From a virus: a stretch of 38,301 nucleotides of DNA. The notes under the pieces are model-generated. The model was not told the origin of the DNA, ran no database searches, and saw nothing but the letters and a program-made list of their open reading frames with translations. The position numbers and the translations under genes were made by a program. Below, one piece after another: positions 1 to 38,301 of the stretch (positions are counted from its first letter, which is position 1; each line of letters begins with the position of its first letter). The stretch lies in IMG/VR virus record IMGVR_UViG_3300017991_000220, positions 1-38,301 of that record; one strand, written 5' to 3'.

Positions 1-344
1 TCAGACGATACCCACACCAATGATTGTCTGTTGATGGTATTACCAGATCTGTCTCGGCTGAATTCCTTTGGTGGCCTGTGCCAGATCTCACCAGTGTCCT
101 CCAATGGCGACAAGTCGTACGGTTTCAACTTGTTCTTCTTTGGTGGCTTTACTGCCGTATCTTCTTTCTTAGCCAACTCTGTCCTCCTTGTCTCTGAAAT
201 TACTCGGCTTCGGTGAACCGGCACCTCTTGCCCATCGGGACCGGATACACGCACTACATCGCCCTCTATGCCAATTACCTTAAAGGGTTGCGGTAACTCC
301 TCAGCTACCTCGTTATAAATACGCACTTCCTGTCCAGCATGCAT
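1..344 (-). CDS. Hypothetical protein, N-terminal part only (runs off the window)
   Basis: An open frame starts at ATG 342-344 and stays open to the left edge, so only about the first 114 residues are visible. The N-terminus has a short beta-rich segment (VIGIEGDVVRVSGPDGQEV) that looks like a small barrel. A lysine-rich linker (KKEDTAVKPPKKNKLKPYD) follows, then a segment with DTGEIWHRPPKEF. I do not recognise a family. It lies downstream of the tail operon on the same strand, but the plus-strand pair at 437-1563 separates them, so membership of the tail cluster is only a guess. Confidence 0.6.
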   Translation of the reverse strand, partial: MHAGQEVRIYNEVAEELPQPFKVIGIEGDVVRVSGPDGQEVPVHRSRVISETRRTELAKKEDTAVKPPKKNKLKPYDLSPLEDTGEIWHRPPKEFSRDRSGNTINRQSLVWVSS

Positions 345-436
345 GTCTTGTCAACCAGTATTTAAGGCTTGTTGGATTTTGCATTATATAGTACCATGGT
401 CAATTACCATTTCATACCTCGAGAGGAAATCACCCC

Positions 437-1273
437 ATGAATAGGGCTATGATATTTATCGACTACAAGAATGTTGTCTCTTCCGAATATCGCGTTGACA
501 TCTTCCAATTACCATCAGCAATTTCAGATCACCTCTTCAATATAACTGGCATGGAAGTCGATCTTGTTCGGACATACGTATTCCTGGGGGGAACTATTGC
601 CCAACCTCAAACAAACTTCATCGAAAAGATGGTCAGAAGCGGTTTTGAAGTTGAATTGGGTCCTCAACACAATTCACATGATAAGGACCATAAATCCGTC
701 GAAAAAGGCGTGGATGTCGCTTTAGCTTGTCGCATGTTGAGCCTGGCACACCACAACGCATATGACACAGCAATTCTGGTATCTGGCGATGCCGACATAT
801 TGCCAGCAGTTCAGGAAGTACGAAGGCTTGGCAGAAGAGTCATGGTTACTTGCTTTGAGGATAGGATATCTAAATTGTATCGAGAACCAACACATGAGAC
901 CGGGTCAACGGATTATGAAGTATTCCTACTGGATTCTGCAATAGATGCCATAGCTGTACAAACAGTGGATAGCGAAATATCGGTAGATGTCATTGCTAAG
1001 GAAATCTCTGAAGAGTTGTTCGATGGTAATATTGATTTTGATAAAATACGAACCAAGAGATATATTACTTACTGGGCCACCAGAGCCAGGTATCTACAAT
1101 CTATGATGGATGAACTAACAGACGAGCAACAGGATGCTGTTCGCAAAGCTTTTGAACATTTAAATCAACTATCTAATGATTACCGCCCAGGATATATTAA
1201 AGCATTGAATAGGAATTGGAAGCCATCGGCTTCATGGGAAGATGAGATCAAAAGAATACCAAGGACCTGGTAA
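437..1273 (+). CDS. NYN-domain (LabA/DUF88-like) putative ribonuclease
   Basis: 278 residues. The N-terminus MIFIDYKNVVS has the first acidic residue of the NYN/PIN fold. A second acidic cluster, VDVALACRMLSLA, lies near residue 95, and ILVSGDADILPAVQEVRR near residues 113-130 carries the SGDxD signature. These are the metal-binding positions of LabA/DUF88 NYN domains, which are RNA-cleaving or RNA-binding relatives of PIN nucleases. The last 110 residues are helical and unassigned. The start is preceded by GAGAGGAAAT. The stop overlaps the next gene's start (TAATG), so the two are probably co-translated. The pair is on the opposite strand to the flanking tail genes and looks like an accessory (moron-like) insertion. 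The NYN call is firm; the RNA target is unknown. Confidence 0.8.
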   Translation: MNRAMIFIDYKNVVSSEYRVDIFQLPSAISDHLFNITGMEVDLVRTYVFLGGTIAQPQTNFIEKMVRSGFEVELGPQHNSHDKDHKSVEKGVDVALACRMLSLAHHNAYDTAILVSGDADILPAVQEVRRLGRRVMVTCFEDRISKLYREPTHETGSTDYEVFLLDSAIDAIAVQTVDSEISVDVIAKEISEELFDGNIDFDKIRTKRYITYWATRARYLQSMMDELTDEQQDAVRKAFEHLNQLSNDYRPGYIKALNRNWKPSASWEDEIKRIPRTW

Positions 1274-1563
1274 TGAAAGTAAGATTGAAAATAAGGTTTG
1301 TAGTTGATCAGCAAGAATTCGTTGAAGTATTCACAGACATAAATTTGCCATTCATTGTATCAAAAATCCCGATAAAACTCGATGGCCTGCCAGAACTGAC
1401 ACTTATAAATATCAAATTACATGTTTTTGATAATAATGAATATGGAGTTGAGGCAGAAGCAGGTCCACAACAAAATGCTGGCTCAATAAAAGAGATACGA
1501 GGGTTATTTAATAACTTCGATTATGAGATGGTCGAGGTTAACCCTTCTCATAATAAATCTTGA
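1273..1563 (+). CDS. Hypothetical protein coupled to the NYN gene
   Basis: 96 residues, beginning MKVRLKIRFVVDQQEFVEVF. The pattern of alternating hydrophobic residues suggests a small beta-rich domain. No family is recognised. Its ATG overlaps the stop of the NYN gene by one base, so translation is probably coupled. Its last 26 bases overlap the 3' end of the convergent baseplate gene on the other strand. A partner or regulator of the NYN protein is possible, but only from position. Confidence 0.65.
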   Translation: MKVRLKIRFVVDQQEFVEVFTDINLPFIVSKIPIKLDGLPELTLINIKLHVFDNNEYGVEAEAGPQQNAGSIKEIRGLFNNFDYEMVEVNPSHNKS

Positions 1564-3100
1564 CGTTCTTGGTTCCGAGCGTAATCAACTCATTAAACCC
1601 AACCCCAACCGCTTCACTACCAATTTCTTTTTCGGCCAGGATGTCATCTTCTGGTTTGAAAATATTGACGAACTTCACACCATCAATAGACATCATAAGC
1701 TCGTATAAGTTACTGACATAAAGTGGCTGCCCCATATCCCACTTGTCTAAGGAGAAGAAGTCATCGATGGCTACGTCTACCTGTTCCTTGACAATGGTTG
1801 CGTCAGCATTCTTGCTTACAACCACTGTGACCTCGACATCAACTGGCTTTATCTCACCATCTTCTACTTCGATGTCATCCGTCAAAACATTGAGATCATT
1901 GAGATAGGTGCGAAGGCCTTCTTTCAGACCAAGACTTGGCTTGGTGGGCAGATCGTCTTCACCTTCTGCCAACACATGTAGTCGTACAATATTGGCGTTG
2001 ATTGAACTGTGCAGAGACACTGCTGCCTTAGCCACGCCACCATAAACTGGATGCCTGAAATCGCCGGCCAGATGCATATAATCAAGGTCAGATACAGCAT
2101 TATCGTGTGTTGACCAAGTTCTGGGTGCTCTTTTCTTGGCATCATTCAGCGATTCAGAGTCATAACCGCCACTAGATGGCCCAAGATTTCTGAAATTCAA
2201 CTGAACGCTGGCCGTTGCTGGTGGTTGTGGTCTGGTCGAAGACCTCTTATTTATGGCACCAGTTCCAATTCTGCCTCTGATTCCACCACCGGTCCTATAC
2301 CTAACCCTTATGGGCTGACCAGCTATCGGGGCCTTGCCGTTGACATCGTCGCCGAACCTGATTGACATCCCATCCTCAGTGAACACAACCTGGAACGCGG
2401 TTGCTTCAGGTTCTTCTTTCTCGAGAACCTCAACCCTTGACCATTCTTCCTCAGTTTCCCCAACCATGACCATAATCGGCAGATTGAGGATGTCTGTGTT
2501 TACAACATCAATATGTTGATTAGCACCACCAGCAGATACTGCCTCTACGTCTGTGGCGAAGGACCCTTCTATGGCCCACGCGATGACGGCACGCTTTCTA
2601 GCTGGGATTACAATACTAGAAGTCCAATCAAACGGTGCGGCATAAACCTCATAGATCAGTGGTAATCCATCGGGTCCTGTAATTTTAAGACGATGACCAG
2701 CCTGTATCACGACATCAGTAGCCACCGGTCTGTCTACAGAACACTCAACTTCTACAGTCGCTGATGTCTGCCTTCTCATCTCCTGCCCAATGAGTGCTAT
2801 GTGGTTGATTACTGCGTCGGTTGTCTGTGAGGTTGGTAGGAAAGAGTCGTTGACAAGGATATCTCCACGCATCGACAAAATGCCACCAATGTAGCTGAGT
2901 ATCTCAGCGATCATTACAAAACCATTGGCAGATACAAAGTCATTGAAGTCATCGCGGTAGTATGTGCGCACGTACTCAATCACGGCATTGCGCATGGTTG
3001 AGTATTCGAGGGCGCTGAAGTCAATATTCCTGAATGACGACGGTTGTACTGGTACCGACACTCCATCAGGATCTTGTGGTGTTTTCAGATAATTTGTCAT
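1538..3100 (-). CDS. Baseplate wedge protein, J-like / T4 gp6-like
   Basis: 520 residues. It has the layout of the Baseplate_J/gp6 family: an N-terminal wedge segment (residues 1-60 include SFRNIDFSALEY and MRNAVIEYVRTYY), a central domain with FGDDVNGKAPIAGQPIRVRY near residues 250-270, and a C-terminal part with a repeated alpha/beta arrangement (KPVDVEVTVVVSKNADATI). FGDxxxGxxP with IxVxYRxGGG is the most typical feature of J-like proteins. The protein would form the wedge ring linking the central hub to the tail fibres. It is the last gene of the tail operon. Its start overlaps the gp25-like gene stop by four bases (ATGA), as in many myovirus baseplate clusters. Confidence 0.88.
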   Translation of the reverse strand: MTNYLKTPQDPDGVSVPVQPSSFRNIDFSALEYSTMRNAVIEYVRTYYRDDFNDFVSANGFVMIAEILSYIGGILSMRGDILVNDSFLPTSQTTDAVINHIALIGQEMRRQTSATVEVECSVDRPVATDVVIQAGHRLKITGPDGLPLIYEVYAAPFDWTSSIVIPARKRAVIAWAIEGSFATDVEAVSAGGANQHIDVVNTDILNLPIMVMVGETEEEWSRVEVLEKEEPEATAFQVVFTEDGMSIRFGDDVNGKAPIAGQPIRVRYRTGGGIRGRIGTGAINKRSSTRPQPPATASVQLNFRNLGPSSGGYDSESLNDAKKRAPRTWSTHDNAVSDLDYMHLAGDFRHPVYGGVAKAAVSLHSSINANIVRLHVLAEGEDDLPTKPSLGLKEGLRTYLNDLNVLTDDIEVEDGEIKPVDVEVTVVVSKNADATIVKEQVDVAIDDFFSLDKWDMGQPLYVSNLYELMMSIDGVKFVNIFKPEDDILAEKEIGSEAVGVGFNELITLGTKNVKIYYEKG

Positions 3101-3489
3101 TGTGCGACTCCGGGTGCCTCCAGACTAGTCTCCACCCAGAAGCTTGCATTTGGGTCTGCAGTTTCATGCGCTCTGAGCTTAATGTCAACACGGTTATCGT
3201 CTTTGTGCGGCTCCAGGATGAGATCCTCAACAACAACCCTCGGTTCTTCTCTGGCCATGATGTCTAAGATATTATTACGCAGCCTGGTCAAGCTATTTAC
3301 TTCTTGTCCTTCAAAGACGTAATTTGGTATATCAGAACCAAATGTTGGCCTCATGACCCTCTGGGTTGGTGCCGTCAGCAAAAGCTGGAGTATGTCATTC
3401 TTTATAATACGAAGGCCAGACTGGCGTGAGAAGAATCTCTCATTGCCGCCAACAAATGGGACGTTTATTCCAAACCACCTACTCTTCAT
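3097..3489 (-). CDS. Baseplate wedge protein, gp25/GPW family
   Basis: 130 residues, the usual size for the gp25/GPW family. The signature is in the middle: NDILQLLLTAPTQRVMRPTF, followed by GSDIPNYVFE. This corresponds to the family's conserved IxxIlxTxxGeRxmxPxfG and related motif. In contractile tails this protein joins the sheath end to the wedge. The order gp25 then J/gp6 is the standard myovirus order. The start shares one base with the stop of the upstream gene (TAATG). Confidence 0.88.
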   Translation of the reverse strand: MKSRWFGINVPFVGGNERFFSRQSGLRIIKNDILQLLLTAPTQRVMRPTFGSDIPNYVFEGQEVNSLTRLRNNILDIMAREEPRVVVEDLILEPHKDDNRVDIKLRAHETADPNASFWVETSLEAPGVAQ

Positions 3490-4181
3490 TATAACACCAT
3501 CTGTCTAACTTGCCTGATTTGGTCCTTGAGTTCCTCTGTTTCAGCCACCAGTTCTTCGTGTTTAGTGGCCAACTGATCGCGCTCTTTTATTAAACCACTG
3601 CGGTGCTCTGTAAGCTTCTCTACAATATTGTCATCACCAACAATGGTAGCGGTATCAATAGTAGAGGTTGTTTCATTTATACTCTTCTGATTTTCCCTTA
3701 TTCCGGCTCTCAGTGTCTCCAACGATGTACGTTTGATATCGTACTCTTGCTGCAGTTCGGATTCTTTATTTTCAATATCTTCATTAAACTTATCTATTTC
3801 TTCTTCGGTCAGACCCATGGTAGACAAGTCAAACATATTCATGTTGTGACGAGTCTCCAATCTCTCACCACTTGGAAGTGTTAGGTCTGGTGCATCACCT
3901 TCTTCGAAGTCTAGAATTTGCCCAATGGTGAACGCTCTTCTTGATGTACCAACATCTGCCTGGGATGGCTCATTGATCGTAAAGGCCAATTGGCCAATTG
4001 CTTCCCTGCGTTCTTCTTTTGTATAAATCTTTCCTGGGGCTGGTCTGATTTCTTCAGCTATTGGTACTTGCATAAATCCGAGTGATGATCTTGGTGGTTC
4101 ATTACTAGAAATGTACCAAGTAATATTACCCTGATTTGGTAACTCAGATGAGTACAACCCTGTTGGGAACTTTATAATCAC
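3489..4181 (-). CDS. Baseplate-cluster protein with long C-terminal coiled coil
   Basis: 230 residues, no family recognised. The first half (about 1-120) is mixed and carries FPTGLYSSELP near the N-terminus. From about residue 120 to the end it is nearly all charged heptad-like sequence (ENKESELQQEYDIKRTSLE, then KERDQLATKHEELVAETEEL), so a long coiled coil is expected. It lies between the spike and the gp25-like gene, with one-base overlaps (TAATG) on both sides, so it is surely co-expressed with the baseplate. A structural trimer or a rod in the baseplate is plausible but unproven. Confidence 0.75.
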   Translation of the reverse strand: MIIKFPTGLYSSELPNQGNITWYISSNEPPRSSLGFMQVPIAEEIRPAPGKIYTKEERREAIGQLAFTINEPSQADVGTSRRAFTIGQILDFEEGDAPDLTLPSGERLETRHNMNMFDLSTMGLTEEEIDKFNEDIENKESELQQEYDIKRTSLETLRAGIRENQKSINETTSTIDTATIVGDDNIVEKLTEHRSGLIKERDQLATKHEELVAETEELKDQIRQVRQMVL

Positions 4182-6544
4182 TATTCACCCCAAATGTCCG
4201 TTTTTCTAACAACGGGTTCATATTCGTTGTCGTCCTCGGCCCTATCCTTATTGTAATTCTCGGTATCAATACCGTCGGGCTTATAGGCGTCCAGCTTTTT
4301 CTTTTTTATCTTTTCTACTGGTGGGGCTTCCTCTCCGTCTGGGGTAGAAACACCAACAGGCCAATCACCAGTTGATGAACCAGCCTGGACATGAGCAAGA
4401 CCCGGGTTATCTGCGTTGATAGTCGGGGCGTTGATCTTGACATTAGAACCATGGCGACCTTCTCCAGATACCCACTGAGAACCACCACCATCTATAATGT
4501 GTTTAGCTCCGGCCTTGTTGGTAATCTCATTGGCAGCCTGTAATCTAATACTCTGTCCGGCCTTTATAGTAATATCCTTTGTTGCCTCCATATTAATATT
4601 ATTACCGGCTATAACCTGTACATCCTTTTTGCAATAAATCTGAACAAGTTTGCCCTTGTTAACGACGATTACTTGCTCTTCTTCCTCATCAAACGTCAAC
4701 CACATCTCTGGTTCAGAACTTGGATCTTTACCAAGTGTCTGGGAACGTAGAACGGTTCTCTTCTTTTCGTTTGTCATCCAGAGGCCACGGTCTTGGTGGT
4801 CTACAAGCTCAGTCCAGTTCTTGCCGGTGCCGCCGCCATCACTACCACACCTTGATTCAAGACCAGCTGGGATTCCTGGTTTATAATAAGTCTTCAAACG
4901 GACATATGCATTTTTCTGGTCAAGCTTTAGGTGGTGCGTTTGAACTTCTGGGTCCCACGGTAAGAAACCGCCACCGCTGCCGTTCTCAAGATCTATCTCA
5001 CCCTTGCCATCCAAGTTGCCCATAGCAATCTTGGTTGAGAACTCATTCTCTGCACGTTTTGTCATGTTCTCCGACATGTGATAAGTCGCACCAGTCTTTT
5101 CGTCGGCATGGCCAGTGTCGGTGCAAGCCATAATATAATCATACTTGTCGTTGATCTCAAATATCTTGGACTTGGGTGAGTACATGGAAGCATGCTGGAG
5201 CTTAGCTTTTTCATTGAATTCCATGCCAAACCCGCGCTCTTCGTCATCCCTGCCCTTGCGTCGTCCCTTTAATAGGAACCCGTTGCCGTGTGGGTCTTCT
5301 TTGTCGTGAGCTTCTTTGTTGTCGGTACCACGATCATCCAGGACAAACTTATAACCATATCTAGTTACGAGTCTGGTAAAGCGGCCGTCATCCCTCTCAT
5401 GCCAGAACCCCTCACCAAAGAAGGTCTCATCATCTTTCTTTCCTTCTTGGTCCATGAACTCGCCAAACTGACGCTTATTGCCCTCTTCCTCCAGGTGTGT
5501 CTTAATGAAAAGGTCTTCTTTCTGGTCGAAGCCCTTGTCATACATCTGAAATAAATGGCCGCCCTTAGTGCGCAGCTTGATCCATCTGTGATCAACTTCC
5601 TCGTCGTTTGCCTTGTTTTTCGCGATGTCTTTAGAATCGTCGTATTCTTTCTCTCGCTGACCAGCTGGTTTATTCCAACCAACGTCACGCATCTCTATGA
5701 GATGGCCATAGCGAGTGCGCAGCTCTATGCGCCTCTGGTCACGATCCTTGTATTCCTGTTCTGTGAATGCCTTGGTGAAGTATTTGGCACGCTTGCGCTC
5801 GAATTCTTTATCCTCGTCCCAGTCACCCTTGAATTCGCCAGTACCACCATCTTTCTTCCAGTCGAAACCAACATCGTTTAGAATGATGAAGTTACCGTAT
5901 TTACTGTACATCGCCATATACTTGGCATCTGGCTCATTCTTCTTAGGCTTCTCACCGTCCGCCTCAAATTCTGACTTTGCGACAGCATCAAAGCCAACTG
6001 GGGTCGGCTCGATGTCGTGCTCTTTCGGGAAGTAACCATAGGCCTTCATAATAAAGCAGTTGCCATACCGGTCTCTCATGCCGGTTGACATTGGCCTAAA
6101 GTCCTTGGGAAGCCAGTCCTCTTCATAATCATCTGGAGTCTCATCTGCATCGGCGTCTTCAGTGAGACTTGGTGGTGATTCGATATAAACTGAATCGAGG
6201 ACGTACCTGGCTCTTCTGCTAGCATCACCACCAGCAATGTAGTATGGGCCGTACGGATGTCCCTTTTCCAGGATTATAAAGATTCTGTCATCGCGCATGA
6301 AGCTTGTCCAACTACCACACGCATTACCACCCATCCAGGGTGCCGGCATGGCCCACGGGCAATCTTCATCTTTTACGTCGAAGTCATGCCACTCTGGGCA
6401 TTTATAGCGTATTCGGTGCATCTGCAGTGGATCATTGGTATCTACAACCACGGCCCTATAGATACCAGGAAACCGCGTAAACAGTTGATCAGTACGCTTG
6501 TGTGTAAATAAGTCAAAAAGATCGTCTAAGTTGTCATCAATCAT
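4181..6544 (-). CDS. Baseplate central spike, gp5/VgrG-like, with repeated modules
   Basis: 787 residues. Residues about 22-105 resemble the gp5/VgrG OB domain (FPGIYRAVVVDTNDPLQMHR, then RIRYKCPEW, and CPWAMPAPW). A series of units follows at about residues 158, 214, 276, 325, 394 and 455. Each is built on RxRYGxxxxxxDxG (for example RTRYGHLIEMRDVG and RTKGGHLFQMYDKG), which resembles the GHxIxxxDxxG motif of spike beta-structures. The C-terminus has a beta-helix-like run (VQVIAGNNINMEATKDITIK, then AGQSIRLQAANEI). No lysozyme domain is visible, unlike T4 gp5. It should form the membrane-piercing tip below the hub. It overlaps the gp53-like gene by four bases (ATGA). Confidence 0.82.
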   Translation of the reverse strand: MIDDNLDDLFDLFTHKRTDQLFTRFPGIYRAVVVDTNDPLQMHRIRYKCPEWHDFDVKDEDCPWAMPAPWMGGNACGSWTSFMRDDRIFIILEKGHPYGPYYIAGGDASRRARYVLDSVYIESPPSLTEDADADETPDDYEEDWLPKDFRPMSTGMRDRYGNCFIMKAYGYFPKEHDIEPTPVGFDAVAKSEFEADGEKPKKNEPDAKYMAMYSKYGNFIILNDVGFDWKKDGGTGEFKGDWDEDKEFERKRAKYFTKAFTEQEYKDRDQRRIELRTRYGHLIEMRDVGWNKPAGQREKEYDDSKDIAKNKANDEEVDHRWIKLRTKGGHLFQMYDKGFDQKEDLFIKTHLEEEGNKRQFGEFMDQEGKKDDETFFGEGFWHERDDGRFTRLVTRYGYKFVLDDRGTDNKEAHDKEDPHGNGFLLKGRRKGRDDEERGFGMEFNEKAKLQHASMYSPKSKIFEINDKYDYIMACTDTGHADEKTGATYHMSENMTKRAENEFSTKIAMGNLDGKGEIDLENGSGGGFLPWDPEVQTHHLKLDQKNAYVRLKTYYKPGIPAGLESRCGSDGGGTGKNWTELVDHQDRGLWMTNEKKRTVLRSQTLGKDPSSEPEMWLTFDEEEEQVIVVNKGKLVQIYCKKDVQVIAGNNINMEATKDITIKAGQSIRLQAANEITNKAGAKHIIDGGGSQWVSGEGRHGSNVKINAPTINADNPGLAHVQAGSSTGDWPVGVSTPDGEEAPPVEKIKKKKLDAYKPDGIDTENYNKDRAEDDNEYEPVVRKTDIWGE

Positions 6545-6852
6545 AATAGAGAAGAAATCACTTCTATGTTTGGTACTTCTATAATAGCGCCTGTCTTAGG
6601 CCATCCAATTGGGTTCAGAGGTTGATTGTGCATAATAATGATCCACTGATAGAACGGTGAACCATAAAAATCTGTCGCTATCAAATCAACGCGACCTTGT
6701 CTGTTGTTTGGGACCTTATAGGAGGTAACCTGATCTATGGTAAGGTCACGCATCACATCTGGTTTAGACCACAGACCAAACGTATCTACGCCGCTCAACC
6801 TTACTGGTTCTGAGTTCCTGAACCTAGAAAAAGATTCTAATTCAAAAGGCAT
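6541..6852 (-). CDS. Baseplate wedge protein, gp53-like
   Basis: 103 residues. The central stretch VDLIATDFYGSPFYQWIIIM followed by HNQPLNP matches the pattern of T4 gp53-like wedge proteins (DxIAxxYYGxPxxWWxIxxxNxxxxP). The C-terminus ends in a hydrophobic GAIIEVPNIEVISSLL, as in short LysM-like tail proteins that bind the tube or hub. It lies between the tube-associated gene and the spike. Confidence 0.7.
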   Translation of the reverse strand: MPFELESFSRFRNSEPVRLSGVDTFGLWSKPDVMRDLTIDQVTSYKVPNNRQGRVDLIATDFYGSPFYQWIIIMHNQPLNPIGWPKTGAIIEVPNIEVISSLL

Positions 6853-6861
6853 CTAGAATCC

Positions 6862-7401
6862 TCAATACCAGAGCTCTTCTGGCTTTTCTGGCAATCCCTC
6901 AACCTTATTTAACGGATCGCCACCCTGCAATGGTGCACCTTGAGTGAACAGGTCAAGTCTTATGGTTAACTTGGAGTGCAACGGCCAAATAATACCATCA
7001 CGTATTAGCTCCTGTGAATATTTAATATTCACATCTGAAACTCTCCAAGTACTGCCATCCGGCGCAATGCCATACATATTCAGCGTTGCATACGGTGCGT
7101 TTGGGCCAGTCTTACCACCATGCTTATATAAGTGGCCCTTGGCATTTGTGATCTGCTTTTGTACCTTATCGGCACCCCATTCACCATGAACCACATAATC
7201 TGCAGCCAACGTGATTCGCCTAGCTTCTGCACCAAGCCAAACCGCATACGGTTCGTATGAGTTCTGCCATTTCAGTTTCCACTTGGATGATTTGCTGTCC
7301 GAGGTTATTTTGGGTGGGAACTGAAATTCTATTTTCAAGCCATCTGAGAAATCTACGGATGTGCCTTTTGCGATATCATTATCAAGTTCGGACATCAACA
7401 T
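6862..7401 (-). CDS. Tail tube/baseplate adaptor protein, contractile-injection-system tube-like
   Basis: 179 residues. The core IEFQFPPKITSDSKSSKWKL followed by EPYAVWLGAEARRITLAADY resembles the N-terminal domain of contractile-injection-system tube/adaptor proteins (FxFPPxIxxxSKxxxW, then GAExRxIxLxxxYVV). Such proteins connect the tube to the hub. Its place directly after the tape-measure gene and before the gp53-like gene fits. The gap to the tape-measure stop is three bases. The family assignment is from memory of the pattern and is moderate. Confidence 0.55.
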   Translation of the reverse strand: MLMSELDNDIAKGTSVDFSDGLKIEFQFPPKITSDSKSSKWKLKWQNSYEPYAVWLGAEARRITLAADYVVHGEWGADKVQKQITNAKGHLYKHGGKTGPNAPYATLNMYGIAPDGSTWRVSDVNIKYSQELIRDGIIWPLHSKLTIRLDLFTQGAPLQGGDPLNKVEGLPEKPEELWY

Positions 7402-7404
7402 GGC

Positions 7405-10400
7405 TTACCCCCAACTATTCACACGACCGCCAGAACCTCGAGCCGCACGACCTTCAAGATTATCGACCATATCTGGGAGGTTTTCTTCAGTAACAACCAG
7501 CAAAGAGTTCATGTCGGCAGCCATGTCATCCATTCTACTGACAAGCGCTTCTAGGACCTCCGATATATCTCCCAGTTTGTTACTTTGTTCTCTTTGGTTT
7601 TCGGCCTCGGCTGTTGTCCTACCAAGGTCTTCCTTCATTTTAACTTCGACTATAGAATGTGCTGCCGCAGTCCTAACATTAGCCTCGATATCACCAAGCT
7701 CACCAAGTTGAACCATGGCCGTTGCTGATGTGGCGGCTGCTGCGGCCAGATGTGATAATGCAATAGCAAGTTCCTTGATCTTCTTTATCGGGTCACCAGT
7801 AATGAACGATATAAATTTACCAGCAGTGATTGTGCCTATCAATGTTGCCAAGCCAGCAGACAGACTAGCAAGTCTTGCCCCGGCAGTGAGGGGGATCTTT
7901 GAGATTCCCTCCCCAAGCACTCCGAACGCCTTGGCCACCTTCATTATTGTGTTGCCAACACCCTCAAACAGGCTGGAAACGGCCTCCAAGACTTTCACAA
8001 GCACACCACCTATTACTGGTGCCACAGCACCAACAATCTCCACCAGAGCCGCCATCTGGTTGAGTACCATAGATATCGCCAATCCAAGCGACAATATTGT
8101 GGCAATCACCAGAGCCCCAACTACAAGTATCGGTAGTAATGCAACTGGGCCGGCAATACCCAATGCTACCAGTGCAGCCGTAAGTACAACAACGGCGTAT
8201 ACCATAGCCAAGATAGATAGTGTAGCTATACCAAGAACCACCGCTATCATGGGCAGTGCTTCCTGATTTTCCGCCAAAACGGTGACAAGATCGGTGAAAG
8301 CGTCCACAACAATCTTGATGGCAACACCTATTGCCAGAGCCGCCAGCGTAACCACTAGAACAAATGTAGTTATTGGTGCCGTAGCCGCCACAACCGCAGC
8401 TGCCAGTGAACCAAACAACCAAATCAATAAGCCCAGGGCCAATATAACAATTATGGCTGCCTGGTAGGGTCTCTCCCTGAAGTAATCAACAAACGCCTTA
8501 GATGCGGCCCATGCCTCGCCGATGGCATCAGCAACTACGCCGAATGTTTCTGAGATTTTGAACCCAAAGTTCTTCTCAAACCAATCTGGGAGCTTCTCAA
8601 CGTCTTCCCACCAAGCATTGAGCGTATCATGCAACTGCTTCGTCTTGTCACCCCAACCCTGGAACCTCTTGGTCGCATCATCAACACCACCCGCAAGTTT
8701 CTTGACGAATGGTATGATCTTCGTTGCTATGATGTGGCTTACTGCCTTAGCCATGGGCATCACAATACTTCTTATAATGCCAGCCCATCGCTTGAACATC
8801 TCAACGGTTGGTTCCATATCCTCACCAAGCAACCCAGTTTCACTGATGAGTTCCTTAAACGGAGACAGAATTTCCATCAAGGCATCGCGCAGTGGCTCTA
8901 GTAATATTGAACCAAGAGCGTGTATCTTATACCAAAACTGGTTTATAGAACGCCAAATGGCAGCATTTGACTCTTGCCACCTTTCCCTGTGATCTTCTAA
9001 ATATCCCTTGGACTCTTCGCCCATTTTAGCGAATTTCTTCTCAACTTCGCCCATGACCTCAAGCATCTCTAACTGACCGGTAGTCAGACCATAGAGGTCT
9101 CTCAAAAGTCCTGGTGCTAACCCTGGGGGCCATCGCTCAAACTGTTCGCGGATATCGTCGGCTTTAAGTGCCAGAGACTTGAGATTTTCATTCGGGCTCT
9201 TATAGATCGCGTCCTGACCAAGCGCAACAACAAATTGCATAGCATCATTGGTGAGCCTATTCATCAGATCTGAGACTTCACCTACATCAACACCAGTCTG
9301 ACGAGCAGCAGCTGCCAGCATTGTTATTGACTTCGAATACTGATTTACAGCATCGGTGCCAAATTGCTTTTTCAGTGTGATTAAGTTCTTATTGCTTACC
9401 GTCAGAATCGTATTCATGGCCTTGGCACTCAAACCAAAGTGCCTCTGGGCGTTTAGCAGCTGGGTGGTGTTGGCATTGACGTCTTCGATAGCAATACCAG
9501 AACTATTCATCAGCTTTTGGTACGTTGCTATTGACTCATTTGCGGCACCAGTTGAATATGCAAGAGACACATTCGCCGCAGCCAATGAATCTATGCTATC
9601 CTTGGCAACGCCAGCATCTGCCAGGGCCGACAATGCTCTATTTGCCTCTTCCCTAGACACGCCTAATGTGGCAGACAAACGGGTTGCCCTATCGGCCATA
9701 GCATTCATACCACCATATATCTGGTAATTAAGAGTGTGCCACTTTTCTTGCTGATCAAGCAAGTCGGTGAAGATGCTCTTCATTTTGTGAAGTGGGATCA
9801 GCATTAGGGCCATACCCTTACGCATCACACCCCACACTTTAGACATCTTGGATACGGATTCCATAGATCCCTCTAGTGCTTCTTGCTGGGACCTAACTCT
9901 GTCATTTATATCACCAAGAACACCAACCTTTTCTTTCCACGTTTTTAGGTCGTCCTTTGATATCTTATGTGTCGATTGAAGTACTTTCATAACCTGCTCG
10001 TGAGACTTCTGCCTCTTGAGTTGCTCTTCAAATTGGTCGGTTAATACTTTGGAATCCGCTTTGAATATCTTGCTTATGATGTTGTACTTCTTGGTAGCAG
10101 TGTCTACGTCTTTGATGTGCTCATCGTACATATCATAGATCTGCTCTGCCGCACCAGCAATGGCGTCACCGGCGGAATCTAGGACTGATGGGTCAACATT
10201 ATCTATTGCTGTCTGGGTTAGTTGCTCTACCTGCTGCAGTGCTTCAGCAAGCGCTTCCATGTTTTCCAACGATTGTTCGAATGTCAAATCTTGCTGTGCC
10301 GCAGCCAACTCGGCCATCGCAGAATTGAGTTGTTGTGCGGTTGCTGCGCTCTCGGTTCCAATATCCTGCGTCAGTGACTGGGCAATCACCAGATCTCCAA

Positions 10401-10578
10401 CTACGTCATCTAAACCAACTGCTACAGCTTGTACATTAGCTTGGAAAACCTGGGAAACCTGCTCCAACCCAGCCTGGATATCACCAATCTTGTCTTGGAT
10501 GGAACCAAGAATCTGCTCAGCATTTGTCTCTAGCTGAAGTTCTAAACCAAGTGCATATTCATTAATACCAGCAGGCAT
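7405..10578 (-). CDS. Tail tape-measure-like protein
   Basis: 1057 residues, the longest gene here. The N-terminal 300 residues are helical and Gln/Ala-rich (for example LNSAMAELAAAQQDLTFEQS). The middle has the ATRLSATLGVSREEANRAL region common in tape-measure proteins. From about residue 700 to 900 there is a series of hydrophobic segments (AAIIVILALGLLIWLFGSLA, then TTFVLVVTLAALAIGVAI), as expected for a protein that enters the host membrane. The C-terminus returns to coiled coil. Tape-measure proteins set tail length and form or line the DNA channel. Unusually, a hub-like gene lies directly upstream, so the tail gene order differs from T4. Start and stop overlap neighbours at TAATG and by close spacing. 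Confidence 0.8.
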   Translation of the reverse strand: MPAGINEYALGLELQLETNAEQILGSIQDKIGDIQAGLEQVSQVFQANVQAVAVGLDDVVGDLVIAQSLTQDIGTESAATAQQLNSAMAELAAAQQDLTFEQSLENMEALAEALQQVEQLTQTAIDNVDPSVLDSAGDAIAGAAEQIYDMYDEHIKDVDTATKKYNIISKIFKADSKVLTDQFEEQLKRQKSHEQVMKVLQSTHKISKDDLKTWKEKVGVLGDINDRVRSQQEALEGSMESVSKMSKVWGVMRKGMALMLIPLHKMKSIFTDLLDQQEKWHTLNYQIYGGMNAMADRATRLSATLGVSREEANRALSALADAGVAKDSIDSLAAANVSLAYSTGAANESIATYQKLMNSSGIAIEDVNANTTQLLNAQRHFGLSAKAMNTILTVSNKNLITLKKQFGTDAVNQYSKSITMLAAAARQTGVDVGEVSDLMNRLTNDAMQFVVALGQDAIYKSPNENLKSLALKADDIREQFERWPPGLAPGLLRDLYGLTTGQLEMLEVMGEVEKKFAKMGEESKGYLEDHRERWQESNAAIWRSINQFWYKIHALGSILLEPLRDALMEILSPFKELISETGLLGEDMEPTVEMFKRWAGIIRSIVMPMAKAVSHIIATKIIPFVKKLAGGVDDATKRFQGWGDKTKQLHDTLNAWWEDVEKLPDWFEKNFGFKISETFGVVADAIGEAWAASKAFVDYFRERPYQAAIIVILALGLLIWLFGSLAAAVVAATAPITTFVLVVTLAALAIGVAIKIVVDAFTDLVTVLAENQEALPMIAVVLGIATLSILAMVYAVVVLTAALVALGIAGPVALLPILVVGALVIATILSLGLAISMVLNQMAALVEIVGAVAPVIGGVLVKVLEAVSSLFEGVGNTIMKVAKAFGVLGEGISKIPLTAGARLASLSAGLATLIGTITAGKFISFITGDPIKKIKELAIALSHLAAAAATSATAMVQLGELGDIEANVRTAAAHSIVEVKMKEDLGRTTAEAENQREQSNKLGDISEVLEALVSRMDDMAADMNSLLVVTEENLPDMVDNLEGRAARGSGGRVNSWG

Positions 10579-11804
10579 TATATCTTCCTAGCAGCCGCGT
10601 TGTAATCCAATCTGGCGACATGTAGTTCGGTATCCCATTCTTTCGGTGATACTACGTGCGAAAACCCATACACAATCCATTCACCACTGAGAAAGTACGG
10701 CTTTCCATCAACGTCGTTCATCAATAAAGTAACTTTACCGGCACCAAGATTGTTGATGTTATCAAATTTGGGGTCACCAGCAATTGGTATCTTCATCCTC
10801 ATTACCAGTGGTATCAGACGTATAAACTGGTTTCTCGGCCTACCGTCAATATAATCCTCGTACTTTATCCCCACATCACCAGCATTGTGCTCGGGGACCG
10901 CAATCACATCCGTTGCCCAATCTTCGTCCGGTGGCTTGTTGAAACCCCTATCAGAACCAAAATTGGTATTCAACTTGTTGGACGTATTGCTATCCTTAAC
11001 GATTACCTTATCTTCGGTTTCGATCTTATCTAGATACTTACCAGTAATCGTGGAAATACCCTGTGTAGTCAATCTGGTCTGGGTTATGGTCAGGAAGTTA
11101 TCAGCCATCATGTCGATATCCATAACTTCCTTTACTGCCTCGGGAGTAGTGTTGACCACATATTGACCAAAGTCCTTTGTTTCTAATTCAGCTAACTCCT
11201 TAATGATAATATTCTCATCCTGGCTGGCAACAACCCATGCCGTCTTTTGAGGAGTTACAGAACTAGACCAATCAAGCAGGGATAAGATGAATGTCTTTGG
11301 GTCCATCCGTAACATCTGCCATTTGTTATTTTCATCATCTTCAGTATTGGTTATCTTAAGAGAGACTTTTGGCGCGTACTTGTTGACGACCTGCGTTATG
11401 ACGTCAGAAACCTTGCCGGTATATATCGTTCCGGCAGCATCACCGCGACTTAGAAGCCAACTCCCTGGGTCAACTGCGATGAACTCCAGTTCACCATAGC
11501 CTTCCATCCCGTGTGTCCGTAGATTGGTCAGATACGCTGTGCGCTCGGTAGTCCATTCCTTATCTGCCCATTGTATACGAAACTTGACTTCGGTCGGTTC
11601 CTTTCTTCCTTTACTAAGAGACTGTCTTGTGGCGATATCTCTGGCTATATTGTAGTAGGCATCGTGGACCCTACCCCTAATGATATAACCGTTATTTATC
11701 AGAGAGATCCAGTGTATCTTTCTGAAGTGTTGACCAATATCATCACCGCCAGCAATTTTTAGCTCAACCCTGGGTGAGCCAGTCTTTCTACCATCTAATG
11801 ACAT
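10578..11804 (-). CDS. Baseplate hub protein, gp27-like
   Basis: 408 residues. The N-terminus resembles hub domain I (SPRVELKIAGGDDIGQHF, then INNGYIIRGRVHD). The middle has KVSDVITQVVNKYAP, a hallmark of gp27/gpD-type hubs. The C-terminal third, LGAGKVTLLMNDVDGKPYF with GEWIVYGFSHVVSPKEW, is typical of the tube-like domains that carry the spike. It probably forms a trimer between tube and spike. ATG 11804 has GGAGA 5 bases upstream. It is the first gene of the minus-strand tail operon, so the promoter for that operon should lie in or above 11805-11955. Confidence 0.72.
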   Translation of the reverse strand: MSLDGRKTGSPRVELKIAGGDDIGQHFRKIHWISLINNGYIIRGRVHDAYYNIARDIATRQSLSKGRKEPTEVKFRIQWADKEWTTERTAYLTNLRTHGMEGYGELEFIAVDPGSWLLSRGDAAGTIYTGKVSDVITQVVNKYAPKVSLKITNTEDDENNKWQMLRMDPKTFILSLLDWSSSVTPQKTAWVVASQDENIIIKELAELETKDFGQYVVNTTPEAVKEVMDIDMMADNFLTITQTRLTTQGISTITGKYLDKIETEDKVIVKDSNTSNKLNTNFGSDRGFNKPPDEDWATDVIAVPEHNAGDVGIKYEDYIDGRPRNQFIRLIPLVMRMKIPIAGDPKFDNINNLGAGKVTLLMNDVDGKPYFLSGEWIVYGFSHVVSPKEWDTELHVARLDYNAAARKI

Positions 11805-11828
11805 AATGTCTCCACGATATATTTGAAC

Positions 11829-11858
11829 TTGTCATCGTGACATAATTGGTGGTATAAT
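11829..11858 (+). promoter_or_regulatory. Sigma-70-like promoter for the 11956-12534 genes
   Basis: TTGTCA (11829-11834) and a perfect TATAAT (11853-11858) are separated by 18 bases. The promoter faces the two plus-strand genes at 11956 and 12253 and leaves a leader of about 90 bases. It matches the bacterial housekeeping consensus (11 of 12 bases), so the genes are probably expressed early by host polymerase. Confidence 0.65.
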
Positions 11859-11891
11859 ATGCAATTGGTAGTACTTCAGGAAACATTATAT

Positions 11892-11905
11892 TACTACCGG
11901 TAGTA
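11892..11905. promoter_or_regulatory. 14-base perfect palindrome, possible operator
   Basis: TACTACCGGTAGTA is a perfect inverted repeat between the promoter at 11829-11858 and the start at 11956. A half-site-like GGTAGTAC lies upstream at 11867-11874. It is followed by another AT-rich TATATA. A dimeric repressor site is plausible, but no cognate regulator is identified. Confidence 0.4.
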
Positions 11906-11955
11906 TATAACCTTGGCACGACGGTTGCTAACTTAAATACAGAAAGGAGACAAAC

Positions 11956-12249
11956 ATGAAATTCCATCCCTTCAATGTTCTGATGTGGCTAGGCCTACAC
12001 GAGATCGATGAGGCCATGAGTGGGAAAGAGAAGCCATATACCTGGTTCGATTACGCCATGCTGCTGTTCCTCGGATGGCTTGGTATCGAAAAGGAACCCG
12101 AAATCGTACGTACCTCGAGAATTAGCCCCGAGCGTAAGGCAAAGCTCGATGCCCTTTATGAGGAAGTATCAGAAATGACCAAAAAGCGTAAGGAAAACGA
12201 CGCACGCACGGAAAGGATGGATAAAAGGCGTCGTAGGCGTCAAACCTAG
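11956..12249 (+). CDS. Hypothetical protein with basic C-terminus
   Basis: 97 residues. The ATG is preceded by AAAGGAG (about 6 bases away). The N-terminal half has hydrophobic, aromatic stretches (FNVLMWLGLHE and YAMLLFLGWLG) that could lie on or partly in a membrane. The C-terminal half is highly charged and ends in DKRRRRRQT. The family is unknown. It is the first gene after a strong sigma-70-like promoter and is followed three bases later by the next plus-strand gene. Early, host-directed genes in phages often have this size and position. Confidence 0.7.
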   Translation: MKFHPFNVLMWLGLHEIDEAMSGKEKPYTWFDYAMLLFLGWLGIEKEPEIVRTSRISPERKAKLDALYEEVSEMTKKRKENDARTERMDKRRRRRQT

Positions 12250-12252
12250 GGC

Positions 12253-12534
12253 ATGAAAATGCTGTGGGTAAAGTATGGCCAAGGTAAACTTAGGATGGTA
12301 TTCCCCATCGGAGAGGTCGGCGGCAATGTCGTCGGCCTCGACGCTTCTGCGATATCTCAGGAAGATACAGACACAATCAGAAGAAATGTTAGTGAACTGG
12401 AAAAGATGACATTCTCGGCCAGAGTGTTGTGGCTGAAAAAGAATGTTAATTATAACTCAATAATTAAGACGTACAAAAAATCAAAAATGGAAATCATGTC
12501 GTCTTTTGACATTGACGCCATGCAAGAAGATTAG
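12253..12534 (+). CDS. Hypothetical protein
   Basis: 93 residues. No family recognised. The N-terminus, KMLWVKYGQGKLRMVFPIGE, looks beta-rich; the rest is helical and charged. It begins three bases after the preceding stop and shares its promoter. Its last bases overlap the 3' end of an unclear minus-strand frame at 12531. Confidence 0.65.
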   Translation: MKMLWVKYGQGKLRMVFPIGEVGGNVVGLDASAISQEDTDTIRRNVSELEKMTFSARVLWLKKNVNYNSIIKTYKKSKMEIMSSFDIDAMQED

Positions 12535-12782
12535 TCCTTCCCGCTTTTACGTATACCAGGACCCATCATCCATGGCGTAATACTATCATTGTGTTTGCTC
12601 CTATTTTCTTCTATCCTGGTTCGTGACTTGCACCAGTAGATCCAAATGGTCCTTGGGGAGGAGACCCATCTTGGTGCTTGCCCCCCTCTTCGCGTATCCA
12701 CCCCTTCATAGCATTCCACGTGGTAGGGTCTTCCTGAATCGCCTTCGGTGAACAGTGCGTCTGCACCAAGTCATTTTGTGCG
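12531..12782 (-). other. Stretch with three broken or overlapping frames; no clear gene
   Basis: Downstream of the zinc-finger/HTH gene all three minus-strand frames are partly open: one ends at 12611 and another at 12531. None has a good ribosome binding site. The frames contain protein-like segments (NAMKGWIREEGGKHQDG in one, ITPWMMGPGIRKSGKD in the next), as if a longer gene had been broken by frameshifts. The stretch is visibly richer in G and C than its surroundings. It may be the decayed tail of the zinc-finger gene or of an acquired element. Confidence 0.35.
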
Positions 12783-13307
12783 TCAAGCACCGTGTCCCAC
12801 GTTCGCGACTGCACGTCTGCGAGGGAGATGCACCTCTGGCACAAACTTGCGAAGCAGCCGTACAGGAACTTCATCAACCTTTCGAGACAGCCCCTCTCGA
12901 CGGACTGCGTGATAACATTCTTTGGAGCAGTAGCGTTGGCCTCCGTGTCCTTTCTCAAACTTCTGCTGACAGTTCGGGCAAGTACCTACTCCGCGCTTGT
13001 TTCTCTGTCGTTGACGAACAGAACGCATACAGTTACGAGAACAGTACAGTTGATTATGTTGAAGCGGTACAAACGTAGAACCACAGTACGCGCACTCTCT
13101 CTGCGGGCCGTGCTTCTCGATGAGTTCGTTGATTGGGACGTTCTTGAAGTCATCTTTCGTAGCGCCTGTGACTCCATAACGCTTCAAGCGTTCCCAAATA
13201 GTCCGCTGCGTCACACCAAACTTATTGGCTATGGCAGGCATCGACAGGTTCTTGCGTAGATACAGATTCAAAACTGTCGAATCCTTGATGTCATTTCTGT
13301 GCCGCAC
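12783..13307 (-). CDS. Zinc-finger protein with N-terminal helix-turn-helix
   Basis: 174 residues from GTG 13307, chosen because AGGAGAGGAG lies about 7 bases upstream. It starts 17 bases inside the phosphoribosyltransferase gene, so translation is probably coupled. Residues about 10-40 form a helix-turn-helix (LSMPAIANKFGVTQRTIWER). Two zinc-ribbon-like units follow: CAYCGSTFVPLQHNQLYC with SRNC, and CPNCQQKFEKGHGGQRYC with SKEC. This pattern (CxxC...YCSxxC) occurs in small phage DNA-binding proteins and near homing endonucleases. No nuclease motif is visible. The C-terminus after about residue 140 may be altered by a frameshift (see 12531-12782). A DNA-binding role is inferred. Confidence 0.7.
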   Translation of the reverse strand: MRHRNDIKDSTVLNLYLRKNLSMPAIANKFGVTQRTIWERLKRYGVTGATKDDFKNVPINELIEKHGPQRECAYCGSTFVPLQHNQLYCSRNCMRSVRQRQRNKRGVGTCPNCQQKFEKGHGGQRYCSKECYHAVRREGLSRKVDEVPVRLLRKFVPEVHLPRRRAVANVGHGA

Positions 13308-14007
13308 GACACAACTCCTCTCCTGAGACTGCTTCAAGGTTATCCGTGGCAGGTTCGTCACCAAACCAATAAAGAGTAAAATCTCTATCTGCTTGAGCCT
13401 CCTCTATCGAATCAAACTCCGTCACAGAAATTCTGGCAAGCGGAATGATATGGAGCATCTTCCCTTGAACCAGCGGGAGCGCTGCTTTCTGCTCAGGCGT
13501 TACGGCGTGCTTCACCTTCGCTTCGATCACATCGGCGCAACTCGTGTCTACGAGGCACAGGATATACGGGAGAATCTGGCTTAGTTCACCGAGATGCTTC
13601 GCGACATGACACGCAAACTCTTCCGTAAGTATGTGCTGGACGCCGTGCTTGATATGGTCAGTGACCAACAAAACAGTAGCGTCCTTTGGAATTGGTTGTG
13701 ACGGCTTTCCTGAGTCATCGAACCAGACCGCAGTGCCGCCAAGCTGACGAGCAACCTCGTAGGCAAGAGTCACACCGCCCATCGCAGGGCCACAGACGTA
13801 GAAGTCTTGTTGCTCTCCACCAACAGCGTTGTTGAGTTTCCGTATCAAATCAGATGCCGCTAGGGACATCGTCGATGGCCTGCACGTCAGCACTCCCGTA
13901 TTGCAGAAGACGTCGCTCACCTTGCCGCTTGTGAGCTTGGCTAGATAACGACCGCCGTTGTACTTCCAATATCCACCGAGTTCTTTGAGAGTTTCAATCA
14001 GATCCAT
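13291..14007 (-). CDS. Phosphoribosyltransferase-fold protein, orotate PRTase-like
   Basis: 238 residues from ATG 14007, which has AAGGAGGAGC directly upstream. The N-terminus YLAKLTSGKVSDVFCNTGVL resembles the orotate phosphoribosyltransferase opening (LTSGKxSxxYxD). FYVCGPAMGGVTLAYEVARQ matches the conserved GPxxGG loop, and KDATVLLVTDHIKHGVQ sits where the PRPP-binding motif (VLLVDDVxTTG) belongs. In that motif DD is TD and TTG is KHG, so PRPP binding is altered or the substrate differs. It would make or salvage a nucleotide from a base and PRPP. Its G+C-rich composition by eye differs from neighbours, suggesting separate acquisition. Confidence 0.7.
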   Translation of the reverse strand: MDLIETLKELGGYWKYNGGRYLAKLTSGKVSDVFCNTGVLTCRPSTMSLAASDLIRKLNNAVGGEQQDFYVCGPAMGGVTLAYEVARQLGGTAVWFDDSGKPSQPIPKDATVLLVTDHIKHGVQHILTEEFACHVAKHLGELSQILPYILCLVDTSCADVIEAKVKHAVTPEQKAALPLVQGKMLHIIPLARISVTEFDSIEEAQADRDFTLYWFGDEPATDNLEAVSGEELCRAAQK

Positions 14008-14155
14008 TATGCTCCTCCTTGTCCAGCTCCTCAATGGAACGCTCGCATTGTACCTTGAGCATCTCTAGCTGACTACGATCCTTTGCCTTGTACAAACGAC
14101 AGATGATCTCGGCAGCAATACACCTGATTTCATTGTTTTCGTCTCTATTTGGCAT
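13994..14155 (-). CDS. Small hypothetical protein
   Basis: 53 residues from ATG 14155, which has GGGAGG nine bases upstream. Two in-frame ATGs further up (14182, 14164) are less well placed. The sequence is helical and charged (RCIAAEIICRLYKAKDRSQL, ending in EELDKEEHNGSD). Its 3' end contains the ribosome binding site and the start of the phosphoribosyltransferase gene, so the two are probably coupled. Function unknown. Confidence 0.55.
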   Translation of the reverse strand: MPNRDENNEIRCIAAEIICRLYKAKDRSQLEMLKVQCERSIEELDKEEHNGSD

Positions 14156-14176
14156 ATCACTCATCCTCCCAACATA

Positions 14177-14200
14177 CTTCATGACTTCATGACTTCATGA
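14177..14200. repeat. Three tandem copies of an 8-base repeat
   Basis: CTTCATGA is repeated three times head to tail. On the minus strand this gives ATGAAGTC repeats with ATG in shifting frames just upstream of the small gene at 13994-14155. Such a short tandem repeat can change copy number by slippage and would alter which ATG is in frame. Confidence 0.6.
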
Positions 14201-14219
14201 CCTCTATCTCACTTGTTCT

Positions 14220-14273
14220 TCAACTATGCCTACTCTCAGCCTTAAACCATTCCAGAATCTTGTTATCTCTCAT
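14220..14273 (-). CDS. Possible 17-residue peptide or remnant
   Basis: ATG 14273 overlaps the primase stop (ATGA), as real downstream genes do here. The frame reads MRDNKILEWFKAESRHS and stops after 17 codons. It may be a leader, a truncated gene or chance. Confidence 0.25.
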   Translation of the reverse strand: MRDNKILEWFKAESRHS

Positions 14274-15247
14274 AGCATTCCTCTCTTCATCTTGATAGAT
14301 GTTGCAAATGTGAGTGGCTTCAAATTCTTCATTAACATTTCCAATGCAGCTTGAGTACTGCCAGCATTTATGGCTATCCTGTTCCAATCGTCCTCTCCAT
14401 CTGTCACACTATACCATAGATTGAAATCATTCCTGAGTTCATTATAACACTTCCCAATCCCTTCCATGCCGGCATTATCATGATCAAAGGCCAATATCAG
14501 GTCCTTGACACCAGCTACCTTGAGTCTCTTCTTCTGCTTGACATCAAGTTCAGCACCCCCAACCGCACACCCGCGATCGAACATGAGCGCATTGGTGATG
14601 GATTCAACCACTACCGCTGGATAATCTGGATCAAGATTATCAAATCCATAAATGAACTCAGTCTTGCTTGACTCATCCGGGAACAGGAAACTCTTATTAA
14701 CAATTGACCTAGACTGCCAATAGACGACGTCTCCGAACTCATAATAAGGAAATACAACATTTAAGCCGGAATATCCTATTCCATTGGCATCTATTTGAGC
14801 GTCCATTATTTGTCGGCTGTGTAGGTAACTCCTAACTGGGTCGGTAAATACATCCGAACCACCGGTCAGTTTGGTAAATCCTTCCGGCAACTCAACCCTT
14901 ACAACTGGTTTATCTTCTTGGCCCCTCTGGAACTCAGTATAATCTTCGAGTCTGGGATCTGAGTATCTCACCGACCCCATTACTTCTTTCACAGCCTCAT
15001 GGAAGCTAACTTTTCTATAATACTTGACGAAATTGAGGAATGTGCCAGATACGTGTCGCTTATGGTTTGGACGAAAATCGTTGACTTTCGCCTTTGATAG
15101 GTTAATAAAGACCCTATATTTGGTATCCCGTGGCGAATCATATGGATTACATATTCGAAGTTCTGGTCCGTATTTACCGACCTTCTCTTTAAATTCAAAA
15201 TGCTTGGCTACCCATGATCTAATCTGCGTAGGACTTGGTTTTGGCAT
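14270..15247 (-). CDS. DNA primase with Toprim domain
   Basis: 325 residues. A Toprim fold is supported by AVVVESITNALMFDRG near residue 213 (the acidic E of motif I) and LILAFDHDNAGMEGIGKCYN near residue 250 (DxD motif). The N-terminal 90 residues (VGKYGPELRICNP, then FLNFVKYYRKVSFHEAVKEV) resemble the primase zinc-binding domain fold but lack its cysteines. There is no helicase domain, so a helicase should be encoded elsewhere. It would synthesise RNA primers for lagging-strand replication. ATG 15247 has GAGGTG upstream, directly after a strong inverted repeat. Confidence 0.8.
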   Translation of the reverse strand: MPKPSPTQIRSWVAKHFEFKEKVGKYGPELRICNPYDSPRDTKYRVFINLSKAKVNDFRPNHKRHVSGTFLNFVKYYRKVSFHEAVKEVMGSVRYSDPRLEDYTEFQRGQEDKPVVRVELPEGFTKLTGGSDVFTDPVRSYLHSRQIMDAQIDANGIGYSGLNVVFPYYEFGDVVYWQSRSIVNKSFLFPDESSKTEFIYGFDNLDPDYPAVVVESITNALMFDRGCAVGGAELDVKQKKRLKVAGVKDLILAFDHDNAGMEGIGKCYNELRNDFNLWYSVTDGEDDWNRIAINAGSTQAALEMLMKNLKPLTFATSIKMKRGML

Positions 15248-15257
15248 ATCACACCTC

Positions 15258-15280
15258 GCCCCCTACATAATGTAGGGGGC
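15258..15280. promoter_or_regulatory. Near-perfect hairpin just upstream of the primase
   Basis: GCCCCCTACAT (15258-15268) and its exact complement (15270-15280) are separated by one base. There is no T-run on either side, so it is not a standard terminator. It lies only 10 bases above the primase start and overlaps the approach to its ribosome binding site, so it could limit translation or end a processed transcript. Confidence 0.5.
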
Positions 15281-15306
15281 AATTGAGATTAGATTGTTGT
15301 GTGGGA

Positions 15307-15615
15307 TTAGGCTGCTGCCACGCCGTAATTGCCCTTCTTACGATCACGGTGCTCAGCAATCTTGCTTGAGTTCCAATTCGCAAGGCGGGAGAAATAACCA
15401 ACAACCCTGGTGATGTGTTGTAGAGAATTGGGCTGACGCCTTCCAATAAGAAGGTCTTCAATGAGATCCCACTCATTTTTATCAACAAATTCTGTTGACA
15501 TCTGCGCAACCATACCACTCTTACTGTGTTCAACTACTACATGTTCATCTGTGATCTTAATACCACGCAACTCGTCGTGTGCTTCAACATTGTCATAGAA
15601 GTCCTGTAGTTGCAT
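15307..15615 (-). CDS. Small protein resembling the C-terminal part of anaerobic ribonucleotide reductase (NrdD)
   Basis: 102 residues from ATG 15615, which has AGGAAAGGAG upstream. The stretch ITRVVGYFSRLANWNSSKIA followed by EHRDRKKGNYGV resembles the C-terminal region of NrdD (RVxGYxxxxxxxNxGKxxExxxR), which contains the glycyl-radical neighbourhood. The large catalytic domain is absent, so this is not a working reductase alone. Similar short proteins occur in phage genomes. It could be a module of a split enzyme or a spare part. It lies between the PurA homologue and the primase, in the nucleotide block. Confidence 0.55.
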   Translation of the reverse strand: MQLQDFYDNVEAHDELRGIKITDEHVVVEHSKSGMVAQMSTEFVDKNEWDLIEDLLIGRRQPNSLQHITRVVGYFSRLANWNSSKIAEHRDRKKGNYGVAAA

Positions 15616-15669
15616 AAAACAGCTCCTTTCCTGAATTGCCCCTCTCACGGCAGTATGTTTGATTATTGA

Positions 15670-16896
15670 CTACAGCAGAGGAATCATATCATCAGTCAGA
15701 GCGCCAGTACCCAAACACAGAATTGTGGTGTCTGTTGCTTCACATACGTCCCACAAATTGTTGTTCATCCACTCTTTTACTTTGGTGGTTGCATCAGCTT
15801 CTGTTCTCTTGCCTGTTACTTCGTAATCAACGTAGTTCATGAAATTGACGCACAGGTACGTGCCATAACCAGTATCATTGTGCCTAATCGCCTGCCACAA
15901 ATTTTTCTTACTAAACGTAAATACCCGACGCGGAAGTTTGGTCACTGATGTCATCTCTATGATTGGGTCTGGAGATCCGCTTACCTTAGTCAACTCATCC
16001 CAACTAATCTCCACCTGATCATCATATCCTGGGCCAGAATTGAATTCCTTGATCTCGTATGACTTGCCTTCGGCCTCGTACTCCTGAACTTCATCCCACA
16101 CCATGTGGTGACCATCTGGTGCAATAAACTTCTTGTTATTGATACGAATAGGATAAGTGCGCAAATTGAGTACAACTTTACCGGCATACTTGGGAGGTAG
16201 CATCATATCATCAAGACCAGCAGCAACAGTGCAGTTGCGAGACGTGCAAAATGGGTACATCGAATCCAAACCATAACTTAATTGGAATCCCTGAGCTACC
16301 TCCAACAAACCGGCCTGACCAGAATTAAGCCTTTTCATTACCTCGTTTGGCACATCGCATAAAAATTCTTGTAATTCTGGAACATCACGGGCAAGAAGAA
16401 CATTTGGTCGCCTTAGAATCTTCCTGGCTTTGCAGGCACCTACGCCGTGACATGTAGACCCACTCTTCATGGTACCAAGACCAAGCTCTTGTAACGGATT
16501 ACCATCAAGATCGACCTCGCCGCGCTCAAATGATGCATCAATGTCTTGAAGGATTGGTACTGTTGGGCTAATACCAAGCTTGTGCGATGGTATATTGTTC
16601 TCTTCAATTTCCCTAAACAGGGCTGGCAATTCAATCATTGCGCCATGACCAAGATACATCTTCTCATATCTGTCTGACATATAAGCACAGCTATTAAGTG
16701 TCTGATAGAAAAATGTGCGACCATCATCCAACTTAATCCAATGACCAGCCTGTGGTCCGAATGTATTGCAACAGAACTGGAAATTGTCGGCGTGCTCGGC
16801 AATATAAGAACCAAGTTTGCCCTTGCCGGATGATCCCGCTGATGCGTCGAGGACTGTTGTTAATCTTCCTGGTGTGAATACCGCGTTTGTTCTCAT
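15670..16896 (-). CDS. Adenylosuccinate synthetase homologue, PurZ-like candidate
   Basis: 408 residues from ATG 16896; an upstream in-frame ATG at 16905 has its AAGG too close. Similarity to PurA runs the full length: GSSGKGK (residues 21-27) at the GTP-binding GDEGKGK loop, QAGH with His52 at PurA NAGH, GSTCHGVGACKARK at GTTGRGIGP, LEVAQGFQL and MYPFCTSRNCT at the substrate-binding centre, TKLPRR at the aspartate loop, ILCLGTGALTDDMI at the C-terminus. PurA joins aspartate to IMP using GTP. The catalytic Asp is Ser22 and the next Glu is Ser23. As I recall, PurZ enzymes, which use dGMP to start 2-aminoadenine synthesis, also carry Ser or Gly there. Either PurZ-like or a third substrate is possible. 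Confidence 0.8.
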   Translation of the reverse strand: MRTNAVFTPGRLTTVLDASAGSSGKGKLGSYIAEHADNFQFCCNTFGPQAGHWIKLDDGRTFFYQTLNSCAYMSDRYEKMYLGHGAMIELPALFREIEENNIPSHKLGISPTVPILQDIDASFERGEVDLDGNPLQELGLGTMKSGSTCHGVGACKARKILRRPNVLLARDVPELQEFLCDVPNEVMKRLNSGQAGLLEVAQGFQLSYGLDSMYPFCTSRNCTVAAGLDDMMLPPKYAGKVVLNLRTYPIRINNKKFIAPDGHHMVWDEVQEYEAEGKSYEIKEFNSGPGYDDQVEISWDELTKVSGSPDPIIEMTSVTKLPRRVFTFSKKNLWQAIRHNDTGYGTYLCVNFMNYVDYEVTGKRTEADATTKVKEWMNNNLWDVCEATDTTILCLGTGALTDDMIPLL

Positions 16897-16897
16897 A

Positions 16898-17266
16898 TCA
16901 TCCATCCTTTTTGTCTTTATACTTTGGGATAAGTCTTACCCAATGGTGTGGGACCCACAATTTAAGGCCATCTTTGAACTCAAGCCTATAGTTGCAATGA
17001 TCCTTTGCGACAATCTTACCTTTCTTTAGGTGCAATTTGTGGTCTTTGTTACACAAAAAGACTGTGGTTCCTGTGTCTATAGTTGTCTCTGTAGGTGGTT
17101 GAAATACAACACCAGACGACTCTGTCTCAACCCACAACTTCTCACTATAAACCGAACCGCATTTTTTACAGCAGATTGGTACTGAACCAACACTCGCCCA
17201 GTCTACATTAACAGGATTCCGGCTTTTACAGCCAGGACATATCGAATACATTACTTCATCAGGCAT
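16898..17266 (-). CDS. Hypothetical zinc-ribbon protein
   Basis: 122 residues. The N-terminus carries CPGCKSRNP and, 25 residues on, CCKKCGSVY, a zinc-ribbon arrangement. The remaining part is beta-rich and ends with LKLWVPHHWVRLIPKYKDK. Family unknown. Its stop overlaps the PurA homologue's upstream ATG, so the two are closely coupled. It starts right after the DeoC-like gene. Confidence 0.6.
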   Translation of the reverse strand: MPDEVMYSICPGCKSRNPVNVDWASVGSVPICCKKCGSVYSEKLWVETESSGVVFQPPTETTIDTGTTVFLCNKDHKLHLKKGKIVAKDHCNYRLEFKDGLKLWVPHHWVRLIPKYKDKKDG

Positions 17267-17268
17267 TA

Positions 17269-17943
17269 TTATTCGTTGTCTTTTGATTTGGCTTCTTCAA
17301 TAGACTCTACAATGCGGTTTGCTTGATAGAGGCTAACTGCAAATCCATCAACTTTATCTTGCAATTCAGAATATATTTTGTAATTAACGTTACCACACAC
17401 AACAATTGGAGATTGACAGTGTTCTCTAATTGCCTTTATTGTTTCAGAATGTACCTCGACCGTTGCCTTAGTTGGCTGTATCTTGGTCTGAGCTTCAAGC
17501 TTGATTCTTGTCGGTGGGTTGGCGAAAAATGCTTTGGCACACCACTCAATCTCCTCAGGTGTACGTACTGATTGATTGATTGTAAATGATAATTCAGAAA
17601 CCGGACTTATCATCTGAAGAACAAACTTCTTTAGAGATTCTACCTCCTTCATGATCATGCCATGGTCACAGCCCGGAGTTAGAACAATGTCATATCCATC
17701 AACCAGGAAGAATTCGGTTCTGGTGCCAGCAAACTTGTCCTGACCATATTTGTTGCCCTTTGGATAATTGACCATTACGTGCATTTTGTATGATGCACCA
17801 ATCATGGTTCTAGCTACAGCAGCACTGCTGACTATCTCTGGAGTCACATACATATGACCACAGTGATGCTTCGCAATAAACCTTGCAGCATCCCCAAGTT
17901 CTTCTTCTTTACAAATCACAAGCTGTAATTGACTTAAGCCCAT
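17269..17943 (-). CDS. Possible DeoC-like TIM-barrel aldolase
   Basis: 224 residues from ATG 17943, which has CGGAG six bases upstream. The pattern of strands resembles deoxyribose-phosphate aldolase: YVTPEIVSSAAVARTMIG, then MHVMVNYPKGNKYGQDKF in place of the usual VxTVVGFPxG, then EFFLVDGYDIVLTPG (DeoC has VxxGAxEIDMVxNxG), RIKLEAQTKIQ near where the Schiff-base Lys region falls, and SPIVVCGNVNY near the end. The exact active-site Lys cannot be placed with certainty. DeoC splits deoxyribose-5-phosphate to glyceraldehyde-3-phosphate and acetaldehyde. It overlaps the deoxyribosyltransferase gene by 35 bases, and a role in deoxyribose salvage fits that neighbour. Confidence 0.4.
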   Translation of the reverse strand: MGLSQLQLVICKEEELGDAARFIAKHHCGHMYVTPEIVSSAAVARTMIGASYKMHVMVNYPKGNKYGQDKFAGTRTEFFLVDGYDIVLTPGCDHGMIMKEVESLKKFVLQMISPVSELSFTINQSVRTPEEIEWCAKAFFANPPTRIKLEAQTKIQPTKATVEVHSETIKAIREHCQSPIVVCGNVNYKIYSELQDKVDGFAVSLYQANRIVESIEEAKSKDNE

Positions 17944-18538
17944 ATTCATCTCCGAGGAATATCCACTCTAACGCATCCAGATGCACTTTTCCAGTATCTA
18001 CTGCAGTCATGAAATCCATAGCACCCCGCAAATCTTCAAAAACCTGTTGGTCCTTGAAGTAGTCATATACCCAAAGCGATGGGATGCCTTCTGGGCATAT
18101 CGCAATGACTGGCTTGCCAGAATCGCGTGCCTTTGCAAGTTCCTCAGTAGAACCATACGTTTTAGTAGATGGTAAATAACATATAATGAAATCGCAGGTT
18201 GCGACAAACCGTAAGCAAATACTGCGAACCAACTCCTGCGCCTTAATATATTTATTGACTGTTATGGAATGATCAACAAGTTCTTTTATCTCCTCTTCAT
18301 TGTCCAAACCACCATTTGGCTCACTGTAAATTATATCTAGAACTTCTTGCCTTGATGCGGATGGTGGTATAAAATCCTCGATCGGCTTGATCCAGTATGG
18401 TCTATCCAGAGGATTATAGACCTTGACCGATAATGTGGCCAAAAATTCAGACATGACCTCGCGCCAGTCACGACCAAAACCTTCATCGTGCTCAACCGGG
18501 CCAACCAGATAACATGATGTGTGCTGTAAGTATCCCAT
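17909..18538 (-). CDS. Nucleoside 2-deoxyribosyltransferase-like protein
   Basis: 209 residues. The N-terminus CYLVGPVEHD matches the family's opening (xYLaGP). CDFIICYLPSTKTYGSTEEL (residues 115-134) holds the conserved Asp116 and, in the GSTEE motif, the catalytic Glu (132 or 133). It is followed by GKPVIAICPE. These enzymes transfer deoxyribose between bases. Here the enzyme would recycle bases or make unusual deoxynucleosides. It is first in the run that continues with the DeoC-like protein and the PurA homologue, and it is preceded by a hairpin. Confidence 0.75.
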   Translation of the reverse strand: MGYLQHTSCYLVGPVEHDEGFGRDWREVMSEFLATLSVKVYNPLDRPYWIKPIEDFIPPSASRQEVLDIIYSEPNGGLDNEEEIKELVDHSITVNKYIKAQELVRSICLRFVATCDFIICYLPSTKTYGSTEELAKARDSGKPVIAICPEGIPSLWVYDYFKDQQVFEDLRGAMDFMTAVDTGKVHLDALEWIFLGDEYGLKSITACDL

Positions 18539-18554
18539 ATCACATCAAATACGG

Positions 18555-18593
18555 CTGAGGCCGCTCAGAATTTGGGCGGCCTCAGAACTTTTT
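18555..18593 (+). terminator. Hairpin terminator, possibly bidirectional
   Basis: CTGAGGCCGC (18555-18564) pairs perfectly with 18576-18585 around an 11-base loop. The plus-strand side is followed by TTTTT (18589-18593). On the minus strand the hairpin sits between the 72-residue gene and the deoxyribosyltransferase gene, without a T-run after it. It could still separate or protect minus-strand transcripts. Confidence 0.6.
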
Positions 18594-18611
18594 CTGCTAG
18601 TGGTAGTTAAG

Positions 18612-18830
18612 CTACTTCTTGGGCTTGGTGTGGGTCTGGTACGGGTCGTCTGTGGTTATGTTCTGCTCTGGCTCGCGCTCGATGGTGAAATCGTTGTCTA
18701 TTTCAAGCTCATAATACTGAGTATTGCCCTGCGGGGTGCCATCCTTCCCACCGGCCTTGGCCGTCTTTCTATTCTTGACTGGGCCAGCCAATAATTCCAT
18801 TCCGGCCTCAAATAAAGTGTCAAGTTTCAT
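18612..18830 (-). CDS. Small hypothetical protein
   Basis: 72 residues. ATG 18830 has GGAGGATAC upstream. The N-terminus (MKLDTLFEAGMELLAGPVKN) may be a short amphipathic helix. The rest is polar and acidic with a low-complexity end (TDDPYQTHTKPKK) and is probably flexible. Family unknown. A hairpin terminator follows it. Confidence 0.6.
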   Translation of the reverse strand: MKLDTLFEAGMELLAGPVKNRKTAKAGGKDGTPQGNTQYYELEIDNDFTIEREPEQNITTDDPYQTHTKPKK

Positions 18831-18850
18831 TGGTATCCTCCATTTATAAT

Positions 18851-19822
18851 TTATGTTTGCCGGAGTTGTTGGGCCTTTTCAAGTATAATTCCAATTGCTT
18901 CCCTGTGATCCAGGCGATTGAATCTATCAACAAACCCCCACTTATTGTACGCAGAACAAAAGAATATCCTTTCACGATCTTTGTCCTTTAGGTGCTCTGC
19001 TGCATACTTGTAATATTCGGCCTCCATTGCGAATCGCTTCAGCCTCTTTTCCTCTGGAACGTCTGGATTAGTACCATAACTATGTAACATTTCGATATCT
19101 TTATCGCCCTTATGTATGGTGACCTTGCCCATGTCACACCCCATGACATAAATTGCATTATAATTCATCCATAGAGCCAGTTGTAATGAAGCATAAGTTG
19201 TAGATCTACCAATATAATACCCCCCAACCAGATCGTGGGAGAATCCCTTGCCACTTTTATTGCGCACGATGATCTGATTATGCTTCTTTACCCTTACACC
19301 ACCAGAATTCAATATGATTCCTGTATATTGATCCCACGTGGTTTGATTTCGACTATATTGTGTATGGTCGCAAAAAGACCAAAATCTAGTTGGCCACACA
19401 CGTGGATCTGGCTTATTTATTGTCATCAAATCTACGTTCGGCGCTTCCTTAAGCTGTTCTATGGGAGCCTCTAGAATAGATGGACCTGGGGCCAACATCA
19501 CAAGAATTCTCCCACGTCCTATTCCACGAAGTGACAAGATTTTTTCTTTATATTGATTATATGATACACTAGAACCAATTAGGTTATGTCTTTTCGGTAC
19601 ACCATGACTCTTTCTTGTGGTCACAATTTTTTGTTTATTTGATACAACAGACTTTACTACATTGCGCTTTGTTGGCGGGGTTTCTCTTATGTGTATTGGC
19701 TTCTGGTACAGTGGTTTTACGACTGGCGTGCGTCTCTGGTCAACATGTACCATTCTCGGCCTTCTCTTGTATGAGATTCTAACATTGCGCCGAGATACTG
19801 ATGGTTTTGGACGATAACTCAT
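18851..19822 (-). CDS. DUF115/MptE-like protein with basic N-terminal tail
   Basis: 323 residues. The first 85 are strongly basic and low complexity (for example RRNVRISYKRRPRMVHVDQR). From about residue 95 a globular domain has RGRILVMLAPGPSILEAPIE, then VDLMTINKPDPRVWPTRFWS, and later YASLQLALWMNYNAIYVMGC followed by DMG. This order (a GxGPSL-like loop, then DxxxxxN, then AxxxAxxxGxxxIxLxGxD) is that of the DUF115/MptE-like Rossmann fold seen in sugar- and pterin-linked proteins and in some phage proteins. The usual GPSL is APGPSI here. Its function in phages is unknown. It overlaps the upstream gene by ATGA. Confidence 0.5.
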   Translation of the reverse strand: MSYRPKPSVSRRNVRISYKRRPRMVHVDQRRTPVVKPLYQKPIHIRETPPTKRNVVKSVVSNKQKIVTTRKSHGVPKRHNLIGSSVSYNQYKEKILSLRGIGRGRILVMLAPGPSILEAPIEQLKEAPNVDLMTINKPDPRVWPTRFWSFCDHTQYSRNQTTWDQYTGIILNSGGVRVKKHNQIIVRNKSGKGFSHDLVGGYYIGRSTTYASLQLALWMNYNAIYVMGCDMGKVTIHKGDKDIEMLHSYGTNPDVPEEKRLKRFAMEAEYYKYAAEHLKDKDRERIFFCSAYNKWGFVDRFNRLDHREAIGIILEKAQQLRQT

Positions 19823-20040
19823 GTGCTACTGTGTTTGAAATTTTTCACGATATTAGGTAATAGAGACATCAAAACAGAATCTTGTTTCTTTAGAGCTGCC
19901 AGACATCTTACATCCGGATCACGAGACAAATCGGAGACGTGAATGAGTATCATTTCACCACTACGTGACTTAATCAGCCTCTTGAATGTTTCCTCCAGGG
20001 TGCTGAGAGCAACATCATCATATGCTAATGGGTCGTCCAT
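19819..20040 (-). CDS. Small hypothetical protein
   Basis: 73 residues. ATG 20040 is preceded by AGGATCATTT. The sequence is acidic at the N-terminus (DDPLAYDDVALSTLEETF) and helical later (SLLPNIVKNFKHSST). No family is recognised. It overlaps the next gene by four bases (ATGA). A plus-strand gene starts 59 bases away in the other direction, so promoters for both probably lie in 20041-20098. Confidence 0.6.
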   Translation of the reverse strand: MDDPLAYDDVALSTLEETFKRLIKSRSGEMILIHVSDLSRDPDVRCLAALKKQDSVLMSLLPNIVKNFKHSST

Positions 20041-20098
20041 AAATGATCCTTTTGATTTATCTTTGTCAAATCACTGAAATACTGGGTGGAGGAATATT

Positions 20099-21085
20099 AT
20101 GACACAACTTGCAAGGCTGTACCTGCGTGGGTCTCTAATCAACAAGACCATGAGAAATCTAACACAGAAGCAGATGGATCGTGTTGACGATAAGATCAAC
20201 GAATTGCTGCATACCTCATCACTAACAAAATGCCGTGAAGCGTTTTGTAGGGCACTTGCAAAAACCATTCGCAATGAATACGCCGATAAACATCGACCAT
20301 ATTCAGATGCTGCCATGCAGGAATACCGTATAGCAATAATGAGAGCAGTGGTCAATGCAATGTATCATAAACCATCTCCTGAAGTATTTACTGACCCCAA
20401 GCAGCTTGCTAAATATTTCAAGACCATGGTATTCAACTACCTCAGACAAATACTTAATGAAAATAGGATTCCATCGTCTAGCGTCGATGTTAGATTAGAA
20501 GGTCCGTCGCACGAAGTGGCCAGATCACATTTCTGCTTTATGCTCGATCAAGCTGGAGTTGAATATGACCTACATTGTTCCGGGCGTTCGCACGATATAG
20601 CTGGAACCATAAGTCTAATTGATTTGGATACTGCAAAGAAGTTCGGGCAGATGGCTATAAAATATCGAAAGGTCGGTGTTGATATTAAAGTTGACCAAGA
20701 CAGAATACAAATTGATGGTATTGGGAAGCCACACAACATAAAGCTAAACCTAAAACAGAAAATCAGGTTAAAAATGACTAGCTTTGAGAGTGAAGACGAC
20801 GACAAGGATCTGGTTCGTTATAACTTAGAATTTAAAATTCTGAGAGATGAAAATGCTCATTCTGAACTCGAAGAGAATGATAATATGCGAAACCTACGCA
20901 GTATGCTCCCAGACAAGATTTTACCATTGTTTGATCTGATATTAGATGTGCCAGACGATTATATTAAGAAGTATGGCCCTGGAGAACCCAGGAAGAACCA
21001 CATGGCTAAATATTTAGGCATAACACAGGCAGAATTAAATCGTAGGATGGAAAAACTAAAGTTGTATTACATGGCTGCAGTCTAA
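20099..21085 (+). CDS. Possible sigma-like transcription factor
   Basis: 328 residues. GGAGGAAT precedes the ATG. Near residue 100 it has DPKQLAKYFKTMVFNYLRQI followed by LNENR, which resembles sigma region 2 (an FxxyLxxxxxNxxxdxxR pattern). The C-terminus has HMAKYLGITQAELNRRMEKL, a helix-turn-helix like sigma region 4. The middle is beta-rich, without a match I know. It is the only plus-strand gene in this block, as expected for a regulator with its own promoter. The stop overlaps the convergent gene's stop by four bases. A late sigma factor is a reasonable reading, but the similarity is weak and a different DNA-binding protein is possible. Confidence 0.4.
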   Translation: MTQLARLYLRGSLINKTMRNLTQKQMDRVDDKINELLHTSSLTKCREAFCRALAKTIRNEYADKHRPYSDAAMQEYRIAIMRAVVNAMYHKPSPEVFTDPKQLAKYFKTMVFNYLRQILNENRIPSSSVDVRLEGPSHEVARSHFCFMLDQAGVEYDLHCSGRSHDIAGTISLIDLDTAKKFGQMAIKYRKVGVDIKVDQDRIQIDGIGKPHNIKLNLKQKIRLKMTSFESEDDDKDLVRYNLEFKILRDENAHSELEENDNMRNLRSMLPDKILPLFDLILDVPDDYIKKYGPGEPRKNHMAKYLGITQAELNRRMEKLKLYYMAAV

Positions 21086-21615
21086 GACATAGTACCAATT
21101 GCTCGGGCGGTACCCATAGAGCGGTTTCTCTCGTAATATGCACCAAGTGGTGGTGTCTTGGGTTGTGGCATGGTTGGCTGCTGATAAATGGTCGGACCAA
21201 GTGGCGGGGCCTTATCGTGCTCGTTCAGAGTATCGATCACAAAATTAATGATCTGCTTCGGAGTGGTATATCTCTCTGAGGTGTCAGACTTCTCACCATT
21301 AATTGTAACCTGCCTGTTTAGGTCCTCCATGGATTCATGAACAGAAGTACCCAGGAAGAGACGGTTGTTACCAAGAACAAATAAATTCCAACCAACCCTG
21401 ACCGCATTTGTGGTGGGATCAAGCTCAACAACATGTGGTTTGATCTCTACTCTGCTTGATACCATAGGTACCCTACTCATCATTTCTCTAAGGACTGGTG
21501 GGTAGACTGGCTCATCCATGCCAATTTCAACTGTTTCGAAAAACTGCTCTAGGGCAGTCCTGGTTGCATGGCCAGTAAGAATTCTGCGGATCTTGTTGGC
21601 AAGGGTAACGTTCAC
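21082..21615 (-). CDS. Hypothetical protein
   Basis: 177 residues from GTG 21615, with AAGGAA upstream. The N-terminal 125 residues seem globular (EIKPHVVELDPTTNAVRVGW, then NLFVLGNNRLFLGTS). From about residue 135 the tail is proline-rich and disordered (LGPTIYQQPTMPQPKTPPLG). It follows one base after SbcC and is on the same strand, so a replication or recombination accessory is possible. No family recognised. Confidence 0.65.
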   Translation of the reverse strand: MNVTLANKIRRILTGHATRTALEQFFETVEIGMDEPVYPPVLREMMSRVPMVSSRVEIKPHVVELDPTTNAVRVGWNLFVLGNNRLFLGTSVHESMEDLNRQVTINGEKSDTSERYTTPKQIINFVIDTLNEHDKAPPLGPTIYQQPTMPQPKTPPLGAYYERNRSMGTARAIGTMS

Positions 21616-21616
21616 G

Positions 21617-23533
21617 CTAATTCCTTATATAGGATAATTCTCCTTCTTTGGTAACTTTGATCTGGGTCGGAAAAGCGTAACATATATCATCCTTATGACT
21701 TATAATAAGTGTCGTTGGTATTCTGTTGGACAAGTCGTCCACCACTAGGCGCACATACTCCTCAACTCCGGCCGGGTCTAACTCCTTGTCAATCTCATCT
21801 AGTACCTGGATATTGCACTGGCGTCCGTGCATAGAAATGAAGGTATCATTTAGAGCACACATAATAGCCAAATTTAAGCGACATTTCTCACCGCCAGAAA
21901 ACAGTGTGTAATGGCCTTTATCAGTCTTAATCTGGAGCATCTCATTAAAGTACATAGTACGGCTTAAACCAAACTCATTGAAGTAATACCCTAAACGGTT
22001 GTTGAGCTGCGGGATTCTGCCAGAGATCATGAAAGATCTGATGTGGCGCTTCTCTGCGTACGCTTTATGGACGAACGCAAGATGTGATGCAATCTTATTC
22101 CACTTATTTAAATCAGACTCACATGCAGCAATCTCTTCCTCGGCAGATTTTATCTCTGCAGAAGTGCCAGCTATGAGATCTGTATACGGGTTTACAGTGG
22201 CACGTTCTTCTTCGATCAAATCTTTATAACGCTTAATGTTGTCAGCATTGCTATCGGCCAACTTATTGCGTGAATTGGCTTCTGTGATCGTCATCTTGCC
22301 AGAACTTGACTTACTAATACCAGCTTCTAAGGCGTCGATAGATGCCTGAATATTGCACTGCTGCTCCTTAACAGCCTTTCTCTGGTCATCAAACTCACTA
22401 TCATCCAACAGTTCCATGGATTCTTTCTGTAATGTACAAATCATGCGTTTGAGATCATCTACCTCGTCTTTAATCTCGGCTCTAACTTCATCAACCTTGC
22501 TGCTTAAGAATTCCGGGTCCATCGTCTGTTCACACGTTGGGCAAACCGTACCCTCTTTTTCTTCCCATTTCTTGACGCCGCCATTAAGGAATGTTATTCT
22601 GTTGTTGGCTCTTTCTATCTTGCTTTCTAATCTACTCCTGGCGTCTCTGTTGTTGAACTTCTTATCGCCAATCTCCTCTAACTCTATATCAAGATCCGAG
22701 ACCTTTTTCTCCAACTCCGCAATCTTGGCTCTGGCAGCAGTTATTACTTCCCATTCCTTCTCTAAGTCAGCAATATTTACCCTCTCGACCTTGTTTTCCT
22801 TGAATTCGTTCATAATCTGTTGCAGATTAATGATCTTGGATTTCTTTTTATCCTCGAATATGGTCTCCTCTACAATATACCCTTCCAATCTCTGCTTGAG
22901 GGCATCAATATCGTCTGATTTCCTTCCGAGGGTGTCTTCTGCGTCCTTCTGTGCCTTTTCTACGGCATCTAACTTATCCTTGGCTATCTTGGCATAGAAT
23001 GACAACTTACGTAACCCAAATAGCTTTTCTATTACATCTCTCTGCTTGGCTGGACTGAGACTTAGATATGATCCGGAAGCCTGTCCGAAATATAGACTTG
23101 ATATAAATGTGTTGAAGTTCAGATTGAATAGGGTATTCAGGGTCTTCTGGGCGTTTGAGTTTGTCGAATCCCCATCCGGAATTGGTTCGCCATCCTTCAA
23201 GATGAGAAGATCAGAATGGCCTTCCATCTTTCTGGTTCTGATAATCTCATAACCGCCTTTAGCAATTACCTTGACCATACAGTTCTTGTTGATATCCCAG
23301 TTGACCACCTTGTCACCAGGATTTGCTAAATCAGACAACCTACCATGTAAACACCAGATCAGAGCCTCCGGTATTGTAGTCTTGCCGGCACCGTTAGACC
23401 GACCTTCCATTTCATCAACAGAGCCAACTATCAATACAGGACCCATGTCACTCAGTGATACTGTGGTGTCGTAGTCTCCAAATGACTTGAACCCACGGAT
23501 AACCATACTCTCTACAATTAATGGTATTGACAT
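21617..23533 (-). CDS. SbcC-like / T4 gp46-like recombination ATPase
   Basis: 638 residues. The Walker A motif is GRSNGAGKTTIPEALIWCL near residue 46. The central part is coiled coil with a zinc hook, CPTCEQTMDPEF, near residue 330. The ABC signature TLFSGGEKCRLNLAIMCAL lies near residue 548, and the Walker B motif IQVLDEIDKELDP near residue 578. This is the Rad50/SbcC layout, shortened as in T4 gp46. With the neighbouring nuclease it processes DNA ends for recombination-dependent replication and repair. It begins directly after the nuclease stop (TAAATG), so it is co-translated with it. Confidence 0.92.
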   Translation of the reverse strand: MSIPLIVESMVIRGFKSFGDYDTTVSLSDMGPVLIVGSVDEMEGRSNGAGKTTIPEALIWCLHGRLSDLANPGDKVVNWDINKNCMVKVIAKGGYEIIRTRKMEGHSDLLILKDGEPIPDGDSTNSNAQKTLNTLFNLNFNTFISSLYFGQASGSYLSLSPAKQRDVIEKLFGLRKLSFYAKIAKDKLDAVEKAQKDAEDTLGRKSDDIDALKQRLEGYIVEETIFEDKKKSKIINLQQIMNEFKENKVERVNIADLEKEWEVITAARAKIAELEKKVSDLDIELEEIGDKKFNNRDARSRLESKIERANNRITFLNGGVKKWEEKEGTVCPTCEQTMDPEFLSSKVDEVRAEIKDEVDDLKRMICTLQKESMELLDDSEFDDQRKAVKEQQCNIQASIDALEAGISKSSSGKMTITEANSRNKLADSNADNIKRYKDLIEEERATVNPYTDLIAGTSAEIKSAEEEIAACESDLNKWNKIASHLAFVHKAYAEKRHIRSFMISGRIPQLNNRLGYYFNEFGLSRTMYFNEMLQIKTDKGHYTLFSGGEKCRLNLAIMCALNDTFISMHGRQCNIQVLDEIDKELDPAGVEEYVRLVVDDLSNRIPTTLIISHKDDICYAFPTQIKVTKEGELSYIRN

Positions 23534-24607
23534 TTACTCTTCCTCACCGCCAACAGCCAGTGCGTATTCTTCCTCGGCTTCCTCGGCTATCTGGGCATTC
23601 AACTGACTTAATAAGCCGTGGTCATATCCGTTTGGTTGCTTATGTTCTAACCACTGGTCGAAAATGTGCACACCAGATTTATCTTGGATAGCAGTCTCTT
23701 GTTCGGTAGTGCTTACCTCATTATCCTTGAATTTCATCCAATGTACTGTCAAGGCTCCGCGTTCCAATATCTTGCCTCTGATGTCGTTCAATTCTGCAGT
23801 TGAATATTCACGCGACAGAGCAACCCTTATCTTGTTGCCATTATATATAGAATCAGATGCTTCATTCACTCTGTCATCATTGATTGTAACAAAATCCGGT
23901 GGACAATCATCGCGGATATCCCTAAGATCAATAAAGTTAACCATCAATTCGTCTGTGTCAACATCCAGGAAACCGTGGGGGACCACACCCTCATCAAACC
24001 GGAATGGTATTGGGCTACCAGGGTAACACAACTTATCATCAATCACTTGGTGGCAATGGAAGTGACCAGACAAAATTAATGGGAACTTTGATTCTAAAAA
24101 TGATACAATTGACCAATGCTTTAGCAGAAAACAAGAATTATTGATAGCATTATTGACACCGATATGGGTTAACAACACCTCATCCTCGCCGTGCTTCTCT
24201 TCAATTTGCCTGATTATATCCATATATGACGATTCATAATGAATAAATGGCACAATAACAAATCTTCTGCCGTCCAACTCAATATATGAAGTAGTGTTTA
24301 TAACTGTGGCGTGGGTTTGTAATGGCCTAACCGAATTCAGATCCCATGAAGTCTTGAGGAACATGTCGTGGTTGCCAGGAAACAATATCCATTCATGATC
24401 TTTTTTGTCATGGTCTAGAAAATCCGTCACCTTATTAAGTACATCTAGAGCAACGTGGTTTCGGTTATGATAAAAATCACCAAGAACAAGTATCTTCTCA
24501 ATCCCATGTTCGTTGGCATATTGAGACATGGCACGCATAGACCAAATTGTGTCATCGATGCGGCCTGGATATCCGTTGTGAATGTCAGCTGTGACTATGA
24601 TTCGCAT
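23534..24607 (-). CDS. SbcD-like / T4 gp47-like Mre11-family nuclease
   Basis: 357 residues. The metallophosphoesterase motifs are in order: TADIHNGYPGR near residue 7 (motif I), VLGDFYHNRNH near 43 (motif II), LFPGNHDMFLKTS near 77 (motif III), LTHIGVNNA near 145, and LILSGHFHCHQ near 180. The C-terminal part is variable, as usual, and ends in an acidic tail (AEEAEEEYALAVGGEEE) that probably contacts SbcC. It is an Mn-dependent exonuclease or endonuclease working with the next gene. AGGAAA precedes the ATG. It overlaps the small Cys-rich gene at 24595 by 13 bases. Confidence 0.92.
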   Translation of the reverse strand: MRIIVTADIHNGYPGRIDDTIWSMRAMSQYANEHGIEKILVLGDFYHNRNHVALDVLNKVTDFLDHDKKDHEWILFPGNHDMFLKTSWDLNSVRPLQTHATVINTTSYIELDGRRFVIVPFIHYESSYMDIIRQIEEKHGEDEVLLTHIGVNNAINNSCFLLKHWSIVSFLESKFPLILSGHFHCHQVIDDKLCYPGSPIPFRFDEGVVPHGFLDVDTDELMVNFIDLRDIRDDCPPDFVTINDDRVNEASDSIYNGNKIRVALSREYSTAELNDIRGKILERGALTVHWMKFKDNEVSTTEQETAIQDKSGVHIFDQWLEHKQPNGYDHGLLSQLNAQIAEEAEEEYALAVGGEEE

Positions 24608-24846
24608 TTACTTTCCTCATAACTTGTGCAGCGCGTACAGTCTCTTATGCCAAGTTTTTTGTAAACAAATCCAGGGTTACCACAGACATATATCAGAGTT
24701 GGTTTTAATTTACCACCGCAACATTCCTTATCAACTATTCCTATACATTTTCCAATGTGAATACATGGCACTTTACGTTGTCTGTGTGTTATACAATTAA
24801 CTTCATCATGACCTACTAGATCACGTATTCTCTGTTTAAAGCTCAT
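24595..24846 (-). CDS. Small Cys-rich hypothetical protein
   Basis: 83 residues with ten cysteines in spaced pairs (CIHIGKC, CC, CTRCTSYEESKC), which suggests one or two metal-binding sites or disulphides. It overlaps the nuclease gene start by 13 bases. Family unknown. It is one of many small Cys-rich proteins in this genome. Confidence 0.6.
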   Translation of the reverse strand: MSFKQRIRDLVGHDEVNCITHRQRKVPCIHIGKCIGIVDKECCGGKLKPTLIYVCGNPGFVYKKLGIRDCTRCTSYEESKCES

Positions 24847-24859
24847 TTGTAATCAAATA

Positions 24860-25054
24860 CTAGGATCTGCGTTTAGTCTGCTCACGCTCAGATCGAGCTA
24901 AACTCTCCATCGCCTCAACCATACGCCCAATTAGACTTGGTTCTTTGGGGCTTTTATTTATATTATTTAATATTGTGCTCATTGTTACCGTGAGTAAAGT
25001 CCCAATTATAATCGCTGCCCCTGTTGTAATTATCTTGTATTTTATGTTACTCAC
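24860..25054 (-). CDS. Single-pass membrane protein
   Basis: 64 residues from GTG 25054 with GGAGG seven bases upstream (a TTG at 25060 is too close to it). The helix TTGAAIIIGTLLTVTMSTIL is a likely transmembrane segment. The C-terminus is charged (MESLARSEREQTKRRS) and faces the cytoplasm by the positive-inside rule. No family recognised. It is divergent from the RNA ligase gene, and 25055-25103 should contain both promoters. Confidence 0.55.
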   Translation of the reverse strand: MSNIKYKIITTGAAIIIGTLLTVTMSTILNNINKSPKEPSLIGRMVEAMESLARSEREQTKRRS

Positions 25055-25103
25055 GGTCAATCCTCCAATGAGGAATATCCCACATTATTTTTGGAGAAAC
25101 AAT

Positions 25104-26189
25104 ATGGCAAGTTCGCTCGTAGTACCAATCGTTAAAATTGAAAACGTTCGGCCGCATCCAAATGCTGATAAACTTGATCTAGCCAGTGTTCTTGGTTATC
25201 AAATGGCAATTCCAAAAGGTAAGTACTCCAATGACGATGTGGTTGTCTACTTTCCAGCAGACACCATTCTTACTCCTGAATGGATTGATAAGCTCGGTGT
25301 GGTTAATTTTTTGAAGGGGAAGGATAAGAATAGGGTTGGCAAGATCCGTCTGAGAGGTGAAGCCTCGTTCGGTCTTATCATTGCGGTGCCTGATGGCCTG
25401 CAGGGTGAGGTTGGTGATAACGTGGCTGAGTTCTTCGGAGCCACCAAATACGAGCCACCAATAAAAGCCCAAACTGGTGATGCCGCACCGCGTGATGAAA
25501 ATATAGACCCATTCTTCAATAAATACACCGACATCGAGAACGGCCGTATCTTCGTCGATGTGTTCCAGCCCGGTGAAGAAGTAATTGCCACAGAAAAAAT
25601 TCACGGCACCAATTGTAGGTTGGGTTACGTGAATGGTAACAAGGTTGCTGGTTCTATGGGTCTGCGACGTCTACCACCAATCAGAAAATTAGACATGACG
25701 GACGAAGAGTATGATGCAGAAATGAAACGTAATACCTACTGGTTCCCATGGACCATTCCTAGCGTAGACATGCTCCTGACGTCTCTGTCTGAGCAATGCA
25801 GAACTGTTGTGCTGTACGGTGAAGTGTTTGGGGGAAACGTTCAGAATCTGAACTATGGAATTGAGAAGGGGAGGGGATTTGGTTTCCGGGCATTCGATCT
25901 ATACGTCGACTACGGAAATGGTGGTCATTTTGTCGATTGGGATGTTCTGGTCAAGTACTGTAGTGGTGATATAGACACAGCGCCTGTTTTATACCGTGGC
26001 CCATTCGACTTTGATAAGATTAAAGAAGTTGCTGATGGAAAGACTACAATCGGTGGTGATCATATAAGGGAGGGAGTGGTTATAAAACCAGTTAAGGAAA
26101 GAGTCGATCCAAAGATCGGGCGTGCTGTTCTCAAGTATATCGGAACAGAATATGAGTTATCCAAGAAATCTGATTCTAAAGACGTCTAG
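25104..26189 (+). CDS. RNA ligase, Rnl5/DRB0094-like
   Basis: 361 residues from ATG 25104, which has GGAG upstream; an earlier in-frame ATG would add about 53 residues overlapping the divergent gene and is unlikely. The N-terminal 150 residues are an OB-like domain (PIVKIENVRPHPNADKLDL, then LTPEWIDKLGVVNFLKGK), as in Deinococcus DraRnl. The nucleotidyl motif is TEKIHGTN with Lys165. Others are VLYGEVFGG, GFGFRAFDLYVD, EGVVIKPV and VLKYIG, the remaining ligase motifs in order. These enzymes seal RNA nicks using ATP. In a phage with many tRNAs, repair of tRNAs cut by host anticodon nucleases is an attractive role. The stop shares CTAG with the convergent gene's stop. Confidence 0.88.
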   Translation: MASSLVVPIVKIENVRPHPNADKLDLASVLGYQMAIPKGKYSNDDVVVYFPADTILTPEWIDKLGVVNFLKGKDKNRVGKIRLRGEASFGLIIAVPDGLQGEVGDNVAEFFGATKYEPPIKAQTGDAAPRDENIDPFFNKYTDIENGRIFVDVFQPGEEVIATEKIHGTNCRLGYVNGNKVAGSMGLRRLPPIRKLDMTDEEYDAEMKRNTYWFPWTIPSVDMLLTSLSEQCRTVVLYGEVFGGNVQNLNYGIEKGRGFGFRAFDLYVDYGNGGHFVDWDVLVKYCSGDIDTAPVLYRGPFDFDKIKEVADGKTTIGGDHIREGVVIKPVKERVDPKIGRAVLKYIGTEYELSKKSDSKDV

Positions 26190-26434
26190 TCAACCATTTT
26201 AGTGATGAAATCAGTGGCCTCACCAACCGTCCTGAGTTTTTTGAAATCATCTTCTTGAATTTCTATGTCAAGAAGATCTTCTAAATCTAGTGCAAGTTCT
26301 GCTGTATCCAAACTATCGAGGCCCAATTCGTCAAATGACATTGCCTCGCTAACCTCTTTTGATATTGGCTCATCCTTACGACCCATAGCATTGTACACAG
26401 CACCAACCACACAAGCAAGAACCTTCTTACGCAT
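26186..26434 (-). CDS. Acyl carrier protein
   Basis: 82 residues, the standard ACP size. FDELGLDSLDTAEL carries the DSL motif with Ser41, where 4'-phosphopantetheine is attached. Helix II and III follow the acidic ACP pattern (LALDLEDLLDIEIQEDDF). The N-terminus MRKKVLACVVGAVYNA is slightly different from host ACPs. It could carry acyl groups for a phage or host enzyme, or divert the host's lipid or lipoyl synthesis. No fatty-acid enzyme is visible in the window. Its ribosome binding site lies just after tRNA-Met, whose CCA ends at 26448. Confidence in the fold is high, in the role low. Confidence 0.88.
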   Translation of the reverse strand: MRKKVLACVVGAVYNAMGRKDEPISKEVSEAMSFDELGLDSLDTAELALDLEDLLDIEIQEDDFKKLRTVGEATDFITKMVD

Positions 26435-26447
26435 ATTTGTCTCCTTG

Positions 26448-26521
26448 TGGTCCTGGCGGGTGGAGTTGAACCACCACTGCCCCCTTATGAGGAGGGCGTC
26501 CTACCGTTAGACGACGCCAGG
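26448..26521 (-). tRNA. tRNA-Met(CAT) or tRNA-Ile(CAT)
   Basis: Acceptor CCTGGCG pairs with CGCCAGG; discriminator A and an encoded CCA follow. The anticodon loop is CTCATAA (anticodon CAT) on stem CCCTC/GGGGG, and the T-loop is TTCAACT. A perfect 1:72 pair excludes an initiator. If position 34 is changed to lysidine by host TilS, the tRNA would read AUA (Ile). Confidence 0.88.
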
Positions 26522-26522
26522 A

Positions 26523-26732
26523 TTACTTCTTCCACACCCACTTGGGTGATCCATCTTTTTCTACCGCATATTTGGCATAGCCTCTCTTAACGCATTCCTT
26601 CTCCCACGATCTGTTTGATATTGAGTATCCAACCACAAAACCAAACGCCAGAGCCACCATGGTGATTACAATAGTAATCACAATATATTTATTGTCAGAA
26701 AAGAAACCTCTTGCCCACGAAAAATCAAACAT
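26523..26732 (-). CDS. Single-pass membrane protein
   Basis: 69 residues. One long hydrophobic helix (YIVITIVITMVALAFGFVVG) is followed by a basic, aromatic tail (NRSWEKECVKRGYAKYAVEK). No family is recognised. The start overlaps the glycosyltransferase stop by eight bases. The stop lies one base from the Met tRNA. It could be a holin-like or superinfection-exclusion protein, but nothing specific supports either. Confidence 0.55.
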   Translation of the reverse strand: MFDFSWARGFFSDNKYIVITIVITMVALAFGFVVGYSISNRSWEKECVKRGYAKYAVEKDGSPKWVWKK

Positions 26733-27279
26733 CTCTTGTCTCCGTCCCGCTATCAGAATAATTATACCAGTACAAAGTTCTACATGTTGAAGTTGACGTT
26801 TTGAGATGTGGCCTCAATCTTGCAGCAAAATCAGCATCTTCAGCGAATGACTCGTCCTTGAATCCGACCTTCATGGCCAATTCTCTGCGCACGGCCATCA
26901 GATGATTTACTGCTCGCTCAAAATGGGTACCACAATCCCTATCTATTAAACCAACACCATAATGAACAGGTTTTGGTTTTCCATAATTCTCCCTAATTGC
27001 AATATTGAAACAAGAACAATCTGGATTTGTTTCAATTAGCTTGAGAATCGTGTCGACATAACCATTACTGACTTCATCGTCGTCATCAACAAAAACGACA
27101 TAATCACCTTGTGATATCCTGAGAAGATCGTTGCGCTTATGACCTACCGATCGCATCTTATTATCACCAAGGTAGAGCACTTCGACTGGCTTTCCTTCGG
27201 CTTGCTTAGCTAATTTCTGGACAACCGGCGCTATTCTACTTGGTATAGTACAAATCAGTATGGAGAGCCTTATGTCCAT
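26725..27279 (-). CDS. Glycosyltransferase family 2
   Basis: 184 residues from ATG 27279, only five bases after the encoded CCA of tRNA-Val; longer starts would run through the tRNA. The opening LSILICTIPSR is typical of GT-A folds. GDYVVFVDDDDEVSNGYVDT has the DxD metal-binding motif, and DESFAEDADFAARLRPH fits the acceptor-side ED motif. Family 2 enzymes move sugars from nucleotide sugars, for example onto phage DNA, tail proteins or host envelope. The substrate is not visible from the sequence. Confidence 0.78.
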   Translation of the reverse strand: MDIRLSILICTIPSRIAPVVQKLAKQAEGKPVEVLYLGDNKMRSVGHKRNDLLRISQGDYVVFVDDDDEVSNGYVDTILKLIETNPDCSCFNIAIRENYGKPKPVHYGVGLIDRDCGTHFERAVNHLMAVRRELAMKVGFKDESFAEDADFAARLRPHLKTSTSTCRTLYWYNYSDSGTETRDV

Positions 27280-27284
27280 AATGT

Positions 27285-27360
27285 TGGTGACCACGGCAGG
27301 GTTTGAACCTGCGACCTTCCGCACGTCAAGCGGATGCTCTCCCAGCTGAGCTACGCGGTC
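27285..27360 (-). tRNA. tRNA-Val(GAC)
   Basis: Acceptor GACCGCG pairs with CGTGGTC, then A and CCA. The anticodon loop is TTGACGT (GAC) on TCCGC/GCGGA. The T-arm is GCAGG/CCTGC. The first ten bases are also the 3' end of the protein gene at 27351, whose TAG stop is the tRNA's U8-A9-G10. Confidence 0.95.
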
Positions 27361-27596
27361 AACTTCTCCAAGAGTAAAGCAAGTTGCTTCTTGTTGCTGG
27401 TGGACGGACCCCAGCATCTATGTTCTTTTTGTACTTGATCTATGATCTCCTGCGTTACATTACCCTCACGAACTGCATCGCAACCGGCCCTGACTGCGAG
27501 CCAATATGGGTCCCTGGTGTAATGAACTCCAACGTTATCTGCCTTATCGCAAAGGGTAACAAACGGATCGATCTTCTCTTTCTTATGTCCTACCAT
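27351..27596 (-). CDS. Hypothetical protein ending in tRNA-Val
   Basis: 81 residues from ATG 27596, which has AGAGGAA upstream; the upstream GTG at 27599 is less well spaced. The sequence DPYWLAVRAGCDAVREGNVT looks like a compact helical domain. Family unknown. The frame runs to a TAG inside the 5' end of tRNA-Val. Start and upstream stop overlap as TGATG. Confidence 0.65.
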   Translation of the reverse strand: MVGHKKEKIDPFVTLCDKADNVGVHYTRDPYWLAVRAGCDAVREGNVTQEIIDQVQKEHRCWGPSTSNKKQLALLLEKLTA

Positions 27597-27889
27597 CACA
27601 TTTCCTCTGTTTCTGGTGGCAACTCCAACTTCTTGGTGTCCTCAAGTGAGTGCACCAGTCTGCCTGTTTCGGTTATTCTCCTAATCGTCTTGACATCTAT
27701 ATCCTCCGAAACGTTGAATTCAAGAACAGCAGGTATTTGTGTGGTGTCGGGTGCCCCCATCCGATTTTTGACAATCTTAATCTCATCGGAACCAACATCT
27801 AATACCATATCGACATGCAGCATAACTGGACCATACGTAATATCGCGGTTGTCGCCAGTGCTCTTGCTGTTCATTAGGAGGATCTTCAA
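27596..27889 (-). CDS. Hypothetical protein, TTG start
   Basis: 97 residues. The best start is TTG 27889, with GGAG seven bases upstream; an internal ATG at residue 6 is an alternative. The sequence is beta-rich and acidic (YGPVMLHVDMVLDVGSDEIK, ending TKKLELPPETEEM). No family recognised. It overlaps both neighbours by one to four bases. Confidence 0.6.
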   Translation of the reverse strand: MKILLMNSKSTGDNRDITYGPVMLHVDMVLDVGSDEIKIVKNRMGAPDTTQIPAVLEFNVSEDIDVKTIRRITETGRLVHSLEDTKKLELPPETEEM

Positions 27890-28068
27890 CTTTGGTCTCC
27901 GATGACTTTTATCCTAAAAAATTTGACTGCCAAAATCACAATGATGCCCATCGACACATATAACCAGTAGTGTTTCTTAACTAAGGCAATGGCCGCAACT
28001 GAGCCATAGGTAGTGAAAAAGAACAACGCAGCATAGAACCAAAGAAACCTTGACATGAAATCGTCCAT
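27886..28068 (-). CDS. Two-helix membrane protein
   Basis: 60 residues from ATG 28068, 13 bases after the tRNA-Leu(TAA) CCA and preceded by GGAG. Two hydrophobic helices are separated by KKHYW: FLWFYAALFFFTTYGSVAAI and LYVSMGIIVILAVKFF. No family is recognised. It overlaps the next gene by four bases. Confidence 0.55.
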   Translation of the reverse strand: MDDFMSRFLWFYAALFFFTTYGSVAAIALVKKHYWLYVSMGIIVILAVKFFRIKVIGDQS

Positions 28069-28080
28069 GTTTACTCCTGT

Positions 28081-28165
28081 TGGTACGGGAGGAGGGAATC
28101 GAACCCTCACGAGCAAAGCCCAACGGATTTTAAGTCCGTAGCGTCTACCTTTCCGCCACTCCCGC
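28081..28165 (-). tRNA. tRNA-Leu(TAA)
   Basis: Class II with a long variable arm. Acceptor GCGGGAG pairs with CTCCCGT, then A and CCA. The anticodon loop is CTTAAAA (TAA) on ACGGA/TCCGT. The T-arm is GAGGG/CCCTC with TTCGATT. Confidence 0.95.
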
Positions 28166-28171
28166 CTCTTT

Positions 28172-28372
28172 TCATTCTGTGCTTCCGGGTCCGCGTGGTT
28201 TAGTTTCGTCTCCCAAGTATATCTTGATGGACACCTTGTAGAGCCTCCAACAGAGATACCCAAATAAGGCACCGGCCACGAGTATCACAGCTAGTTTGAA
28301 CCAGAAAGCGATGTACTTCACGAATAACAACGCAGCTACGATAACAACGAACAACGCAATTAGTTTTACCAT
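28172..28372 (-). CDS. Two-helix membrane protein
   Basis: 66 residues. ATG 28372 is preceded by GGTAGGAA. Two hydrophobic stretches (LIALFVVIVAALLFVKYIAF, then LAVILVAGALFGYLCW) are followed by a basic, polar end (DETKPRGPGSTE). No family is recognised. It ends six bases before tRNA-Leu(TAA). It resembles the other small membrane proteins of the region in layout. Confidence 0.55.
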   Translation of the reverse strand: MVKLIALFVVIVAALLFVKYIAFWFKLAVILVAGALFGYLCWRLYKVSIKIYLGDETKPRGPGSTE

Positions 28373-28373
28373 A

Positions 28374-28514
28374 TCAATTCCTACCTATGATCTTCTCGAG
28401 GCTCTTATGGACTATCTTACGAACCCACTTGACAAAATCTCCGTAGCAGTAAACACACTTGTCTCTGCCTCCACATTCACCTTTGTCATGGAGTTCTTTA
28501 TTGTCCTGTCTAAT
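28374..28514 (-). CDS. Possible small Cys-containing protein without a normal start codon
   Basis: An open frame of 46 codons reads RQDNKELHDKGECGGRDKCV followed by YCYGDFVKWVRKIVH. Its CxxxxxxCVYC pattern and its position between two genes fit the small zinc-binding proteins of this region. No ATG, GTG or TTG is found in frame; ATT 28514 is the first plausible start after the upstream stop. Either an ATT start, translational coupling, or a broken gene is possible. Confidence 0.35.
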   Translation of the reverse strand: MRQDNKELHDKGECGGRDKCVYCYGDFVKWVRKIVHKSLEKIIGRN

Positions 28515-28516
28515 GA

Positions 28517-29320
28517 CTAATCCAAAAAGGCCACATTACTGCTGCCGACCTCACGGCTGGGCAGTACTCGGTGCCAAAACTTCAGATTGATTGTATTATG
28601 ATCCGGATGCCTTATTTTACCACGCACCCAGACACCTGCGTCACGGACCATGTAACGCCACGGAAGAGTGGCTTTTCCTGGGTCTTCCGATATTATTTTC
28701 TTATATTCTGATTCCGTTACCCCATTCGGATACTCGGAACATACTCGGACGCTAGTCCCGCCGCTCCGGAACAGCTCCTCGGCCATGTGAGCACGCTTCC
28801 CACCCATTCTTAGGGGCTCAACACGGTGGATCTCATCTTGATTTACATCTAAATCAGGTTCCGGGATGAAGAACCATTCTCCCTGACGGGTGAAACCCTT
28901 GTTCTTGCGGCTATTTAGATGCTTGCCAGAGACCTTGTAGATTCTCTGGGACGCCATTGCCTCATCAGGCTTCAGACTCTCCTTGGCATCCTTGATGGAG
29001 CTGGCATTGGACCTCACCCCGGCCACAAACCAGTTGCGCTCATCGCGTCCACAGAGGAACTTCCTCTTGTCGCGGTTTCTGGGATCAGGCTCGTCAGCAT
29101 CCATCACAGCCATAAGCAGCAGGTGAGAATCATTGTTATCGGTTGCCACAACCTCAAACTGCACATCACCAGGAGTCAGAACAAATCCATCACCTCTTGC
29201 CGAGGTGTCGATCGTGAACCTTTCACTGCGTCTTGGTGGGTCATTGCTGACCATGGGTGTCCTGATATACAGGTTGGCACCGATTGACTCAAATTGCTTT
29301 TTCAACTGTTCGGTATTCAT
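28517..29320 (-). CDS. Hypothetical protein
   Basis: 267 residues. GGAGC precedes ATG 29320. The N-terminal part has FTIDTSARGDGFVLTPGDVQ and FEVVATDNNDSHLLLMAV, beta-rich. The C-terminal part has LPWRYMVRDAGVWVRGKIRH, then NLKFWHRVLPSRE, which seems conserved in type (aromatic, basic) but matches no family I can name. It is one of the larger genes of the tRNA region. It overlaps the Cys-rich gene upstream by four bases. Confidence 0.65.
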   Translation of the reverse strand: MNTEQLKKQFESIGANLYIRTPMVSNDPPRRSERFTIDTSARGDGFVLTPGDVQFEVVATDNNDSHLLLMAVMDADEPDPRNRDKRKFLCGRDERNWFVAGVRSNASSIKDAKESLKPDEAMASQRIYKVSGKHLNSRKNKGFTRQGEWFFIPEPDLDVNQDEIHRVEPLRMGGKRAHMAEELFRSGGTSVRVCSEYPNGVTESEYKKIISEDPGKATLPWRYMVRDAGVWVRGKIRHPDHNTINLKFWHRVLPSREVGSSNVAFLD

Positions 29321-29502
29321 GTCGACGCTCCAATGGTCGATTTCCCACCTCGGATTCTATTTCGACGATCATCCGGAAGTGGGCAATCTGCTGGCAGTGT
29401 ATCCAACTCAACTTCTCTGCCCGTCTTTCGACAGGATTTTTGGTCACCAGCAAAAGGGCACTGTCCACAGTTCTCAATCAGAAGATGCAAAAACTTACTC
29501 AC
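29317..29502 (-). CDS. Small Cys-rich protein
   Basis: 61 residues from GTG 29502, with GGAG upstream. The core NCGQCPFAGDQKSCRKTG with a later Cys (ADCPLPDD) gives four spaced cysteines, a likely zinc or iron-sulphur site. Family unknown. It overlaps the next gene by four bases. Confidence 0.6.
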   Translation of the reverse strand: MSKFLHLLIENCGQCPFAGDQKSCRKTGREVELDTLPADCPLPDDRRNRIRGGKSTIGAST

Positions 29503-29528
29503 GTTCTACTCCATAAGGGCCAAAATAA

Positions 29529-29975
29529 TTATGATATTACCCACGTTCTACAACGCCGTCTTTCGACCATTACTTTTGCATCATTCTCTTTCAGACCATA
29601 GTGCTTTACCAGGTAAGATACAATTTTGTCATCCTTGCAGCCCTGGCTGATCATTTGTCTTATTTTCTTGAGTACCTTGGCATCGGTACCACATTCCCAA
29701 GCTCTCTTTATAATTTCACTCGCCTGCGAATGAGGAATCTTGAATTTGCCCATCAGCTTGTGGATTGCCTTTTCTGAGTCGAATCCCTGCTGGAACATGT
29801 GTTCTGCAGCATGCTGTGGAACATTGGAATGCCTGCCAACATGCTTGTCATCATAAGAGTCCGGTGGAACAGCTCTCTCGCGACCACCATGTAGGGAACG
29901 CCTCACTCTGGCCTGCTTGCCGCCACGCGGATTGCGATACCATCTACCCCTTGCGTCTTTTCTGGTCCTACTCAT
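29529..29975 (-). CDS. Hypothetical protein with basic N-terminus
   Basis: 148 residues; GGAGTATT precedes the ATG. The first 50 residues are Arg/Gly-rich and probably disordered (RKDARGRWYRNPRGGKQARV). The rest is helical with three similar segments, each about 35 residues: AAEHMFQQGFDSEKAIHKLM, ASEIIKRAWECGTDAKVLKK and RQMISQGCKDDKIVSYLVKH. The segments are spaced like short repeats. The family is unknown; nucleic acid binding is suggested only by the basic tail. Confidence 0.6.
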   Translation of the reverse strand: MSRTRKDARGRWYRNPRGGKQARVRRSLHGGRERAVPPDSYDDKHVGRHSNVPQHAAEHMFQQGFDSEKAIHKLMGKFKIPHSQASEIIKRAWECGTDAKVLKKIRQMISQGCKDDKIVSYLVKHYGLKENDAKVMVERRRCRTWVIS

Positions 29976-29988
29976 AGTAAATACTCCA

Positions 29989-30057
29989 TGGTACCCCGAC
30001 GAGGAGTCAAACCTCGGCCTTACGCTCCGTGCGAACTGTTCACTATTCTACCGGGGA
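29989..30057 (-). tRNA. Atypical or decayed tRNA, anticodon unclear
   Basis: The 3' half is normal: T-arm CGAGG/CCTCG with TTTGACT, 3' acceptor TCGGGGT, A and CCA. The 5' strand TCCCCGG pairs except for a T-T at 1:72. Between them the 37-base middle has no standard D-arm and no clear five-pair anticodon stem. ACG could be the anticodon by position, but T33 would be C. The gene is only 69 bases long. It is probably inactive. Confidence 0.5.
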
Positions 30058-30064
30058 TCAAATG

Positions 30065-30140
30065 TGGTACGCCTGACTGGGATCGAACCAGTAGTCTTCG
30101 GATTAGGAATCCGGTGCATTGTCCATTATGCTACAGGCGC
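30065..30140 (-). tRNA. tRNA-Arg(CCT)
   Basis: Acceptor GCGCCTG pairs with CAGGCGT, then A and CCA. The D-arm is GCATAATGGACAATGC. The anticodon loop is TTCCTAA (CCT), with one mismatch at the base of the stem. The T-loop is TTCGATC. Confidence 0.92.
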
Positions 30141-30142
30141 AT

Positions 30143-30373
30143 TTATGCCAGCAGTTGCTCTGATAACATTTCCCAGTCAACCGCCTCAATGTCTTGTTCT
30201 GAAATTGGTGCCATGTACTTGAACTTGTGGAATTCCTCGGCACTAAATTCTAAATACTCTAAGTATGTGAATACTGTCGCCTTTTTATGTGTGATGTTAT
30301 TGCGGATAAGATTAGCGGAATCCCTGAATTTCTGAGCCAACTCTTTAAGCTTGCGCCTACGGTCATCGCTCAT
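30143..30373 (-). CDS. Hypothetical helical protein
   Basis: 76 residues. A strong GGAGGTGAT precedes ATG 30373. The sequence is helical, starting very basic (SDDRRRKLKELAQKFRDSAN) and ending acidic (SEQDIEAVDWEMLSEQLLA). No family recognised. Its TAA is three bases from tRNA-Arg(CCT). Confidence 0.65.
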   Translation of the reverse strand: MSDDRRRKLKELAQKFRDSANLIRNNITHKKATVFTYLEYLEFSAEEFHKFKYMAPISEQDIEAVDWEMLSEQLLA

Positions 30374-30424
30374 AATATCACCTCCGCTGATTTTATCGGT
30401 TTTATTGTATTTTTGGTTCTCCTA

Positions 30425-30460
30425 TGTAGCCGACACCAAGAATCGAACTCAGATCTGATC
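30425..30460 (-). tRNA. tRNA 3' fragment (pseudo-tRNA)
   Basis: Directly after the CCA of tRNA-Thr(GGT) lies a T-arm-like CTGAG/CTTGG around TTCGATT, then a 3' acceptor-like GTCGGCT and ACA in place of CCA. No matching 5' acceptor (AGCCGAC) was found upstream. It is the remains of a second tRNA. Confidence 0.6.
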
Positions 30461-30535
30461 TGGAGCCGTCTGGAAGAATCGAACTTCCGCTTCTTGCTTA
30501 CCAAGCAAGTGTGCTTCCACTATCACCAAGACGGC
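30461..30535 (-). tRNA. tRNA-Thr(GGT)
   Basis: Acceptor GCCGTCT pairs with AGACGGC, then T and CCA. The anticodon loop is TTGGTAA (GGT) on CTTGC/GCAAG. The T-arm is GGAAG/CTTCC. The first base is also the last base of the stop codon of the protein gene at 30535. Confidence 0.95.
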
Positions 30536-30735
30536 TATTTTCTCCTTAGTTTGGATTCTGCGTTGTCAAAAATGATCATCATCTCTTTGCGCAGATTATC
30601 TTCTGTAATTATCCCGGCATCAACCAGGATCCTGTTGTGTAATTCAAGGACCATACTCAGCAATGCGTGTGATCCGTGATTTCTCTCGAATTCTTTGGCC
30701 CGGTAAGTAAGATCTTCCTGACTCGGAACTTCCAT
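30535..30735 (-). CDS. Small hypothetical protein
   Basis: 66 residues from ATG 30735, with AGGAGG six bases upstream (GTG 30741 is inside the spacer). The sequence is helical: YRAKEFERNHGSHALLSMVL, then LHNRILVDAGIITEDN. No family recognised. The stop TAG uses the first base of tRNA-Thr(GGT). Confidence 0.6.
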   Translation of the reverse strand: MEVPSQEDLTYRAKEFERNHGSHALLSMVLELHNRILVDAGIITEDNLRKEMMIIFDNAESKLRRK

Positions 30736-30749
30736 CGCCACCCTCCTTT

Positions 30750-30823
30750 TGGTTGCCCCCCTTGGATTTGAACCAAGACTGAGTGAGTCAGAGTCACTAG
30801 TGCTACCGTTACACTAAGGGGCA
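30750..30823 (-). tRNA. tRNA-Gln(CTG)
   Basis: Acceptor TGCCCCT pairs with GGGGGCA, then A and CCA. The anticodon loop is CTCTGAC (CTG) on AGTGA/TCACT. The T-arm is CTTGG/CCAAG with TTCAAAT. Confidence 0.95.
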
Positions 30824-30850
30824 GCTTATTTTATACTACAGGAGAGAATA

Positions 30851-31009
30851 TCAATTCCTGCCAGTCCACTCACCTTTGGCCTTATCAAACAAATCAATTT
30901 GACCATTAGCCAAGGTCGTTGTATCAACCTTATAGGTTGATACTTTTGGAACCTCTGCTGGTGTTGGCTTGCTTTTCTTGGATTTGGAGTATAATCTTTT
31001 CAATCTCAT
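30851..31009 (-). CDS. Small basic hypothetical protein
   Basis: 52 residues between two tRNAs. The N-terminus is very basic (RLKRLYSKSKKSKPTPAEV), the rest polar (DTTTLANGQIDLFDKAKGEW). No ribosome binding site is obvious upstream, which is the 3' flank of tRNA-Thr(TGT). Family unknown; an open frame of this quality in such a compact region is likely real. Confidence 0.5.
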   Translation of the reverse strand: MRLKRLYSKSKKSKPTPAEVPKVSTYKVDTTTLANGQIDLFDKAKGEWTGRN

Positions 31010-31019
31010 GTTTTATGTT

Positions 31020-31093
31020 TGGAGCCGCCTGAGGGATTCGAACCCCCACGTCTTCCTTACAAGGGAAGCATACTACCATTATATTAAGGCGGC
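31020..31093 (-). tRNA. tRNA-Thr(TGT)
   Basis: Acceptor GCCGCCT pairs with AGGCGGC, then T and CCA. The anticodon loop is CTTGTAA (TGT) on CTTCC/GGAAG. The T-arm is GGGGG/CCCTC. A tRNA 5' fragment abuts it. Confidence 0.95.
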
Positions 31094-31112
31094 CAATTGA
31101 GCTAGAGCGGCA
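31094..31112 (-). tRNA. tRNA 5' fragment
   Basis: Between the CCA of tRNA-Thr(CGT) and the first base of tRNA-Thr(TGT) lies GCCGCTCTAGCTCAATTG, which reads as a tRNA acceptor strand, TA and the start of a D-arm. It then breaks off. No partner 3' half was found. Confidence 0.5.
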
Positions 31113-31187
31113 TGGAGCCGGTAGAAGGACTTGAACCCTCCTCTCTCGGGTACGAACCGAGTGCATCGCCATCTATGCTTTACCGGC
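31113..31187 (-). tRNA. tRNA-Thr(CGT)
   Basis: Acceptor GCCGGTA pairs with TACCGGC, then T and CCA. The anticodon loop is TTCGTAC (CGT) on CTCGG/CCGAG. The T-arm is GAGGG/CCTTC. With GGT and TGT it completes reading of the Thr box. Confidence 0.93.
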
Positions 31188-31205
31188 ATTTAATGAACAG
31201 TGTTC

Positions 31206-31285
31206 TGGTAGGCCGAGAGGGAATCGAACCCTTGCTGCGGACACGAGCTTATAAGACCCGTCGAGTTAACCAAACTTTCCGGCCC
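31206..31285 (-). tRNA. Probable tRNA-Ile(TAT) with a long variable region
   Basis: Acceptor GGGCCGG pairs with TCGGCCT, then A and CCA. The anticodon loop CTTATAA (TAT) sits on CGGGT/GCTCG, with G-T pairs. The variable region is about 10 bases, longer than usual for Ile, and the D-arm is short. The anticodon call is likely but the fold is unusual. Confidence 0.65.
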
Positions 31286-31287
31286 GC

Positions 31288-31500
31288 TTACTTCTTGATA
31301 AAGAGTTTGAAGAGTGAAATTATAAAAATCGGCAACCAAAATAAGCTTGCCACAGTACAGAAGATTGCTCGTAACCATGGATTCTTGATTGAACTGGGAT
31401 CTTTGACCGTTATTTCTCTATCAGCTCTTATTGAGATTATGAACGCAACCCACAAATAAGAGATAACAGACAACCAAGTTGTCATCGACCAGTCAATCAT
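31288..31500 (-). CDS. Two-helix membrane protein
   Basis: 70 residues from ATG 31500, overlapping the previous stop by four bases (ATGA). Hydrophobic segments WLSVISYLWVAFIISI and RAIFCTVASLFWLPIFIISL flank a polar loop. It ends FKLFIKK, just before tRNA-Ile(TAT). The family is unknown. It is co-translated with the next membrane gene upstream and the two may form a complex. Confidence 0.55.
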   Translation of the reverse strand: MIDWSMTTWLSVISYLWVAFIISIRADREITVKDPSSIKNPWLRAIFCTVASLFWLPIFIISLFKLFIKK

Positions 31501-31724
31501 TTTCGTATAAACAACACTGCCGGGATTGCCAAAACGACCCACGCAACAACCGGGACCATCCATGTCACATTTATCCATCCAGCAACACAAGCAACAACGA
31601 ATCCAACCCAGATAACAGCTAGAGTTAACCAAACACCAACCAGTATAAATAACATTATTATACTGCCTATTATATTACCGGCATTTGGCAAAAGGTTGTT
31701 GAACATGTCATCAATTCTGCTCAT
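31497..31724 (-). CDS. Two-helix membrane protein
   Basis: 75 residues. Two hydrophobic segments: IIGSIIMLFILVGVWLTLAV and MVPVVAWVVLAIPAVLFI. The short acidic N-terminus (MSRIDDMFNNLLPN) may face the cytoplasm. No family is recognised. It pairs with the following overlapping membrane gene; a two-gene holin or phage-exclusion unit is possible only by analogy. Confidence 0.55.
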   Translation of the reverse strand: MSRIDDMFNNLLPNAGNIIGSIIMLFILVGVWLTLAVIWVGFVVACVAGWINVTWMVPVVAWVVLAIPAVLFIRK

Positions 31725-31743
31725 ATGACACTCGTTTTATTGT

Positions 31744-31819
31744 TGGTGGGCACGGGTGGAATCGAACCACCATCTCCTGCTTATCAGACAAGCGTGATAA
31801 ACCATTCTACTACGCGCCC
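31744..31819 (-). tRNA. tRNA-Ile(GAT)
   Basis: Acceptor GGGCGCG pairs with CGTGCCC, then A and CCA. The anticodon loop is CTGATAA (GAT) on CTTGT/GCAGG. The T-arm is GGTGG/CCACC. The first ten bases also end the protein gene at 31810, whose stop is the tRNA's TAG at 8-10. Confidence 0.92.
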
Positions 31820-32214
31820 CCAATCCATGAATTTCCGTCCCATTCTATTACTTCCATGCACTTGGGGCATTTTGCCCCTTCCCACACAAACCCGGATCCA
31901 TGGGCCAAAGGAGCCTCACAATGTGGACATGGAACGTCGATATTTTTATATTCTTCTCCAGAATGTAAGGTTATACTACCGTCATGGACCAATCTGCTAG
32001 CGCCTGTAATTGAGAAGCCTATTATTTTGTCTCGATCAACAGACATCAAAACCCCGAATCCTGGCGCAATGTGGCAGTAAACACCAGCTTCATCCTCATA
32101 CTTGAATTCTAGGATATCGCCGTCTTTCTGGTAGTATAAATATGGTCTAAACGGTTGAACCGGCATTCTGTCTTGGACGTACTGTATATATTCTTGGACA
32201 TCTTCCCAGGACAT
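31810..32214 (-). CDS. Hypothetical zinc-ribbon protein ending in tRNA-Ile
   Basis: 134 residues from ATG 32214, with GGAGA upstream. The first 90 residues are of no known family (SWEDVQEYIQYVQDRMP at the start, DEAGVYCHIAPGFGVLMSVD in the middle). The C-terminus has CPHCEAPLAHGSG and CPKCMEVIEWDG, a zinc ribbon. The stop codon TAG lies in tRNA-Ile(GAT). Confidence 0.65.
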   Translation of the reverse strand: MSWEDVQEYIQYVQDRMPVQPFRPYLYYQKDGDILEFKYEDEAGVYCHIAPGFGVLMSVDRDKIIGFSITGASRLVHDGSITLHSGEEYKNIDVPCPHCEAPLAHGSGFVWEGAKCPKCMEVIEWDGNSWIGGA

Positions 32215-32227
32215 ATATTCTCCAAAA

Positions 32228-32315
32228 TGGCGGCAGCGGCGAGACTCGAACTCACAAGAGTCATTAAACTCCACCTGTTTTCGAGACAGGCTGGCTACCA
32301 TTACCACACGCTGCC
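32228..32315 (-). tRNA. tRNA-Ser(CGA)
   Basis: Class II. Acceptor GGCAGCG pairs with CGCTGCC, then G and CCA. The anticodon loop is CTCGAAA (CGA) on CCTGT/ACAGG. The T-arm is GTGAG/CTCGC. A small protein gene (32264-32437) reads 52 bases into it. Confidence 0.95.
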
Positions 32316-32437
32316 TTGCTTTTGCGTTCTCTGTCGCACTTGGGGCAATATGGCCCCTTGTTAGTGCTGGACCACCTCACGTCCTTGAGTTCTATTTCAC
32401 CTTTACAAATACGGCAGACTGCGAAGCACATTCCCAT
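32264..32437 (-). CDS. Small zinc-ribbon protein reading into tRNA-Ser
   Basis: 57 residues from ATG 32437 (AGGG upstream). Four cysteines in CRICKGEIE and CPKCDRERK form a likely zinc ribbon. The last 17 codons are the 5' part of tRNA-Ser(CGA) and the stop TAA lies in its variable arm. The protein's own end was probably before the tRNA, with the tRNA placed later. The frame is not a shadow of another gene. Confidence 0.55.
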   Translation of the reverse strand: MGMCFAVCRICKGEIELKDVRWSSTNKGPYCPKCDRERKSKAACGNGSQPVSKTGGV

Positions 32438-32462
32438 AATAATACCCTTAGGTATCTTTGGG

Positions 32463-32864
32463 TCATTTCAATATTTGTTGCTGCTGTACCCTGCTGCGGT
32501 ACTCCCTCCTAAGAGTGGGGAGATTCTTGAGTACCTGCGTTTCTTTCTTTTCTAGTTCGATAGTGCGGATATCAATTTTATCCTTATCTACAAGTATACG
32601 CAGTAACTCTGCAGTGACTGCAGACTTGGTCTCAGTATCCTGAATACGATTACGGTTGTCATTGATTGCGAGCCACTGCTCTTCGTTCTGCTTATCCTTG
32701 AGTTGTATTTCCATCCTGGCTGTTCGTTCTTCTAGTGTGTTGATTGTTTCAAAGGCCCACTTGCCAAACCAACCAAGTATAGCAATCAAGATAGTGATGA
32801 TTCCCTTAGCGACCCATGGCCACACGTTCTGTAATTTCTTAGTTATCGTCACTGTCTCTGTCAT
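32463..32864 (-). CDS. Membrane-anchored coiled-coil protein
   Basis: 133 residues. GGGAGAT precedes ATG 32864. One helix near the N-terminus (WVAKGIITILIAILGWFGKW) is followed by about 90 residues of charged coiled coil (ETINTLEERTARMEIQLKDK, then QDTETKSAVTAELLRILVDK). The layout resembles some phage holins and spanin-like or structural proteins. No definite family. Confidence 0.55.
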   Translation of the reverse strand: MTETVTITKKLQNVWPWVAKGIITILIAILGWFGKWAFETINTLEERTARMEIQLKDKQNEEQWLAINDNRNRIQDTETKSAVTAELLRILVDKDKIDIRTIELEKKETQVLKNLPTLRREYRSRVQQQQILK

Positions 32865-32886
32865 TCATTATCTCCCATATTAGTTT

Positions 32887-32974
32887 TGGCGGATAGCGGA
32901 GGTATCGATCCCCATACCCTTTCAGGTACGATCGGTTTTCAAGACCGTCCTGGACCCTGTCCAGTTCACTATCC
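32887..32974 (-). tRNA. tRNA-Ser(TGA)
   Basis: Class II. Acceptor GGATAGT pairs with GCTATCC, then G and CCA. The anticodon loop is CTTGAAA (TGA). The T-loop is ATCGATA, with A in place of the conserved T54. Three bases separate it from tRNA-Ser(GCT). Confidence 0.88.
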
Positions 32975-32977
32975 ACT

Positions 32978-33069
32978 TGGCGGAGCAAAAGGGAATTGAA
33001 CCCCCAGACGTTTTTACACGCCAACTGATTAGCAATCAGCCCCGACTAACCAATATTCGGCTCTGCTCC
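32978..33069 (-). tRNA. tRNA-Ser(GCT)
   Basis: Class II. Acceptor GGAGCAG pairs with TTGCTCC, then G and CCA. The anticodon loop is TTGCTAA (GCT) on GCTGA/TCAGT. The T-loop is TTCAATT. Confidence 0.93.
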
Positions 33070-33113
33070 AGTTTGTCATAGTCCTCTGCATTTCTCAACC
33101 GGGCTTGGAACCG

Positions 33114-33143
33114 GTTACAGCTGCATTACTATTAAATTGTCAA
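33114..33143 (-). promoter_or_regulatory. Possible promoter for the tRNA array
   Basis: On the minus strand TTGACA (33143-33138) is followed after 18 bases by TGTAAC (33119-33114), four of six matches to TATAAT. It lies just downstream of a terminator and upstream of tRNA-Ser(GCT), so it could restart transcription of the array. Confidence 0.4.
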
Positions 33144-33164
33144 AGAATTCTTTTCAGAACAGGC

Positions 33165-33213
33165 CGAAAAGAGGGCCTGGCCCACCTGTTACCTAGGATG
33201 GTGGGCGAGGCCC
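33165..33213 (-). terminator. Strong rho-independent terminator
   Basis: 33200-33213 pairs with 33173-33186 in a 14-base stem with one mismatch, around a 13-base loop. On the minus strand TCTTTTC follows. It ends transcripts coming from the HNH gene. Confidence 0.7.
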
Positions 33214-33282
33214 TACATATATCAAAAACGCACCTATTTGGGCTTAGAGACGCTTAGCGACTCCATAGGCCAGATGCGTGTG

Positions 33283-33792
33283 TTACAATTCTACCCATCT
33301 CGTCCAGGTCTGATGGGTTCTTACATCCACACCCTTAACGATCAAGATGTCACGATGAGGAACAAACGGCTTAGATTTCAATTTCATCTTGGCCTCTCCC
33401 GGAGTCATGTTGTCCTTCTTATTGTTACATGGACGGCAACAAGCTACAACATTCTTCCAGGTGTGTTTACCACCACGGCTACGCGGCATTACGTGATCCA
33501 TCGTGCCGGTGGTGCTAGATAACTTATCACCACAGTACTGGCAGATGTAACCATCGCGCTTAAGCACGTTGTCCTTATTTAAAGCAGAACGCTTATACGG
33601 AATCCGTACATATTGTACCAGAACGAGGGCCGTTGGGAGCCTGAAAATGCCACTGGTTGTGGTGATCTCGTACTCTTCGTTGTGATTGTGTGGGCGCTTT
33701 GCCTTGCCCTGAAACAGCAACGTAGCAGCTCTTTGCCAGCCAATAACATCAACGATTTCCTCACTTGCATTCAACAACAACACTTTCTTCAC
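33283..33792 (-). CDS. HNH endonuclease, McrA-like
   Basis: 169 residues from GTG 33792, chosen because the family starts VKKVLLLNASEE and the upstream GTG (33801) is too close to AAGGA. WQRAATLLFQGKA near residue 20 is the family's opening. CQYCGDKLSSTTGTMDHVMP with RSRGGKHTWKNVVACCRPCN contains the HNH core (DH, N) and two CxxC zinc pairs. It cuts DNA. In phages such genes are often free-standing homing endonucleases or packaging nucleases. Transcription stops at the terminator after it, so it is set apart from the tRNA array. Confidence 0.85.
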   Translation of the reverse strand: MKKVLLLNASEEIVDVIGWQRAATLLFQGKAKRPHNHNEEYEITTTSGIFRLPTALVLVQYVRIPYKRSALNKDNVLKRDGYICQYCGDKLSSTTGTMDHVMPRSRGGKHTWKNVVACCRPCNNKKDNMTPGEAKMKLKSKPFVPHRDILIVKGVDVRTHQTWTRWVEL

Positions 33793-33860
33793 GGTCCTCA
33801 CCTTCCTTTCTATTAATGATTATCTACACCGCTCTCCACTTGGATAAAAACAACGCATAT

Positions 33861-34070
33861 TTATTCCTCCAATTTTCTTAAGTATCCCTCAGGTATTAAG
33901 ATGAACGATAATCCACAATTGTCTCTGTCCACCTTATATCCCCAACAATGTTCATCCATTCTATCGTCATAAATCCAATCAATGACCTTGACTGTTGCAA
34001 TTGTGACCTTGGTCCAACTATGAACCTCAACCCTCTCGCCAACATCGTATTTCGGCTTTGGCTTAGCCAT
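33861..34070 (-). CDS. Small hypothetical protein, possible SH3-like fold
   Basis: 69 residues from ATG 34070 (GGAGAG upstream). The sequence opens KPKPKYDVGERVEVHSWTKV, a pattern of small SH3-like beta barrels, and ends ILIPEGYLRKLEE. Conserved aromatic residues (CWGYKVDRDNCG) follow. It could bind nucleic acid or protein; no definite family. Confidence 0.55.
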   Translation of the reverse strand: MAKPKPKYDVGERVEVHSWTKVTIATVKVIDWIYDDRMDEHCWGYKVDRDNCGLSFILIPEGYLRKLEE

Positions 34071-34110
34071 CTCACTCTCCAATTTGGCTGACTAACATCT
34101 GTAGTAGGTT

Positions 34111-34148
34111 TGGTGGCCGAGGAAGGAGTCGAACCCCCACGGGCATGT
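34111..34148 (-). tRNA. 3' half of an interrupted tRNA-Leu
   Basis: Directly after the CCA of tRNA-Leu(TAG) comes GCCCGTGGGGG, a T-loop TTCGACT, and 3' acceptor CTCGGCC with A and CCA. It is nearly identical to the 3' half of tRNA-Leu(CAA) at 34372. Its acceptor pairs perfectly with GGCCGGG (34279-34273) on the other side of tRNA-Leu(TAG). Confidence 0.75.
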
Positions 34149-34236
34149 TGGTACGGACGGTGGGATTCGAACCCACACGGGACTAAGTCCAATAGATCCT
34201 AAGTCTATCCCCTGCTGCCAATTCGGGTACGTCCGC
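34149..34236 (-). tRNA. tRNA-Leu(TAG), inserted in another tRNA
   Basis: Class II. Acceptor GCGGACG pairs with CGTCCGT, then A and CCA. The anticodon loop is CTTAGGA (TAG) on ATAGA/TCTAT. The T-arm is GTGGG/CCCAC. It lies between the two halves of a decayed tRNA-Leu. Confidence 0.95.
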
Positions 34237-34279
34237 TCATTTTGCTGAAAGTTTTATAGCACTTACCCACCACCCGGCC
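34237..34279 (-). tRNA. 5' half of an interrupted tRNA-Leu
   Basis: GGCCGGG, TG and a D-arm-like GTGGGTAAGTGC resemble the 5' end of tRNA-Leu(CAA). A CAAAA-containing stretch follows where its anticodon loop would be, and the fragment ends where tRNA-Leu(TAG) begins. Joined with 34111-34148 it would give about 81 bases, near the size of a Leu tRNA. Confidence 0.6.
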
Positions 34280-34283
34280 TTAT

Positions 34284-34368
34284 TGGTACCCTCGGTGGGA
34301 TTCGAACCCACATGGTCTATGACCACCGCGCCCTCAACGCGGCCCCTATGCCTTTCGGGTACGAGGGC
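34284..34368 (-). tRNA. tRNA-Leu(GAG)
   Basis: Class II. Acceptor GCCCTCG pairs with CGAGGGT, then A and CCA. The anticodon loop is TTGAGGG (GAG) on CCGCG/CGCGG. The variable arm is long. Confidence 0.95.
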
Positions 34369-34371
34369 ATT

Positions 34372-34457
34372 TGGTAGCCGAGGAGGGAGTCGAACCCTCA
34401 CGGGCTAATGCCCATCAGATTTTGAATCTGACATGTCTACCGTTCCATCACTCGGCC
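34372..34457 (-). tRNA. tRNA-Leu(CAA)
   Basis: Class II. Acceptor GGCCGAG pairs with CTCGGCT, then A and CCA. The anticodon loop is TTCAAAA (CAA) on TCAGA/TCTGA. The protein gene at 34405 runs 53 bases into it. Confidence 0.95.
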
Positions 34458-34896
34458 GTTTCTTGAGTGTCTTCTGGCCCCAGATTCTCACTGGTTTGTC
34501 GAATTTGACTTCCTCATCATCTGGTATGCATTTGTCATATTGAACCTTGGCACCTTCAGGAAGTGGTTGAACATTCAGCAAACCATCTCGCGCTGTTTCC
34601 CGATCTGCTGGCACTTGTGGACTTGGCGACTGTTCAAAAAACTGTGGTGGTGTCTCACCAACTCCCAAGTGCCGGTGAAGCATTTTCTTCTTTTCATCTT
34701 CTTCAAACCTCTGTCTTTCCTTGAGGTCTGACAGAAGTCTGGCTCTGAATTCCGGATTTGCGAGGTCGCCGCAAAATTTCTCAAAGTGGGTTTCTTTCTC
34801 GAGGACGTAACCACCAGCACCGCACCAGTCACAGAGGCTCCTATCGCTTGTCGATTCCCATTCGTGATGGCATTCCATGCAATGCATTAACGGCAT
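34405..34896 (-). CDS. Hypothetical protein with N-terminal zinc ribbon, ending in tRNA-Leu
   Basis: 163 residues. The N-terminus carries CMECHHEWE and CDWCGAGGYV, a zinc ribbon. The middle is charged and helical (NPEFRARLLSDLKERQRFEE); the rest is proline-rich. The last 17 residues are encoded by the 5' part of tRNA-Leu(CAA), including the stop. The original end was probably near residue 146. Family unknown. Confidence 0.65.
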   Translation of the reverse strand: MPLMHCMECHHEWESTSDRSLCDWCGAGGYVLEKETHFEKFCGDLANPEFRARLLSDLKERQRFEEDEKKKMLHRHLGVGETPPQFFEQSPSPQVPADRETARDGLLNVQPLPEGAKVQYDKCIPDDEEVKFDKPVRIWGQKTLKKRPSDGTVDMSDSKSDGH

Positions 34897-34985
34897 GATC
34901 TCAGTCTCCTACGTGCGATGGCCTTTCTGACTTCACGACGCTTCTTCTCTTCGGCTATCGCCTTTTTATCGGTAGCCTTCCTCAT
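34887..34985 (-). CDS. Possible 32-residue basic peptide
   Basis: A short frame MRKATDKKAIAEEKKRREV ending RRRLRSCR, rich in Lys and Arg, lies between the SLOG-like gene and the zinc-ribbon gene, overlapping the latter's start by ten bases. No clear ribosome binding site is seen. It could be a real small protein or chance. Confidence 0.35.
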   Translation of the reverse strand: MRKATDKKAIAEEKKRREVRKAIARRRLRSCR

Positions 34986-34998
34986 TTTCCAGATCACT

Positions 34999-35337
34999 CT
35001 ATCCAAATCTGACAACTCGGCACTCCTTCCCGAACTGTTTACAGAGATCAATCGAACTCTTGGTGCCTCTCGACTTGCCGTCCCAGAATGCGATACACAC
35101 ATCACAGTTTCTGATGATCTTTGTATTTCTGAAATACCCGGCCGCTTTGCCATATTTGGCCCAATTAGCTGGAAAAATCGTTTTCTTGATGCCTGCGGCG
35201 TCGGCGAAATCCTCGGCCAGAGAATCGGCACCCCTGGCCCCGCCAGATATGATCTCGGTAATTTCATACTGACCGAGAGTGTCAACCATGAGGTCGATGT
35301 CATTAAAATCTCTTGATCCTACAACAGCGACTTTCAT
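34999..35337 (-). CDS. SLOG-family protein, YspA/DUF2493-like
   Basis: 112 residues. KVAVVGSRDFNDIDLMVDTL opens a Rossmann-like fold, and ISGGARGADSLAEDFADAAG is the typical DUF2493/YspA loop that binds a nucleotide-like ligand. FRNTKIIRNCDVCIAFWDGK completes the pattern (GxxRNxxIV...aD). Such proteins sense or bind nucleotides, often in phage-host conflict. The ligand is unknown. It is the only SLOG protein seen in the window. Confidence 0.78.
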   Translation of the reverse strand: MKVAVVGSRDFNDIDLMVDTLGQYEITEIISGGARGADSLAEDFADAAGIKKTIFPANWAKYGKAAGYFRNTKIIRNCDVCIAFWDGKSRGTKSSIDLCKQFGKECRVVRFG

Positions 35338-35347
35338 GATGAATCCT

Positions 35348-35425
35348 TGGTGGCTAGGGTCGGATTTGAACCGACGACGCCTGCCTTTTCAGGGCAGCGC
35401 TACTACCGGACTGAGCTACCTAGCC
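35348..35425 (-). tRNA. tRNA-Phe(GAA)
   Basis: Acceptor GGCTAGG pairs with CCTAGCC, then A and CCA. The anticodon loop is CTGAAAA (GAA) on CTGCC/GGCAG. The T-arm is GTCGG/CCGAC. Confidence 0.95.
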
Positions 35426-35432
35426 ATAAATT

Positions 35433-35477
35433 GGATGAGACGCATTGGTCGGGCTCAGGGTGCAACGCGCCTCATCC
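35433..35477 (-). other. Hairpin between tRNA-Met and tRNA-Phe
   Basis: GGATGAGACGC (35433-35443) pairs with 35467-35477, with one mismatch, around a 23-base loop. It lacks a T-run and any T-arm, so it is neither an ordinary terminator nor a tRNA. It may be a spacer structure for tRNA processing or a degenerate tRNA-like element. Confidence 0.4.
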
Positions 35478-35486
35478 GTTGTTACT

Positions 35487-35565
35487 TGGGAGCGGGGGCT
35501 GGATTCGAACCAGCGACCATGAGATTATGAGTCTCATATCCTAGACCAGACTAGACCACCCCGCA
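35487..35565 (-). tRNA. tRNA-Met(CAT) with initiator-like acceptor
   Basis: The acceptor TGCGGGG pairs with CCCCGCT except for T-T at 1:72; C and CCA follow. The anticodon loop is CTCATAA (CAT) on TGAGA/TCTCA. The T-arm is GCTGG/CCAGC. The acceptor sequence is the same as in the neighbouring fMet tRNA, but the GGG/CCC of initiator stems is absent. It may be an elongator that took its acceptor by recombination, or Ile(CAT). Confidence 0.8.
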
Positions 35566-35571
35566 GTATTT

Positions 35572-35646
<75 letters not shown>

Positions 35647-35649
35647 ATA

Positions 35650-35726
35650 TGGTCAGGCTGGTCGGATTTGAACCGACGACCTCGTCGTCCCGAACGACGC
35701 GTGGTACCAAACTCCACTACAGCCTG
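35650..35726 (-). tRNA. tRNA-Pro(CGG)
   Basis: Acceptor CAGGCTG pairs with CAGCCTG, then A and CCA. The anticodon loop is TTCGGGA (CGG) on CGTCG/CGACG. The T-arm is GTCGG/CCGAC. Confidence 0.95.
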
Positions 35727-35915
35727 TTATCCGTTATTATTTGGGCAATCCTTGCATTCCGGGTACCCGCCTGGGATAATTCCGAATTTACAAATGCAAT
35801 TTCTTGGTTCTTTTTTCTTTGGTTCCGGATTCTCTTTCTTATCCTGTCCAGAAGCACTCGTTATTCTATGCCTCGGAATCGGAACTTGGAACCTGTTGTT
35901 CTCCCTGTGATCCAT
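35727..35915 (-). CDS. Small hypothetical Cys-containing protein
   Basis: 62 residues; AGGAACAAT precedes the ATG. The first half is charged and low complexity (QDKKENPEPKKKEPRN). The second half has CICKFGIIPGGYPECKDC, a four-Cys cluster. The TAA stop directly abuts tRNA-Pro(CGG). The start overlaps the end of the next gene upstream by 50 bases in another frame. Confidence 0.55.
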   Translation of the reverse strand: MDHRENNRFQVPIPRHRITSASGQDKKENPEPKKKEPRNCICKFGIIPGGYPECKDCPNNNG

Positions 35916-36315
35916 ATTGTTCCTCTATCCATTTAGCAAACTTTGTCCACATCACCCGATCACATTCATGACCAAGTGAATTAAATCCAGCCAAGTCATC
36001 TTTTATGGCATGCCCGACATCCCTTTGTATGATAATCTTGGTGTTGTCGTCAAGATTATGCCAGTTGTCCTTAATGAATCCAACAACTAATGATGGCATA
36101 TACGTCATTCTACCTATCGCATACCTGACCGCACATAGGCATATCGCCCCAAATTCACCTTCGTTTTCAATCTTCACGAAACGACTCCTAAAATTGTCCT
36201 CAGGCAACCACCTTCTTTGCGACGAGCATTGCATTATATTAAAAGATCCACAACAAGCCATGCCATTGGTGGAGTGAATTAGACCATTACCACATTCTGG
36301 GCACTTCGTCAACAT
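35866..36315 (-). CDS. Hypothetical protein with N-terminal zinc ribbon
   Basis: 149 residues. The N-terminus CPECGNGLIHSTNGMACCGS resembles a zinc ribbon. The rest is a mixed alpha domain (GAICLCAVRYAIGRMTYMPS, then DRVMWTKFAKWIEEQYGS). The family is unknown. The start overlaps the previous gene's end by 29 bases and AGGA precedes it. Confidence 0.6.
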   Translation of the reverse strand: MLTKCPECGNGLIHSTNGMACCGSFNIMQCSSQRRWLPEDNFRSRFVKIENEGEFGAICLCAVRYAIGRMTYMPSLVVGFIKDNWHNLDDNTKIIIQRDVGHAIKDDLAGFNSLGHECDRVMWTKFAKWIEEQYGSQGEQQVPSSDSEA

Positions 36316-36466
36316 CCTCTTCCTCTCGGATCATCTTAACCAGGATCGGCATCGCACAATCTTTTCTGACTGGGTCATACTGGTTACACTGGATGACGTA
36401 TATCGTTTCGCTATCTTTCAATGGGCAAATTTCACACTTCCACTTATCCACGATGTCGCAAACCAT
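36287..36466 (-). CDS. Small Cys-containing hypothetical protein
   Basis: 59 residues from ATG 36466, with AAGGG upstream (TTG 36472 is inside the spacer). CEICPLKDSETIYVIQCNQY and KDCAMPILVKMIREE give several cysteines, a possible metal site. Family unknown. It overlaps both neighbours by a few tens of bases. Confidence 0.55.
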   Translation of the reverse strand: MVCDIVDKWKCEICPLKDSETIYVIQCNQYDPVRKDCAMPILVKMIREEEDVDEVPRMW

Positions 36467-36719
36467 CTTCAACCCTTAATAATTTCGCCGGCCTTATTAG
36501 AGATCTCCAAGTTTCTCCTGGAACAAATTCTGTATCTGCTTCCCAGTCTGCATCTACCATATAAATGCGAAAACCACTTAGATTACCATTACCATTCTCC
36601 ATATACTCGCGCACAGATTCTATGGTTTCCCACACAGATCCGGTTTTACCCTTGGCAGCATCTGGGTCTGAATCTAAATATGGTTCATAAACATCAATTC
36701 TGCCAATAGTAAATAACAT
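36444..36719 (-). CDS. Hypothetical protein
   Basis: 91 residues. GGGAGTGAG precedes ATG 36719. It opens LFTIGRIDVYEPYLDSDPDA and has FRIYMVDADWEADTEFVPGE, an acidic, beta-rich small domain. Family unknown. Confidence 0.6.
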   Translation of the reverse strand: MLFTIGRIDVYEPYLDSDPDAAKGKTGSVWETIESVREYMENGNGNLSGFRIYMVDADWEADTEFVPGETWRSLIRPAKLLRVEDGLRHRG

Positions 36720-36728
36720 CTCACTCCC

Positions 36729-36935
36729 CTAATGGTCGGGCTGGCCGGATTTGAACCGACGATCTCTTGACCCCCAGTCAAGCGCTCTACCAAACTGAGC
36801 CACAGCCCGAGGCTCATATGCCCTACCAGTGTTGTAATCCCATAGAAGATCGACCACTCTCCCGGTGTTTAAATTAACCAGGATTCTATCACCACAGGCA
36901 ACTCCCGGGTCTTTATAGATTTTATACTTACTCAT
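36729..36935 (-). CDS. Hypothetical protein running through tRNA-Pro(GGG)
   Basis: 68 residues. The first 42 residues are protein-like (KIYKDPGVACGDRILVNLNT, then GRVVDLLWDYNTGRAYE). From there the frame is the whole of tRNA-Pro(GGG), and the end (RRFKSGQPDH) is read from tRNA sequence. The protein's real C-terminus was probably lost when the tRNA was placed here, or the frame is short and leaks. The start overlaps the next gene's stop. Confidence 0.5.
   Translation of the reverse strand: MSKYKIYKDPGVACGDRILVNLNTGRVVDLLWDYNTGRAYEPRAVAQFGRALDWGSRDRRFKSGQPDH
36733..36809 (-). tRNA. tRNA-Pro(GGG)
   Basis: Acceptor CGGGCTG pairs with CAGCCCG, then A and CCA. The anticodon loop is CTGGGGG (GGG) on CTTGA/TCAAG. 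The T-arm is GTCGG/CCGGC. Confidence 0.95.
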
Positions 36936-37077
36936 CGTACTTCACCCAATGCCCCAGGTCATCCTGCTCATACCCGAGCTCCGCCATCTTCTCAGCGTGC
37001 TCCCTCCTCTTGTCTTCTCCAATTGTTCTTTCATAGACATAGACAAGAGTCAATATGAGTATAATCATCCAAAGCAT
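36928..37077 (-). CDS. Small membrane protein
   Basis: 49 residues; AGGAG precedes ATG 37077. One hydrophobic helix (MLWMIILILTLVYVY) is followed by a charged tail (EDKRREHAEKMAELGYEQDD). It overlaps the next gene's start by eight bases. Family unknown. Confidence 0.55.
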   Translation of the reverse strand: MLWMIILILTLVYVYERTIGEDKRREHAEKMAELGYEQDDLGHWVKYDE

Positions 37078-37091
37078 CAATATCTCCTGTT

Positions 37092-37142
37092 TGGCTGGCA
37101 CGCTGGGACTTGAACCAAAATTTATAATTAACAGTCCAGAAT
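37092..37142 (-). tRNA. tRNA 3' fragment after tRNA-Asn
   Basis: After the CCA of tRNA-Asn comes a loop-like CTGTTAA (again GTT), then T-loop TTCAAGT with weak stem, then CGTGCCA, G and CCA. The 5' acceptor and D-arm are absent. It looks like a second, decayed tRNA-Asn. Confidence 0.6.
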
Positions 37143-37216
37143 TGGCTCCCCGGCCTCGACTCGAACGAGGAAAACAAGATTAACAATCTTGCGTGATACC
37201 ATTTCACCACCGAGGA
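37143..37216 (-). tRNA. tRNA-Asn(GTT)
   Basis: Acceptor TCCTCGG pairs with CCGGGGA, then G and CCA. The anticodon loop is TTGTTAA (GTT) on CAAGA/TCTTG. The T-arm is CCTCG/CGAGG. Confidence 0.95.
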
Positions 37217-37249
37217 GTGCTACCCAAAAAATCTTTCTTTTCTTTGTTA

Positions 37250-37459
37250 CTAAATGTGAACCATTGCGTCCTTAGCAGCTCCAAAAATATCATCAGCTAA
37301 AATCGTTCTATTGGCCGCTTTTTTCTTTCTTAATTCATCCATAGGTGATATTGTCGTCACCTTGTTCTCTCTAGGTGGTGTTGGTGGTATGCCCTCTTTT
37401 ATTGCTGGACAGTGACCTTCCATCCTACAGTATTGAATGAAACATTCATCACAAGGCAT
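37250..37459 (-). CDS. Small Cys-rich hypothetical protein
   Basis: 69 residues from ATG 37459, chosen because GGTGA lies at a good distance; GTG 37471 is an alternative. The opening PCDECFIQYCRMEGHC has four cysteines in spaced pairs. The rest is polar and helical (MDELRKKKAANRTILADDIF). Family unknown. Confidence 0.55.
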   Translation of the reverse strand: MPCDECFIQYCRMEGHCPAIKEGIPPTPPRENKVTTISPMDELRKKKAANRTILADDIFGAAKDAMVHI

Positions 37460-37676
37460 CAAAAGACTCACCCGGCCCTAGTACCTTCAAATCGAATTCG
37501 ATGAATTCGGCAATTATCGGGACATTTAGTATTATATTGATTTCGTTTGGATTTTTGGGCTTTGTACCAGGTTCTGCCATGGCCCTGCCAAGATCTAACT
37601 TATATTCTGGTTTTGTTCTTACCCTGATGCGGCTTGGTCGTTGTTCTGGTTTATCAAAATTCCATGGAGCTATCAT
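37449..37676 (-). CDS. Hypothetical protein
   Basis: 75 residues. It opens APWNFDKPEQRPSRIRVRTK and has IILNVPIIAEFIEFDLKVLG, a mixed small domain. No family recognised. It shares one base with the upstream stop. Confidence 0.55.
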   Translation of the reverse strand: MIAPWNFDKPEQRPSRIRVRTKPEYKLDLGRAMAEPGTKPKNPNEINIILNVPIIAEFIEFDLKVLGPGESFDAL

Positions 37677-37879
37677 CAGTCTCTCATGCCCCTTCTCTTT
37701 TTATCTGGCCAGTCCCAATCACCAACGTTGGCCAAAGACTTTTTCCTGCCACAAACTTGACAAGTTGAACAGTGGAACGTGGCTGCGTGACCTTCTGGCC
37801 ACGTTCCACCAAGTTTTGTTGCACATTCCATACAGATATACCCAATATCATCAAGGTTAATGTTCTTTGATTCAGACAT
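37676..37879 (-). CDS. Small zinc-ribbon protein
   Basis: 67 residues from ATG 37879, with GAGGTG five bases upstream. CMECATKLGGTWPEGH and CSTCQVCGRKK give a zinc-binding arrangement with His and Cys. The end is basic (WPDKKRRGMRD). Family unknown. It starts inside the ribosome binding region at the end of the metallophosphoesterase gene. Confidence 0.55.
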   Translation of the reverse strand: MSESKNINLDDIGYICMECATKLGGTWPEGHAATFHCSTCQVCGRKKSLANVGDWDWPDKKRRGMRD

Positions 37880-37881
37880 GA

Positions 37882-38301
37882 TCACACCTCTATGACATGA
37901 ACAGGGTTGGCAACTTTATAATCCTCTCCGACAACCGAAGAATTATAAAATCTGGTTCCATCCTTCTCAACCATCCCATAAGAGTGGTGAATGTGACCGA
38001 AGATATGAACCTTTGGCTTTATCCTACCAAGTTCTTCCTCAAGGTCGGCACAACCAACATGCTCTTCCTTGTAAATAGGAACATCCAAAATTCCCATCGG
38101 AGGGCCATGGGTAATTAAAACATCAGTATCTTCCGGAACCGCTTGCCATACCTTGCGAAGTCGCTCACCACGAGGGAGATTGAAAGCCCAATTACAAAAT
38201 GCCGGTTGCCAGGGAGACCCATAGAACTTCACCCCATTTATAACAACCTCACTATCTATAAGATAGTGGGCAACATTTTTAATATATCCCTCTGCAAGAC
38301 A
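37882..38301 (-). CDS. Metallophosphoesterase, MPPED-like, C-terminal part (runs off the window)
   Basis: The frame is open from the right edge, so the N-terminal metal motifs (DxH, GDxxD, GNH) lie outside. Visible parts are KFYGSPWQPAFCNWAFNLPR, VLITHGPPMGILD and HIFGHIHHSYG, which are the later metal-binding motifs of calcineurin-like phosphoesterases of the MPPED/239AB type. These hydrolyse phosphodiesters or phosphomonoesters; the substrate in phages is unknown. GTG 38232 is in frame but lies after conserved sequence, so it is not the start. Confidence 0.85.
   Translation of the reverse strand, partial: CLAEGYIKNVAHYLIDSEVVINGVKFYGSPWQPAFCNWAFNLPRGERLRKVWQAVPEDTDVLITHGPPMGILDVPIYKEEHVGCADLEEELGRIKPKVHIFGHIHHSYGMVEKDGTRFYNSSVVGEDYKVANPVHVIEV

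Follow-up and report, generated by a model that had tools for sequence, protein, structure and literature searches.

Phage tRNA-cluster pseudogenes have been recorded in Aeh1 and other T4-like phages (PMC1524935), in a published table that just counts them. In Archaea and eukaryotes, intron-containing, split and permuted tRNA genes (PMC3218864, PMC3978253, PMC4033280) are encoded with their two halves apart in the DNA, and a functional tRNA is produced from them by splicing or joining. The homing endonuclease SegB of phage T6 makes its cuts within tRNA genes and, by way of phage recombination, causes the tRNA region to be duplicated (PMC13096335); by our own reading, the SegB motif RAWTSGAAC would be the complement of the T-arm.

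The locus analysed here, from an uncultured phage, lies on a single contig, IMG/VR virus record IMGVR_UViG_3300017991_000220, and the whole 38.3-kb stretch of DNA analysed is referred to below as the window. Like the T4-like phages, the window represents a large phage of myovirus type whose dense tRNA cluster mixes broken tRNAs with complete ones, but unlike in the pseudogenes counted there, both ends of apparently one gene flank a complete tRNA. As in the intron-containing, split and permuted genes, two halves lie apart in the DNA, whereas here the core is missing and the separator is itself a complete tRNA. With the T6 system the window would share recombination in a phage tRNA array beside an endonuclease gene; SegB is, however, a GIY-YIG enzyme, while the window encodes an HNH enzyme for which a link to tRNA cleavage is hypothetical, and repeat amplification is not seen in the window. 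The arrangement of an intact tRNA-Leu(TAG) between two broken tRNA-Leu ends is real, and we conclude that the locus is a scar of gene shuffling in the tRNA cluster and not a working gene within a gene.

The window carries T4-type genes, namely a baseplate wedge protein and an SbcC/SbcD-like recombination pair. ARAGORN identified 21 tRNA genes, every one on the minus strand, spanning ~11 kb (26.4-37.2 kb). Leucine has five anticodon classes, and the tRNA-Leu genes of the window cover four of them (TAA, TAG, GAG and CAA). Read 5' to 3' on the minus strand, the locus consists of tRNA-Leu(CAA), tRNA-Leu(GAG), the four bases ATAA, a stretch of 43 bases (34279-34237), tRNA-Leu(TAG) and a further 38 bases (Table 1). 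The HNH endonuclease gene lies 0.3 kb downstream of the last of these. Directly beside the cluster is an RNA ligase gene, the product of which may possibly serve in tRNA repair; a search for the T4 RNA ligase 1 family (PF09511) gave no match, and nor did the controls for that family.

Table 1 Features of the tRNA-Leu locus and related elements in the window (Leu, leucine; coordinates are those of the window).
Feature	Position	Strand	Basis
RNA ligase adjoining the tRNA cluster	24945..26189	+	PF09414 and PHA02142 OB-fold, 86.4 bits
Second orphan 3' end, Thr-like, directly after tRNA-Thr(GGT)	30425..30460	-	
HNH endonuclease adjoining the Leu array	33283..33801	-	phrog_16726, 1.7e-31; PF14279 HNH_5
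Orphan 3' tRNA end: part of variable arm, T-arm, acceptor CTCGGCC, ACCA	34111..34148	-	Copy of Leu(CAA) 3' end; T-arm motif outside called tRNAs
Complete tRNA-Leu(TAG), the inner tRNA, CCA encoded	34149..34236	-	ARAGORN; Rfam tRNA, 54 bits
Spacer with no detectable tRNA similarity, taken earlier as the rest of the 5' half	34237..34266	-	Shuffle tests; no cmscan match
Orphan 5' tRNA-Leu end GGCCGGGTGGTGG: acceptor strand and start of D-arm	34267..34279	-	Leu similarity; 7/7 pairing with the 3' end
Complete tRNA-Leu(GAG), closest paralog of Leu(TAG) (70% identity, T-arm in common)	34284..34368	-	
Complete tRNA-Leu(CAA), closest paralog of both orphan ends	34372..34457	-	ARAGORN and sequence comparison
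Third orphan 3' piece, Asn-like (CTGTTAA anticodon loop, T-arm, CCA), directly after tRNA-Asn(GTT)	37092..37142	-	

Three further elements were noted in the window. A match resembling the type-P1 twister ribozyme lies directly 5' of tRNA-Ser(GCT) (33078-33132, minus strand; 46.6 bits, E 6.6e-8, which falls under the Rfam gathering score of 67.2), and it may possibly free the 5' leader of this tRNA; theta ribozymes linked to phage tRNAs offer a comparison (PMC10879173). A long-arm tRNA missed by ARAGORN is found at 32890-32975 (minus strand), with a tRNA-Sec-like score of 44.1 bits against a cut-off of 47, an anticodon read by eye as TGA (Ser) and an odd T-loop, ATCGATA. An adenylosuccinate synthetase-like protein (15670-16905, minus strand) matches the PHROG of PurZ-type enzymes, a hint that the DNA may contain 2-aminoadenine.

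The first-pass annotation of this DNA had placed a complete tRNA-Leu(TAG) inside another tRNA-Leu, and the inner gene is borne out by both ARAGORN and the Rfam tRNA model. This tRNA would presumably be made in the ordinary way, transcription being followed by RNase P and 3' nuclease processing, with the flanking ends discarded as leader and trailer. The 38-base 3' tRNA end, said to follow directly on the CCA of tRNA-Leu(TAG), is likewise present, as is its near identity to tRNA-Leu(CAA): 34 of 37 aligned bases are identical, with a 2-nt gap. It retains a full T-arm and the acceptor strand, and nothing of the gene 5' of the last part of the variable arm.

The tRNA-derived 5' piece proved shorter than had been claimed. 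From the proposed 43-base 5' half, the first 13 nt (GGCCGGGTGGTGG) are indeed a tRNA-Leu 5' end, but nucleotides 14-43 are without similarity to tRNA-Leu. The 13 nt match the 5' end of tRNA-Leu(CAA) at 11 of 13 positions and that of a viral tRNA-Leu(taa) on another contig (L129) at all 13, and they begin 4 nt past the CCA of the preceding tRNA. The motif TGGTGG at tRNA positions 8-13 occurs in 15/140 viral Leu tRNAs and in 1/~1,090 other tRNAs. The acceptor strand GGCCGGG, read from 34279, pairs with CTCGGCC of the 3' end over all seven positions; the match had been called perfect, but one of the pairs is G.T and the other six are Watson-Crick. For pairing of such quality, the expectation in the 47-nt gap is 0.018 occurrences. 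The matches to Leu(CAA) and Leu(taa), the nearly Leu-specific TGGTGG and the low expectation for the pairing together argue that the 5' piece is not a product of chance. We therefore regard it as improbable that the 3' end is the sole tRNA remnant and the 5' piece a chance match. The similarity does span just 13 nt, and seven-pair matches with at most one G.T number 17 on the minus strand of the window; against this, the Leu(CAA) 5' end recurs with two or fewer mismatches at only three places in 76,578 positions (the window, both strands), including the gene itself and the 5' piece, and a chance match would also have to account for its start just behind the preceding CCA and for the TGGTGG motif.

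The remaining 30 nt of the 5' piece and the joined outer halves were examined by several routes. Against Leu tRNAs, nucleotides 14-43 scored no better than shuffled sequences under three scoring schemes (p 0.19-0.77), and the same was true against 1,231 viral tRNAs. A cmscan search with the 43-nt piece gave no match at E <= 10, where a piece of Leu(CAA) of the same length gave 22.8 bits and the 5' half of an intact nested tRNA in another virus (L025, described below) gave 16.4 bits. The two halves had been said to add up to about one tRNA-Leu; as nucleotides 14-43 are not tRNA-like, this sum is probably a coincidence of spacer length. Three candidate origins of the spacer were rejected: as a decayed Leu(CAA), Leu(TAA) or Leu(CAG), for which TTCAG and CAAAAT are tempting by eye, shuffles scored equally well; as a copy from elsewhere in the window, the best candidate had at least 8/27 mismatches; and as a sigma-70 promoter, a consensus site was not found.

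When the inner tRNA was taken out and the halves joined, ARAGORN did not call a tRNA at its default threshold or at 95% of it, whereas dinucleotide shuffles of bases 10-43 were called in 9% and 34% of cases, respectively; in the positive control, L025, 30 of 36 joins were called. The tRNA-like score that an interrupted gene should give on removal of the insert is thus absent. A relaxed call of the joined gene, at 90% of the threshold or below, was discarded, as 70-100% of the dinucleotide shuffles were called too. No anticodon stem can form from the two outer pieces, and the arrangement is not that of an anticodon-loop intron. Of the core (D-arm, anticodon arm and the variable arm on its 5' side), approximately 30-35 nt are gone or have been swapped for unrelated sequence. 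What is found is partial tRNA-derived sequence within a tRNA cluster, with the functional core lost, as in a tRNA remnant. The joined halves being uncalled where 9% of shuffles are called, the outer gene is not a working tRNA; judged from its sequence, it is dead. RNase P products carry ligatable ends. A nested gene that still works would release its inner tRNA through RNase P and 3' processing and have its outer halves joined by the phage RNA ligase; it would draw on the ligase encoded beside the cluster, on the intact acceptor pairing and on the ligatable ends that these cuts would leave. We hold it to be extremely improbable: the joined product would have no D-arm or anticodon arm, no credible anticodon stem and less likeness to a tRNA than shuffled sequence, and such a working gene in the window was rejected on the joined-sequence tests.

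Two other orphan 3' ends, one Thr-like and one Asn-like, were found in the window (Table 1), with no evident 5' partner there for either; a 3' end by itself therefore needs no insertion. Viral contigs were searched for a T-arm at a distance of 4-30 nt downstream from the CCA of a complete tRNA, and at least 120 matched. Given this recurrence in the window and in viral contigs, array breakage appears to be routine. Among the matches listed, 99 had a recognisable inner tRNA, or 97 besides the window and its own copy, and one of these 97 listed matches (L025) had a full 5' partner, defined as fully Watson-Crick, at a fitting distance and with TA at positions 8-9. Turnover of tRNA arrays thus routinely leaves orphan 3' ends behind, and it is the matching 5' end that is unusual in the window. 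The notion that orphan 3' ends are in general copies of the adjacent upstream tRNA was not retained, the excess being weak (10/63 against 5.9 expected). On one contig (L084), a short tRNA-like piece follows tRNA-Met(cat), with matching acceptor ends and seemingly without an anticodon arm (AGTCCTG...CAGGACTACCA).

How the arrangement came about had been left between one tRNA gene inserted into another and recombination between neighbours. Part of this stands, in that both ends are Leu(CAA)-like and flank tRNA-Leu(TAG), but the outer gene has lost its core and is not merely interrupted. That both end pieces resemble Leu(CAA) and flank Leu(TAG) makes it plausible that Leu(TAG) now sits inside the remains of one Leu gene. 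Our main reading, to which we give a probability of roughly 0.55, is that the two pieces are the dead ends of one former sister gene of tRNA-Leu(CAA), the middle of which was replaced with Leu(TAG) by recombination in the array. Under this reading, the former gene would have supplied both flanking pieces, and Leu(TAG) together with ~30 nt of its own leader would have taken the place of roughly nucleotides 14-47. The process could have started from breaks made by a tRNA-associated endonuclease, for which the HNH enzyme 0.3 kb downstream is a candidate, a possible trigger of breaks in the cluster. We infer the one-gene origin of both ends, the single event and the endonuclease-started breaks. 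A single event behind the structure is the parsimonious choice, and an unbroken outer gene or an intermediate was seen in no relative. Relative to Leu(CAA), the outer ends differ by four stem changes read from the sequences (A6G, T72C, A50G and C63T), all of which keep a pair; this mildly favours divergence while the gene was still working, with breakage later.

The ends could also be two separate remnants. A unit of a Leu(CAA)-like and a Leu(GAG/TAG)-like gene would have been duplicated in tandem into an alternating array, so that Leu(TAG) was never inserted into anything; the CAA-like copy ahead of Leu(TAG) would then have been deprived of its 3' part and the copy behind it of its 5' part. 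A repeated two-gene unit fits the observed order (CAA, GAG, CAA-like 5' end, TAG, CAA-like 3' end), the GAG and TAG genes being sisters (70% identity, common T-arm) and the orphan ends sisters of CAA. Partnerless orphan 3' ends are also common, with two more in the window, and in T6, SegB is known to drive tandem duplication of tRNA regions. This history would, however, take a minimum of one duplication plus two deletions, and it would be partly luck that the ends of two different copies still pair. We judge it to be a serious contender, yet one that falls well short of even odds.

Relatives of the locus were sought in phages and viral contigs. BLAST gave no near match in phages, and no homologous locus was found in viral contigs by tRNA patterns, gene patterns, protein or DNA routes; the closest viral contig found had only a 55%-identical baseplate protein in common with the window. 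As no close relative of the locus was found among the phages and viral contigs searched, there was none in which an uninterrupted outer gene could be read. The layout is known from this contig, and an assembly error is a formal possibility.

Intact loci of the nested type were found in other genomes. The flanks of every complete tRNA in the retrieved loci were joined and tested as a tRNA, and a genome scan returned 106 places among 84,980 species, in which Patescibacteria stand out. Intact nesting was seen in the virus L025, in the Patescibacteria loci L247, L272, L273, L285 and L198, and in an unclassified bacterium (L244). In L025 (IMGVR_UViG_3300007177_000055, 4995-5145), tRNA-Ile(gat) lies inside the anticodon loop of another tRNA with acceptor, D-arm, anticodon stem and T-arm all intact; a relative of this nested locus was not found. 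In Ca. Curtissbacteria (L247:5366-5540), a complete tRNA-Val(CAC) sits within the anticodon region of another tRNA gene. Two loci from the Ca. Curtissbacteria order, L272 (81% across the nested locus as a whole) and L273, are related to it, and the locus in L244 is similar; in a further locus, L274, the outer gene looks decayed. The outer gene of L272 was considered as a possible filler of a gap in the tRNA set of its genome: 45 tRNAs were read there, Asp being absent among them, but the outer gene is without a GTC anticodon. In another Patescibacteria genome (L285:1412-1600; G014:C64), a 121-nt insert that carries tRNA-Ile(TAT) and near-terminal inverted repeats splits the anticodon loop of another tRNA-Ile(TAT) at CTTA|TAA, and a related Patescibacteria genome (L296:1501-1573; G006:C7) has the same tRNA-Ile(TAT) uninterrupted, as an empty site. 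In the open-access literature, we found no phrase for a tRNA inside a tRNA, and searches for tRNA introns in these bacteria gave nothing on such nesting. During this survey, one tRNA slot in Tateyamaria was seen to hold Gln(TTG) in one species and a near-identical Arg(GCG) in another (L204:6854-6929 and L226:5041-5116), which suggests an anticodon switch.

Like the window, the nested loci of L025, the Patescibacteria and L244 have a complete tRNA between the 5' and 3' parts of another, but leaving out the insert restores a whole outer tRNA in L025 and L285, and not in the window. These clean insertions make an insertion origin plausible for the window and do not demonstrate it there; that the window is a decayed case of a whole tRNA gene inserted into another tRNA gene is a tentative reading, to which we give slightly less than even odds.

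For the phage, the meaning of the locus is modest: it is a readable scar of the rebuilding of phage tRNA arrays, and such rebuilding has lately been linked to the evasion of tRNA-cleaving defences. The weightier lead is the wider one: in a virus and in Patescibacteria, some tRNA genes harbour another whole tRNA gene in their anticodon loop. Should these outer genes still yield tRNAs, bacteria would need a splicing or ligation route; if they yield none, the loci would represent the in-place replacement of one tRNA gene by another.
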